A stretch of 52,123 nucleotides of DNA. Source: a virus. Within the stretch, counting starts at the first letter, position 1. Every line of letters starts with the position of its first letter. The stretch covers positions 1 to 52,123 of the IMG/VR virus record IMGVR_UViG_3300033182_000766; one strand, given 5' to 3'. Positions 1-52,123 of this stretch are shown here, piece after piece. The notes under the pieces are model-generated. The model did no database searches, was not told where the DNA came from, and saw nothing but the letters and a program-made list of their open reading frames with translations. A program made the translations under genes and the position numbers.

Positions 1-86
1 ACTATGGACTACAAAATACTTTAAATAAAAAAACTAACTTAAACAAGTTAGAAACTGTATTTCAACTGATAGATCAATTAATATGA
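1..86 (+). CDS. C-terminal end of an upstream gene (partial)
   Basis: An open frame enters from the left edge (first full codon at base 3) and ends at TGA 84-86. The visible 27 codons encode a Leu/Asn/Lys-rich, probably helical tail ending in LETVFQLIDQLI. The stop overlaps the start of the next gene as ATGA, the usual phage layout for translational coupling, which supports this being a real gene end and not chance. Too little is visible to assign a function. Confidence 0.5.
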   Translation, partial: YGLQNTLNKKTNLNKLETVFQLIDQLI

Positions 87-445
87 GCAACGAAGATTTT
101 AAACGTGACTGGGGCATGGAAATTACTTGGGCAGATGAAGACTCGTACTGTGGTAAGATTTTAATTTTTAATCGTCCAGGAGATCGTACACCTTTTCATT
201 TTCATAAGGAAACTAGTAAAAGTTGGTTTGTAAACAACGGTAAGTTTATTGTTCGATGGATCGATACAAAAGACGGAAGAATTTATCAACAAGAACTTCC
301 AGAAGGATCTGTACACAAAGTAGAACCTATGACTCCTGTGTCATTGGAATGCGTTGATTTAGGAAGTTCAGTAGCACAAACAAGCAATGGCAATGATGCT
401 AAAGATTATTATATTGCACTGCCTGCTTCTAGTATAGGTAGATAG
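83..445 (+). CDS. Small cupin-fold protein
   Basis: This 120-aa protein looks like a single-domain cupin, a small beta-barrel that often binds a metal or sugar. The segment RPGDRTPFHFHKETSKSWFV resembles cupin motif 1, with metal-ligand-like His residues (HFH) and a nearby Glu. The later EGSVHKVEPMTPVSLEC resembles motif 2, with a His after the turn. No second domain is present. The start ATG overlaps the preceding stop (ATGA), and the next gene begins one base after its stop, so the three plus-strand genes form one transcription unit. Cupins of this size in phages could be sugar-nucleotide isomerase-like enzymes or structural barrels; the sequence does not decide between them. Confidence 0.6.
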   Translation: MSNEDFKRDWGMEITWADEDSYCGKILIFNRPGDRTPFHFHKETSKSWFVNNGKFIVRWIDTKDGRIYQQELPEGSVHKVEPMTPVSLECVDLGSSVAQTSNGNDAKDYYIALPASSIGR

Positions 446-446
446 A

Positions 447-710
447 ATGCCGTTACAGTTAACAAAAACAAAAAATTATATTACAGATTTAAAGATTTTT
501 AATGAAACTGTGACTCGTATTTCTAATCCTAAATTGAAAACAGAAGTTGAAAAATTAATAAAAGAATATAAACATCAAGCAACACTTATTGATAATGAGC
601 ATGCAACTCTTGAAAAAGGATATCCTGATCCTTCTAAGTCACGAGATTTTGTTAGTCGTCTTGCGGAAGTTAGAAAACGTTTATATAAGATTGTAAACGA
701 TTTAAATTAA
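447..710 (+). CDS. Small helical protein of unknown function
   Basis: I do not recognise this 87-aa protein. It is Lys/Glu-rich and predicted largely helical, with heptad-like stretches (VEKLIKEYKHQATLIDNEHATLE and VSRLAEVRKRLYKIVNDL, shortened here in meaning to two helices). It starts one base after the cupin stop and so belongs to the same plus-strand unit. Its 3' end overlaps the end of the convergent minus-strand fibre gene by 9 bases, so the two transcription units meet tail to tail with no visible terminator hairpin between them. A small scaffold, chaperone or DNA-binding accessory role is possible but unsupported. Confidence 0.6.
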   Translation: MPLQLTKTKNYITDLKIFNETVTRISNPKLKTEVEKLIKEYKHQATLIDNEHATLEKGYPDPSKSRDFVSRLAEVRKRLYKIVNDLN

Positions 711-1685
711 CGACAACCTTTTAACAGAAATAGCACCAACCATTGCTATGTGTGTTTGGCATTGATAACGGAATGTGCCGCCTTCTGTTTCAGGTGGAGT
801 CCAGTATAATGTCCCTGAATCTTTTCCTTGAGCACTTGCACCAGTGCTAACAGTTCCATTAGATGCAACATGCACTAACCCATCATTGAAGGCAACACCT
901 AATGAATCTTGTATTTCAAAAGGGTGCCCACTAATATTATCTAAATCAAATGCTATTGTAGTTGCAGATATAGTATATACAGTTGGATTATTTCCTGCGT
1001 AATGTGGACTAAACGTAAATGCAGAAGTACCAACATTATCAACACGTAGCATTGTTATTGCTGGTTGATATATCTTATCAATAGTTAAACTAGCAGTCCC
1101 TGCTTCTGTTAATCCTGCAAATGTACCTGCACTGGATGTAGAAGTAATAGTAATATTACCTTCTGCATCACTTGAAGTTGTGATGCCAGTGCCACCGATA
1201 AACTGTATAGATTCATGTGATGAAATAACTCGTAATGTAGAATCGTCAGCAGCGACAGCAAAAGTAAAAGAATCTGTTATAGTTCCTTGAGATATTTCTA
1301 TATTTGCAATAGCATTGTCAACATAATTTTCAGTGGCATACCCTGCTAAACTTGGAATAGTTGGTTGGTCAGATAAATCGTTATAACTTCCAGTAAATGA
1401 AACTTGTGCTAAGTCTTCATTTCTTGCAAAAGTAGAATCATCAATATTGCCGCCACCGATGCCTGCTGCTGTCGCTTTTGCTGCGAAGTCGCTGTTAGAG
1501 ATATTTGTTAAATCTGTTTTAGCAAGTTCGTACCCACCTGCTATTGCGCCGCTATAAACTCTTAAACTGTTAGTTTCTTTTGAGAAAAATACTTCTCCAG
1601 AAGAACCAACATTACGATCTAAAAAATCAGTCGGTCTTGGTATTATTCGTATTCTGTCTACTATTGGCGCTGATGTTGCTGCCAT
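702..1685 (-). CDS. Fibre-like structural protein with C-terminal cupredoxin-like domain
   Basis: This 327-aa protein has a fibre-like N-terminus (GEVFFSKETNSLRVYSG, the short strand module of phage fibres), a Ser/Thr/Gly-rich middle, and a C-terminal domain resembling a type 1 copper protein. The candidate copper ligands are His254 (SGHPFEI), Cys309, His312 and Met315 in YQCQTHIAMVG. The Cys-x2-His-x2-Met spacing is that of amicyanin, and the upstream Trp-Thr-Pro-Pro then Gly-Gly-Thr-Phe strand fits a Greek-key edge. It is the last gene of the minus-strand fibre cluster. A candidate promoter AATAAATA and an AAGGA ribosome site precede its ATG. The copper fold is inferred from motif and spacing. 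The domain may be purely structural in the virion. Confidence 0.65.
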   Translation of the reverse strand: MAATSAPIVDRIRIIPRPTDFLDRNVGSSGEVFFSKETNSLRVYSGAIAGGYELAKTDLTNISNSDFAAKATAAGIGGGNIDDSTFARNEDLAQVSFTGSYNDLSDQPTIPSLAGYATENYVDNAIANIEISQGTITDSFTFAVAADDSTLRVISSHESIQFIGGTGITTSSDAEGNITITSTSSAGTFAGLTEAGTASLTIDKIYQPAITMLRVDNVGTSAFTFSPHYAGNNPTVYTISATTIAFDLDNISGHPFEIQDSLGVAFNDGLVHVASNGTVSTGASAQGKDSGTLYWTPPETEGGTFRYQCQTHIAMVGAISVKRLSLI

Positions 1686-1704
1686 ATTCTGTCCTTATAT
1701 GTAA

Positions 1705-1712
1705 TATTTATT
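1705..1712 (-). promoter_or_regulatory. Possible late promoter for the cupredoxin-like fibre gene, AATAAATA
   Basis: Minus-strand AATAAATA, one base from the consensus, predicted +1 about 1699, followed by AAGGA and the ATG at 1685. Spacing is right; the variant first base makes it less certain. Confidence 0.35.
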
Positions 1713-1715
1713 CTT

Positions 1716-2297
1716 TTATTTGAATGCAGGACCACATACCCATCCAACTAAACTTGATCGAGAACCTTTTATAATAGGAGTTACTTCGTGTAATATAAAG
1801 CTAGGAAATGCAATTATAGTACCTTGTTTTTTATGAGTCGACTCTCCTTCGCTTCTAGTGTGTATTAAAAAATTGCCACCTTCATAAGTGGAAGGATCGT
1901 CTAATAGGATAGTAAAACTTAATTTTCTATAATGAATATAATCTTTACCTATATCTAAATGTGCTTTATATTTGTCGCCTGTATTGTTGTATTCAGTGTA
2001 TTGCAAAACTTCAATATAATCTAAATCAAAATTCCAAAAAGTTTTATTCATAGAATTTATAGCATCTGTTATTTTTCTATAAATCCATTGGTCGTCTTTT
2101 ACTGCACTATTTAAAAAGGCAACTGTATTTTTTCTAATTTCAGTATTAAGACCAGAATCTATTAATGCCTGTTCTTTGACATGCTTGTTTGCAATTTCTT
2201 TAACTTTTTCACACTCATCTGCTGATAGAAAATTATCTATATATGCCCATGCTTCAAACCCTTTTGTTTCTAGGTACCAAGTTGTTGCTATTGACAT
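1716..2297 (-). CDS. 2OG-Fe(II) oxygenase, prolyl-4-hydroxylase-like
   Basis: This 193-aa protein has the full iron and 2-oxoglutarate set of the dioxygenase superfamily: His113 and Asp115 in the HxD motif (KAHLDIG), distal His170 (FILHEV) and the 2OG-binding Arg180 (KGSRSSLVGW). Length and motif order match the compact prolyl-hydroxylase-like or PKHD-type family. The substrate cannot be read from the sequence. Its position inside a fibre gene cluster suggests hydroxylation of a phage structural protein, though a host protein or small molecule is also possible. It starts with ATG just after the end of the next upstream gene, and lies between the cupredoxin-like fibre and a small structural gene. 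Confidence 0.85.
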   Translation of the reverse strand: MSIATTWYLETKGFEAWAYIDNFLSADECEKVKEIANKHVKEQALIDSGLNTEIRKNTVAFLNSAVKDDQWIYRKITDAINSMNKTFWNFDLDYIEVLQYTEYNNTGDKYKAHLDIGKDYIHYRKLSFTILLDDPSTYEGGNFLIHTRSEGESTHKKQGTIIAFPSFILHEVTPIIKGSRSSLVGWVCGPAFK

Positions 2298-2309
2298 ATA
2301 ATAGTAACC

Positions 2310-2675
2310 TTAATTCGTAACTTTCCATGATCTTGAAGTTTCGTCCCAATCGTACATTTTAGACGAGTCTAAAGGTGGCGCAACAGGAGCTTTGTAGCCA
2401 TAAGAACCTTCATCAAATACCCAGCTATCATGTGGCTTAGGAGAAATAAATGCGTCGAGGGTTGAATCGTAAGTAAATCCCGGACCGGCATAGTTACCTC
2501 TAAATTTTTTATTATAGCTAGTTTGTAACCATGTTCCATCAAGACCAATTGATCTTAAAAAATCTTGTCCTACTGATTCACTTTCAGGAAATTCAAGATT
2601 TTTAATATCGTTATTATTGACAACGATAACTTCCACAACTTCATTATTTTCATTTATTTTTGCAAAATGTGCCAC
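2310..2675 (-). CDS. Small virion-associated protein of a marine phage type (tentative)
   Basis: This 121-aa protein begins with a strand-rich MAHFAKINENNEVVEVIVV, followed by the Trp/Tyr/Gly-rich segments LQTSYNKKFRGNYAGPG and SPKPHDSWVFDEGS, and ends in a YDWDETSRSWKV repeat-like strand. From memory, proteins with this pattern recur in marine myovirus fibre clusters, often beside 2OG oxygenases, but their function is not known to me. It uses a GTG start, chosen because an AAGGAG site lies at the right distance upstream and the preceding gene stops just before it. Being sandwiched between two oxygenases, it is a plausible partner or substrate; that is inference. Confidence 0.6.
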   Translation of the reverse strand: MAHFAKINENNEVVEVIVVNNNDIKNLEFPESESVGQDFLRSIGLDGTWLQTSYNKKFRGNYAGPGFTYDSTLDAFISPKPHDSWVFDEGSYGYKAPVAPPLDSSKMYDWDETSRSWKVTN

Positions 2676-2676
2676 G

Positions 2677-3345
2677 TTAATTCTCCTTATCTATTAGTTC
2701 TAGTCCTAGATTAAAACTTATACTTATTCTTCTGTCTGTATCTTTTGCATTGCTTTGTTCGACCCCGTGTATATGATCACTAAAAAATATTAGCAAATCG
2801 CCTTCTTGAGGCTCAACATAGTATACACTATTTAATAAAGGATTGTCAATATTTTTTAAAAATATTTCTGGTATCTGTACCCTAGGTGCATCAAGACCTA
2901 TTTTTTGATAATTTACCTTAGACGGAGAAAATCCGATTCTTCCAGAATTTTCCGGTACATTTACATAAAATACACCACTTAATATTGGTGTGTTTGCGAT
3001 TCGATTTTGCGAAGGAGGATTAACATGAGCATGAAAACTATTATAATTTCCTTTCCAGTTAATATTTGCCCACATATTAATAACTGTAAACTTAACATCT
3101 TTTATTAGTTCTAGTTCTTCGTGTATTTGAACGTTTGCCTGTGTTTCAATAATATCAATTAGTTCTTGAAAATCTGATCTATGATTAAGATCGTCTATAC
3201 TTTGATAGCCGCCTTCGTTACTTATCGACCTACTTTCAGGATCTGTTTCTAAAAGTTTTTCAGCAATAATTCTATATTTTATTGCAGTTTTAGGATAACA
3301 ATCTTTCCATATAATATCGTTATTATTTGCATGTATAAATTGCAT
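2677..3345 (-). CDS. 2OG-Fe(II) oxygenase (PF13759-like)
   Basis: This 222-aa protein fits the phage 2OG-FeII_Oxy_5-type family: NSFHAHVNP gives the first metal ligands (His-Ala-His in place of the more common His-x-Asp), then LSGVFYVNVP, a late His in SDHIHGVEQS, and Arg-Arg before the strand ISISFNLG as the 2OG anchor. I place the start at the ATG at 3345, which overlaps the stop of the upstream gene as TAATG, the same 1-nt coupling used by its neighbours. A TTG at 3363 in frame would add six residues and looks less likely. It is the second oxygenase within 2 kb and is clearly different in sequence from the first. Confidence 0.8.
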   Translation of the reverse strand: MQFIHANNNDIIWKDCYPKTAIKYRIIAEKLLETDPESRSISNEGGYQSIDDLNHRSDFQELIDIIETQANVQIHEELELIKDVKFTVINMWANINWKGNYNSFHAHVNPPSQNRIANTPILSGVFYVNVPENSGRIGFSPSKVNYQKIGLDAPRVQIPEIFLKNIDNPLLNSVYYVEPQEGDLLIFFSDHIHGVEQSNAKDTDRRISISFNLGLELIDKEN

Positions 3346-4886
3346 TACACTACCTTGATCCAAAAATAACCCGGGCTTGCATTTTGACCTATTGAGCTGT
3401 AGTTATTGTTTCTAAAATCACTACTCCATCTAATTCCGTCGCCGCTTCCTTTCCAGAAGTTTTGATAGTTACTATCGTAGGTTGTAGGAAAATAGTGATT
3501 ACCGCCAGTGTATGTTCCAGTTTGTCCATTTGTTGCTTGTGTTGCATCACTCCAGTTTTGATATTGCACAATGCACCAATCGTATCTATTAGTTCCTATT
3601 AACGGAATATTGTTACGGTTTGAACAATCAAAATTTGTTCCGCCCCATTCTTTATTTCTTCCAGTACCTATTCTTTGGTACAGTCCTGTAAACGGACTGT
3701 TAATACTTACTCCAGGACCTGGAGTAATACGTCCATATTTGAATCCAGGACAATCCATAAACTCGTTAATGGTATCTCTGCTATACATGGATGTTGTAGA
3801 CTTATTATATTCTACAACATTTGAGATTCCGTGAACAGTACTTTGTCCGTAAGCATTATTGTTGTAGTATTGGCCACCATTTCCTGATCGTGCATTAATC
3901 ATTAGCATCCAACCACCATCGTCTGAATCCATATCGCAATATACATAATATGCTGCCGATGATGTTGCTGGTTTAATCCAGTAGTATGTCGACGGTGCAT
4001 AAGGGTTATCTTTTAAGATTGCAGTAGCATGCGGGGCAGGGTTTGAGTAACTTCCTAAAGTAGATCTACCATGTCTTCCCGCTTGCGCAGTGTATAAATC
4101 GCTTATTTCTTTTGCTGATAATACTCTATTAAAGTATGCTGCTTGTGATACATGTCCTAACCAACCGGTTGTGCTGCTAGTACCTTCATTGCCTATATAC
4201 AATGTGCTTTCATAACCAGGGGCATATGAAGTTCTACCATTGGTAGGTAAAATTATGTGTCCATCTAGTATTAGATAAACATTTGTTCCATCCCATATCT
4301 GTCCATACATGTGCCAATCGTAGTCTAGCCATCCCGGACTACGCCAATAGTGGTCTCTATATTCTCCAGTTGCGTGGGGACGAATCATACCATTTGTCAT
4401 CCATAATCCTGGATTCCAGTCACCGCTACTTTTAAAAATTGTTTTTCTGTCAGTAGAACTTTGTCCACCGGTGCTTCTGTAGTCGCTGCGTCCCCATACA
4501 ATACAAGTATGTGCTGATGTAGCATCTGGAATTCCTACGCTTGCATAACTAGTGCTTCCGTTTGTTGCAAATGCTCCTCCTGCGGTTTTTTCAAATGACA
4601 TGTTGTTTAGTGTAGCATTTCTTCCGTTACCGCTAAGGTCGTACCAAGTAGTGCCTGTACCAGGGTAACTTTGAGGATTTGAAGCATCTAAATATAACAA
4701 ACAGTTAGCAGGAATGTTGACAGGATATTCTTCTGTGTTTTCCCATTTAGTGCCATCGTATGCTTCTACTTCTCCTCTGTCACTGTTAAATCTTATATTT
4801 CGATTACTAGGAGTAACAGGTCTATTACTTGTAGGAAGTTGTAAATACCCAGTGCTATCGATGTGAGTATTATTTAAATCTGCCAT
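3345..4886 (-). CDS. Fibre protein with LamG and fibrinogen-like domains
   Basis: This 513-aa protein has three parts. Residues 1-55 are a fibre N-terminal module (RNIRFNSDRGEVEAYDGTKW) found in several neighbours. Residues about 60-268 look like a LamG/concanavalin-type jelly roll (LYLDASN, WYDLSGNGRNATL, then a WHMYGQIWDGTNVYLILDG strand pair). Residues about 288-513 resemble a fibrinogen C-terminal domain, with YYVYCDMDSDDGGWMLMI as the signature and Cys at 317, 379, 421 and 438. Both folds bind sugars or glycoproteins, so host-surface recognition is likely. The stop overlaps the oxygenase start (TAATG). The fibrinogen assignment rests on the signature and Cys pattern. Confidence 0.7.
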   Translation of the reverse strand: MADLNNTHIDSTGYLQLPTSNRPVTPSNRNIRFNSDRGEVEAYDGTKWENTEEYPVNIPANCLLYLDASNPQSYPGTGTTWYDLSGNGRNATLNNMSFEKTAGGAFATNGSTSYASVGIPDATSAHTCIVWGRSDYRSTGGQSSTDRKTIFKSSGDWNPGLWMTNGMIRPHATGEYRDHYWRSPGWLDYDWHMYGQIWDGTNVYLILDGHIILPTNGRTSYAPGYESTLYIGNEGTSSTTGWLGHVSQAAYFNRVLSAKEISDLYTAQAGRHGRSTLGSYSNPAPHATAILKDNPYAPSTYYWIKPATSSAAYYVYCDMDSDDGGWMLMINARSGNGGQYYNNNAYGQSTVHGISNVVEYNKSTTSMYSRDTINEFMDCPGFKYGRITPGPGVSINSPFTGLYQRIGTGRNKEWGGTNFDCSNRNNIPLIGTNRYDWCIVQYQNWSDATQATNGQTGTYTGGNHYFPTTYDSNYQNFWKGSGDGIRWSSDFRNNNYSSIGQNASPGYFWIKVV

Positions 4887-4889
4887 TTT

Positions 4890-5960
4890 TTACCTCAAAT
4901 ATCTTATCATAACAATACCGCTGCCGCCGTTGCCACCTCGTGACGATTCTCCGCCTGTACGTCCTGCTCCGCCACCGCCGCCGCCAGTATTTGGAGAACC
5001 AGATTCTCCAGTAGGCACGCCTATGCTTGATCTTATATCGTTTCCTGTTCCGTTACCTGTAGGAGAGCTACCGTCACCACCGCCGCCTATGCCGCCAAAG
5101 CCTCGACCGTTACTAGGATTACCCCAGCCGCCACCACCCCCGCCACCGGCAAACCAGCCGTTTTCACCATATTTTGTGCCAAACTTATCACCATAATACC
5201 TACCTGGGCCACCATCACCTGCTCTTTCAAGAATAGGTCCAGGAGTGCCAGGAGCTCCGGCGCCGCCGCCTCCGCCGCATGGATAAGGAGAGCTTCCTGA
5301 TTCTAAACTACTTGCGCCGGCATTGCCAAAACCATACGTTCCTGAATCACCTGATTGACTAGGTTGAGTTGCTGCTCCTCCACTAGAGTTTCTGTTAATG
5401 TTGTTTCCGCCACCGCTGCCACCTGATATACTAGAACGTTGATCTTGCGTCCAACTTGCGCCGTGACCGCCGCCTTTTGCGGTTAAACCAAACCCTGTAG
5501 TATCTCCGCCTTGAGTAGCATTAGGCATGCTGGTGTAGCCGCCTGGATTATATGAACCATTGCCACCATTGCCTATACTAATTGAATACGTAGTTGCAGA
5601 AACTTCTAAGCCTGGCCTGTAAATAAGGCCGCCGGCTCCGCCTCCACCAGGAACATGTGAGCCACCGCCTCCGCCACCGGCAACTAAGAGTACATCAACT
5701 ATACCTCCGGAACTTACTACAAACGACGACGTTCCTGTAAACACATGTACCCTATATGGTCCAATGTCGTAGATGTCTTGACCGCCTGTGGCACTAACAC
5801 CTGAATGCCGCGTTACCCATTTTGTTCCGTCGTAATATTCATAAGCACCGGTTACACTGTTGTGACGAAATTTACCTGCAACTGCTGTTGCTCTGTCGCT
5901 TATGTTTCCTGACGGTAATGTAAGACTTCCTGAAACTGTTGTGTTTTTTAAATTTGCCAT
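4890..5960 (-). CDS. Glycine-rich fibre tip adhesin
   Basis: This 356-aa protein starts with the shared short fibre module (AVAGKFRHNSVTGAYEYYDG), then a strand VDVLLVAGGGGGGSH that leads into a domain dominated by Gly-Gly runs separated by short variable segments, to the C-terminus (GSGIVMIRYLR). This pattern is that of phage glycine-rich adhesins, in which packed polyglycine-II helices present variable loops to the receptor, as described for the T4-like phage S16 adhesin. It is a paralogue of the next gene upstream, and its start overlaps that gene's stop (TAATG). GGC/CCG codons make this stretch much richer in GC than the rest of the window. Confidence 0.75.
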   Translation of the reverse strand: MANLKNTTVSGSLTLPSGNISDRATAVAGKFRHNSVTGAYEYYDGTKWVTRHSGVSATGGQDIYDIGPYRVHVFTGTSSFVVSSGGIVDVLLVAGGGGGGSHVPGGGGAGGLIYRPGLEVSATTYSISIGNGGNGSYNPGGYTSMPNATQGGDTTGFGLTAKGGGHGASWTQDQRSSISGGSGGGNNINRNSSGGAATQPSQSGDSGTYGFGNAGASSLESGSSPYPCGGGGGAGAPGTPGPILERAGDGGPGRYYGDKFGTKYGENGWFAGGGGGGGWGNPSNGRGFGGIGGGGDGSSPTGNGTGNDIRSSIGVPTGESGSPNTGGGGGGAGRTGGESSRGGNGGSGIVMIRYLR

Positions 5961-7762
5961 TATAATCCGTACCTTGCTCTTAATGATTCAAAGTTAGCCA
6001 GTGCTTCTACTTCTTGCATATAATAATCATAAAGCCTAAATATACCAAATTTACCTGCTACAGCATGTCCTGGTTGATTGAACCAACCACCATAAGGATA
6101 AAGTGTGCCTACGCACAAATTAAGAGTGTTGTTTGCAACACTAGGACCAGTGCCGCTCATATTATGTGCTTCGTTTACAATTTGGGTTCCATCCTTATAA
6201 ATGGTCACGGTTGTTCTGTTTAAAGCTATAATCACATGATGCCAATTTCCATCCGCCATACTCTGTGCAAAACTATGAGAGTAACTGTTCCCGTCATACA
6301 ACCCTAATCCGCCTGGGCTAAATGTTATATTGTATTGTCCGCTACCATTCCACGGTTTAGAAATAAGCTGCCCGCTACCATCAGAAGTCTTAAAACATAG
6401 TTCGTATGTTATGTAATTTCTACCAACTGGATCTGCACTACACCACTTTGTTCCTTGATCGCCTGCAAATGCATAAAACTGGTTTATTCCGTTAGTCTGG
6501 AAACATCCGCCCGCTTCCCCATCATAAGTAGGATTATTTCTTAAAGTTGCATGTCTGTTATTACCGCTTAAATCATACATAGTTGGGTTAGAACTGTATG
6601 TTGCTTTACGCCAGGATCTAGGATCTCCAGGGTCAACACTGATAATCATTCCGCTATCTCTATGTATTGGTTGCGGAGTGATTAATTTATCAAAATCTGT
6701 GTTTATAGGATAACGAACAATAACTACACCACTACCTCCATTGCCTCCTCGAGACACATAGCTTCCGCCTGAGCCGGAGCCACCGCCTCCGCCACCTGAT
6801 GCAAATCCACCTGGCTGTCCTGACGGGTGTGTACTACCTTGATATATTGAACTAGTTAGGTTAGGGTTAGATGTTCCGGAGCTTCCGTTGTTAGGACCGT
6901 CTCCCATTCCACCGCCACCAATGCCGCCGTCGCCGGCGTCAGCATTTGAAGAGCTTCCATGAAATCCTCCGCCACCGCCGCCGGCATAATATGTAGTAAA
7001 TCCTGTAATTCTGCTAGGTAGTCCTGCGCCGCCTGAACCAGATTTTACAGTAGTGTAATTACCTCCTGCGGCACCCGCGCCACCTCCTCCGCCGGTAGGA
7101 TAACCGTATGGACTATTTCCTAATCCGCTACCTCCAGGATATCCTTGTCCATTTATTCCACTTCTGTTTGGATCGCTGTAGCCTTCACCACCGCCAGATC
7201 CTCCAGAAAACGCATTATGCGGTGACCACGAGCCACCACGTCCGCCACCAGTAGCAGTAATTCCAAATGCAGAAGAATTTCCACCGCTAGTTGCAACTGG
7301 CATTCCGCTGTAGCCGCCTGGGTTATATTCTCCGTTTCCGCCGGCACCCACTTGTATAGTATACGATGTTCCGCCGGTAACTTGCGCAGATCCTGACAGC
7401 ATACCGCCTCCACCACCACCACCGCCAACCCAGCAGCCGCCACCGCCGCCGCCAGCAACTATAAGATATTCTACTTTTCCTGGTGAGCTTGGTGTAAAAC
7501 TACCGGTTCCCATAAATTGGTGTACTTTATATCTTTTTCCGTTATCTGCTAACTCTGATGTTAAAACAGTGCCAGTGACGCTGGCAGAAATTTCGTTTTC
7601 TAAAGTAATCCAACTAGTTCCATCGTAAACTTCTACAACATTCGTATCGGTATTAAAACGAGTATACCCTGCATTTGCAGGAGTTGGTCGTTGAGCTGTT
7701 GTGCCTGTTGGTAATTCAATACTTCCGCTGTCAGAAATTGTAAGACTTGTTAGCGATGCCAT
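5960..7762 (-). CDS. Glycine-rich adhesin fused to a LamG-like domain
   Basis: This 600-aa protein combines parts of its two downstream neighbours. Residues 1-55 are the shared fibre module (AGYTRFNTDTNVVEVYDGTSW). Residues about 85-350 are a glycine-rich domain with the same entry strand (VEYLIVAGGGGGG) and exit strand (GSGVVIVRYP) as the 356-aa paralogue. Residues about 370-600 are a LamG-like jelly roll (MIISVDPGDPRSW, MYDLSGNNRHATLRNNPTY, HHVIIALNRTTVTIYKDGTQ). The likely role is receptor binding at a fibre tip. Starts and stops overlap both neighbours by one base (TAATG). The fusion shows that LamG and polyglycine modules are exchanged between these genes. Confidence 0.75.
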   Translation of the reverse strand: MASLTSLTISDSGSIELPTGTTAQRPTPANAGYTRFNTDTNVVEVYDGTSWITLENEISASVTGTVLTSELADNGKRYKVHQFMGTGSFTPSSPGKVEYLIVAGGGGGGCWVGGGGGGGGMLSGSAQVTGGTSYTIQVGAGGNGEYNPGGYSGMPVATSGGNSSAFGITATGGGRGGSWSPHNAFSGGSGGGEGYSDPNRSGINGQGYPGGSGLGNSPYGYPTGGGGGAGAAGGNYTTVKSGSGGAGLPSRITGFTTYYAGGGGGGFHGSSSNADAGDGGIGGGGMGDGPNNGSSGTSNPNLTSSIYQGSTHPSGQPGGFASGGGGGGSGSGGSYVSRGGNGGSGVVIVRYPINTDFDKLITPQPIHRDSGMIISVDPGDPRSWRKATYSSNPTMYDLSGNNRHATLRNNPTYDGEAGGCFQTNGINQFYAFAGDQGTKWCSADPVGRNYITYELCFKTSDGSGQLISKPWNGSGQYNITFSPGGLGLYDGNSYSHSFAQSMADGNWHHVIIALNRTTVTIYKDGTQIVNEAHNMSGTGPSVANNTLNLCVGTLYPYGGWFNQPGHAVAGKFGIFRLYDYYMQEVEALANFESLRARYGL

Positions 7763-8622
7763 TATTTTTTAATCCTGTCTAACTCTTCTTTTAATTCTTT
7801 AATTGCTTCTATTAAATATGCGCTTAATTTTGTATAATTAATACCATCAGGTTTGCCGTCTTTATACGCAACAACATTAGGAATAATAGGTGCAACTTCT
7901 TCTGCAATTAGACCTGCTTCACCTTTTTTAACACTATTCTTTCTATCATATGTTACACCTGTTAATTGTAAAATTGAGTTAAGTGCATTTGTTATTGGGT
8001 TTACATTTTCTTTGTATGTAATACTTGAAGTTTCTGTAATTGATCCTGCACTTAAATCTGTACACGTTACTTGGCCTGAAACACCAACTCCACCTGTTAC
8101 AATAAGCGTACCTGTAGTAGTACTTGACGATGTTTGGTTACCTTTAAATCTTACCGTTCCGTCGCTTGGTTTAAATGTTAATTTTGCTGAAGTCACACTT
8201 AATGTAGTTAACGAACCGTTAGATGTGCTAGTGGTATCTACCCAGGCAAGATTTTGTTCTGTTGTAGGTACTGAAGTATTTGATATTTCAACTACACCAT
8301 TTTCAACCCAGCTTAATACTCCTGATCCGTTAGTTTGTAATACTTGTCCGTTTGACCCGTTAGAATTAGGAAGCGTAAATGTTATATTGCTTGATAAAGC
8401 AGGTGCGCTAACATTTACATAGTTACTACCATCTGCATCATAAAACAATGCACTATTTCCAGCCTTAAAACTAACATCAGTATTTGCTTCAATAACACCT
8501 GTTCCTGTTGGTGTTAAAACAATACTAGTATTATTATTAATTGGAGTAAATGTAGTATCTGTTATTTTTAAGACACCTAAGATTGGATCACCTACCGTAC
8601 CTGTTGAAATTTTTCTAGCCAT
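7762..8622 (-). CDS. Tail fibre with C-terminal S74 intramolecular chaperone
   Basis: This 286-aa protein has a strand-rich fibre body (INNNTSIVLTPTGTGVIE; SNGQVLQTNGSGVLSWVENG). Its C-terminal domain, from about residue 195, matches the endosialidase-type self-cleaving chaperone (Peptidase_S74): SITYKENVNPI, then AGLIAEEVAPIIPNVV and a terminal helix LIEAIKELKEELDRIKK. In this family the domain trimerises the fibre and then cleaves itself off at a Ser near its start; the Ser before ITYKEN is the natural candidate. The fibre body also carries a TGTG repeat related to the giant 1739- and 1638-aa proteins. It is coupled to the next gene by a 1-nt TAATG overlap. Confidence 0.85.
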   Translation of the reverse strand: MARKISTGTVGDPILGVLKITDTTFTPINNNTSIVLTPTGTGVIEANTDVSFKAGNSALFYDADGSNYVNVSAPALSSNITFTLPNSNGSNGQVLQTNGSGVLSWVENGVVEISNTSVPTTEQNLAWVDTTSTSNGSLTTLSVTSAKLTFKPSDGTVRFKGNQTSSSTTTGTLIVTGGVGVSGQVTCTDLSAGSITETSSITYKENVNPITNALNSILQLTGVTYDRKNSVKKGEAGLIAEEVAPIIPNVVAYKDGKPDGINYTKLSAYLIEAIKELKEELDRIKK

Positions 8623-8641
8623 AACTTATTCCTTATCGTCC

Positions 8642-8974
8642 TTATGCAGTAGCAGTTTCAATACCATATGCTACAACAGAAACTGTTGATGCGCTTGCGT
8701 ATGCTACGATATACTTTCCTGCATTTAATACAATACCTGTGCGTTCTAATACACCACCTGGTACAAGTGTTGCATCATACTCTAAATAATCTGCTGTTGT
8801 AGGCGTACCAGAAGCAGCAACCGCTAAACGTACAGTTACATCTGCTGCTCCTCTGTTACACATACTTACTGTTGCTACTGTAAATGTATCTGCAGGTACA
8901 ACATAAATTGTTGTGTTTGAAGCACCAATCGCTGCTGGGTTAGTGCCTCCATTACTTAATATTCCATTTGCCAT
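8642..8974 (-). CDS. Small beta-rich structural protein
   Basis: This 110-aa protein is Ala/Thr/Val-rich with alternating hydrophobic strands (TIYVVPADTFTVATVSM, LEYDATLVPGG, KYIVAYASASTVSVVAYG). It looks like a compact beta-sandwich. The same plan is seen in the 109-aa and 114-aa proteins further right: a strand after VPA, two internal strands, a segment placing charged residues before a final Val-rich strand. I take the three as a loose family of small virion or fibre-connector proteins. It lies between the 3001-aa giant gene and the S74 fibre. No catalytic motif or signal peptide is visible. Confidence 0.6.
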   Translation of the reverse strand: MANGILSNGGTNPAAIGASNTTIYVVPADTFTVATVSMCNRGAADVTVRLAVAASGTPTTADYLEYDATLVPGGVLERTGIVLNAGKYIVAYASASTVSVVAYGIETATA

Positions 8975-8992
8975 TTTAATGTGTCTCCAATC

Positions 8993-11900
8993 TTATTTTA
9001 AGAAATAGTTATATGCTAGTGGTAAGCCTAATACAGTGCCGCTAAACACTATGTTACCTTTAATATTTATCGGATTACCTGTTACTGTTGTAATTAGGTT
9101 GGATCCAATAAACACATCACCTGCTGTTACTGAGTTAACAACTAGTGATGCACCACCGCCACCAATTTGTGCTTCAATGTATGCTTTAACAGCACGTTGG
9201 GTTGGTACAATAGTATCACTGTTTGCAGTAAAGAACGGGTCTGTACTAAATTCAGTAATACTTGCAGAGTTACCACCTAGTGTAACCTCACCTAGTGTAA
9301 GTTCCTGTAGACCTGCAATGTTAAATGCTTCAGCATTCAATGTTGCAACACCAGTTGCTTGCTCAATGCTGAACAAGTCACCTACTCTAAAGTTACCATC
9401 TTGGTCAGTAGCAGTGTAGAACACACGGCCGCCGCCAAAATCACTAGTTTCTTTGGTTTGATCTGGTGTATTAACAGGAGTCCCTGGATAATTAGTATCT
9501 TCAAAGTTACCAGAACCAATATCAAGGAAATCGTGTCCTGTTAAACGTACTTGCGAGAATCTAATATGCATTTCTATTGGATCACTGTCTGGCGGTGCGT
9601 CTGCAATTTCCATATTAGGCGATATTTGTAAGAATGCAGTATAAGAACCATCATTGCTACCGAGGAAAGAAACAGTGTTAACTAGTTTGAAATACTGTCC
9701 TGGTAAACTAGCAAATTCTACGTTAGACCCTGCAACAGGTCGCTCTGTTAATTGTCTTACAGCAATATAATTTCCATTTTGTAAGAAATCAGCATAACCG
9801 TTACTAGTAGTGCTATTAACTGTGGCACTAGAACTTATAAATCCAGAACCTCTATTAACAAAAGTTGGATTTGCTATTGCTCCATTGCCTACTCTAACAT
9901 TGATAATAACATCATTAATGTTATTAGGATCTGTGACTGTAATTTCTGGATAATTTGCATCTAGTGTAGATAACGGATATCCTGACCCTGGTTCGTATAA
10001 TCTAATTTCATATACTTGTTCGTTTGCAACGCCAACTCTAGCTCTAGTAGTAGCACCAATGTTAGCATATCTACCAGCAGTACTTGAAGAATTTGGAAGT
10101 ATTGCAAATATACCTGTTTTATCTGGATTACCAAATGCAACACTATTAAATCCACCAGTAACTGTACCGCCTGATAGAGTATACGCCGTCCAAACTAAAC
10201 CATCCTGTGAGTATTCAATTTGATCAGTATCATCTGATGTAATAACAAATACACCTTGGCCGTATGTTACTTTACGTTCTGTAGCGACTAAGTTAAGTGT
10301 TAATGCATTACCATCTGAGTCTTCTGGGTCGTACCAGTTATCACCGTCTAATGAATACATAACACCGTTGGTCCCGCCGACTACAACAAATCGTCCGTTA
10401 CCCCAAGCGACGTTGCCTGCTACTGTGCCTGGAACTATGCTTGCTGCCGCCCATGTAATACCATCGCTTGAATAAACAATATTAGTAGATCCTGTATCAA
10501 CTGCAACCCATAATCCTTTACCGTAGCAAATATCTGTATAACCTATAGCTGGCAATGCATTAGTAGTTAGTGTCCAGCTTGCGCCACCGTTATCTGAATA
10601 CGCAACATCTCTGTCGTCATCTGAAATAACAACAAATCTGTTATTAACAGTACCAACAACATTACCGTATGCAATATTCTTTTCACCTGCAGAGCTCATT
10701 CCTGCCGGCAATGTAACTCCAGTACTCCAAGTATCTGCATCTGAACCATATATTACGTCGTTAGACCCGTCAGCTACTATAACTACAGCACTTTCGTGAT
10801 ATGTTGTAGATCCATCATCTTGTAATCCTGAAGCAATTGAATTCCAATTACCTGCACTTGGTGCTGGCAATGCTTCTGCTGACCAACTTTGACCATCTAA
10901 GCTAAATGCTCCGTTAGTTCCTGCGCCTACAGCAAGGAATCTACCTTTTCTACCGTATCCGTCAAAATCAAAGTCAATAATAGCACCGGTAGTTGAATTA
11001 ACAGTAGTAACAGTAATAGTAATATCGTGTGTACTGTTCGCACCACCAACACTACTACCATGTATACTTAATGTATCAAGTCTTGAATATCCTGTACCTG
11101 CTGTGTTAATACTTACATAATATTTACTACCATTACGTGTAATATCAAATGTTGCGCCTGTTCCGTCCGACTCTGTGCTTGAAGAAACATTTGTATATTC
11201 AGCTGATGTTTCTACGTACGTTGCATCGTACCAAGTAGTTGTAGCAGGTAAAACTGCTGCACCAGATGCTTTAGGCGGGGCGGTAAATGAAACATATGGT
11301 TCAATTTCATATACCGAAGTTGAGTTAGGCGAAACAAACGGTGTTCCAGGTACTATGTGATCCCATCCTGCTGCGCCGTCTGATTCTCTTACAACTGTTG
11401 CTGCTTTAGAACCTGCATTATATGTATCTACAATACCGTATAATCCTATACCGGCACCACCTACAATTTGTATTCTCATACCAGGGTATGCAGTTGATAA
11501 ATTACCGTCTGTAGCAGCAAGAGTAATACCTGTTGTAGATCCTGCTTGTGCTGTATTGCTTACAACCAAGTATCCGCTACCACCAGCAGCTCCTGAAGAA
11601 TCATTTATTTCGTCAATTCCTCCTTGGAATACAGCCCCGTCTCTAAATTCATCTGCAATAACTACTTCACTAGAGCCCGGACCAAAGAATTCAATTTCTG
11701 CTTCAGTATATTCATTACCAGCATGGCTAAACTCTATGTTTTGTAGTGTATCGGTGTTAGTATTTACTATAGCAATTGTTGCATTATACTGGAATCTATT
11801 ATCAACAATACCTGTTATTGGAGTTTCTTCGACATCAGTACCTTCTGCTACAGAACCGTATCTACCGTAAGAGTTGTTACCGTTTGTAGCACGAATACGT

Positions 11901-14900
11901 CCACCGTTTTCTGCTAAGTAACCAACTGATGAATAGTATGTGAACACTGATACAAGTTCTGCTCTGCCATTATTAGTAACCCAGGCGCCAATACCATCAC
12001 TAATTAACTGAGTGAAGTCATTTGACACCATAGAGTCATACCCACCGTTATGTAACGCACCATCGATCTTTTGTCCTATAGCGCAGTTACCAAAACATGT
12101 ACAACTTTGCATGAATGGTGAACGTGATGTAATCCATGCTTTTTCATCATTTGGTCCCCAACCTGGATCTAGTGATGCATAAGCACCAGCTGTTACACGA
12201 GGAGTACCATATGCGCTGCCGGCATAAGTTAGATAACCGTCTAATCCATCTAATGTCATGTTACGTAATCCTGTTCCATTACGCATTAAGAACATGTTTT
12301 CTTCCTGCGAACCAGTTACAGCATTTACATACGCTTCCGCAGCAATTCGGGTCTTATAACTTGCTGGACGGTATAATGTAACATTATCAGTGTATTCGCG
12401 TTTCCACTGTTGAGCCCAAGTTAAATCATACTTCATAGCGTAAACAAATTCGCCGACATCTCTTGAACATAAGTTAATGTTATAGTCATAATCCATTTCT
12501 AAACGGAACATTTGTGCATATGTATCATCAATGTATCTAGTTGTTTTAATAATAATATCTTCTTTATTATTAAACATTGCTACTTGAGCGTCACGCAATC
12601 CTTGAGTAGCGAACGATACATTTGGATAATTTGTACTTGGTAATCCGCTTAAACTGTCTGCTTGTATTACATCTTCGATTATTTCAATTAATGTTATCGC
12701 TCTATTAGATTCTGTAGATGTACCTGGACCATTTGATGTATCTTGTGATCCGCCGCTTTTTGGAGTCCAACTAGTATTATCTTCAATAATATTATCAATA
12801 AATGATTGCATATAATTATATGCTAGATAAGTTGGTGTTTTTTCTCCTGCCGGCAATTGCGAAACAGCACCTATAAAATAAGATTTTGCAACTTGTATAG
12901 TTGCGCTATTACCACCATATAATATATCATAACATAGCGCATCAACAATATAACCAACGTCTCTTTCGCAAGTTGCTACATCATAAACTAATGAAGGGTA
13001 GTTAAGAGGATCTTGAATCCAAGCAGTAATTTCACCTTGTATAAATGATCTATTTGCTTGCAATTGTAACACAGCATTTTGTTGTCCAGTAGTTGCACCA
13101 GTAGGAACATTAAATGTTATACTGTCTGCTGCTCCAGCACCATTGTTAATAATGTCAACAATTTCTGTAAACGCAGCATTTGAACGTGCTAATGCTGTTG
13201 CATCGTTTCTAACTTCATATAAATTAGCTGCTAAAGATTTAGCGTAGTTAATACCTGCTATAGTTTCTGTTTTTTCGTTGGCAAGTACTTCTGATGCACT
13301 TCCGCCAACGTAAGAACGTCCATTAACTACTTGATTATAATTAGTGTTAAGAACCATGTCATAACTTACACCGTCAATAATATAGCTGGTATCTCTACGA
13401 CATTTTTCATGGTCGTATATAAATCCGCTATTTTCTGTTGTTAGACTTACTGCTGAACCTCCAGGAGTAACGGATACTGTTAATGTTGTACTAGATGTAA
13501 TATCTTTAACATAATAAGTTGTATCTAGTGCTAGTCCAGCATCTACAACAGAGCCGGTGCTATCGTCTAAATCAACGAAACGAATTGCTTGATTTGGTTT
13601 TAACCAGCTAGTATCTGCAACTGTTAATTCATTATTTGATGTATTTGATGATGTTACACCTATACTAAACCAATAGTCCATATACGCATGTACTTCTGCC
13701 GTAATAAAATCTTTGTTTAGCTCTAACTGTCTAATAGCATTATAAACTTCGAAATCATCTACTTGTTCGTTGCCGCCTTCTGCATTTGCAGAGAATATAA
13801 AATCATCGATCCATTCGAATGTATTGTTGACGGCAAGGATCCCTTGTGGATGTGATCCGTAACTTTCAACTATAGATAGAACTTGTTGTCTTGCATATTC
13901 AAATGCTGCAATACTTGCAGTTTTTTGATCACTAATAACATTTGAACTTGGTGCCCTAGCATACGAATAGCCTGCAATCATGCCTGCAAAGTTAGAACCA
14001 GTTGCCCAATCGTATACTGCTGCATCAATAATTAAGCCTACGTCTCTTGAACACTTGGCGTGATTATAATTGAAATCATTATATGTATCACTAATGTATT
14101 GTATTGTATCTAATATTGTTTGCGCTTTGGCAGAATCAACTGCACTCTTTTCGCTTTGTAACGTAGCACTAACATTTAATGATGCAAGATTTGGATAAGT
14201 TACTGCTGGCAAACTAGCAGTATTTCCTGCATCTATAGCATCGGTAATGATAGTTATTTTAGCAGCTAATGCATTTGCTTCTGTAACGCCTGCTGCTGTT
14301 CCGCCTGTATCCTGAGTTTCTGCATTATTAGGAGACTTAGTCCAGGTAGGCGATGTTTGTGCTCGCACAACATAACCTAACACATCTGATAAATGTCCGT
14401 ATGCTGCTGATGTTTGATCAGTTTCGCTTGCAGGATATGCTGTTCCATCAATACCAAAATACGATTCAGCAATACGTGTAGTAGCCATTGTGCCACCGTA
14501 AATTATGTCATATTTCATTGCTTCAACAATAAATCCAACATCTCTTGAACATTTTGCAGTGTCGTAAGAGAAATTATACCAAATACTTGCCGGAGTTGGT
14601 ACTGTTGTAGTATAGTATGTTACTTGATCTTGTATCCACCCAACAATTTCTGCTTGGATAAATGTCTTATTAGCTACTAATTGTGCAAGTGCATCATCTG
14701 CATCAGTCGAAGGAAGTGTGCTTGGTGCAGGATAAGTTAACGTATCTGCGTTTCCGCTGCCGTTTGCAATAATGTCAACAATTTCATTAAATGCAGCATT
14801 ACTACGAGTGATTGCTGTTGAATCACTTAGTTCATCTTCGATAGTATCCCTGGCGTAACGAATAGCACCAATAGTTTGTGTTTTTTCGTTTGCTAAATTA

Positions 14901-17900
14901 TAAGCATTTGTTGGACGTTGATATGCTAATCCGTTAACTATCGCATTATAATTAGTTCCTAATGCAATATCATATGCAACATCGGTTAAAATATTAGTTA
15001 AATCTCTACGACATACTGAACTATCATAACGGAAACTACCAAAGTTTTTACTAATAAAATCAATAGTTCCTGTCTGTATGCTAGTTTTAGCACTATTTAA
15101 TGCAGTCTGTGCAGTATATGCGTCTGAATCTGTAGCAATAGTTGGATATGTAATCGTTGGAGCACTATTGTATCCATCTCTTATAACTGTAATAACATCA
15201 TCAATTAGATTACCAATAACCGTTGACACTCCTGCACTACCACCTGTGCCACTAACTTGAGGAACAGGAACTGTACTAACATCTCCAACAGTTGCAGGAG
15301 TTTGGTACGTTGGATTAACTGTAATGTTTCTACCAGTAGTTTGCATCAATGAACTTAAATATCCCATTGAAGCAATAGTTGCAGTTTTTTCTGCTGTTTC
15401 TATTTGCAATTCATTCGTAGAACCATTATAATACGATTTGCCTGCTTCTACACTCATCCAGTTGCCGCCATATGTTAAGTCGTATGCAACAGCATCCATT
15501 ATTAAACCAACATCACGTAAGCATGTTGTTCTACTGTAATTTAAGTCTGGATATTCTTCATCAAGAAATGCTTCAATTTCTGCTTTAATAAAATCTTTAT
15601 TCAATAAAAATAAATCTCTAGAATAACCGTAATTAGCATCAGTTAAATTGTATGCTGGAGTGTAAGTTGCTTCAACTTTTTGATTTGTTTGATAATCAAT
15701 TTGTCGTTTAATAGTTCTTGCAAGTTTAGAAACTTGCGGTCCTACTACTGTAGTTTCTGCATATGGCCAATCTTGATTTTGTAATTCGGCATTACCTGTT
15801 GTAGCTGGTACTGTTACTCCTGTAACAATATCGTTTACAATTTCTTCGATTCTTTCCACACCTTTATAAGTAATTCTTACATCATTTACAGGAGTTAAAC
15901 TTCCATTAGAAGATTTTCTTGGTAATACATGTGTTGAACGAAGTTCGTCGCCCATTACTGCTGTTTCTGCAGGAACAACTATTGGTAACACTTCGTAGTA
16001 TTTGCCGGTAGAAACTTTAATTAAATTAGTGTTAATTTCTCTTGCAGGTATATCTCTTGAAACACCTGCGGTGAGAGCATCAGTAATAATCCCAACAAGT
16101 TCTGTAGCTCTTGTAAGTACTCCAGCTTCTGCTTCTAAAGACGCATCGGTCCATTGTTCGACAATAGCCGTAGAGTTATCTCCGTTTGTAACTTGATAAT
16201 TAGTTGTAGGATCTGTTTGGGTTAACACCGCTTCGATAACTTCTAGCATGTAGTTATATCCAGCAACATCTTGATCTGCTTGTGTAGTTAATGTTACAGA
16301 TGCTGAATTTTCAAAATACGCTAGTGCTGCTTCTCTTGAGCGAACATTCCCGCCGTGTGTAATATCCCAAATAAGAGCATCAACGATGAGGCCTGTATCT
16401 CTTTCACATAAAGCACTGTTATAACTAAATCCTGACCAAATACCAGAACCTACTCCTATCTGATAATCGATCCATTCTGTAACTTCACGTTGGATAAATC
16501 TACGGTTAAGTTCAAGCAATCTTGCTGCGTTTAAATTTTTAGTTCCTCTGTCGACTTGTTGGCAAGCATATTTTATGCTTCTCCATGGACGATCAATTGA
16601 TTTGCCGTAAATTGGAGCAGGGCTGTCTACTCCGTGTTCTGCAACATAGTAAACATCTTCTGAAGTGCCTAATGATTCCCAAGCTGGTACTCCGTCTGGT
16701 TGTACGGTTAGAATTTGACCGTCAACACCTATTGGCAATCTTGTTGGTGCGCTGCCACTATAGTATACCATATCGCCTGTTGTAGTTAATACAGATTGTT
16801 CTGTACCAACAGCAATGATTGACCAATATTGTCCGCTGTCTGCTAAATCTGGACGAGATCCTTCGTTGCCACCGCCTTGCGGGCCACCTATTGACGAATA
16901 ATCATCGCCTTCTGAAATATGACCTAAAACACAGACATAAGAGTTATCGCCATAACGTACAACATCTCCTTCAAAATATTCTTGGTCGTCAATCCACTCG
17001 CCTCTCCAATTTAAACCTGAAGTAAATTTTTTCCAGTAACTAGCATTCGGTGGTTGTTGATTTTGATGATCTGCCGTACATAGATACGTAAATCCTCCAT
17101 GGCGTACAACGTCGCCAACACGATATTCGTAATCTGCGCTGTCTGCGCCCCAATCTTCTAAAAATTTAAATCCTTCAGAAAATAAATCCCAGTTGGCTGT
17201 ACTTGTGCTAGGTACTTCGCCTGTATGATTAGTTTTAGCAATGTACTGATTACCTCCATACTGAACAATGTCGCCTGGTTGATATTCAGCATAAGCATCC
17301 CATTCGCCTTCGTACTGGAAACCTTCGACAAATTTTTCCCAATTAGCAGAATCAGATTGGAAAATTGTTGTAGATGTATGTGCAGAAGTTGCTATCCATA
17401 AACTGCCGCCATAGCGTACTACGTCATTAATTTTATATCTTGTACTTCCTGCCCAATTTGATTTATATTCAATACCTTGGTTAAAAATATCCCATTTTGC
17501 TAGATCATTTTCTAATCCTAATGCAGTGGTTGCAGCGGACGTATGTATGGTATTACAAACATAAGTTGTTCCTCCATATTTAACTACATCATTAATTAAA
17601 TATTTTGTATTAGTAGTCCAGTTACCTTTCCAATCTAGTCCTTCAACAAATGTATCCCAACTTGCAGCATCTGCTTCTAATCCTAATGCAGTGGTTGCAG
17701 CGGATGTGTGTATGGTGTTACAAATATATAATCTTGCTCCGTAACTTACGATATCATTAAAGATATATCTAGTAGATGTTTGCCACTCACCTTTCCATGT
17801 TTGACCGTCTGATACAAGATTCCATTTAGAAGGTATGATGTTTAGATCTGTAAAGAAATCTGCCGCACTAGTATGTCCAATAACACAAATGTATGTTTTA

Positions 17901-17998
17901 CCTCCTAAGGATATAACATCATCTTGATAGTATACAGTGTCGGCTACCCAAGCACCTTTCCATACTAATCTAATTCTACCTAATTTAAATTCTGCCAT
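8993..17998 (-). CDS. Giant modular virion protein, 3001 aa
   Basis: Domains in order: seven repeats of about 50 residues (1-400; WKGxW..Y..xDVVxYGGxxYxC..H) resembling small carbohydrate-binding modules of the CBM5/12 or chitin-binding type. Then the start of a right-handed beta-helix (about 453, YYVAEHGVDS). Then eight copies of a helical repeat with core C-x-R-D-V-G-x-I-V-D-A between about 520 and 1900. Then the rest of the beta-helix (SLDPGWGPNDEKAW, RSPFMQS). Then an Asp-box propeller (about 2350-2640; S-x-D-G-x-x-W units). The C-terminal domain (about 2640-3001) is shared with the 1820-aa neighbour. A GATAAATA promoter and GGAG site precede the ATG. The role is probably a long fibre or host-binding appendage. 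No enzyme active site is evident. Confidence 0.8.
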   Translation of the reverse strand: MAEFKLGRIRLVWKGAWVADTVYYQDDVISLGGKTYICVIGHTSAADFFTDLNIIPSKWNLVSDGQTWKGEWQTSTRYIFNDIVSYGARLYICNTIHTSAATTALGLEADAASWDTFVEGLDWKGNWTTNTKYLINDVVKYGGTTYVCNTIHTSAATTALGLENDLAKWDIFNQGIEYKSNWAGSTRYKINDVVRYGGSLWIATSAHTSTTIFQSDSANWEKFVEGFQYEGEWDAYAEYQPGDIVQYGGNQYIAKTNHTGEVPSTSTANWDLFSEGFKFLEDWGADSADYEYRVGDVVRHGGFTYLCTADHQNQQPPNASYWKKFTSGLNWRGEWIDDQEYFEGDVVRYGDNSYVCVLGHISEGDDYSSIGGPQGGGNEGSRPDLADSGQYWSIIAVGTEQSVLTTTGDMVYYSGSAPTRLPIGVDGQILTVQPDGVPAWESLGTSEDVYYVAEHGVDSPAPIYGKSIDRPWRSIKYACQQVDRGTKNLNAARLLELNRRFIQREVTEWIDYQIGVGSGIWSGFSYNSALCERDTGLIVDALIWDITHGGNVRSREAALAYFENSASVTLTTQADQDVAGYNYMLEVIEAVLTQTDPTTNYQVTNGDNSTAIVEQWTDASLEAEAGVLTRATELVGIITDALTAGVSRDIPAREINTNLIKVSTGKYYEVLPIVVPAETAVMGDELRSTHVLPRKSSNGSLTPVNDVRITYKGVERIEEIVNDIVTGVTVPATTGNAELQNQDWPYAETTVVGPQVSKLARTIKRQIDYQTNQKVEATYTPAYNLTDANYGYSRDLFLLNKDFIKAEIEAFLDEEYPDLNYSRTTCLRDVGLIMDAVAYDLTYGGNWMSVEAGKSYYNGSTNELQIETAEKTATIASMGYLSSLMQTTGRNITVNPTYQTPATVGDVSTVPVPQVSGTGGSAGVSTVIGNLIDDVITVIRDGYNSAPTITYPTIATDSDAYTAQTALNSAKTSIQTGTIDFISKNFGSFRYDSSVCRRDLTNILTDVAYDIALGTNYNAIVNGLAYQRPTNAYNLANEKTQTIGAIRYARDTIEDELSDSTAITRSNAAFNEIVDIIANGSGNADTLTYPAPSTLPSTDADDALAQLVANKTFIQAEIVGWIQDQVTYYTTTVPTPASIWYNFSYDTAKCSRDVGFIVEAMKYDIIYGGTMATTRIAESYFGIDGTAYPASETDQTSAAYGHLSDVLGYVVRAQTSPTWTKSPNNAETQDTGGTAAGVTEANALAAKITIITDAIDAGNTASLPAVTYPNLASLNVSATLQSEKSAVDSAKAQTILDTIQYISDTYNDFNYNHAKCSRDVGLIIDAAVYDWATGSNFAGMIAGYSYARAPSSNVISDQKTASIAAFEYARQQVLSIVESYGSHPQGILAVNNTFEWIDDFIFSANAEGGNEQVDDFEVYNAIRQLELNKDFITAEVHAYMDYWFSIGVTSSNTSNNELTVADTSWLKPNQAIRFVDLDDSTGSVVDAGLALDTTYYVKDITSSTTLTVSVTPGGSAVSLTTENSGFIYDHEKCRRDTSYIIDGVSYDMVLNTNYNQVVNGRSYVGGSASEVLANEKTETIAGINYAKSLAANLYEVRNDATALARSNAAFTEIVDIINNGAGAADSITFNVPTGATTGQQNAVLQLQANRSFIQGEITAWIQDPLNYPSLVYDVATCERDVGYIVDALCYDILYGGNSATIQVAKSYFIGAVSQLPAGEKTPTYLAYNYMQSFIDNIIEDNTSWTPKSGGSQDTSNGPGTSTESNRAITLIEIIEDVIQADSLSGLPSTNYPNVSFATQGLRDAQVAMFNNKEDIIIKTTRYIDDTYAQMFRLEMDYDYNINLCSRDVGEFVYAMKYDLTWAQQWKREYTDNVTLYRPASYKTRIAAEAYVNAVTGSQEENMFLMRNGTGLRNMTLDGLDGYLTYAGSAYGTPRVTAGAYASLDPGWGPNDEKAWITSRSPFMQSCTCFGNCAIGQKIDGALHNGGYDSMVSNDFTQLISDGIGAWVTNNGRAELVSVFTYYSSVGYLAENGGRIRATNGNNSYGRYGSVAEGTDVEETPITGIVDNRFQYNATIAIVNTNTDTLQNIEFSHAGNEYTEAEIEFFGPGSSEVVIADEFRDGAVFQGGIDEINDSSGAAGGSGYLVVSNTAQAGSTTGITLAATDGNLSTAYPGMRIQIVGGAGIGLYGIVDTYNAGSKAATVVRESDGAAGWDHIVPGTPFVSPNSTSVYEIEPYVSFTAPPKASGAAVLPATTTWYDATYVETSAEYTNVSSSTESDGTGATFDITRNGSKYYVSINTAGTGYSRLDTLSIHGSSVGGANSTHDITITVTTVNSTTGAIIDFDFDGYGRKGRFLAVGAGTNGAFSLDGQSWSAEALPAPSAGNWNSIASGLQDDGSTTYHESAVVIVADGSNDVIYGSDADTWSTGVTLPAGMSSAGEKNIAYGNVVGTVNNRFVVISDDDRDVAYSDNGGASWTLTTNALPAIGYTDICYGKGLWVAVDTGSTNIVYSSDGITWAAASIVPGTVAGNVAWGNGRFVVVGGTNGVMYSLDGDNWYDPEDSDGNALTLNLVATERKVTYGQGVFVITSDDTDQIEYSQDGLVWTAYTLSGGTVTGGFNSVAFGNPDKTGIFAILPNSSSTAGRYANIGATTRARVGVANEQVYEIRLYEPGSGYPLSTLDANYPEITVTDPNNINDVIINVRVGNGAIANPTFVNRGSGFISSSATVNSTTSNGYADFLQNGNYIAVRQLTERPVAGSNVEFASLPGQYFKLVNTVSFLGSNDGSYTAFLQISPNMEIADAPPDSDPIEMHIRFSQVRLTGHDFLDIGSGNFEDTNYPGTPVNTPDQTKETSDFGGGRVFYTATDQDGNFRVGDLFSIEQATGVATLNAEAFNIAGLQELTLGEVTLGGNSASITEFSTDPFFTANSDTIVPTQRAVKAYIEAQIGGGGASLVVNSVTAGDVFIGSNLITTVTGNPINIKGNIVFSGTVLGLPLAYNYFLK
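12300..16450 (-). repeat. Eight copies of a Cys-Arg-Asp helical repeat
   Basis: Within the 3001-aa protein the core C-x-R-D-V-G-x-I-V-D-A-x-x-Y-D occurs near residues 529, 826, 995, 1149, 1317, 1532, 1677 and 1844, spaced about 145-300 residues. Each is followed by a motif with Gly-Gly-Asn (copies 1, 2, 4, 7) or Thr-Asn-Tyr-Asn/Ser-Asn-Phe (3, 5, 6). The paralogue of 1820 aa has a single, Cys-less copy at the same place. Confidence 0.8.
17511..17728. repeat. Tandem near-identical coding repeat in the 3001-aa gene
   Basis: The 53 bases at 17511-17563 recur at 17676-17728, 165 bases (55 codons) apart, with about four differences. They encode the CNTIHTSAATTALGLE part of N-terminal repeats 2 and 3, showing a recent duplication of one whole repeat. 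Confidence 0.75.
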
Positions 17999-18019
17999 TT
18001 AAGTAACTCCAAGTTATTG

Positions 18020-18027
18020 TATTTATC
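18020..18027 (-). promoter_or_regulatory. Late promoter variant for the 3001-aa gene, GATAAATA
   Basis: Minus-strand GATAAATA, predicted +1 about 18014, leaving 15 bases before the ATG that contain GGAG. It is the same variant as at 37626 and 46947. Confidence 0.5.
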
Positions 18028-18048
18028 ATATCTCTTAATATGCTGTTT

Positions 18049-21000
18049 TTATTGCATAATGTCGTTGTTCTCTTTTAAGAACATCATCATAGCAACATAT
18101 GATCCCGACATTCCTACCTGTTTAGTTGTAGAGACACCAAATTCATCAACTTCGTCATATGTTCCTTCAAGTATCGCTTGTACAGGAATATAATAATACT
18201 CGTCTGCAACACTTTTTATAAGATTTTCGCTTGTACCAACTTGTACAACACCTGCTATTAATCCGTTAACTTCAAGCTCTTCACCGCCAACTGATAACCT
18301 ATCTGCAAGGAAAGTTGTAATAGCACGCTGAGTTGGTACAACATTATTAGAGTCTGCACTCATTGTTCCGTCTGTAGAAAACTCGTTAATAACTGTACCC
18401 GAACCACCTAATCGTACACCACCAAGTGCAAGTTCTGACAAACCATCTAAGTCAAAGTATTCAGCACTAATAGTAACAATACCTGTTGACTGTTGCACGC
18501 TAAACAATTCGCCTGCTCTAAAGTTACCATCTTGGTCTGTGCTTACATAAAATACACGGCCGCCGCCTGATTCGTATACTTCGTTTTCTGGTCTTGCAAC
18601 AAAATAGTTTCCGCCTGCATATATCTCTGGATAGTTTGTTTCTTCGAAGTTACCAGTACCAATATCAAGGAAATCGTGTCCTGTTATACGGCACTGACTA
18701 TAACGTTCGCGAAGTGTAACTGTAGTACCGTGTGCTAAGTTATATTCATTTCTTAATCTAGGAGATACAGTTAGACGAACTAATTTAGTATCATTGCCTG
18801 TTCCATCGTCACCTAAGTCAGTTATAGTAACACCAGCAAATAATAATAAGTCATCTGGATCGTCTGTGTCTTCATCTAAGATACCGTTTATACGAATCTG
18901 TACACCTGGACCAGGAACGGTAGACACTCCTGATAATGTTAATACAGTTGATTCTGGAATAATATCAGCGTAGCCATCTCCTTCAATAGTAATAGTAGAA
19001 GTAGATGTTCTATAACCTTGACCTCTATTAACAAAGTCTGGTTGCGCAATTACGCCATTGCCTATCCTGTCATCAATTTCAACTTCAGTGACAAATTGAG
19101 TATCTGTTACAGTAAACGTGATTGGATTCAATGCACTATAGCCGCTGCCTGGATCCCATATTAATATATCTGAAATAGAACCTTGGGTAACTATCGGACG
19201 TACTTTTGCTTGAGCTCCAGTTACAATGTGAGCTGCTCCTCCTGAAGTTGCTGTATTAGCAATAGTTACCCAAGTTGGAATATCGTCTAGTGTAGCAAAT
19301 GCAAGAGTACTCCAAGATGCTGCCGGCATTGTTCTTTGTGTCCATATGATTCCATCTTCTGAAGTCGCTGCAATGTTATTTCCTGCACTTGTTCCAACAG
19401 CAAAAAATACACCTTGTTTGTATTTTACATCAGTAATAGTTAATGCGCTACTTAAACTTGCATCGCCGCCAGCATACCAAGTAACACCTTTATCAATTGA
19501 ATATGCTGTAGTACCGTTAGCCGCAACAGCAAGGAATCTATTATTGCCATAACTTAGGCTTACCCACGTTTGCGCACTAGGAAGATTTCCACCTGAGGTC
19601 CAACTGCTACCATTTGTTGAATATGCTGTTTCTTGCGATGCACCGGATGCGACTGCAACAAACGTACCTTGTCCGTAAGCAACTTTTTCCCAGGATGCAG
19701 ACAATGGCATAGTGCTTGCTGTCCAAGAAAGCCCGTCTGTTCCATAAACAACAGTGTCTGATCCGCCTGCTATAACAACAAATCTTCCGTTGCCGTATGC
19801 ACTATCTGACCAATCTGCTGTTGCTGGGAATGTTCTACCTGTCCATGTTTCGCCAGTTTGAGAATATAAGTAACTGTTGCCTGTATTTTGTATTGCAAGA
19901 AATGTATTGTTTGCTGCTAAAAGTTTTATATAATCGCCTGAAGAAGCAGTTACAGAAGTAGAGCTCCAGGATTCTCCGTTGTCGCTATATATCACTGTGT
20001 CTGCTGTATCAATAGCAATAAATCTACCTCCTCGAGGAGTTCCTGCGTAAGTAAATGCTGTAATAGCATTAGTACTATCGTCAGAAGTTTCTGTCACTGT
20101 AATAATTAAATCATTAGTTGGACTTGTGCCACCTAAATTTGTTCCTACTATTGTAATAGTATCTCCTATAGCGTAACCTGCACCAGGGTTAATAATAGTT
20201 GGAGTATAAGTCGATCCTGCTCTATTTACACGCCATGTTGATAGTACAGGACTACCGTCAAATGTATCTCCTGTGCCTACTTGTCCTATCAAACTGTTAT
20301 ATTGAGCAGAAGTTCCTCCGAAGTTTATATCTGCCCATGATTTTGAGATAGGTAAATTTTTACTTGTGCTGCTAAATCCTGGATGATTACAAACTATCCT
20401 TGGTTCAATATTATAATATGCCGTTGAATCTAAACTTGTTTCAATAGGATGTCCTGCAATAACGTGATCCCAGCCTGCTGCACCAGTGGATTCTTTTATG
20501 ACTCCAACTTCTTTAGTTACAGGGTTAAAACTATCTATAATGCCGTATTGTCCAACTCCGTCGCCTGAAATAATTGTAATTCGCATGCCTTCAATTTCTG
20601 ATAGGAATTGTGTTACATCATTTGCGCTAAGAATAATGCTTGAAGTTGCGCTTGCTGTAACTTGCGCATAACCTCTTCTTAACAAATAGTTGCTGCCGCC
20701 TTCTCTACCGGAACCTTGAGTATTAATAAGTCTTGCATTAAACAATGCACCATCTCTAAAATCCGTAAACTCTACACCAGCAAAATCACCAGCACCTATA
20801 ATTTCTGAAGTTGCTGTTGTATATTGTTCGCCTGCATTTGAATATTCATATATTAAAATTCTATCATCTGCACCGCCTGCAAAGCCTTGGTAAACTTGTG
20901 CTTCATTGTTTCTATTATTAACGCTAACAGTCTGCGGAGTTTCATCTGCATCAAATCCTGATGCTATAGATCCATATTTACCGTACGAATTATTTCCGTT

Positions 21001-23511
21001 TGCTGATCGTATTACTCCGCCATCTTCTGCAAGATATCCTACTGCACAGTAATATGTAAAGATTGAAATAAGCTCTGCTCTTGCATTGTTAGTAACCCAT
21101 ACACCAATACCGTCTGACAGTATTTGTGTAAAGTCATTACAAACGATAGACTTGTTCCCGCCATTGTGTAATGCTCCATCAACTTTTGCACCAACACAGT
21201 TATTGCCAAAGTTAGTTACACTTTGCATAAACGGTGAACGATTTGTAATCCAAACACGTTCATCATCTGGGCCCCAACCTGGATCTAAACTTACTAATGC
21301 GCCGCCTGTTGGTTTTTGATATAAATCAAACACACCTGGAGGGTTAAGAGTACCTTCTAGACCTTCAGTTGTCAAGCTAACTAACCCGGTTGTGTCTCTC
21401 ATATAAAATAAATCATCTAATTGAGATCCGTTTGCAGCATTACAATAGCGTCTTGCTGCGTATAATGTTCCATAATTCCCAGAATAACGAATATCTCTTG
21501 CTAATCCTCTGACTAATGCACGGACATCGCTTATAACACGAGAACGAGTAAATGTTGTGTTTGGATATGTTGCTACTAACCATGCATATATTTCACTAGC
21601 TATAAATTCTTTGTTAGCTGATAATTGTCGATATGCTGCTAATCTAAATGCATCTTCAGTTTCTGTGTTTGATCCTGACATTGTGGGATCTGTATTACCA
21701 CTTTCAACTCTAAACTCGATAAATTGTTCGTATGGAACTAACAAATCTATAATAGCTTGTGCAGTAGTTGCATCTGATACGCTGCCTTGTAAAACTTGTT
21801 CTTCTATATTACCTGATGTTGGTATAACTGGATTGTTTGTTATTAAATCAAGAATAAACGTACTTATGTGTAAATTGTATGCTTGTACGTACTGAAAATC
21901 ATTATTATATTCTGTAATAGGTTGATTTGCAGCAACGATAGAAGAACGTAATTCGTCACCGTTAACTACAGTGCCTGCAGGTACAGCAATTGGGCCTATT
22001 TCTTCGTACTTGCCTGCAGAAACCCAAATTTTAACAGGAGTACCTGCTGCAAATGTATCTTCAACATATTCGCAAGCATGTCTTATTGTTTTAAAAGGTT
22101 TATCCCAGCTTACTCCGTACCCTGTCGCATCTTGACCGTTTGTTGAAACGTAAACAACATCGGCATCATATGTAAAATTTCTCCAAAATGTTTCTTGCTC
22201 TGAAGAAACTGATAAAAATTGAGATTCTTCTCCTATTGGTAACCTAACATCTCCTAGTGTACTTCCGTCGCCTGTAAATTCTCTTGATAATCCGTATGTT
22301 AATAAGTCGCCTTTGTCGTGTAAGCCTCCGTCAGCACCGGCTTGTACTAAAATATCCCAATATGCGTATATATTTCCGTTGTCGCCGGGTCGATTATCGC
22401 TAGTAGATTCGTGTTCAAAATTACAAACATATGCTGTTCCTAAATGATAAACAACATCACCGACACTATAATAATTTTCAACATTCCAAGAACCTGTCCA
22501 TTTTTGCCCTGTAGTTAAGAGTTCCCAAACATCAGGATCTAAATAATCAACAGAACTTCCATCTCCAAAAACTGTGTTAACATCTCGTACTGCTTTGTAT
22601 AATCTTCCGCCGCGAAGAACAACATCGCCTGTTTTATATACTCCTGATAAGGACCATTCGTCTATAAAATTAAAAGTTTTTGCTATTACAATCCAACTTA
22701 CTGTACTATCTTCTGGTGGTCTGCTAGGTTCTACTTCAAAATTATTTTCTATAGCAAAATATAAGTAGCCTCCGTATCTTACAATGTCGCCTTGCTGGTA
22801 ATATGCATTTGAATTCCATTCTCCATTTGTCTGACTTCCAGGAAATTCTAATTCAAATTTTGAAATATCTAACGAAAATCCTGTTGAAGTATGCGTCTCT
22901 GTGCAACGAAATATTGTAGGGCCATATTTAACTAAATCATTTTTTCTATATGTAGTTGAAGTAGTCCAGTCGCTTTTATATTCAATATTATTATGGAATT
23001 CTTCCCAATCACTAGCATTATTTTCTAACGTAGAACTTGATTGGTGCGCATTTAGACATTTATAAACTATGCCACCGTATTTTACTAATGCACCTGGACC
23101 GTATACTGTCGATGACGCCCAATCCCCAATATAGCTAATATTAGAAGTTAGAGTATCCCAATAAGATACTTCAGACGGAGCACCTGTAGCAGTATGTGCA
23201 GTGTTGCATAACCATAAAACTCCATCATATACAACGATATCTCCTATGTTGTAATCTGTTCCTGATTGGTAGTCACCTGCAAAATAACGACCAGATGTCA
23301 TTACAGTCCAGCGAGGCTGAGGTTGTGGAGGTACTGAATCTGGAAGTGTTGCTGTTAAATCTTCTTCGAATGTGGAACTTGCAGTATGTGTTACTATACA
23401 AACATAACTTCGTCCGTTGACACGAACAATATCGTCACGCTTATATGCTGTGCCTGTTGTCCATTCACCTTTCCAGTTATATTTAAATCTGTCTAATTTA
23501 AACTCAGCCAT
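18049..23511 (-). CDS. Giant modular virion protein, 1820 aa, paralogue of the 3001-aa protein
   Basis: This protein has the same plan as its 3001-aa neighbour but without the repeat expansion. It has seven N-terminal carbohydrate-module-like repeats (1-about 400), a beta-helix from about 454 (VVYVSTNGQDATGYGVSWDK, KIWVSAGKYEEIGPIAVP), a single copy of the helical repeat (about 665; DVRALVRGLARDIRYSGN), and the conserved SLDPGWGPDDERVWITNRS block. An Asp-box propeller follows at about 1160-1415 (SDNGESW, TDGLSW, STNGSSW, SEDGIIW). The C-terminal domain GHDFLDIGTGNFEETNYP to VPTQRAITTFL is shared. The extreme C-terminus (MSGSYVAMMMFLKENNDIMQ) is unique. An AAGGAG site precedes the ATG. It is probably a host-recognition structural protein. 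Confidence 0.8.
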   Translation of the reverse strand: MAEFKLDRFKYNWKGEWTTGTAYKRDDIVRVNGRSYVCIVTHTASSTFEEDLTATLPDSVPPQPQPRWTVMTSGRYFAGDYQSGTDYNIGDIVVYDGVLWLCNTAHTATGAPSEVSYWDTLTSNISYIGDWASSTVYGPGALVKYGGIVYKCLNAHQSSSTLENNASDWEEFHNNIEYKSDWTTSTTYRKNDLVKYGPTIFRCTETHTSTGFSLDISKFELEFPGSQTNGEWNSNAYYQQGDIVRYGGYLYFAIENNFEVEPSRPPEDSTVSWIVIAKTFNFIDEWSLSGVYKTGDVVLRGGRLYKAVRDVNTVFGDGSSVDYLDPDVWELLTTGQKWTGSWNVENYYSVGDVVYHLGTAYVCNFEHESTSDNRPGDNGNIYAYWDILVQAGADGGLHDKGDLLTYGLSREFTGDGSTLGDVRLPIGEESQFLSVSSEQETFWRNFTYDADVVYVSTNGQDATGYGVSWDKPFKTIRHACEYVEDTFAAGTPVKIWVSAGKYEEIGPIAVPAGTVVNGDELRSSIVAANQPITEYNNDFQYVQAYNLHISTFILDLITNNPVIPTSGNIEEQVLQGSVSDATTAQAIIDLLVPYEQFIEFRVESGNTDPTMSGSNTETEDAFRLAAYRQLSANKEFIASEIYAWLVATYPNTTFTRSRVISDVRALVRGLARDIRYSGNYGTLYAARRYCNAANGSQLDDLFYMRDTTGLVSLTTEGLEGTLNPPGVFDLYQKPTGGALVSLDPGWGPDDERVWITNRSPFMQSVTNFGNNCVGAKVDGALHNGGNKSIVCNDFTQILSDGIGVWVTNNARAELISIFTYYCAVGYLAEDGGVIRSANGNNSYGKYGSIASGFDADETPQTVSVNNRNNEAQVYQGFAGGADDRILIYEYSNAGEQYTTATSEIIGAGDFAGVEFTDFRDGALFNARLINTQGSGREGGSNYLLRRGYAQVTASATSSIILSANDVTQFLSEIEGMRITIISGDGVGQYGIIDSFNPVTKEVGVIKESTGAAGWDHVIAGHPIETSLDSTAYYNIEPRIVCNHPGFSSTSKNLPISKSWADINFGGTSAQYNSLIGQVGTGDTFDGSPVLSTWRVNRAGSTYTPTIINPGAGYAIGDTITIVGTNLGGTSPTNDLIITVTETSDDSTNAITAFTYAGTPRGGRFIAIDTADTVIYSDNGESWSSTSVTASSGDYIKLLAANNTFLAIQNTGNSYLYSQTGETWTGRTFPATADWSDSAYGNGRFVVIAGGSDTVVYGTDGLSWTASTMPLSASWEKVAYGQGTFVAVASGASQETAYSTNGSSWTSGGNLPSAQTWVSLSYGNNRFLAVAANGTTAYSIDKGVTWYAGGDASLSSALTITDVKYKQGVFFAVGTSAGNNIAATSEDGIIWTQRTMPAASWSTLAFATLDDIPTWVTIANTATSGGAAHIVTGAQAKVRPIVTQGSISDILIWDPGSGYSALNPITFTVTDTQFVTEVEIDDRIGNGVIAQPDFVNRGQGYRTSTSTITIEGDGYADIIPESTVLTLSGVSTVPGPGVQIRINGILDEDTDDPDDLLLFAGVTITDLGDDGTGNDTKLVRLTVSPRLRNEYNLAHGTTVTLRERYSQCRITGHDFLDIGTGNFEETNYPEIYAGGNYFVARPENEVYESGGGRVFYVSTDQDGNFRAGELFSVQQSTGIVTISAEYFDLDGLSELALGGVRLGGSGTVINEFSTDGTMSADSNNVVPTQRAITTFLADRLSVGGEELEVNGLIAGVVQVGTSENLIKSVADEYYYIPVQAILEGTYDEVDEFGVSTTKQVGMSGSYVAMMMFLKENNDIMQ

Positions 23512-23523
23512 TTAATTTGCTCC

Positions 23524-23901
23524 TTAGTACCCTTCACTTGAAGTATTTTCAGGGTATTCATATCCTTCTGAAATTCTTTGTATTAATTGTCCGTCTACAG
23601 GATCAATATAATATGTTAATGATCTGCCATCCCAGCGTAACTGAGGGTAACGTAAGTTTTCGTATACAACATTATGATTAGTGTCAATTCCATCTAAGTA
23701 ATCAATGCCTTCTTCAAAATCTAAAAAGTTATTTTCTGCAATACCAACATCGTTAACTACTGCAAGTTGTTCAGATCCTTGTAACTGGTCTACACGTATC
23801 AAGAAAAGTTCTCCGTCATCGTTTCTGCGAAGTCCATAAAAATAACGTTTAATTAATCCACTTAATACGTCTTGCGGACTGTTACCTACAAAATATGTCA
23901 T
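23524..23901 (-). CDS. Small virion protein, 125 aa
   Basis: This acidic 125-aa protein lies between the 1820-aa giant gene and a small beta protein, coupled to the latter by a TAATG overlap. It has an N-terminal helix-strand (GNSPQDVLSGLIKRYFYGLRR), then strands (GELFLIRVDQLQ), and ends with LTYYIDPVDGQLIQRISEGY. The composition is that of a structural connector. I recognise no catalytic motif. Its constant position within the giant-fibre block suggests a base or joint protein for those fibres, which is inference only. Confidence 0.55.
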   Translation of the reverse strand: MTYFVGNSPQDVLSGLIKRYFYGLRRNDDGELFLIRVDQLQGSEQLAVVNDVGIAENNFLDFEEGIDYLDGIDTNHNVVYENLRYPQLRWDGRSLTYYIDPVDGQLIQRISEGYEYPENTSSEGY

Positions 23902-24230
23902 TATACAACCTCCACATGGCTTGCAATTACGTCAACAGAATCATTCACGCTTGCTCTAACCATTAATTTATTACTTGGTGCTAAAATTAATTTTTCACCT
24001 TGATTTACTGCTCTTAAACTGGTATTTGCTGGCAATAATGTTTCTTTTAAATAGTAACCTGTAATACTAGTATCGTCTTGTATCATAACATCAATATATA
24101 CAAACGAACTTGTTAAGTTTGTTACGCTTAATCCTACAATAGTGCTTCGTGTAGAAGCATCAGTTTCAATAATATCTACTGGAACTGTTCCTACATCTTT
24201 TACTACTTTATTTTTAAATGTTGTTGCCAT
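23901..24230 (-). CDS. Small beta-rich structural protein, 109 aa
   Basis: This 109-aa, strand-rich protein (TRSTIVGLSVTNLTSSFVYI, GYYLKETLLPANTSLRAV, KLMVRASVNDSVDVIASHVE) has the plan of the 110-aa and 114-aa proteins elsewhere in the window, and is probably a beta-sandwich. Its stop overlaps the next gene's start by one base, and it lies five bases after the 1739-aa gene. Each member of this small family sits immediately next to a giant or fibre gene, so a role in attachment or folding of those proteins is plausible but unproven. Confidence 0.55.
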   Translation of the reverse strand: MATTFKNKVVKDVGTVPVDIIETDASTRSTIVGLSVTNLTSSFVYIDVMIQDDTSITGYYLKETLLPANTSLRAVNQGEKLILAPSNKLMVRASVNDSVDVIASHVEVV

Positions 24231-24235
24231 ATCTT

Positions 24236-27200
24236 TTATCCAAACATTATTACAGTTTCAAAGGCAATATTTTCTGCATCACCTCTTGAAATACCAACTG
24301 CGGCACCCGCTACTGATACCCAGTTACTACCATCCCATATTTCAACACGAACGTCATCTGTATTAAAACGCATCATACCTGTTTCGGTATACGCTAACGG
24401 AGGTCTACCAGCACTTGCTCCTGTTGGAATAACCATACCATAAGTGCCATCAAATTTAACATAACCGTTATCAGTATTTTCGAATACAGTCACGCTATTT
24501 GAAACAGTGTTAGTAATAGTATTATCACTAATAGCAAAGTTATCAATAACTACAGAACCAGTGCCGTTTGCACCTAAAACAAGATCAGTATTTGTTGTAG
24601 TTGTACTTATCACATTTCCATCGATAGTGATATTATCTACGGTTACTTTTGGAGCATTTAAACGTGTTGAATTAATATCAACTGTTAAGTTGCCGTCATT
24701 GTAAAATCTAATTACATTATCGTTAGCACCTTCAGTTAATTCAGCAGTAACTCTAGTATTGCCGTCTAAATCTTCAACGCCTTTTAAGTTAACCCAGTTA
24801 GTTCCGTTGTAACCTTCAAAGCGACTATAATCTGAGTTATAACGAATTTGTCCCGCTACTGCTGTTGGACGCTGGCTAGTGTCGCCTACTGGCAGTTTGA
24901 TAGCACCTGTGCCGTTTACATTTAACAGCCCTGTACCAGGAGTAATGTTAAAGTCGCCAGTAGTTGTAATAGTAGCATCGTTAATATCAAAGGTATCTAT
25001 AATAATGCTTCCAGTACCGGCTGCACGTAATTCTAAATCTGAATTACTATTAGTTGTTGTAATAAAATTATCATCGATTAAAATATCGCCCGTTGTAAAT
25101 CTATTAGCCTGAATTAATCCAGTACTAATAACATCGCCTACGGTTAATGTGCCGTCGATAGTTAAATTATTTGAAATAGTAACATTATTGTTTGGTATTA
25201 GTATTTCACCAGTACCATTTGCTCTTAATTCTAAATCGCTGTTTGACAGTGTAGTTGTAATAACATTACCAGCAATTTCAATATCTTCAAATTGCATTTC
25301 AGAAGTAACATTTAACTCGCCGCTAATAGTAAAGTTTCCAGTTAAATTAATATTTCCTGTTTGTGTTACATTACCAGTATGTGTTATATCGCCAATTATG
25401 TTTGTATCTTTTAGATATGTACTTCCGTTGACAGTTAAATCCTGTTCAAATGTAACGTCATTGCTTGGAACTAAAATGTCGCCAGTGCCGTTAGCACGTA
25501 ATTCTAAATTTGAATTACTAGTTGTAGTAGTAATAAAATTATCATCGATTAAAATATCGCCTGTTGTAAATCTATTAGCAGTAATCGTTCCTAACGAAGT
25601 AATATCACCAACAGTAATTGTACCGTCTACTTGTAAATCATTTGTAATAACAACATCATTGTTAGGAATTATAACTTCGCCTGTACCACTAGCACGTAAT
25701 TCTAAATCTGAGTTTGAACGAGTAGTTGTAACAAAGTTAGTTTCAATTTTAATATCTTCAAATTGCGCTGTGCTTGTAATAGTAACTTTACCGTCAATAT
25801 CATAATTACCAGTTAAGTTAACATTTCCTGTTTGCGTAGTATTTCCTACATGTGTAATTGTTCCTGTGATAGCAGTATCTTGTAAATCTGTATCACCACT
25901 AACTGTTAAATTTTGTCCAAATACAACATCATTATAAGGTGCAGTTACTATTCCTGTGCCGGCTGCACGTAATTCTAAATCACTGTTAGTAACTAATGTT
26001 TGTATAACATTATTGTTGATATTAAGATCACCGTTAGAGAATGAACCGGTAATTATATAATTACCAGTATGTGTTGTATTGCCTGTATGTAGTATTGTGC
26101 CAGTAACAGTAGTATCTTGTAAATCTGTATCACCACTAACTGTTAAATTATTATCTATTTGTACATTATTAGTTGGAATGTATATTTCACCAGTGCCGTT
26201 AGCACGTAATTCTAAATCTGAATTACTATTTGTAGTTTCAATCACATTTCCTGCAATTTCAATATTTCCATTTGAAATATATCCAGCAATGTCAAAGTTG
26301 CCTACTTGTACTGTATCTCCGATGTGATTGACAGAACCTGTGATAGTAGTATCTTGTAAATCTGTATTGCCACTAACTGTTAAATCTTGTCCAAATACAA
26401 CGTCGTTGCTAGGAACATATATCTCGCCAGTTCCGTTGGCTATTAGTTCTAAATCTGAATTACTTAATGTTGTTTGTATAACATTATCGTCTATTAAAAT
26501 ATCGCCGGTTGTAAAACTATCAGCAGTAATTAATCCAGCAGTTGTTAAATTATTTGCATCTATATCACCATTAACAGTTAAGTCATTGGTAATATTAACA
26601 TCATTATCTGGAATATATATGTTCCCTGTTCCTGCTGCTCGTAGTTCTAAATCTGCATTAGAACTAGTAGTGGTTATATAATTGTCGTCTATTAATATTT
26701 CTTCGAACTGCGCACTAGCACCAACTGTTAAGTTTTCACCTATCGATACATCGTTTGAAATCGTGTAATTACCAGTTTGATTAATATCGCCTACTAATGT
26801 AACTGTTCCTGTTATATTCGTATTAGCAAGTGTAGTAGTTCCATCAACTCTTAAATTATTGTCTATTTGTACATCATTATTAGGAACATATATCTCGCCA
26901 GTTCCATTAGCACGTAACTCTAAATCTGCATTTGATGCAGTAGTTTGAATGTAATTGTTTTGTATTTCAATATCGTCTATGTTTGTCTGATTAACCCAAA
27001 GATTTGACCAACGCAAAGATGATTCGCCTAAGCTGTATATGCTAGTTACTGCTGGTATAATATCTGAATCAATACCTGCAACAAACTGAATAGTATCGCT
27101 TGCTTCGTCGCCAATTGTAATGTTGCCGCCAATTGTAACATTGCCTGTAACATCTAAGTTGCCGTCAATATTGACATTTGAGTTTAGGTTAATTTGATTA

Positions 27201-29455
27201 GATGCAGCATCGATATTAACATCGCCTGCTATACTTTCAATAGTATTATCATGTATACTTAAATTACCAGTATCAATAGTTGTAGCACTAATATAAGTAG
27301 TATCGACACCGTCAGTAATTGTTAAGCCGCCTGTTGTAGTAATAGTAAAGTTAGCAGCATTAAAATCTACATTACCTGTTTGTTGGTCAATATGAAATAA
27401 ATCGCCTACACGGAAATCGCCTTCGTGATCAACAGTATTGTATCGAACTTTTGCATTGTTGAGTTCGATTACTTCATTATCTTGTAAAACTGCTTCTGGG
27501 TCATTTTGATATTCTTTACCGGTACCTATATAAGCCATGTTATGACCTATAGCGTACATTAATACACCTGGTCCGTCACCTACTAATCCGTAATTACCGT
27601 ATACTGATGCCGACGCAATTAAGCGTATTTCTGCACCAAAGTCTTTAATATCTACATTTTCAATTGCAGTTGCAGAACCGCTTGTTCCTACAATACTTGC
27701 CGGAGTCCAATCAAAAGCAAGTAAATCGTCTTGTTTACCATCAACTATTATAACATCGCCATCTACGCTATCAATACTTAATGGTCCTATCACAGTCGAC
27801 GAATCTGTAGATGTAAATGTAATAGTATCAAGTGGATTAAATGATCCAGAAATTCCGCTTAGTCTAATACGTGTTTTACCGTCGCCTGCTAATCCGTCGT
27901 TACTGTCATACGCATAAATTGATCTATTAGCAAAGTAAGTAAATGAGTTTAGCCATTCAATTCTTACACCGTTAGTTGCTGTAATACAGTCCACACCAGG
28001 TGTAATAAATGTTGCAGAATGGAATAACATGCTTGCTTCATTTGAGCTTGCTGTAGCGTATGCACCGTCAACGTAAGCGCCTTTGCCTGCATCACCAGTG
28101 TCAAACCCTCTAGGATCAAGTGCAGAAGTAGAAGTTCCTTCTGTTATGACAGTTACGTTTCTAATATACGGAGAACGGGTAGTTACTTCGAAGTCTGTAG
28201 CAAAACGGAACGCATACCCATTATCTGGAAATACTCGTGTGCCGCTATTGCAACTAAATGTTAACCCGCTTAAAAATAATTTTGCACCTAAATATGTATC
28301 GTGTGCTACATCTGTTGTAACTGTTAGTATACCAGTTGTGTGATTGTAAGTAGCATTAGAAACATTTGCAATCGTACTATCGTCTGAATCAATAGTACCA
28401 CCGCTTACGTATGTATGAGCAAACGGGCTTGTACCAACATTTACAGTAAACTGATTTGCTGCTGGCATGCTTAACACTTCGAAGAAATTGCCGCCACTAT
28501 AAAAACCAGTTACAGTTAAATTTTCTACAGTAGTTTCGCCTTGCAGTAAGAATGCATCATTATAACGTGTTTCTGTAGTTGGGCGTATAATAACCGAACG
28601 TAGACTTTGTCCTGTAATTGTTTGTCCTGCTTTAAGTGCTAACGGAAATTCTTCAGTATATGATCCAGGGTAAATGTGAATAGTATCACCAGGATCTGCT
28701 AGTTGAATTGCACGTTTAATAGTTTTTACAGGATCTTGTATGTGAGTACCTGTAGCAGAATCGTCGCCATTTTCTGCAACATAGTAGATATTACCATGTC
28801 TTAGTGTTAAGTCTATACCGTCAACTTCTAAATCTGTAGAAGATACAGAACTAGCATATAAATTAGTTGTCCATACATCATTCCAACGTTTACTTGCAGA
28901 TCCTAATGTATAAGTGTCGTCTAAATCAGGAATAATATCTGATGCTATTTCTGCATTAAAAGAAACGTAATCGGTGTCTGCATTACCAATAGTAATATTA
29001 CCATCTGCTTGAATATCGCCCGTAGCATGTATACTTCCGTCGACGTTCATATTACTATGTACGTTTACTGTTCCAGTACCATTTGGACGTAATTCTAAGT
29101 CTGCGTTAGATTCGTTTGTTGATATAGCATTGCCTTCTATATCAATACTATCTACACGTAATTTATTTAAAGATACAACAGTATCAAGTGTAGCAAGATT
29201 TAAATAAGGCTCGTTTGTACTAATTGTATTACCACAAACAGTAACGTCTGCAATATATGCGCAATTATCTACTATTAAATCTGTAGTACGAGTTGTACCA
29301 TTAACTTGTAATTCGTGCGTAGGAGAGCTCGTCTTAATGCCGATACGCTGATTATTAACTTCAAGATATAGAAGGTCATTCTCAAAGGCTAAATTAATCC
29401 CATTTCGAATGAGATTTTCCTTTAAGAGTGGACCTGAAATGCGACCAACAGCCAT
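24236..29455 (-). CDS. Giant fibre-like protein, 1739 aa, with 11 DLELRANGTG repeats
   Basis: The N-terminus (VGRISGPLLKENLIRNGINL) is shared with the 1638-aa paralogue and probably anchors both to the same site. A beta-helix lies at about 222-690 (NIYYVAENGDDSATGTHIQD, GDTIHIYPGSYTEEFPL). From there to about 1500 run repeats of roughly 80-110 residues whose core is I-x-x-N-x-I-x-T-T-x-S-N-S-D-L-E-L-R-A-N-G-T-G; I count eleven cores including one before the beta-helix. The C-terminal end carries two copies of the short fibre module (GQIRYNSDYSRFEGYNGTNW; GMMRFNTDDVRVEIWDGSNW). TATAAATA stands 114 bases before the ATG, leaving a leader of about 108 bases, and AAGGAG is well placed. It is likely a trimeric beta-structured fibre. 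Confidence 0.75.
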   Translation of the reverse strand: MAVGRISGPLLKENLIRNGINLAFENDLLYLEVNNQRIGIKTSSPTHELQVNGTTRTTDLIVDNCAYIADVTVCGNTISTNEPYLNLATLDTVVSLNKLRVDSIDIEGNAISTNESNADLELRPNGTGTVNVHSNMNVDGSIHATGDIQADGNITIGNADTDYVSFNAEIASDIIPDLDDTYTLGSASKRWNDVWTTNLYASSVSSTDLEVDGIDLTLRHGNIYYVAENGDDSATGTHIQDPVKTIKRAIQLADPGDTIHIYPGSYTEEFPLALKAGQTITGQSLRSVIIRPTTETRYNDAFLLQGETTVENLTVTGFYSGGNFFEVLSMPAANQFTVNVGTSPFAHTYVSGGTIDSDDSTIANVSNATYNHTTGILTVTTDVAHDTYLGAKLFLSGLTFSCNSGTRVFPDNGYAFRFATDFEVTTRSPYIRNVTVITEGTSTSALDPRGFDTGDAGKGAYVDGAYATASSNEASMLFHSATFITPGVDCITATNGVRIEWLNSFTYFANRSIYAYDSNDGLAGDGKTRIRLSGISGSFNPLDTITFTSTDSSTVIGPLSIDSVDGDVIIVDGKQDDLLAFDWTPASIVGTSGSATAIENVDIKDFGAEIRLIASASVYGNYGLVGDGPGVLMYAIGHNMAYIGTGKEYQNDPEAVLQDNEVIELNNAKVRYNTVDHEGDFRVGDLFHIDQQTGNVDFNAANFTITTTGGLTITDGVDTTYISATTIDTGNLSIHDNTIESIAGDVNIDAASNQINLNSNVNIDGNLDVTGNVTIGGNITIGDEASDTIQFVAGIDSDIIPAVTSIYSLGESSLRWSNLWVNQTNIDDIEIQNNYIQTTASNADLELRANGTGEIYVPNNDVQIDNNLRVDGTTTLANTNITGTVTLVGDINQTGNYTISNDVSIGENLTVGASAQFEEILIDDNYITTTSSNADLELRAAGTGNIYIPDNDVNITNDLTVNGDIDANNLTTAGLITADSFTTGDILIDDNVIQTTLSNSDLELIANGTGEIYVPSNDVVFGQDLTVSGNTDLQDTTITGSVNHIGDTVQVGNFDIAGYISNGNIEIAGNVIETTNSNSDLELRANGTGEIYIPTNNVQIDNNLTVSGDTDLQDTTVTGTILHTGNTTHTGNYIITGSFSNGDLNINNNVIQTLVTNSDLELRAAGTGIVTAPYNDVVFGQNLTVSGDTDLQDTAITGTITHVGNTTQTGNVNLTGNYDIDGKVTITSTAQFEDIKIETNFVTTTRSNSDLELRASGTGEVIIPNNDVVITNDLQVDGTITVGDITSLGTITANRFTTGDILIDDNFITTTTSNSNLELRANGTGDILVPSNDVTFEQDLTVNGSTYLKDTNIIGDITHTGNVTQTGNINLTGNFTISGELNVTSEMQFEDIEIAGNVITTTLSNSDLELRANGTGEILIPNNNVTISNNLTIDGTLTVGDVISTGLIQANRFTTGDILIDDNFITTTNSNSDLELRAAGTGSIIIDTFDINDATITTTGDFNITPGTGLLNVNGTGAIKLPVGDTSQRPTAVAGQIRYNSDYSRFEGYNGTNWVNLKGVEDLDGNTRVTAELTEGANDNVIRFYNDGNLTVDINSTRLNAPKVTVDNITIDGNVISTTTTNTDLVLGANGTGSVVIDNFAISDNTITNTVSNSVTVFENTDNGYVKFDGTYGMVIPTGASAGRPPLAYTETGMMRFNTDDVRVEIWDGSNWVSVAGAAVGISRGDAENIAFETVIMFG
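26643..26740. repeat. 98-base tract repeated in the 1638-aa gene, copy 1
   Basis: This tract in the 1739-aa gene matches 32146-32243 at 97 of 98 positions, far above the similarity of the surrounding repeats. It encodes the segment from the GENLTVGASAQ region through ILIDDNYITTTSSNADLEL. Confidence 0.85.
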
Positions 29456-29568
29456 CTCTTCTCCTTACACGGGGATCCTGTCCCTCTAGCCTAAATTTTC
29501 AGCTCTTGCTCTTTGCTGGCTAACCACAGTTTGTCCTGCAAGCATTGGTCGTGCGTTTGCATTAATAG

Positions 29569-29576
29569 TATTTATA
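29569..29576 (-). promoter_or_regulatory. T4-type late promoter for the 1739-aa gene
   Basis: Minus-strand TATAAATA, predicted +1 about 29563. The leader to the ATG at 29455 is about 108 bases, long for this window, and carries a small GGGA/TCCC hairpin just before the AAGGAG site. Confidence 0.65.
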
Positions 29577-29597
29577 TGTTTTTAAAATAAATGTGTG

Positions 29598-32500
29598 TTA
29601 AGCAAACATTATTGTATATTCAAAGATGAGATCATCAAATTCAGATGCTGTTATAAGACCTGTTAAGCCTGCTGAATCGACATAAACATTTCCGTCCCAA
29701 GTTTCTAATACCTGAGTTGTAGTATTCCAGCGTGTGTCGCCTATCGGAGGAGGTGTAGAATCTTCAGGCTGTTGTGCTGTAGTGCCATAAGGAACTACAA
29801 TTCCATAAGTACCATCAAATTTAATCTTACCGTATCCTGTATTAGAAAATGTTAGTAAATCTCCTGCGGTGTTATTTTTAATTTTATTGTCTACTAAACT
29901 AATGTTATTAAGAACAACTTCGCCAGTACCATCACGTTCTAATTCTAAATTTGAATTTGATAGTGTAGTTGTAATAGTACTACTGTTAAAATATATATCA
30001 TCAACTTGCATAGCATTTATTGTAATGCCGGTTGTATCTACATATCCAAATGTTGTATTATTAATTGTAAAAATAATTGTATTATTTGTTGGGTGTGCAG
30101 TTAACCTAGTTCGTCTATTATCTGAATAAACTCCATTAAATGTTGTAACTGCATTGCCAAACCCTTCAAATACGTTATCGTCTGTATTAAATCTTATTTC
30201 GCCAGGATTACCTACAGACGAAAGAATTGCATTGCCAGAATTATAAATTGTATCACTTGCTGTAAATACCGTAAGCGCATTCCCGCCGTCTAATGTTGTT
30301 AATAATAAACTACTTGCTAATCCACCGTCGATAATAACGTCTGTAGAAACTACTCGTTGTGCTGTGGTTCCTTTTGGAATCAGCATAGCACCAGTAGAAT
30401 TAATAATTAAATTATTATTGATTTCAAAATTTATATCAGTTGCTGTGCTATCTACTGGAGCGTGTGTGCCGATAGTATCTTCACTAAACTCTAAACTTTG
30501 TAGATAGATACTTCCTGTGCCTGCAGCACGTAATTCTAAATTAGAATTTGAATTCGTTGTAGTAATAACATTATCAAAGAATTGTACATCCGTACTTGCT
30601 TCTAATGTTTCTAATGATACACTATCATCAATAGCGATAGCACTCACGTTTAATGTTCCAACATACGCATCGTTATTAATCTGAACATTATTGTTTGGAA
30701 CAAGTATATTTCCAGTACTAGCTGCACGTAATTCTAAATTCGAATTACTTAAGGTTGTAGATATAACATTTCCTGCAATACGTATATCTTCGTACTGTAC
30801 AGCACTTTGTATAGTTAACGATCCTAGTGTTGCATTGCCTGTTAAAGCATAATCGCCAATTTGATTTCTGTTTCCTGTTTGTGTGATATCTCCAACAACA
30901 GTAACATTATCGATATCGGTGCTGCCGTTAACAGTTAAATCTTGTTCTATTAGAACGTTATTATTTGGAATTAAAATTTCGCCAGTTCCGTTGGCACGTA
31001 AGTCTAAATCAGCATTTGATATTTTTGTACTAATATAATTGTCATTAATTCTAATAATGCTAGGCGGAATTTCTATTTCGTCTAATATTAAATCATTATC
31101 AATGTTTATGTTACCTGTTAATATGCTTGCTGTAAATAAATTATTAGCAACATATACATTATTATTTGGCACAATTACTTGTCCTGTACCGTTTGCACGT
31201 AATTCTAAGTTTGAATTAGAACGTGTTGTTTCAATTACATTTCCTGTTATTTGTATATCTTCAAATTCTACAGGACTATCGCTAATCGTTACAATACCGT
31301 CTACTAATAAGTTACCAGTTTGTGTGTAATTACCAGTTTGTGTTTTATTACCTATGTGGTCTAATTGTCCAGTTATTATGATATTTTGTAAATCTGTATC
31401 ACCGCTAACTGTTAAATTTTGACTAAGTGTGACGCTGTTACTTTGAACAGAAATTACTTCTCCGTTAAGTGGAGGTACTCGTAGTTCTAAGTTACCGCTA
31501 GTAGTACTAATAAAGTTATCTTCTACGTAAACGTTGTCAACAGTAAACTCGCCACCGATTGTATAATCACCAACTTGTCTGTAATCACCTGTGTGATTTA
31601 GTAGTCCGGTTATTGTGGCATCTTGCAAGTCAGTGTCTGTACTAACGGTTAAATTATTATCTACTTGTACACTATCTGGTATGTAGATTGTTCCGGTGCC
31701 ACTGGCTCTTAATTCTAAACTTGAGTTAGAAGTTGTAGTAGTAATAAAGTTATCTTCTATTACAATATCGCCGTTAAATATTTCTCCAGAGATATCATAA
31801 TTTCCGGTTTGTATTTTGTCACCGACATGTGTAATTGTTCCTGTAACATTAATAGATTGTAAGTTTGTTAATCCGCTTACAGTTAAATTTTGCTCAAATA
31901 CAACATCACTAGTAGGCGCAATAATTTCACCTATTCCATCAGCACGTAACTCTAAATTAGCGTTTGACTCATTGCTTGTGATATAGTTTTGTGTTATAGT
32001 AACATTAGAGATATCTGCTTCGTTAAATGCTGTTTGTAAAGTTACATTAATATTACTATTATTATAAACGTCATTGACACTTAAATTATTATTAATTTGT
32101 ACATCGTTGTAAGGAATGTCGATTTGACCTAAAACACTAGCGTAAAGTTCTAAATCTGCATTAGAACTAGTAGTGGTTATATAATTGTCGTCTATTAATA
32201 TTTCTTTGAACTGCGCACTAGCACCAACTGTTAAGTTTTCACCAATGTCTAAATCATCTGAAAACGTAGCATTTCCTGTAACTCCATAAGACCCACTAAT
32301 AGTTAATGTTCCTGTTATATCAACATCTGCTAGTGTTGTAATATCGTTAACAGTTAGATTATTTGTAATTCTTACACTATCAGAAATGTAAACTCTGCCT
32401 GTTCCGTTGGCACGTAGTTCTAAACTTGCATTTGAAGATTTAGTTTCAATTACGTTATCGAATATATGAACGTCGTCAATGTTCGCTTCTGATAACCACG

Positions 32501-34514
32501 TATTATTCCAACGTTTTATATCGCTACCTAAATCAAAATTCAAATCAGTGTGCGGATTTAAATTTTGTTCCATGTTAACATTAAATGTTAATGTATCGGT
32601 TGCTTGATTGCCTAACAGATTTAAATTACCATCAAAACTTAAATTGCCTGTAATATCTAAGTCATTTGCTATATCAACATTAGTAGGAATGTTTATCTCG
32701 CCAGATGCTGCTTCAAAATTTAAATCCCCTTGAAGAGAATCGATTCTATTTCCTGTAAATCTAACATTACCTGTTTGTACTTTATTGACGTCTAATATAG
32801 TTTCATTTGTGCCATCGGATATAGTAATATTTGTTAATCCGTCTGCTGTAATACTGTCGACATCAAAACTAGATTCTCCTGTTTCAAAGTCTACAAAGAA
32901 ACTATTGCCTACTCTAAATGCACCAGTGTGATCTGTTGAAACATAATATATTTTGCCGCTATTTAATTCTGTTACTTCTTGACTTTGTACTGCTAAACTG
33001 TTATCATTACTAGAATCTTTGCCTGTTCCAATATAAGCAAAGTTATGATTAATTAGATACATTAATGTATCTGCACCATCTGCGTATGCGCCGTAATTAC
33101 CATAAATGTTAGCAGAACCTATAGAACAAACTTCTGCTCCGTACTCTATTGTACTTCCATCGACGCCAGTTCGACCAGTTGCTCCTCTAACAGCATATAA
33201 ACCTTTATCTGCAAAATATGTAAATGAGTTTAACCATTCTATTCTTGCACCATTTGTCATTGTAATACAGTCTACACCAGGTGTAATAAATGTACAACTA
33301 TGAAATAGCATTGCTGCTTCTATACTGGAGTTATCCACATCTGCGCCATCAATTAATGCGCCTTTACCTGCGTCACCTTCATCAAAACCTCTTGGATCAC
33401 TTGCTGATGTAACAGAACCGTGTGTAATAACAGTTACATTTTGAATGTACGGAGAACGGTTAGTAATTACAGCTCCGTTCTCAAAACGGAAAGCATACCC
33501 TGTATCGTTAATATTATCGTAATAAAAATCTTTAATAGTTAGATTAACAAGAGTCGAACTATCATTTAAATAAAACGCATTTTCGCTTTGGCTTGAAGTG
33601 TCTGGGCGTATTTGTACGTTTCTGATATCTTCACCGACTATAGAAACATTTGCTGGCACTGTAATTGGAAATTCTTCTTCGTAATCGCCTGGAGCAACAT
33701 AAATTGTTACCGGTCCGCTTTGACTTGCGTCTGCTGCTTGACATGCTCTTTTAATTGTTTTAAAAGGTGCGAACGGATGGTCACCGTATGCAGTATCATC
33801 GCCGTTTACACTAACATAAAAAATATTGCCTTGACGTAGGTTATAATCTGCCGTTCCTGCTAATATTGCACCTACACTTGCTGATGTACCGTTAACTAGA
33901 TTTGTATGTAGTTCGCTCCAGCGTTTATCTTCAGAACCTAAATCATAAGTATCATTAATATCTGGTATAATATCGCTATTAACATCAGCGTTAATATCTA
34001 CTGTGTCGTTGCCTGTTTTACTTGAATCGCCAAATACTATATTTCCTTCTAGTGTAATATTATTTGGTGTATATAAATTTCCGTAAATGTTTAAATCATT
34101 TACTATTCTAGTAATACCAGTGCCATGTGGAGTTAAGTCTATGTCTGCATTGGATATTGTTGTGCTAATGTTGTTATCATTAATACGTATAGTACCATTA
34201 TCTAAAGTTGACATTACAACAGCTTCTGCTGCATTTAAATAAATGTTGCCTGATAATACTCTTACCGTATTTCCGCACCATTCATAACCTGCAATAGTAG
34301 CACAATTATCAACAATTAAATCAGCTGTCCGATGTGTACCAACAGTTTGAAGTTCGTTTGTAGGAGTAGAAGTATTAACGCCAATTTTGCCGTTATTAAC
34401 ATCTAAGTAAAGTAATTGTGTAGTAGATAGATTATTACGGAAAGCTAAATCAATACCATTACGTATTAAATTTGCCTGTAATAACGGTCCTGAAATTCTA
34501 CCAACTTGTGACAA
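29598..34514 (-). CDS. Giant fibre-like protein, 1638 aa, paralogue of the 1739-aa protein
   Basis: This protein is built like its 1739-aa neighbour: the shared N-terminus VGRISGPLLQANLIRNGIDL, a beta-helix at about 228-540 (NIFYVSVNGDDTAYGDHPFA, VTIYVAPGDYEEEFPITVPA), eleven repeat cores (SNxxLELRAxGTG) and a terminal module RWNTTTQVLETWDGNVYV. Several cores have decayed (YASVLG, RVPPLNG). The start is TTG, chosen because AGGAGA lies upstream at good spacing and a TATAAATA late promoter stands 20 bases before it. One 98-base tract matches the 1739-aa gene with a single difference. It is probably a structural fibre that shares an attachment point with its paralogue. Confidence 0.75.
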   Translation of the reverse strand: MSQVGRISGPLLQANLIRNGIDLAFRNNLSTTQLLYLDVNNGKIGVNTSTPTNELQTVGTHRTADLIVDNCATIAGYEWCGNTVRVLSGNIYLNAAEAVVMSTLDNGTIRINDNNISTTISNADIDLTPHGTGITRIVNDLNIYGNLYTPNNITLEGNIVFGDSSKTGNDTVDINADVNSDIIPDINDTYDLGSEDKRWSELHTNLVNGTSASVGAILAGTADYNLRQGNIFYVSVNGDDTAYGDHPFAPFKTIKRACQAADASQSGPVTIYVAPGDYEEEFPITVPANVSIVGEDIRNVQIRPDTSSQSENAFYLNDSSTLVNLTIKDFYYDNINDTGYAFRFENGAVITNRSPYIQNVTVITHGSVTSASDPRGFDEGDAGKGALIDGADVDNSSIEAAMLFHSCTFITPGVDCITMTNGARIEWLNSFTYFADKGLYAVRGATGRTGVDGSTIEYGAEVCSIGSANIYGNYGAYADGADTLMYLINHNFAYIGTGKDSSNDNSLAVQSQEVTELNSGKIYYVSTDHTGAFRVGNSFFVDFETGESSFDVDSITADGLTNITISDGTNETILDVNKVQTGNVRFTGNRIDSLQGDLNFEAASGEINIPTNVDIANDLDITGNLSFDGNLNLLGNQATDTLTFNVNMEQNLNPHTDLNFDLGSDIKRWNNTWLSEANIDDVHIFDNVIETKSSNASLELRANGTGRVYISDSVRITNNLTVNDITTLADVDITGTLTISGSYGVTGNATFSDDLDIGENLTVGASAQFKEILIDDNYITTTSSNADLELYASVLGQIDIPYNDVQINNNLSVNDVYNNSNINVTLQTAFNEADISNVTITQNYITSNESNANLELRADGIGEIIAPTSDVVFEQNLTVSGLTNLQSINVTGTITHVGDKIQTGNYDISGEIFNGDIVIEDNFITTTTSNSSLELRASGTGTIYIPDSVQVDNNLTVSTDTDLQDATITGLLNHTGDYRQVGDYTIGGEFTVDNVYVEDNFISTTSGNLELRVPPLNGEVISVQSNSVTLSQNLTVSGDTDLQNIIITGQLDHIGNKTQTGNYTQTGNLLVDGIVTISDSPVEFEDIQITGNVIETTRSNSNLELRANGTGQVIVPNNNVYVANNLFTASILTGNINIDNDLILDEIEIPPSIIRINDNYISTKISNADLDLRANGTGEILIPNNNVLIEQDLTVNGSTDIDNVTVVGDITQTGNRNQIGDYALTGNATLGSLTIQSAVQYEDIRIAGNVISTTLSNSNLELRAASTGNILVPNNNVQINNDAYVGTLNVSAIAIDDSVSLETLEASTDVQFFDNVITTTNSNSNLELRAAGTGSIYLQSLEFSEDTIGTHAPVDSTATDINFEINNNLIINSTGAMLIPKGTTAQRVVSTDVIIDGGLASSLLLTTLDGGNALTVFTASDTIYNSGNAILSSVGNPGEIRFNTDDNVFEGFGNAVTTFNGVYSDNRRTRLTAHPTNNTIIFTINNTTFGYVDTTGITINAMQVDDIYFNSSTITTTLSNSNLELERDGTGEVVLNNISLVDNKIKNNTAGDLLTFSNTGYGKIKFDGTYGIVVPYGTTAQQPEDSTPPPIGDTRWNTTTQVLETWDGNVYVDSAGLTGLITASEFDDLIFEYTIMFA
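32146..32243. repeat. 98-base tract repeated in the 1739-aa gene, copy 2
   Basis: Second copy of the tract at 26643-26740, in the same orientation 5.5 kb away, with one T-for-C difference (Lys for Glu in the protein). Confidence 0.85.
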
Positions 34515-34533
34515 GATTGTCTCCTATATTGTA

Positions 34534-34541
34534 TATTTATA
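34534..34541 (-). promoter_or_regulatory. T4-type late promoter for the 1638-aa gene
   Basis: Minus-strand TATAAATA, predicted +1 about 34528, 14 bases before the TTG start and including AGGAGA. It lies between the 278-aa gene and the giant gene. Confidence 0.65.
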
Positions 34542-34545
34542 GGAT

Positions 34546-35382
34546 TTATTTGTCAAAATTATGTAGTACTGTTACTGGTTTTGCAAGATCTACTGCTGAT
34601 CCAAATTCTAAATACCAACCTGGAAGATACGGTCCTGTTACTGTTCCTGCTTTATATAAATCGCCAGAATTTGCAACATAATTTGCAGGAGTTCCGCCAG
34701 AACAGTCTATTTCTACTTCAAGTTGAGTCGCGCTAAGAACTGTAACTGTTGCAGAGTTTGGCGAAGCGTCATCTCCAATATTTAAATTTTCTAATTGGTC
34801 TCCACCGCTATCAACTCCAGATATGGATACTAAGTCGCCTGTAGTTAATCCATGTGCAGTTGCAGTGTTTATTGTAGGAAATCCAGTTACTCCGTCAATA
34901 GAAGCAATACTAGAAATAGTAAATGGTCCGCCTGGATTTTGAACTAATGTGTAGTTTGTTGTTGGCAATTGATAAACGTTTTCAACAAAAACTAAAATAT
35001 TTTGTGCAGCTACTGGTACTGGATAATCTGTGTCACCGCTATTTAACGGTCCAAATATTGTTTCTACTGCATCGCCTAAGCCTAATGTTTGAACAACGAT
35101 ACCTGGGTTTTGATTTGGTTCTTTGAATCTAAATTTTCTCCAAGCACCATTTTGAAATCCTTCAAATTCATCTGTTGTTGTATTATAACGAATATGTCCT
35201 TCTGTAGGACTTACAGGACGTTGATTATTTGGTGTTCCTGCGCTATATGCTGTATTACCTGTTCCTTTTGGAACTAATGCAACATTGGTGCTATCCATTA
35301 TTACTTGATCGTCAACATCATACTTAACACCCTTTCCATAGATGTTGCGTAAATTTGTATTTTGAGCTTTAAGTAATCTCAT
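34546..35382 (-). CDS. Fibre-associated protein, 278 aa
   Basis: This protein begins with MRLLKAQNTNLRNIYGKGVK and carries the exchangeable fibre module (GHIRYNTTTDEFEGFQNGAW) at about residues 60-90. Its middle part, HGLTTGDLVSISGVDSGGDQ through GGTPANYVANSG, is shared with the 421-aa gene upstream (HGFTTSDTVEIAGISAGGDT), so both contain the same small beta domain. The first half also has a segment typical of baseplate or collar proteins (NILVFVENVYQLPTTNYTL). Its ATG overlaps the stop of the 114-aa gene. The role is structural, probably a fibre or adaptor. Confidence 0.6.
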   Translation of the reverse strand: MRLLKAQNTNLRNIYGKGVKYDVDDQVIMDSTNVALVPKGTGNTAYSAGTPNNQRPVSPTEGHIRYNTTTDEFEGFQNGAWRKFRFKEPNQNPGIVVQTLGLGDAVETIFGPLNSGDTDYPVPVAAQNILVFVENVYQLPTTNYTLVQNPGGPFTISSIASIDGVTGFPTINTATAHGLTTGDLVSISGVDSGGDQLENLNIGDDASPNSATVTVLSATQLEVEIDCSGGTPANYVANSGDLYKAGTVTGPYLPGWYLEFGSAVDLAKPVTVLHNFDK

Positions 35383-35726
35383 TATACTTCCAAATAACTT
35401 ACTGTTGCTGCTAAATTAGTATTACCAGATCCAGCATCAGGCTCTGCAACAAAACTTAACTTATCACCTGCTTCTAACACAATTCTTTCAGAGTCGAAAG
35501 TAAATGTTTCGCCTACAGGAAGATTTAACTCTTTTACAACTAGTGTTTTAGCGTTACTTAATGAATCACCGTTAGCAATTAGATGCATATCAAAACTTGC
35601 ATCTAAACCTGAAGTAGTATAATCTGTGTTACACACTAAAATATTAGTAATAGCATAGCTTTTTCCTGCTGGTACTGTTAATATATCTAGTTGTGTTGTA
35701 GTTAATCTTTGATTTACTATTGCCAT
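35382..35726 (-). CDS. Small beta-rich structural protein, 114 aa
   Basis: This is the third member of the small beta family: TVPAGKSYAITNILVCN, then KTLVVKELNLPVGETFTF and a final strand (NLAATVSYLEV). It has no catalytic motif. It is coupled to the 278-aa fibre-associated gene by TAATG and follows the 421-aa gene closely. As with its relatives, the position beside fibre genes suggests a connector or cap role; this is inference from context. Confidence 0.6.
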   Translation of the reverse strand: MAIVNQRLTTTQLDILTVPAGKSYAITNILVCNTDYTTSGLDASFDMHLIANGDSLSNAKTLVVKELNLPVGETFTFDSERIVLEAGDKLSFVAEPDAGSGNTNLAATVSYLEV

Positions 35727-35737
35727 TGTTTTTACCT

Positions 35738-37003
35738 TTAAAATAACATGCTAAACAGTAATGCTCTGTTTTTAGAAATTAATTCATCATTTACGCTATT
35801 ACTATTTACATAATATAATCCAACTTTACCAGTACCTTGGGTACTTGCATATAATCTTATTCCGTCTAATGGTGCAGCTGGAGTTGTTGCAGGATCGTCA
35901 TCATAAGGAATTGTTGGAATTTCTATAACGTCTTTTATCTTAACGCTACCTGTTCCAGGAGCAGAAAGAATTAAATCTTGATTACTAGCGATTGTGCCAA
36001 TTTCTGAATCTTGTATTTTTACATCATACAATTCAAAACGATTATTATAAAAATTAGCAGTATTAATATTTGAGACATCTATTTTTACACGAGCTTCAAT
36101 ATAGCCAGTTTTGCTTACTATACCGTTTCCTACATATAAACCTGGTGTTCCACCAGTAGTGTCTACTAATACTCTAAAAACAGTAGGACTTATAATTTCT
36201 GTAATTGTAATACCTGTACCGTTTAGATTTTCAATAGTATCACCGCCAGCAGAAATTCCTGCTATCTCAACTGTGTCTGATGTTGTAAATCCGTGTTGAC
36301 CAACAGTTTGTATAACAGTTGTTGCACCTACTGATAGAATAGCATTGATAGTATGGTATTCATCTATCGTTTCAACTTTAGTATCGCCTTCTGAAATGCT
36401 ACTATATGTTAAGTTATTAAATGCATAATCTACATAATCAACTACTGATTTTGCATTTGGAATATGGTCATCATCAATTATAATTTGACCTGTTCCGTCT
36501 GGAACAATAACTCCTGCTGCATAGTTAAATACTTTTTCTTCGTAATCATTTGTGTTAGTAACGCTAATTACTCCATTACCTGTAGTAATGTACAGATTAC
36601 TTGCTCCGTTAAGAACAATACCAGATGTTGCTATAGGAAGTGTTTGCCCATCTGTTCTAGTAGCATAAAAAGTTCCTTGTCCAGAATCACCGCCTAATGT
36701 CCAAGATATTTGTTCATAAAACAACCATTGAGCATTTGATAAGCTGCCGCGATCAATTTCAATTCCAGATTTATATCCAAGTGATGAAGGTAAACCTGCA
36801 CCAGCTGTTCCATCACTTAATACGATAATATTATCGTTAATAGTAACTACAGTTGATTCTACTGTTGTTGTTGTACCTAGAACTTCTAAATCACCAGTAA
36901 TAACAGTAGTACCTATTTCTGGACCAGTGTCAAGAGTAATAGTTCCTCCGTCTTGTACAGAAACTTTGTAATCACTGTTATAAACTTTTACGACTTTAGA
37001 CAT
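35738..37003 (-). CDS. Fibre-like structural protein, 421 aa
   Basis: This 421-aa protein is strand-rich throughout. It opens with a beta-repeat (VVITGDLEVLGTTTTVESTV) like the repeats of the giant fibres and carries one copy of the repeat core (SNQDLILSAPGTGSVKI) near its C-terminus. It also contains the HGFTTSDTVEIAGISAGG domain shared with the 278-aa protein. It lies downstream of a strong intercistronic hairpin (37019-37042). It is probably a virion fibre or connector that is the short relative of the 1739- and 1638-aa proteins. No catalytic motif is seen. Confidence 0.6.
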   Translation of the reverse strand: MSKVVKVYNSDYKVSVQDGGTITLDTGPEIGTTVITGDLEVLGTTTTVESTVVTINDNIIVLSDGTAGAGLPSSLGYKSGIEIDRGSLSNAQWLFYEQISWTLGGDSGQGTFYATRTDGQTLPIATSGIVLNGASNLYITTGNGVISVTNTNDYEEKVFNYAAGVIVPDGTGQIIIDDDHIPNAKSVVDYVDYAFNNLTYSSISEGDTKVETIDEYHTINAILSVGATTVIQTVGQHGFTTSDTVEIAGISAGGDTIENLNGTGITITEIISPTVFRVLVDTTGGTPGLYVGNGIVSKTGYIEARVKIDVSNINTANFYNNRFELYDVKIQDSEIGTIASNQDLILSAPGTGSVKIKDVIEIPTIPYDDDPATTPAAPLDGIRLYASTQGTGKVGLYYVNSNSVNDELISKNRALLFSMLF

Positions 37004-37018
37004 TATGTATCCTTATAC

Positions 37019-37042
37019 AATGGGGGAGTTGCCTCCCCCATT
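37019..37042 (-). other. Strong intercistronic hairpin with GNRA loop
   Basis: AATGGGGGAG (37019-37028) pairs perfectly with CTCCCCCATT (37033-37042). On the minus strand the loop is GCAA, a stable GNRA tetraloop. No T-run follows, so it is not a standard terminator; it sits between the 160-aa and 421-aa genes and probably affects message stability or processing. Confidence 0.7.
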
Positions 37043-37046
37043 AACT

Positions 37047-37529
37047 TTAGATTGCAGTTAAAATTAGTACATTAGCTGATGAATCGTTATCAACATACCA
37101 AGTATATGCGTTACCATTAAAGTCGTACATTTTTCTACCTGATACTTTACGAATATAAACTGCTTCGCTGCCATTTGTACCTATAAATCCACGTAGTACC
37201 ATTGTGCCACGAGCTAGATCAGATGAACCGTCATCATCTGCTAGTTTTAAAACTTCAACACCACTTGCTGCTGAAAAAACTTTAAAACGACGAGCACCTT
37301 TCTGCTGTAAAATGTATAAGTTATTTGCACCATCAGCTTGCACATCCATAACGCTATTTTGCATTCTAGCTTTGTAAACTGGAATGTTATAACCAGTGTG
37401 TTTTACATCAGAGCTGCTTGATGTGTTATAGCCGTGAATATCGCGGCCGTCGCCTGTGTCAGGATAACCTGAGGTGCTTGAAGTAGATCCTAATGGACCA
37501 AAATTTTTCTTTCCTAATGGACGTCCCAT
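37047..37529 (-). CDS. Conserved-type virion protein downstream of gp23, 160 aa
   Basis: This 160-aa protein begins MGRPLGKKNFGPLG, a basic Gly/Pro-rich start that I associate with small marine T4-like virion proteins, then has a strand-rich body (GARRFKVFSAASGVEVLKLA, YDFNGNAYTWYVDNDSSAN). The N-terminal basic tail could bind nucleic acid or acidic capsid surface. It is separated from gp23 by a terminator, a new late promoter and a folded leader, so it is transcribed separately from the capsid block although adjacent to it. A head decoration or head completion role is possible; I cannot assign one. Confidence 0.55.
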   Translation of the reverse strand: MGRPLGKKNFGPLGSTSSTSGYPDTGDGRDIHGYNTSSSSDVKHTGYNIPVYKARMQNSVMDVQADGANNLYILQQKGARRFKVFSAASGVEVLKLADDDGSSDLARGTMVLRGFIGTNGSEAVYIRKVSGRKMYDFNGNAYTWYVDNDSSANVLILTAI

Positions 37530-37545
37530 TTGTTTTCTCCTATTA

Positions 37546-37619
37546 TCAGAAGTCCGATGCGGGTTCTAGCCGCTACGCTGTGGGTACAGCATAAGTCCGC
37601 CTTGCGGCACACTATCTGA
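37546..37619 (-). ncRNA. Cloverleaf-like folded leader upstream of the 160-aa gene
   Basis: These 74 bases are GC-rich in an AT-rich setting and fold as three hairpins inside a closing stem. The closing stem is TCAGA 37546-37550 with TCTGA 37615-37619. The hairpins are GCGG 37559-37562 with CCGC 37570-37573, GCTGT 37577-37581 with ACAGC 37586-37590, and CCGC 37597-37600 with GCGG 37604-37607. The transcription start predicted from the GATAAATA promoter is about 37620, at a G, so the minus-strand message would begin directly with this fold. It is not a tRNA: the loops have the wrong lengths and there is no T-loop on either strand in the right place. Function unknown. Confidence 0.45.
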
Positions 37620-37625
37620 CAATTG

Positions 37626-37633
37626 TATTTATC
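37626..37633 (-). promoter_or_regulatory. T4-type late promoter octamer, GATAAATA
   Basis: On the minus strand this reads GATAAATA, one base from the T4 late consensus TATAAATA. It lies between the gp23 terminator and the folded leader of the 160-aa gene. Counting -13 to -6 for the octamer puts +1 at about 37620. The same variant occurs at 18020-18027 and 46947-46954. Confidence 0.5.
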
Positions 37634-37660
37634 TTTTATTAATGATATGATTCAGTTAAT

Positions 37661-37689
37661 AAAAAAGGGCGACATATGCCGCCCTTTTT
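37661..37689 (-). terminator. Intrinsic terminator of the gp23 transcript
   Basis: GGGCG at 37667-37671 pairs with CGCCC at 37680-37684, with an A-C mismatch and a CATATG centre inside. On the minus strand the hairpin is followed by six T residues, giving a standard factor-independent terminator about 25 bases after the gp23 stop. On the plus strand it is followed by five T residues, so it could also act in the other direction. Confidence 0.8.
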
Positions 37690-37708
37690 ACTACTTGTAA
37701 TATTTCTA

Positions 37709-38884
37709 TTACTTGAAGCTAACACTACTGTTAGTAATAGCAACTTCTGCTAAGTAGTCTGCTGCATTACCTAGAGATGAAGCAGTGTTGGTTAATTCAA
37801 CATAGCCATATCTAGTCATGAAGCTTACTACTGGTTCGAAGGTTGACGGATCTAGTACAACGCCGCTGCTCATCAATGGAATGTATGGGCAGTAGAACGC
37901 TGCTGCGTCTGATTCGCTAGAACCTTTGTAACCAATTAGCACAGGTGCATTATCAGCTGCATATGTGTTAACATATACTTTCATTGCATTATTTAAAGTA
38001 CCAACCATCTTAGTGTTAGTTGGAGCTTCAAAAGTACCTTCAGTGGTACGTGCAAATGCTGAAGTAGTTGCTGACTGAAGAATTGTTAACGCGAATGGCG
38101 AAACAACTGCCCAGTTACCAGCGCCACGACGTGTACGCTGTGCAATTAAGTTAGCTGCTCTGTTGATTTGAACTGCTAATGCAGCGTGTTCGTCACCAAC
38201 AAAAGTAGCAGTACCAGAAACTTGTGACTGGTCATAAGTTTCAACGGTTTGTGCTAGTGAACCTAAGCTACGTAGGATTTCCTGGTCAATTTCAGCAGTA
38301 ATTTCTTGTGCTAGTGCAGCCATAATCTCTGCTTCAACGTCGATGCCATGCTGTGACTGTGCGTCTTGTGCAGCTTCGAAAGTCCAGCGTGCGCTTAACT
38401 TACGAGTTTTAGCTTCAACAGTTTGTTTTAAGATTTGGATGCTCATTCTGTTACCAGCAGCACCTTCTAGTGCAGCAGTAGCAGCAGCAGTATCACTGCC
38501 AGAAACACCTGAATAACCTTCAGCAATCTTGAATGGGCTTAGAGCTTCTTCACCTGCTGTAGTGTTGCCACCTGCGCTACCAGTAAAGGCATCGCTGTAG
38601 CGAACACGTAGAGTGTGGATTTGACCCACTGGACCAGTCATTGGCTGAACACCAACAATTTCGTTAGCGATAACGGTTGGCATTACGCGACGAATAACTG
38701 GTAAAATAACTCTGTTAAGAGTTGCAACATTACCGGCAGAAGTAGCACCTGCGGAAGCTGATTCTGAAAGATACTTACGAGTATTTTCTAGAGTAGTTTC
38801 CATAACAGCCTTCTTAGTGCCTGCTAGGCCTTCAACAAGTGCTGCTTTGGTGTCCTGCCAGCGACTTTCTAATAGTTCTGACAT
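37709..38884 (-). CDS. gp23: Major capsid protein gp23
   Basis: This 391-aa protein is the T4 gp23-type major capsid protein (T4 gp23 is 521 aa, marine homologues are shorter). Recognisable segments are LNRVILPVIRRVMPTVIANE, IVGVQPMTGPVGQIHTLRVR and EIDQEILRSL in the middle, with a C-terminal half ending FVVSFMTRYGYVELTNT-like in the P-domain. A likely gp21 cleavage site, L-S-E, falls at residues 39-41 and would release the N-terminal targeting helix. AAGGAG precedes the ATG. It follows scaffold gp22 and protease gp21 in the canonical order and ends just before an intrinsic terminator. Confidence 0.93.
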   Translation of the reverse strand: MSELLESRWQDTKAALVEGLAGTKKAVMETTLENTRKYLSESASAGATSAGNVATLNRVILPVIRRVMPTVIANEIVGVQPMTGPVGQIHTLRVRYSDAFTGSAGGNTTAGEEALSPFKIAEGYSGVSGSDTAAATAALEGAAGNRMSIQILKQTVEAKTRKLSARWTFEAAQDAQSQHGIDVEAEIMAALAQEITAEIDQEILRSLGSLAQTVETYDQSQVSGTATFVGDEHAALAVQINRAANLIAQRTRRGAGNWAVVSPFALTILQSATTSAFARTTEGTFEAPTNTKMVGTLNNAMKVYVNTYAADNAPVLIGYKGSSESDAAAFYCPYIPLMSSGVVLDPSTFEPVVSFMTRYGYVELTNTASSLGNAADYLAEVAITNSSVSFK

Positions 38885-38899
38885 TTGGTTTCTCCTTAA

Positions 38900-39994
38900 T
38901 TAATTTAAACCTGCAAGACGACGAAGCTCGAATACATTCTCGTCCTTTGCTTTTGTAGTTGTGACACCCTCGTCACGGTTGCCTGTTACTTCTTTGCCTT
39001 CTGTAAGTGTTGCCTTCTGCTTCGCTGGACCCTTGCTGTCAATAACTGACGGTAGGTATTTGTCAAACGCCGAACGTAGTTTGGCTGTTTGTACTGATTC
39101 CAGTAAATCCATCATAATTTCTTTCTGATCCTTGTTTAGAGGAGCAGTAAGTTCTGCGATAGTGTCTTTACGCTGTGCAGATTCAATTAAACGCTTCTTC
39201 TCAGTTTCCTTTGTTTCAGCGATTTGAATTGCTTTCTTCGCAGCGACTTTAGCTTCTGCTAATTGCTTGTCTTTTAATTCAACAACTTTCATTAGCTTGG
39301 CTGTTTCGGACTTCTCATTTAAGTAGCTGTTAGAATATTCATTAGCAAATGCTTCGAATAGTCTACGTCCAAAGTCATTTTGACGTGCCGCTTCAATGTC
39401 TTCTTTAAGTGCAGTGATCTCATTAGTAAGACCCTTGCTAACTGTTTCAGAAACCATTTGAGCTGAACGTTGTACAAAACTCTTTTGAACTTCAGCAAAT
39501 TTTGATTTTGCTTCTTTGATAAGTTTAACTTTAGTTTCTGCTAAGTCTTTCTTATCTTCATAGAACTCTGCTATTTCTTTTGCTAGTGCCTCTACAACAA
39601 ATTCTTCAAGTTTAGCAAACTTAGTTGCCATGCTTTTTTGGTCTTCGTGTAGTTCTGCAACTTCTTTGCTTAACTGGCTAGTTACAAAAGTCTTTAGTAA
39701 GTTAGCATTTTCGCGCATTGCGATTGCATACTTTGCTTTTGCTTCTGCTAGTTGTTTACGGTCATCCGCAAACTCAGCAATTTCTGTTGCTAGACGCTCA
39801 GAAATCATAGTATCAATTGCTTCAACCATTGTTGCTTTATCGTGTTCGTATTTTTGTGCAAATTCTTCACGCAATTCAGCAGTTACAGCTTTTTTGTTTT
39901 CTTTGATCTTAGAATCCCAAGCTTCTTCAATAGAGGCACGGACTTCTTCAGAAACAACGTCGTTTTCAAATAAAGTCTTTAGTGCATCCAACAT
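38900..39994 (-). CDS. gp22: Prohead scaffold core protein gp22
   Basis: This 364-aa, Lys/Glu/Ala-rich, mostly helical coiled-coil protein lies between gp21 and gp23, the position of gp22 in T4. Repeating segments such as ELHEDQKSMATKFAKLEEFV and EFYEDKKDLAETKVKLIKEA show duplicated helical units of about 45 residues. The C-terminus ENVFELRRLAGLN resembles the conserved end of gp22 scaffolds, which contacts the shell. It is longer than T4 gp22 (269 aa). In the family the scaffold is degraded by gp21 after shell assembly. AAGGAGA precedes the start. Confidence 0.85.
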   Translation of the reverse strand: MLDALKTLFENDVVSEEVRASIEEAWDSKIKENKKAVTAELREEFAQKYEHDKATMVEAIDTMISERLATEIAEFADDRKQLAEAKAKYAIAMRENANLLKTFVTSQLSKEVAELHEDQKSMATKFAKLEEFVVEALAKEIAEFYEDKKDLAETKVKLIKEAKSKFAEVQKSFVQRSAQMVSETVSKGLTNEITALKEDIEAARQNDFGRRLFEAFANEYSNSYLNEKSETAKLMKVVELKDKQLAEAKVAAKKAIQIAETKETEKKRLIESAQRKDTIAELTAPLNKDQKEIMMDLLESVQTAKLRSAFDKYLPSVIDSKGPAKQKATLTEGKEVTGNRDEGVTTTKAKDENVFELRRLAGLN

Positions 39995-40007
39995 ATTAAT
40001 CTCCTTA

Positions 40008-40631
40008 TTATTGGAGTCGATTGATTATGTTAATCAACGATTCTTTTAGGTATTTTTGTGCCTTAGGGTCTTCTTTAGTTGCCTGTGCTATTTCATAAGC
40101 CTTATAACCTCCACGAGCATTCATTAAATGCTCATAGATTGGTGTTGGGTAAGCGCCTGGTGCGCTTGGTTGAGCAACTACATCGACGGTAATGATTTCA
40201 AAATCGCTTACTTCGCCGCTGCCGTCCTCTTTAACATTGCCAGAGCCCCTAGAGGACACTCCTAGTTTAACACCTGCTTCAAGCATTGTTTTAACTAGTT
40301 GTCCCATAGGGGTTGGTAATATTTTCAACTTGCCATATCCATTTGGGCCATCCATCCACATTTCGTTGATCATATGGCTTACTCTGTCTAAGTTAATGTT
40401 TAGTCCGTCTGGATGATCAACTTCGCCGAGAACACTATATCCTCCTGCTATCTGATCGTTGAGAGTTTTGACAGCCCTACCAATTTCATTTACAGGATAT
40501 ACACGTTGGTTAGCGTTACGAACGCCGCCTTGTATGCAGATGCCTTTCATGTAAAGGTCTTTGCCTTCATTAGTAGATTCAACGACTATATTAGCCTGGT
40601 CGAACGTCAAATGCTCTCGTAAGTTTTTCAT
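40008..40631 (-). CDS. gp21: Prohead core protease gp21
   Basis: This 207-aa protein matches the phage prohead serine protease family (gp21 type). The His is in GEVDHPDG, the Ser in GVKLGVSSRGSG, and an acidic cluster in DFEIITVDVVAQPSAPG supplies the third catalytic group. NANQRVYP near the N-terminus is also characteristic. It is packed immediately next to gp22 and the gp67-like gene. Its role is to cleave the scaffold, core proteins and gp23 after (I/L)-x-E sites during head maturation. Confidence 0.93.
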   Translation of the reverse strand: MKNLREHLTFDQANIVVESTNEGKDLYMKGICIQGGVRNANQRVYPVNEIGRAVKTLNDQIAGGYSVLGEVDHPDGLNINLDRVSHMINEMWMDGPNGYGKLKILPTPMGQLVKTMLEAGVKLGVSSRGSGNVKEDGSGEVSDFEIITVDVVAQPSAPGAYPTPIYEHLMNARGGYKAYEIAQATKEDPKAQKYLKESLINIINRLQ

Positions 40632-40641
40632 TCAAACTTCC

Positions 40642-41613
40642 TTACTTTGCACGACTTTTTACGCCGTTCAATGGGCTTCCTGCGCCCTTATCTGCAGATT
40701 CTGGTTTGCCTTTCTTTTCAGCACCGTGACCTGCTGGCTGGTTTTTCAAGCTCTTGCTTGCTTTGCCGCCTGGTACATTAACATTACCAGCATTATCTTC
40801 TTTAGCATTTTGTCCATTTAATGCTGATCCTTTTATTTTTGAACCTGCGCCTGCTACTGGATCATTTGCTGTATTGCCTTTTGCAATGTTTGCTGTTGTA
40901 CCACCCATGTCGTTTTTACCAGCTACTGGAGACTTAGTGTTTACACCGTTGTCGCCCATTTTAGCAGTAACTTTTTCGACATATTCTCTCATTTGCTCAG
41001 CTGCTGACTTAGTACCTTCTTCTACATCGTCGTCATCTGATTCTTCAACTTCTTCGTCGTCTGATTCAAAAGCAAAGTCTTCTTCAGTTTCTTCTTCGCC
41101 TTCTTCTTCGTCGCCCATGTCCATGTCGCCTTCTTCTTCGTCGCCCATGTCATGCTCTTCACCTTCTTCACCAGCCATCATTTTTTCAAATTCAGCTTTT
41201 AGTTCGTCTAGTGCATCTTCTAGGTCAACTACACGGTCTTCTAAACCTTCGTCTTCGTCGCCCATGTCCATTTCATCGTCGTCGCCTTCTAGATCGCCTA
41301 GCATGTCGTCGGTTTCGTCACCGCCCATGTCCATGTCCATTTCGTCGTCAGCTTCAACTTCAAATTCATCTAGATTAAAATCTTCATCTAGCTCGTCGTC
41401 ATCTGATTCTTCAACTTCTTCGTCGTCTGATTCGTCTACTTCTTCATCAGTAGTTTCGTCAACTTCTTCGTCGTCTGCTTCTTCAGCTAGAATGTTTTCG
41501 TAAATTTCACGTGATCTTTCTACCACGATTTCATGAAATAGCTCTTCTGCGCCTACTTTATCTTCATTGATAAGACGCTCAAGCATTTCTTCAAACTTAT
41601 TGCGATCCGCCAT
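40642..41613 (-). CDS. gp67: gp67-like acidic prohead core protein, enlarged
   Basis: The N-terminal 45 residues (FEEMLERLINEDKVGAEELF then an amphipathic helix ending NILAEE) resemble the N-terminus of T4 gp67, which is followed there by a short acidic tail. Here the protein is 323 aa: an extremely Asp/Glu-rich stretch runs from about 45 to 205 with repeats such as DEEVEESDDDE and MDMGDEEEGE, then a Lys/Gly/Asn-rich C-terminal third (about 210-323). T4 gp67 is only 80 aa. Position between gp20 and gp21 also fits gp67. In T4 it is a prohead core component cleaved by gp21. AGGAG and TATAAATA lie upstream. The assignment rests on N-terminal similarity and synteny. Confidence 0.65.
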   Translation of the reverse strand: MADRNKFEEMLERLINEDKVGAEELFHEIVVERSREIYENILAEEADDEEVDETTDEEVDESDDEEVEESDDDELDEDFNLDEFEVEADDEMDMDMGGDETDDMLGDLEGDDDEMDMGDEDEGLEDRVVDLEDALDELKAEFEKMMAGEEGEEHDMGDEEEGDMDMGDEEEGEEETEEDFAFESDDEEVEESDDDDVEEGTKSAAEQMREYVEKVTAKMGDNGVNTKSPVAGKNDMGGTTANIAKGNTANDPVAGAGSKIKGSALNGQNAKEDNAGNVNVPGGKASKSLKNQPAGHGAEKKGKPESADKGAGSPLNGVKSRAK

Positions 41614-41683
41614 TTTTATTCTCCTATAAATGTTTTTTATATAATTTGTTTTTACCTATGGTAAGGCTGTCATTATTATTTAC

Positions 41684-41691
41684 TATTTATA
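41684..41691 (-). promoter_or_regulatory. T4-type late promoter, TATAAATA
   Basis: An exact late octamer on the minus strand, 71 bases before the gp67-like start. Predicted +1 is about 41678, giving a leader of about 65 bases. It would drive gp67-like, gp21, gp22 and gp23 up to the 37661-37689 terminator. Confidence 0.65.
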
Positions 41692-41739
41692 CAGAAAAGT
41701 GCGTAGATATAGGCTCAAAACGGCCCATTTTGACTAGAT

Positions 41740-42489
41740 TTAAGAAAAATTGAACATTTTCTTTAAATCATCAACATAGATATGCTTTAAATTACTAAAT
41801 TTATTTAGTTCTTCAGGTATATAATTATCAGGTAATATTACCCTGTAAAAGTTAATATGTGAATTTTCTTTAATAACATTCACTGTTTGTCTTAACCAAT
41901 TTCCAAAAAATGTAGCGCCTTCTGTTGACTTTTTATAATTTCTTGTGTCTGCATATACATTGTTTAATAATTTTCCATCATTAAGACCTTTGTAGTCAAA
42001 TCCTAAAATAAAAATTCTTTCATATTGATGCTGACTTGCTAACCATAATGCTGTAGGACCAGAACTCCAACCTTTTGATGGTTGAAAAAAATTTATATTT
42101 TTCATAGCATGGTATGATTTATTAGGATTAGTCCACACTTCGTGACTATGTTGATACCCTGCTTTGTTAATCTCAAGAATCATTTTAACGTCAACAGCTA
42201 TTAAAAAGTCTGGATCAAATTCTCTATATAATGCATTACAACCGTATATTTTACCGTAAGGTTTTAATTCGTTTGGATCTATGCCTTTACGGCTTGTACC
42301 GTTTCCTAATACAAATGCAGTTTTAGAATCAAAATTTCTTAGTACAGGTTTACGAGGTTGAACTCGTTGTTGTGGTTCTGGAAGTTTAATTTCTTCTTGA
42401 AGTTTTTTAATTGCTTTAGATTGACGACGCTCTTCTTTGATTTTGCGCCATTCTTCTTTTGAATATTGTGATTTATCTATTTTCGCCAT
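41740..42489 (-). CDS. Glycosyltransferase-like or DUF115-like protein in the capsid block
   Basis: This 249-aa protein has a basic N-terminal helix (KEEWRKIKEERRQSKAIKKL), then a Rossmann-like core: TAFVLGNGTSRKGIDP resembles the GNGPS motif of DUF115 or sialyltransferase-like enzymes, followed by KIYGCNALYREFDPDFLIAV and a second strand YERIFILGFDYKG. These features suggest a nucleotide-sugar-binding protein, perhaps one that glycosylates a virion component or host surface. It is not a standard member of the T4 capsid block and looks inserted between gp20 and gp67. Its ATG overlaps the stop of the 82-aa gene (TAATG). The family call is tentative. Confidence 0.45.
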   Translation of the reverse strand: MAKIDKSQYSKEEWRKIKEERRQSKAIKKLQEEIKLPEPQQRVQPRKPVLRNFDSKTAFVLGNGTSRKGIDPNELKPYGKIYGCNALYREFDPDFLIAVDVKMILEINKAGYQHSHEVWTNPNKSYHAMKNINFFQPSKGWSSGPTALWLASQHQYERIFILGFDYKGLNDGKLLNNVYADTRNYKKSTEGATFFGNWLRQTVNVIKENSHINFYRVILPDNYIPEELNKFSNLKHIYVDDLKKMFNFS

Positions 42490-42737
42490 TACATCGCACC
42501 CGCTTCAGCCTGAGCTGCAATTCCATACATTTGTCTAATGAAATCAAGTTCTTTAGACTTTTCTTCTGTATGTAGTTCAGCGGCTTTGCGAGCACGATTA
42601 ATTTGACGTAGTGTTAAACGAGTCTTACGTGTGTCGTCGAGATCAACGATAGAGTCGTCGTAGGTTGGATCATACCTATCATCTTCTGTAGGTAGCAGAG
42701 TTTCTTTATCATAATAAAAGAATTCACGTAATAACAT
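42489..42737 (-). CDS. Small protein after gp20, 82 aa, unknown
   Basis: This 82-aa protein begins MLLREFFYYDKETLLPTEDD and continues into a basic helix (TRKTRLTLRQINRARKAAEL) and a terminal helix. It occupies the slot directly downstream of gp20 where T4 has core genes 67 and 68, so it may be a gp68-like core component, but I see no firm similarity. Its start codon has no ribosome site: the six bases between it and the upstream TATAAATA leave room only for a leaderless message. The gene ends with a TAATG overlap to the glycosyltransferase-like gene. Confidence 0.6.
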   Translation of the reverse strand: MLLREFFYYDKETLLPTEDDRYDPTYDDSIVDLDDTRKTRLTLRQINRARKAAELHTEEKSKELDFIRQMYGIAAQAEAGAM

Positions 42738-42742
42738 AATAG

Positions 42743-42750
42743 TATTTATA
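42743..42750 (-). promoter_or_regulatory. T4-type late promoter overlapping the gp20 stop codon
   Basis: Minus-strand TATAAATA is formed by the last Ile codon, the TAA stop and the next base triplet of gp20. Predicted +1 falls on the A of the ATG of the next gene (42737), so a transcript from here would be leaderless for that gene. Confidence 0.55.
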
Positions 42751-44494
42751 TCGTTTGTTCAGTTGGAACTGCTCCAGCTACTGGTGCTCCTGCACCTGTT
42801 GCAGTTTCTGGAGGCGGTGCTTCGCCGCCTTCCATTCCACCTTCTGGAGCAGGTACTTCAGTTTCTGCGCCTGCTAAATCAGTATCCATACCAGCTGAAC
42901 TGATGCCTATACCTCTCATTTCTGCTGCGGCATCTGCTGGTGCAGGTTGTATAGTTTCGTCGTTTTCTTCGCGCCACAGTCTTTCATTTTCTGCAATTTC
43001 TTCAGCAGTTAAACCTAAGAAACGTTTCAATGCAAACCTATTAGAAACATAAGGAATAGCACTCATTTGTGTAAATGTTGGTACACGAGCATTGTCTAGT
43101 TCTGATTGTCTATAAGCAGCAAAGTTTTGCGGTGCTTCAAATTCAATGTCAAACATATTAGTATCAATGTTGATACCTTTCTCAAGTAAGTAGCGTTTAA
43201 ACTCTTGGTTAAGTTCTTCTATTAGCAGACCTTGCAAGCGTTCACAATACGTATTAAAACGTAATTCTTGGATATATGCTGTGCCTACTCTACCGTCGTT
43301 ATATGATGTAGCACCGTCGTCTGCACCAGTAGGTAAGTAACTTGAAGGAATACGCAATCCTCTAACTAATTTGTTTGTAAAGTATCTTAAATCGTCGATC
43401 TCGCCAAGGTTAGTACCGCCAGGTAATGTTTCTACTTTAGATCCTCTACCTTCAGCAGTTTGTGGGAAGAAGTAATCTTCGTTGATTGACAGAGGATTGT
43501 AAGAACTGTCTATAACATTAGTTCCGCCACCTGTTGCACTTGGTATGCGGCGTTGGTGTATCTCAGTTTTAACACGCTCTACGAACTGCATTGCTAAGTG
43601 ACTTGGCATGTTGCCTACGTCAACATAAAATACTCTACGCTCTGGTGCTCTTTGTACACGATAGATAATAATCGCATCTTCAAGCAATTCTTTTTGTTTG
43701 TAAACTTTGAATATAGTTTCAAGTAATGAGTTACCAAATGGGAAGTTATTATCTAACCCTTCTGACAAACTTAAATGTACAATGTGTTTTGCATCAATAG
43801 CAACTTCGCCTTCTTCTAATGAAAAACGGCTGCCGCTCATTTGAGCGTTCGGTGCACCAACCATGCCACGGACACCGCCTGTTAAATATCCGTCACCGCC
43901 ACCTGTAATGTTGCCGTTAGTTTGATACGGAGTTGTTGCTACTAGTTCTTTAAAATTAAAGTTAACATCTCTAATAATATACTGTTCTGGTTTTTTGCCT
44001 TCGGATTCGTTAACTATAATTCGTTTAACTTTTGCAGGATCTACATGAAATAATTTTTTAGTTTCAGGATCACGTATAAAAAACTGATCGCCATACTTAA
44101 ATGTATTACGAACTATTTTAAACATACGAGTTTCAAATTGCTGCAATTTAAACCATTGTTTTAGATATTGTCCTAAAACTGTAACTTCTGAATTAGTTGC
44201 TGATTTATTAAAATTAAATTTAAAATTTGTTCCGTTTTGATCATTTTTTTGTGTACAAAATTCTGCAAGGATGTCTAGTGCAGCGTTAACTTCTGAATCT
44301 AAATCCATTACGTTATAGTGACCGTAACGTTCAACACGATTTGGACTACCTACATAAATGTCTGGCAAGTAAGAACTATAATTCGAACGAGCTGGTCCTG
44401 GCTGACTACCGTTACGAGGTCCACCTAATGCAGAGTAACTTCCTGATATATTATCTCCTGTTTTAACTGGAGTAAAGTACTTTTTCCAAGACAT
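42746..44494 (-). CDS. gp20: Portal vertex protein gp20
   Basis: This 582-aa protein is the T4-type portal (T4 gp20 is 524 aa). Diagnostic segments are VERYGHYNVMDLDSEVNAAL and LDILAEFCTQ near residues 55-85, FKYGDQFFIRDPETKKLFHV, AIIIYRVQRAPERRVFYVDV with VGNMPSHLAMQFVERVK, and YLPTGADDGATSYNDGRVGT in the C-terminal third. A Pro/Glu/Gly-rich extension (about 520-582) is absent from T4. The portal is the dodecameric ring through which DNA is packaged and on which the neck assembles. ATAAGGA lies before the start. It precedes the core genes as in T4. Confidence 0.95.
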   Translation of the reverse strand: MSWKKYFTPVKTGDNISGSYSALGGPRNGSQPGPARSNYSSYLPDIYVGSPNRVERYGHYNVMDLDSEVNAALDILAEFCTQKNDQNGTNFKFNFNKSATNSEVTVLGQYLKQWFKLQQFETRMFKIVRNTFKYGDQFFIRDPETKKLFHVDPAKVKRIIVNESEGKKPEQYIIRDVNFNFKELVATTPYQTNGNITGGGDGYLTGGVRGMVGAPNAQMSGSRFSLEEGEVAIDAKHIVHLSLSEGLDNNFPFGNSLLETIFKVYKQKELLEDAIIIYRVQRAPERRVFYVDVGNMPSHLAMQFVERVKTEIHQRRIPSATGGGTNVIDSSYNPLSINEDYFFPQTAEGRGSKVETLPGGTNLGEIDDLRYFTNKLVRGLRIPSSYLPTGADDGATSYNDGRVGTAYIQELRFNTYCERLQGLLIEELNQEFKRYLLEKGINIDTNMFDIEFEAPQNFAAYRQSELDNARVPTFTQMSAIPYVSNRFALKRFLGLTAEEIAENERLWREENDETIQPAPADAAAEMRGIGISSAGMDTDLAGAETEVPAPEGGMEGGEAPPPETATGAGAPVAGAVPTEQTI

Positions 44495-44504
44495 CTATTT
44501 TTCC

Positions 44505-46904
44505 TTATAAGCCTTTAAACACATTTCCGCCCATGCCTTTTTGAGTGCGTAATTGCTTTTCTGCAACGCTAATGTGTTTGGCAGATAGGCTAGTTAATTC
44601 TTTAAGACTACTATTTAACGCTTCTGCCATTTCATTTCCACTAGACTGATTATTATTTGTAGAGATTTGGTTTATTTTCGAAGATAATGACGTTATTGCT
44701 TGTTCTAAACTAGCTGTATTCAATGTTTCTGGCTTTGTAGGTGGTTTTACATTTTGCATTGCACTAAAAACACTTTTGTTCAAACTTTCAAATTGTGCAG
44801 GTTGCATAGATTGCATAGTAGAAGATACACCTTTAGCCATATTTTCTAGTTGTGCAGATGTAATTACGCCTTCTTTGCCGTGTAATGTTGCTTTAGTTCC
44901 TTTGCCAAAGTCTTCAATTAGAGACCCAACTGCTCCAAGACTTCCTGTTTGTCTTTTAACTTCTTTGCCTATAGACGTATCTTCTTTAAGACTCTTTACA
45001 GCATTAGCAATATTTTCATCAACGCTAGTCATTTTTGCTTGTTTAACAAATGCTGAGATTTGTTCTTCGTTTCTTTCTGAACCTTGACGCTGAGCTCTTT
45101 TGTACAATTCTTCTATTGCTTGAGTATTTCCTGATTCAATTAATGCTGCAACTTTTTCTGGAACTGATTCTTCTCCTGGCATTTGTTGTTTTATTAAATC
45201 TAAAAACTCTTTCTTTACTGAATCTGTAAATCCTTTTGCTAATACTTGTCCTGCTTCTACGTTTCCAGTTTCGTCTGTAAGTTCTTTTATCATACCTAAT
45301 GACGTTGCTATATCGTTATAATCTTGATCAGATAATTCAACTTTTTTCGTTTCTCTTTTTTTAACTGGTTGAATAGCAGCTTTGCTTAGTGATCCAGGAG
45401 CCCACTGTTGCGCTGTTTCGATCGTTTCTTTGAGTTGTCTGTCAACTTCGTCTAAATTTTCTTTTTTATTAAAATTTTCTATACCTTGAGCAAAACTTTC
45501 TAACTCAGTTGCAAGATGTCGTATTGCACCGTTTGGTCCAATTAAAGAATCGTTAATTATATTTCCTAAGTTTCTTAATGCAAGTTCACCTTGAACAGTT
45601 GCATGAGTTAGTTGATCACCAGCATTAGTTTGTTTGTTATCTATATCAGCTATTGCTTTCGCATATGCTATTCGTCTTTCTGCATCAGTTTGTGCGCCGT
45701 CACTGGCGGATGTTAAAGCATCTGTAAAATATTGCGTGTCTTGAACAAGTTGAGCTCTAGCTTGAGTGTATTCATTATGTGCTCCTAATGCTGCTGTTGC
45801 TAAAAATTCTTCAGACCGTGCTCTTTTGTCAATAGCCATTCCTACGTCTATTGCACTTTGTTGTAATGCAGGAAGTCCTGAGTTTTTATCTTTAATCATA
45901 GCAACTTGCGCTTGAATCTCTTTCATTACTCCAGGGCCAAGTGCTTGTGCTGCTGCTACTGCTTCTTTACTTGCAATATTTCCTTTTGTGTACAATTCTT
46001 CAAGCACTAATTTTGCTGCGTCCCCGCCTGGTTTAATGTTAATAAGTGCTTGCTTTAATTTTTCAGCTGCGGCTGTATTTCCTCGCATTTCTTCAAGACG
46101 TGTTCTTGCTTGAACGTTGCCTTGGCGTAGTTTATCGTCAATTTCTTTTTGTAATTCTTTTCGACTAACACCGGTTAGTTTAGCCATTTTATCTTGTTCT
46201 TTTGCAAGAGCGAAAGCAGATTGATAAGCATTTTCAGCTGCTGTTTTATCCATTGCATAACGACGTCTGTTTATGCTCATATTCTGTAACAACATATCGT
46301 TAACTTCTTCAAAAGAATACCCCATAGTTAATAATTGTGAACCAAGTTTTCCTTCAAACATTTTTGCACTTTGTTCTGAAAACTTTTTAGCTCCCTTTGT
46401 TACAGATCCTCCCATAGCAGTTAATGCTTCGGAGTTTTGGCTTACTATACCTGCAAATTCGTCAAGACTCAATCTAGATTTTGCAGCCATATTAGACATA
46501 TCCATGATGCTGTTATTAAACCCGGCGCCAACATCTGATAACGATCTCCAAGTGTCAACTCCTGCTTCAGCAATTCGTAACCCTTCTTGCGCAACAGATC
46601 CTACACCTTGTACAAGTGCACCTACTCCTGGTATTTCTTTTCCTATACTAGTTAATTCACTTGTAACGTCTGATAATCTTACGCTGCTAGACGATAAACC
46701 TTTAGTTAAATTATATGCAGAACCTGCAACAGAACCAAGGCTATCGCCTATAGCTTTACTTCTAGTATTAATATATTGATCGTCTTTGGTTAATTTTGGT
46801 TTTCCGCCAGTATAATCAATTTTTAACTTGATACCGTCTTCTTTAAACATCTTTTCAAGTTTTTTTAGGGTTTCTGCCGTTATATCTTCTTCATTAGTAG
46901 CCAA
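44505..46904 (-). CDS. Probable tail tape measure protein (gp29-like)
   Basis: This 799-aa protein is almost entirely helical and Ala/Lys/Glu/Gln-rich. It has a less polar, Gly/Ser/Ala-rich stretch at about 45-125 (GDSLGSVAGSAYNLTKGL, IGKEIPGVGALVQGVGSVAQ). It lies back to back with a gp26-like gene carrying a chaperone-type frameshift, the classic neighbour of a tape measure. The start is TTG, supported by GGAG eight bases upstream. At about 1.5 angstrom per residue a fully helical ruler of this length would set a tail near 120 nm; T4 gp29 has 590 residues. The call rests on composition, size and context, not on a recognised motif. Confidence 0.55.
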   Translation of the reverse strand: MATNEEDITAETLKKLEKMFKEDGIKLKIDYTGGKPKLTKDDQYINTRSKAIGDSLGSVAGSAYNLTKGLSSSSVRLSDVTSELTSIGKEIPGVGALVQGVGSVAQEGLRIAEAGVDTWRSLSDVGAGFNNSIMDMSNMAAKSRLSLDEFAGIVSQNSEALTAMGGSVTKGAKKFSEQSAKMFEGKLGSQLLTMGYSFEEVNDMLLQNMSINRRRYAMDKTAAENAYQSAFALAKEQDKMAKLTGVSRKELQKEIDDKLRQGNVQARTRLEEMRGNTAAAEKLKQALINIKPGGDAAKLVLEELYTKGNIASKEAVAAAQALGPGVMKEIQAQVAMIKDKNSGLPALQQSAIDVGMAIDKRARSEEFLATAALGAHNEYTQARAQLVQDTQYFTDALTSASDGAQTDAERRIAYAKAIADIDNKQTNAGDQLTHATVQGELALRNLGNIINDSLIGPNGAIRHLATELESFAQGIENFNKKENLDEVDRQLKETIETAQQWAPGSLSKAAIQPVKKRETKKVELSDQDYNDIATSLGMIKELTDETGNVEAGQVLAKGFTDSVKKEFLDLIKQQMPGEESVPEKVAALIESGNTQAIEELYKRAQRQGSERNEEQISAFVKQAKMTSVDENIANAVKSLKEDTSIGKEVKRQTGSLGAVGSLIEDFGKGTKATLHGKEGVITSAQLENMAKGVSSTMQSMQPAQFESLNKSVFSAMQNVKPPTKPETLNTASLEQAITSLSSKINQISTNNNQSSGNEMAEALNSSLKELTSLSAKHISVAEKQLRTQKGMGGNVFKGL

Positions 46905-46929
46905 AATTAATCTCCAGATTTTTTTAATT

Positions 46930-46937
46930 TATAAATA
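46930..46937 (+). promoter_or_regulatory. T4-type late promoter for the gp26-like gene
   Basis: Plus-strand TATAAATA, 27 bases before the gp26-like ATG, predicted +1 about 46943. Its octamer lies within the initially transcribed region of the opposing tape-measure promoter. Confidence 0.65.
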
Positions 46938-46946
46938 TTATGTACT

Positions 46947-46954
46947 TATTTATC
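46947..46954 (-). promoter_or_regulatory. Late promoter variant for the tape measure gene, GATAAATA
   Basis: Minus-strand GATAAATA, predicted +1 about 46941, leaving a leader of about 36 bases that contains the GGAG site of the tape measure gene. It overlaps functionally with the plus-strand promoter at 46930-46937. Confidence 0.5.
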
Positions 46955-46964
46955 GGATGTTTAT

Positions 46965-47789
46965 ATGGCAAATCCTTTACAGAAATATTATCGTCAACCT
47001 AAAATTTACTTGTCATTGCCTTCAAAAGGAAAATATTATCCGCCAGGTTGTATACAAGGCGATCCAGAAAATTTGCCAGTGTTTGGAATGACAGCAATGG
47101 ATGAGATCATACTAAAAACTCCTGATGCACTTTTTTCAGGCGAGTCAGTAGTATCTATAATCAAAAGTTGCATACCAAATATTTTAGATCCATGGAAAAT
47201 TCCTCAAACTGACGTTGATTCTATATTAATTGCTATTAGGACTGCAACGTATGGTCAAAAACTTAATACTACGTTTACTTGTACATCTTGCGGCGAATCA
47301 AACAATTTCGATTTAAGTTTATCAGGTGTATTAGATTATTTTTCTACTTTAGAATTTGAATCTAGTTTAGTTGTAGGACCGTTATTAATTAATTTACGTC
47401 CATTAACATATAAAGAAGTTACTAATATAAATCTAAAAAGTTATGAATATCGTCGACGACTTGTTAATATAGAAGATTTACCAGATAAAGAAAAAGATGC
47501 AATTATTGATCAAGCATATAAAAACCTTGCTTCTTTAACGATCGAAGCATTCCAACTATCAATACAAAGTGTTGAAGTTGACGACGAAGTAGTCGATAGC
47601 GCAAAAGATATTCAAGAATGGTTAAAAAACTCTGATAAAGAATTTATTGACGAAATTAAAAAACATACAGAGTCAGTAAAAAAGATTTGGAGTATACAAC
47701 CACAAAAAGCTATCTGTGCAGAATGCGAAACTGAAAATACTGTAATGTTTAATATCGATAATTCTGATTTTTTCGGTCTGAGGTCCTGA
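46965..47789 (+). CDS. gp26: gp26-like tail assembly/baseplate protein (short frame)
   Basis: This 274-aa protein resembles the T4 gp26-type baseplate hub or tail assembly family of marine phages: the N-terminus YRQPKIYLSLPSKGKYYPPG, then GMTAMDEIILKTPDALFSGE and VVSIIKSCIPNILDPWKI, typical of the T4_baseplate family. Two CxxC pairs (Cys106/109 and Cys251/254) look like a zinc ribbon. It lies divergently beside the probable tape measure gene. At codons 269-270 (Phe-Phe) the message carries T TTT TTC, after which a -1 shift opens a 77-residue extension. Unshifted translation ends five codons later. Together this matches tail assembly chaperone genes of other phages. Confidence 0.75.
   Translation: MANPLQKYYRQPKIYLSLPSKGKYYPPGCIQGDPENLPVFGMTAMDEIILKTPDALFSGESVVSIIKSCIPNILDPWKIPQTDVDSILIAIRTATYGQKLNTTFTCTSCGESNNFDLSLSGVLDYFSTLEFESSLVVGPLLINLRPLTYKEVTNINLKSYEYRRRLVNIEDLPDKEKDAIIDQAYKNLASLTIEAFQLSIQSVEVDDEVVDSAKDIQEWLKNSDKEFIDEIKKHTESVKKIWSIQPQKAICAECETENTVMFNIDNSDFFGLRS
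47768..47774 (+). promoter_or_regulatory. Slippery heptamer T TTT TTC for -1 frameshifting
   Basis: In the gp26 frame the bases are GAT TTT TTC GGT, so the heptamer T TTT TTC has the X XXY YYZ form and both tRNAs can re-pair one base back. The -1 frame is closed by TGA at 47765-47767 and is open from exactly the heptamer to 48007. Confidence 0.75.
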
Positions 47790-48007
47790 CCTTAGACGAG
47801 TCTGACTTGTTGAAGCTAGTCGACGAGTATGAAAATGATACAAAACAAATTAAAGATGAAGTTTTTAGAATCGCTTGGCATATGCGAGGCGGTGTTCAGT
47901 CTGAAGATTTGTTTTGGCGGTATTCAGTAGAAGATAGAGAAATTTTATCTCGTATTATTAAAGATAATATTGAAACTACAAATAAAACTGGTCTTCCGTT
48001 ACTTTAA
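47768..48007 (+). CDS. -1 frame extension fused to gp26 by frameshifting (gpGT-like)
   Basis: After the slip the frame continues RSEVLTLDESD and then 66 residues ending in NKTGLPLL, so the fusion would be 347 aa (270 shared plus 77). The extension is helical with the aromatic, basic segment FRIAWHMRGGVQSEDLFW, then a heptad-like helix SVEDREILSRIIKDNIE. Nothing supports independent initiation: the only possible early start is a TTG at 47807 without a ribosome site, and the first in-frame ATG would leave 39 residues. In lambda-type tails the equivalent extension contacts the tape measure. I do not recognise a known family, though a T4 gp51 counterpart is conceivable. Confidence 0.65.
   Translation, partial: FFRSEVLTLDESDLLKLVDEYENDTKQIKDEVFRIAWHMRGGVQSEDLFWRYSVEDREILSRIIKDNIETTNKTGLPLL
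47776..47797 (+). promoter_or_regulatory. Hairpin immediately 3' of the slippery heptamer
   Basis: GTCTGAGGTC (47776-47785) pairs with GACCTTAGAC (47788-47797): ten pairs including one G-U, around a two-base loop (four if the closing pair opens). It begins one base after the heptamer and holds the unshifted stop TGA. The short spacer means the base of the stem would be open on the ribosome. Confidence 0.7.
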
Positions 48008-49599
48008 ACAGATTCTATTTTAGACATTAAAGTATTAATGTCATCGTCAGACAATTTAGCAAGCTGGCTTTGAAGAGCTTCGCTATTAAAAATTACTTCT
48101 ATATTGTCAAAATCTTCTTCAGTATAACCTAAATCTATTAGATATTGTTCTGTTCCTTGCGCTATTTCAGGATAAGTTTCATAAAAGCGTCCACTTTCAT
48201 CTAGAGAAGCCATTTGTCGAAATCCTTCTTCAATAGCACTGCGACTGCTTTCTTTTATTTCGTCCATGTCTAAACGTATCGGTGGCGCAATACCTTCTTC
48301 GCGTTCAAATTGTTGCATTTGCTTTTGAATTTCGATAACCTTATCTTGATATTTTTCGATGAAGTCCCAAGGTAAGATGGTTATTACACCTGCTATAGCT
48401 CCAGCACCGATACCAATTCCTGCACCAGCAAATATCTTAATACCTAAGTCGTTAAGTAATGCTACGATTGCTCTACATTTTGGACTTCTTTTACATGCTA
48501 CCTTAGGACTTGGCACTACAGAACCTGGTCTAGGTAATCTTTTTCTAACTATATTAAGTTTAGCATGCTGATAAAACATTGCACACGCTGCTGTATTAGC
48601 CAGCACCGCCAACGACATTGCTATAATTGCAGCATCTATTAAACTAGCAGTTGCATTTGCCCTAATAGTATCTTGTTTTCCACTAGTTCTATGATCATGT
48701 AATTGATAAAATACACCAATCTTTGCTGATGCAATCCAAAAAGATGCATATATTGCCGCAGCGGCACCACCAAGTGCTCCTACATGAGCAGCGTGTTTAC
48801 CTAACCATTTAGGTAAAGCCAAAGCCCATTTAATTAATGATTTTTCGCCTGCTATTTTTAATTTAGGTTCTATTATTCTATATTGCCCTTTTAACATAGA
48901 AATTTTGCTTTGAATTTTTTCAATTCTTAATATTAAACCTTTGTCTTTTTCTTTTACAGCATGAACGTGTAACTGTTTTAAAACTTCTTCGATCTCTCCT
49001 TTAAAAGTATGTTTTCGCCAAGAAGTTTCGTATTCAATTTCTACATATTGATAAAACATTTTCCATTTGTCTGAACCAGTGTCTGCTAATCTACGTGCAA
49101 ATTTTTCATCGCTGCCAAACCCGCCGGATCTTGTTTCATGTTTAATAATTCTTACTGGACGTTCTTCGTAACGAGCCGTCTGTTTTATCGTAGGATTCAG
49201 TAACTGAAAATATTGTACGTTAGCAAATCTAACAATATCTTTAAAAATTGTTTGTTGTATTTGTGTTATAGTTTTAGGTGAAGACAGTTCAGCATGCGTA
49301 TGAGAATAATCAAGTGCTGACATTATTTCATCTGGTAATATTACTTTATATCTTATATCATTACCAACAATAATTTCTTCGATCATATCCTTTTCAATGT
49401 TTTTTGGCAGAACTTTTATAACTCGTTTATATACATCAGAATATTCATTTTCAAGCCACTTTAGATATTTTTTAATTTTATTCCAAGAAGAAGGATCTTT
49501 AGCACCAGGAAATGAAGGAAGCACCTCAGGTGGCTTTCTCGGATTAGCATGTGCTTGTGTGTCAAAACCTGCTTCTAAAATAAAATCACGATATCGCAT
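48004..49599 (-). CDS. Unrecognised protein with three hydrophobic segments, 531 aa
   Basis: I do not recognise this protein. Residues 1-250 are soluble and charged, starting MRYRDFILEAGFDTQAHANP, and include helix-rich segments. Hydrophobic segments follow at about 271-298 (HVGALGGAAAAIYASFWIAS), 318-343 (ASLIDAAIIAMSLAVLANTA) and 384-410 (GIKIFAGAGIGIGAGAIAGV), long enough to span a membrane. An acidic C-terminal region (about 430-531) ends in short helices. The stop overlaps the end of the convergent frameshift extension by four bases. CATAAATA stands upstream, but no ribosome site is seen. It could be an internal virion protein delivered into the host membrane; this is inference. Confidence 0.6.
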   Translation of the reverse strand: MRYRDFILEAGFDTQAHANPRKPPEVLPSFPGAKDPSSWNKIKKYLKWLENEYSDVYKRVIKVLPKNIEKDMIEEIIVGNDIRYKVILPDEIMSALDYSHTHAELSSPKTITQIQQTIFKDIVRFANVQYFQLLNPTIKQTARYEERPVRIIKHETRSGGFGSDEKFARRLADTGSDKWKMFYQYVEIEYETSWRKHTFKGEIEEVLKQLHVHAVKEKDKGLILRIEKIQSKISMLKGQYRIIEPKLKIAGEKSLIKWALALPKWLGKHAAHVGALGGAAAAIYASFWIASAKIGVFYQLHDHRTSGKQDTIRANATASLIDAAIIAMSLAVLANTAACAMFYQHAKLNIVRKRLPRPGSVVPSPKVACKRSPKCRAIVALLNDLGIKIFAGAGIGIGAGAIAGVITILPWDFIEKYQDKVIEIQKQMQQFEREEGIAPPIRLDMDEIKESSRSAIEEGFRQMASLDESGRFYETYPEIAQGTEQYLIDLGYTEEDFDNIEVIFNSEALQSQLAKLSDDDINTLMSKIESV

Positions 49600-49629
49600 T
49601 AATAGTTTAACTCATTACTTAATACATAT

Positions 49630-49637
49630 TATTTATG
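49630..49637 (-). promoter_or_regulatory. Possible late promoter for the 531-aa gene, CATAAATA
   Basis: Minus-strand CATAAATA, predicted +1 about 49624, 25 bases before the ATG. No ribosome site follows, so confidence is low. Confidence 0.3.
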
Positions 49638-49745
49638 TATCTGCTACGCCGATACAAGTTTTCGCTTACGCTCAACTAATTCTTTCTTTTTAATGATAGG
49701 TGCAGCGCAGAGCGCAACGAAGTTGCGTGACGCTATAGATATTCA

Positions 49746-49846
49746 TGTAGATAAACTCGGTCAGACGGAACCACTTACGGTCCCGTCAAAGTCTTCATGT
49801 GAGTATTCCCAGCCAAGACATTGGAAGTAGGTGTTTATCTGCTACA
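49746..49846. ncRNA. Candidate structured RNA
   Basis: An 11-pair closing helix joins 49746-49756 (TGTAGATAAAC) with 49833-49838 and 49842-49846, with a three-base bulge between. Inside, GACGGAACC (49764-49772) pairs with GGTCCCGTC (49779-49787), eight of nine pairs, and GTCTT (49791-49795) pairs with AAGAC (49815-49819). A separate hairpin CGCAAC-GAA-GTTGCG lies just left at 49713-49727. Strand and function are unknown. I looked for tRNA, group I intron core and hammerhead motifs and found none. Confidence 0.5.
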
Positions 49847-49885
49847 CAATGGGCTCTGACCTTTCCCAACCTACGTCGACATCTT

Positions 49886-49905
49886 ATGTGCAAATATTTG
49901 CACAT
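49886..49905. promoter_or_regulatory. Perfect 20-bp palindrome, operator-like
   Basis: The site is ATGTGCA-N6-TGCACAT with the central six bases also self-complementary (AATATT). A second site of the same form lies 41 bp away, about four helical turns, so both would face the same side of the helix. This is the layout of a dimeric repressor or activator binding pair. Confidence 0.5.
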
Positions 49906-49926
49906 TAGCCTGTATTTTAACAGTTA

Positions 49927-49946
49927 ATGTGCAGATTATTGCACAT
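49927..49946. promoter_or_regulatory. Second ATGTGCA-N6-TGCACAT palindrome
   Basis: This has the same 7-bp arms as the site at 49886, with a non-palindromic centre (GATTAT). Half-sites ATGTGTA and ATGTGCA follow at 49984-49990 and 49991-49997. Confidence 0.5.
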
Positions 49947-50130
49947 AATACCCGTTGCTTCGTTCCTAGTGCATACGGTTTTTATGTGTAATGTGCAGTT
50001 TTTCGACAGCCAACAATCAGTCTATATCAATCAAAACGCTCTACTACCGAACGCCGCTCAATATGTTACGTGTGCTCCTACATTTCGGATGCTTTTTCCA
50101 CAGCGGTATTTTCAATCTGGCCCGCCGACC

Positions 50131-50580
50131 TTAAGTGTTGGATTGTTTTGCCTTGATGGTGTGTTCTAGTAATGCCTTGCGTAATTTGTCGCTACCGCCA
50201 ACCCTACAGTTAATAATACCATTATAGTATTCATCTGTTTCTAATACACGGCGGTCAAACTGTTCTCTTGCCTCAATGTATGACATTTCTGCTCTGCTTT
50301 TACACAGATATAATATTTCTCTTGTGAAGTTTTCTGGGCCTAATGCGTGGACATCTGCTTGTAGCCTGTCTGAAGAACCCCAATAGTCCTTCCAATCGCT
50401 TTCTTTATGACTGCGCCTCTTATTCTTTTTGCCTTTTAGAGGTGGTTTAGTAACTTTAAACTTTGCTAGTTTTTTGCCTATATATTTTTGCCCAGTAGTA
50501 AGATTTGTAATGAGGTAAACAAAGCCTTCATATTCGTCAGGTATTGTTTCAATTGCTTCCCCATTATAAGTCCACTGCAT
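50131..50580 (-). CDS. GIY-YIG family nuclease
   Basis: This 149-aa protein has the GIY-YIG core: GFVYLITNLTTG (Tyr22) then QKYIGKK (Tyr33-Ile34-Gly35), a basic linker, SDWKDYWGSSDRL with an Arg near residue 72, and the helix SRAEMSYIEAREQF carrying Glu103 and Glu106, one of which would be the metal-binding acid. No separate DNA-binding domain is visible, and the linker KGKKNKRRSHKE is highly basic. Small GIY-YIG proteins in T4-like phages act as homing or host-DNA-cutting enzymes. It lies close to a second nuclease gene and gp46, which favours a mobile homing role. Confidence 0.8.
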   Translation of the reverse strand: MQWTYNGEAIETIPDEYEGFVYLITNLTTGQKYIGKKLAKFKVTKPPLKGKKNKRRSHKESDWKDYWGSSDRLQADVHALGPENFTREILYLCKSRAEMSYIEAREQFDRRVLETDEYYNGIINCRVGGSDKLRKALLEHTIKAKQSNT

Positions 50581-50598
50581 GAACTTACTTATAAGTGC

Positions 50599-50802
50599 CT
50601 ATTCTTTCTCAGACTCTTTTTTGGCATTATACTTTGTGTGTATCTCGTCCATGCGTTCTTTTGCAAGTTCTCTTATTTGTCTTAAGAAACGTCTACTTGC
50701 AGCATGTGTACGATGCGATAAGCGTTTTTCAAACGCTTCGTTCGCTTTAAAGTAAGCCATGTATGCCTTAGTTAGTTTGTCGTGTGTATCGTCGTCTATC
50801 AT
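50599..50802 (-). CDS. Small basic helical protein, 67 aa
   Basis: This 67-aa protein is helical and rich in Arg, Lys and Glu (KLTKAYMAYFKANEAFEKRL, then a basic helix ASRRFLRQIRELAKERMDE). I do not recognise it beyond being typical of small early phage proteins next to recombination genes. It sits tightly between the HNH and GIY-YIG genes (gaps of 9 and 18 bases), so it is cotranscribed with them. A DNA-binding accessory function is plausible. Confidence 0.6.
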   Translation of the reverse strand: MIDDDTHDKLTKAYMAYFKANEAFEKRLSHRTHAASRRFLRQIRELAKERMDEIHTKYNAKKESEKE

Positions 50803-50811
50803 TCTACTGTA

Positions 50812-51552
50812 TCAATGTTTCTGTTTGCAGTTTTCACCGTGCCATCTTTTATAGTTTCCTAATGTACAGGTTATACCGCAATATTCACAAGTTTGTTTTC
50901 CTTCTTCTCGCGCTCGTCGCATTTTTTCCTTGACATCTTTATTGCGCTTCTTGCCTCTGTTCTTTAATCCAATAGCCTTCATTAGTTCGGAATCTCGTTT
51001 CTTACCTAATTTATTTTGTCTAATTTTTTCTCTAGTAGCCTGACTACGCACTTTGCCTGTAGTTTCTTTTTTTCTACGTTCTCGCATCTCGGCAGCATAT
51101 TCTTCGCCAAAAATCTCTTCGTAGGTTTTACCCTTTTTCTTTTCTGACATTCTCTGTTTTGTTTCTTCCGTATGTTTCTTACCATAGAACGGATTATTTT
51201 CTTTTTTCATCCTTTTTGAATGTGCCTTTGCATGCTTAATTCGTGCTTCTTCATATTCTTCTTCTGTAAATGTTAAGTCTCTTAGTTGGTTATGACTTTG
51301 TTTATTCATCATTCTCCAGACAGCATTCCACATTTTGCCGTTCACAGTACCGGTAGTAAATTTTGTTAATAACTTATGACATCTAAAATGATCTATAGCA
51401 CTTAGATATACAATATTTTCTTTCTTATCGCTACCGCCTAAACTTTTAGGTATAATATGATGTTTTTCACAATACTGAGTTTTAATATCTGTAATTTTAT
51501 TGTTTTCTATAATGTCATAATATTCTTTTAGGTAATCGTTTTGTTCAAACAT
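50812..51552 (-). CDS. HNH homing endonuclease with NUMOD3-like motifs
   Basis: This 246-aa protein begins with a Cys-containing HNH motif (YCEKHHIIPKSLGGSDKKEN, then IDHFRCHKLL). Next come NUMOD3-like DNA-binding helices (NPFYGKKHTEETKQRMSEKK and REKIRQNKLGKKRDSELMKA) and a C-terminal Cys/His finger (CEYCGITCTLGNYKRWHGEN, then Cys). This order (catalytic, NUMOD3, finger) is that of free-standing phage homing endonucleases. It lies between gp46 and the GIY-YIG gene. I see no intron or interruption in the visible part of gp46, so it appears to be intergenic. Confidence 0.88.
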   Translation of the reverse strand: MFEQNDYLKEYYDIIENNKITDIKTQYCEKHHIIPKSLGGSDKKENIVYLSAIDHFRCHKLLTKFTTGTVNGKMWNAVWRMMNKQSHNQLRDLTFTEEEYEEARIKHAKAHSKRMKKENNPFYGKKHTEETKQRMSEKKKGKTYEEIFGEEYAAEMRERRKKETTGKVRSQATREKIRQNKLGKKRDSELMKAIGLKNRGKKRNKDVKEKMRRAREEGKQTCEYCGITCTLGNYKRWHGENCKQKH

Positions 51553-51576
51553 GGTATATCTTTTTGGGTTTTACCT

Positions 51577-52123
51577 TTATACGATACCGCTAATTTCTAG
51601 ATCCGACTGATATTCAGTGAAACCATTTTCCTTTACAACTTTAAGAATAGTGTTTACTCGTCCTACTAATTCGTCTTTATGTGAAATCAAAAATACATTT
51701 TTGTCACGGTCTCTGCCTATTTTCTTTAATACACTCAGTGCGTTTTCAACGCCTGCTGTGTCCATGCCTGAATCAATGAGCTCGTCAATGAATAATAAGT
51801 TAATGTTTTGATATAAACTTTCCCATACATCGCGGAAAGCAAATGATAAGCCTAAGATGAGCCTGTTACGTTCTCCTCTTGATAAGTTGTCAAAGTCTAA
51901 ATCTTGTCCAAGCTGAGTAATCTCAACAGACAAATCATTTAGGAATAATACTTGATGCGGTAAGCCTAAGCGGTCAAGATAATAAGTGAGCCTATTGTTT
52001 AAGTATGCTAAATTTTGTTCGATGATTTTTTTACGAATGAATGAATCTTTGTTCGTAAGAAGTTTCAAAAGAAACTCTTGATGATCTTTAAGACTATTCA
52101 GTTCATTAATAGGTGTCCAATCA
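51577..52123 (-). CDS. gp46: Recombination endonuclease subunit gp46 (C-terminal part)
   Basis: The right edge holds the C-terminal lobe of the SbcC/Rad50-type ATPase gp46. The ABC signature is LSRGERNRLILGLSFAF, followed by Walker B (INLLFIDE), the D-loop (LIDSGMD) and the switch His (VFLISHKDEL). The frame stays open to base 52123 (the residues entering from the edge are DWTPINELNSLKDHQEFLL), so the start, Walker A and most of the coiled coil lie outside the window. The TTG at 52068 is internal. gp46 with gp47 resects DNA ends during T4-type recombination-dependent replication. Confidence 0.92.
   Translation of the reverse strand, partial: DWTPINELNSLKDHQEFLLKLLTNKDSFIRKKIIEQNLAYLNNRLTYYLDRLGLPHQVLFLNDLSVEITQLGQDLDFDNLSRGERNRLILGLSFAFRDVWESLYQNINLLFIDELIDSGMDTAGVENALSVLKKIGRDRDKNVFLISHKDELVGRVNTILKVVKENGFTEYQSDLEISGIV

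Follow-up and report, generated by a model that had tools for sequence, protein, structure and literature searches.

In a T4-related myovirus, a single gene of the gp26 type very probably gives rise to two tail assembly chaperones (TACs) by -1 ribosomal frameshifting of the G/GT type. The DNA analysed, referred to below as the window, is the IMG/VR record IMGVR_UViG_3300033182_000766 (52,123 bases), a fragment of an incomplete genome. The gene carries a canonical slippery heptamer close to its 3' end, followed by a coding extension in the -1 frame, and both features are conserved across a broad set of phages. The shorter predicted product corresponds to T4 gp26 and the longer one, which shares its N domain, to T4 gp51.

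Genes for a T4-like portal (PF07230, E=1.5e-108), a major head protein and a head protease were found close to the TAC gene, which identifies the window as a fragment of a T4-related myovirus. The closest cultured relatives found were jumbo phages. The TAC gene lies on the strand opposite to its neighbours (Table 1). The large ORF between the portal and TAC genes had been taken for a probable tape measure gene. No convincing tape-measure match was found for it in Pfam or PHROGs, and the sole hint in this direction is an old note calling its positional counterpart in RaK2 similar to such a protein. In CBB, GAP32 and PA5oct the ORF at the corresponding position carries a virion structural protein annotation (from ESI-MS/MS in PA5oct). 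Near the end of the window, a GIY-YIG endonuclease gene and an HNH-looking ORF adjoin a gp46/SbcC-like gene, a possible homing endonuclease cluster.

Table 1. Features of the predicted tail assembly chaperone locus, together with other ORFs noted in the window.
Feature	Position	Strand	Remarks
Predicted short tail assembly chaperone (TAC-N), gp26-like ORF	46965-47789	+	274 aa; ATG start
TGA closing the -1 frame directly upstream of the heptamer	47765-47767	+	Direct reading
Slippery heptamer T TTT TTC	47768-47774	+	Direct reading
-1 extension, predicted C-terminal domain of the 347-aa TAC-NC	47768-48007	+	79 aa (FFRSEVLT...TGLPLL) and TAA; open in -1
Zero-frame stop TGA, end of TAC-N	47787-47789	+	Direct reading
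Hairpin, 9 pairs, 4-nt loop	47776-47784 with 47789-47797	+	One base 3' of the heptamer; possible stimulator
Second predicted stem, 9 pairs	47805-47828	+	
ORF between portal and TAC genes	44505-46904	-	799 aa; no clear family
ORF converging on the TAC gene	48004-49599	-	531 aa; family unknown; overlaps the TAC-NC stop by 4 bases
ORF with strong tail fibre family matches	8993-17998	-	3001 aa; phrog_9851, E=1e-189
ORF among tail genes	1716-2297	-	193 aa; 2OG-Fe(II) oxygenase match (phrog_61, E=4e-31)
SegE-like GIY-YIG endonuclease	50131-50580	-	PF19835, E=1.4e-34
HNH-looking ORF	50812-51552	-	Motif judged by eye
gp46/SbcC-like gene, C-terminal part	51577-52122		Adjoins the two preceding ORFs

At the junction the zero frame reads ...AAT TCT GAT TTT TTC GGT CTG AGG TCC TGA, and the heptamer lies in the phase X XXY YYZ. 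The -1 frame is shut by a TGA immediately before the heptamer and is open from the heptamer to the TAA at 48005-48007. Because of this upstream stop and of the zero-frame stop downstream, a productive -1 shift is limited to positions 47768-47789, and T TTT TTC is the one canonical heptamer inside this overlap. As possible starts, the first part of the -1 frame offers nothing but two TTG codons, at 47807 and 47810 (13-14 codons in), and no convincing ribosome site accompanies them. The initial annotation had claimed the heptamer at the correct phase, a -1 frame closed just before it and open afterwards, a downstream frame with TTG starts only and no ATG or ribosome site, and products of 274 and 347 aa; all of this was reproduced by direct reading and translation. 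The rarity of the heptamer was dropped as evidence in its own right, since TTTTTTC occurs 19 times in the window against 19.4 occurrences expected.

A hairpin of ten pairs had also been described one base after the heptamer. Its position was correct and its folding real (z about -4), but the stem has nine pairs closing a 4-nt loop; with ten pairs the loop would shrink to 2 nt. For a 68-nt segment including both stems, RNAfold gave -24.5 kcal/mol (z=-4.0 against shuffles), and for 60 nt a z of -4.5 was obtained. Downstream folding was unremarkable in most relatives, which lack a comparable structure, and the hairpin was therefore not retained as a defining feature. Given this lack of conservation it may serve, at most, as a local enhancer of frameshifting in the window.

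Evidence for the slip site comes from its conservation. The sequences compared comprised a first set of 37 (the window included) and 58 from a second, profile-based scan; eight contigs were common to both, giving 87 distinct sequences. The heptamer and the -1 overlap, which the initial annotation had proposed to look for in homologues, were observed at the junction in every one of them (87/87): each has T TTT TTN in the correct phase and the extension in the -1 frame. The final base of the motif was C in 84 sequences, T in 2 and G in 1. Among the 24 loci of the first IMG/VR scan, whose N parts are 36-59% identical, every locus with both parts has the -1 extension and T TTT TTC, and in the second scan the heptamer (58/58) and the -1 extension (58/58) were found throughout. 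After clustering at 50% identity, all 20 representatives keep the site. Based on codon usage of these genes, the probability that synonymous choice would place T TTT before the second Phe was roughly estimated, to an order of magnitude, as 10^-14 for the first 37 sequences and as ~10^-7 for the 20 representatives, the latter taken as independent.

Among named phages, T TTT TTC and the -1 extension were identified in the jumbo phages Atu_ph07, Phosso, Paride, PA5oct, CBB, GAP32, BF, Vibrio 2.275, SCTP-2, 121Q, RaK2, XbC2, Munch and Hallingskeid. The cyanophage S-CAM8, Delftia PhiW-14 and the T4-like Vibrio phage phi-Grn1 have the same heptamer and extension. The junction is T TTT TTT in the jumbo phages RAS14 and XacN1, and T TTT TTG in Rhizobium RL2RES. 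Among homologues, the zero-frame stop follows the heptamer at 3-42 nt, and the position of the upstream -1 stop differs too. Amino-acid conservation of the extension nevertheless begins exactly at FF(R) while both flanking stops move, and FF(R) thus marks the shift point. In many homologues the extension has neither an ATG nor a ribosome site of its own, and many have no ATG, GTG or TTG within its first 20 codons. On both counts, slippery site and start signals, the checks on homologues set by the initial annotation came out in favour of its reading. The same scheme, with a short and a long protein sharing the N domain, is predicted in all homologues.

The Ackermannviridae phages Mooltan and Zahir were left out of the 87 because they have no T TTT TTN site. 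A PF12322 gene with a gp51-like -1 extension is present in both (Mooltan, L046 2153-2956; Zahir, L048 2441-3244), and the junction reads ATT TTC ATT TAA; either another shift site (e.g., U UUC) or reinitiation could operate there. A single PF12322 gene was counted in Mooltan.

Sequence matches place the 274-aa product among T4 gp26-type proteins. It matched PF12322 (T4_baseplate) in Pfam (E=9.7e-14) and phrog_150 (baseplate hub) in PHROGs (E=5.7e-20), and its AlphaFold2 model (pLDDT 83) matched predicted T4-like baseplate hub assembly proteins in Foldseek (E=1e-21, TM ~0.88). Against solved structures, Foldseek returned no significant match, VIA-align gave middling and mostly helical matches, and no experimental TAC fold was recognised. 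The -1 extension is predicted to be helical (pLDDT 73) and is 47-70% identical within the window's clade. In single-sequence HMM searches of Pfam and PHROGs the window's own extension matched no significant family, gp51 included; the extension profile of its clade gave a weak match to gp51-type extensions (E=2e-4, probability 46%). The assignment of the 274/347-aa pair as tail assembly chaperones, already made in the initial annotation, is supported indirectly, through the putative T4 counterparts gp26 (short) and gp51 (long, with the N domain and an aligned extension).

Both gp26 and gp51 of T4 belong to PF12322. gp51 matches phrog_150 from end to end; it has the same N domain as gp26 followed by an extension that aligns to the -1 product. 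The -1 extensions of two phages matched phrog_634, the gp51 family, with E=9e-30 for S-CAM8 and E=8e-22 for phi-Grn1. T4 gp26 terminates in KEFFELL, and T4 gp51 runs past the same point into its extension. The end codons of T4 gp26 (GAG TTC TTT GAG) contain no slip site, and the -1 frame closes at once; the heptamer is also absent from the gp26 ends of Melin, KP15, PSTRCR_127 and RB49. One PF12322 gene was found in each of 10 complete frameshift-type genomes (10/10) and two in T4, Melin and KP15, with identical counts for phrog_150 across the same genomes. The window has one such gene, as counted by protein search in a 52-kb fragment of an incomplete genome. On a tree built from short, divergent proteins, whose root and deep forks are weakly resolved, the gp51 proteins group together (99/94), and the Straboviridae member phi-Grn1, which has one gene, branches next to but outside the gp26/gp51 pair (83/90, moderate support).

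Sequence comparison and gene counts indicate that T4 gp26 and gp51 are the two-gene equivalent of the frameshifted pair. The simplest history would start from a frameshifting ancestor, the gene having been duplicated later within the T4 core. We consider it reasonably probable that across the T4 superfamily (jumbo phages, cyanophages and some Straboviridae) both chaperones come from one gp26-type gene whose T TTT TTN site is invariant, and that T4 and its close kin are derived by a duplication that produced gp26 and gp51, the slip site having decayed.

Other routes to the same arrangement were considered. The downstream frame could be a small gene in its own right, its translation beginning by reinitiation or at a start of its own after the TAC-N stop: GenBank annotates distinct hypothetical ORFs at the extension in some relatives, and a -1 ATG lies near the TAC-N stop in Atu_ph07, Phosso, 121Q and phi-Grn1. 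However, upstream of the conserved part a usable start is missing from the window and from many relatives, and a separate gene leaves the invariant heptamer and the FFR conservation upstream of those ATGs unexplained. T4 gp51, moreover, holds both parts in one continuous protein, and we regard a separate gene as very unlikely. The six-T run raises another route, in which RNA polymerase adds one U and the extension is thereby brought in frame, yielding the same fusion. Transcriptional slippage usually requires runs longer than six T, and the run is nearly always exactly six T followed by C, phased for two Phe codons; we judge this route as unlikely as a separate gene. Two adjacent frames encoding parts of one gp51-like protein could, finally, reflect one long gene split by a sequencing error or decayed into a pseudogene; with the same arrangement and heptamer in 87 distinct sequences, finished isolate genomes among them, the chance of this is negligible.

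With -1 ribosomal frameshifting, most ribosomes would stay in the zero frame and produce TAC-N. On a minority of ribosomes decoding TTT TTC, both tRNA-Phe would slip back by one base onto TTT TTT; these ribosomes would continue in the -1 frame and produce TAC-NC, with its predicted helical C-terminal domain. In lambda, the short chaperone coats the tape measure and the long one brings tail tube subunits (reviewed in PMC5009743). If the pair works like lambda gpG/gpGT, the tape measure protein would be coated by TAC-N and tail tube subunits would be recruited by the rarer TAC-NC via its extra domain; neither would be expected to remain in the virion.

The jumbo phages Atu_ph07, Phosso, CBB, GAP32, RaK2, 121Q and PA5oct have a homologous gene with an identical heptamer and a -1 extension, and in most of them a gene for a structural or hypothetical protein divergently adjoins the homologue. 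These homologues are 23-33% identical to the window protein, and their extension is annotated as a separate hypothetical ORF or is unannotated. In the jumbo phage and T4-like records examined, the C-terminal domain (~60-80 aa) of a tail-building protein is either overlooked or listed as a hypothetical gene of its own. A literature search for frameshifting in jumbo-phage gp26 genes found no reports.

Tail assembly chaperone genes of T4-like phages were reportedly identified in 2022 by Vladimirov, Gautam and Davidson, in a paper (Virology 566:9-15) whose title proposes that they are produced by a non-frameshifting mechanism. According to a summary of that work in the PRFect paper (PMC10885494), some T4-like phages pair a short gene with a long, fused one. 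A passage of the phage Adele paper of 2025 credits poly-T slippery sequences in T4-like TAC-N genes to Vladimirov et al., 2022 (PMC12846349), so that frameshifting in some T4-like TAC genes has probably been published already. The suggestion in the initial annotation that it was undescribed for T4-like gp26 genes is therefore probably wrong. Novelty may lie in the particular clade, in how far the site extends over jumbo phages and IMG/VR contigs, and in the pattern of one gene versus two. The Adele paper also describes, in its account of the TAC locus of Vandenendeviridae/Andersonviridae, a TAC-N/TAC-NC pair for which a -1 shift at a conserved poly-T tract is proposed; unlike the window, that locus has the invariant motif GTTTTT and belongs to a different phage group (PMC12846349).

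According to a review of 2016, long-tailed phages conserve the G-T frameshift, with T4 as the exception (PMC5009743). A history leading from frameshifting to duplication, if true, would explain why T4 is listed as the exception, and would turn that exception into a testable evolutionary switch between one gene with a frameshift and two genes. The window shares its N-domain family with T4 gp26 and gp51, gp51 carries a C-terminal extension that aligns with the -1 extension, and the FF at the shift point is also where T4 gp26 comes to its end; T4 differs in having two separate genes on opposite strands, with no slip site in gp26. Among the closest known systems is the tail assembly chaperone frameshift of the lambda gpG/gpGT type (the family of Xu et al., 2004), from which the window differs in that its N domain belongs to the T4 gp26 family (PF12322), the heptamer is T TTT TTC and the gene lies on the strand opposite to its neighbours.
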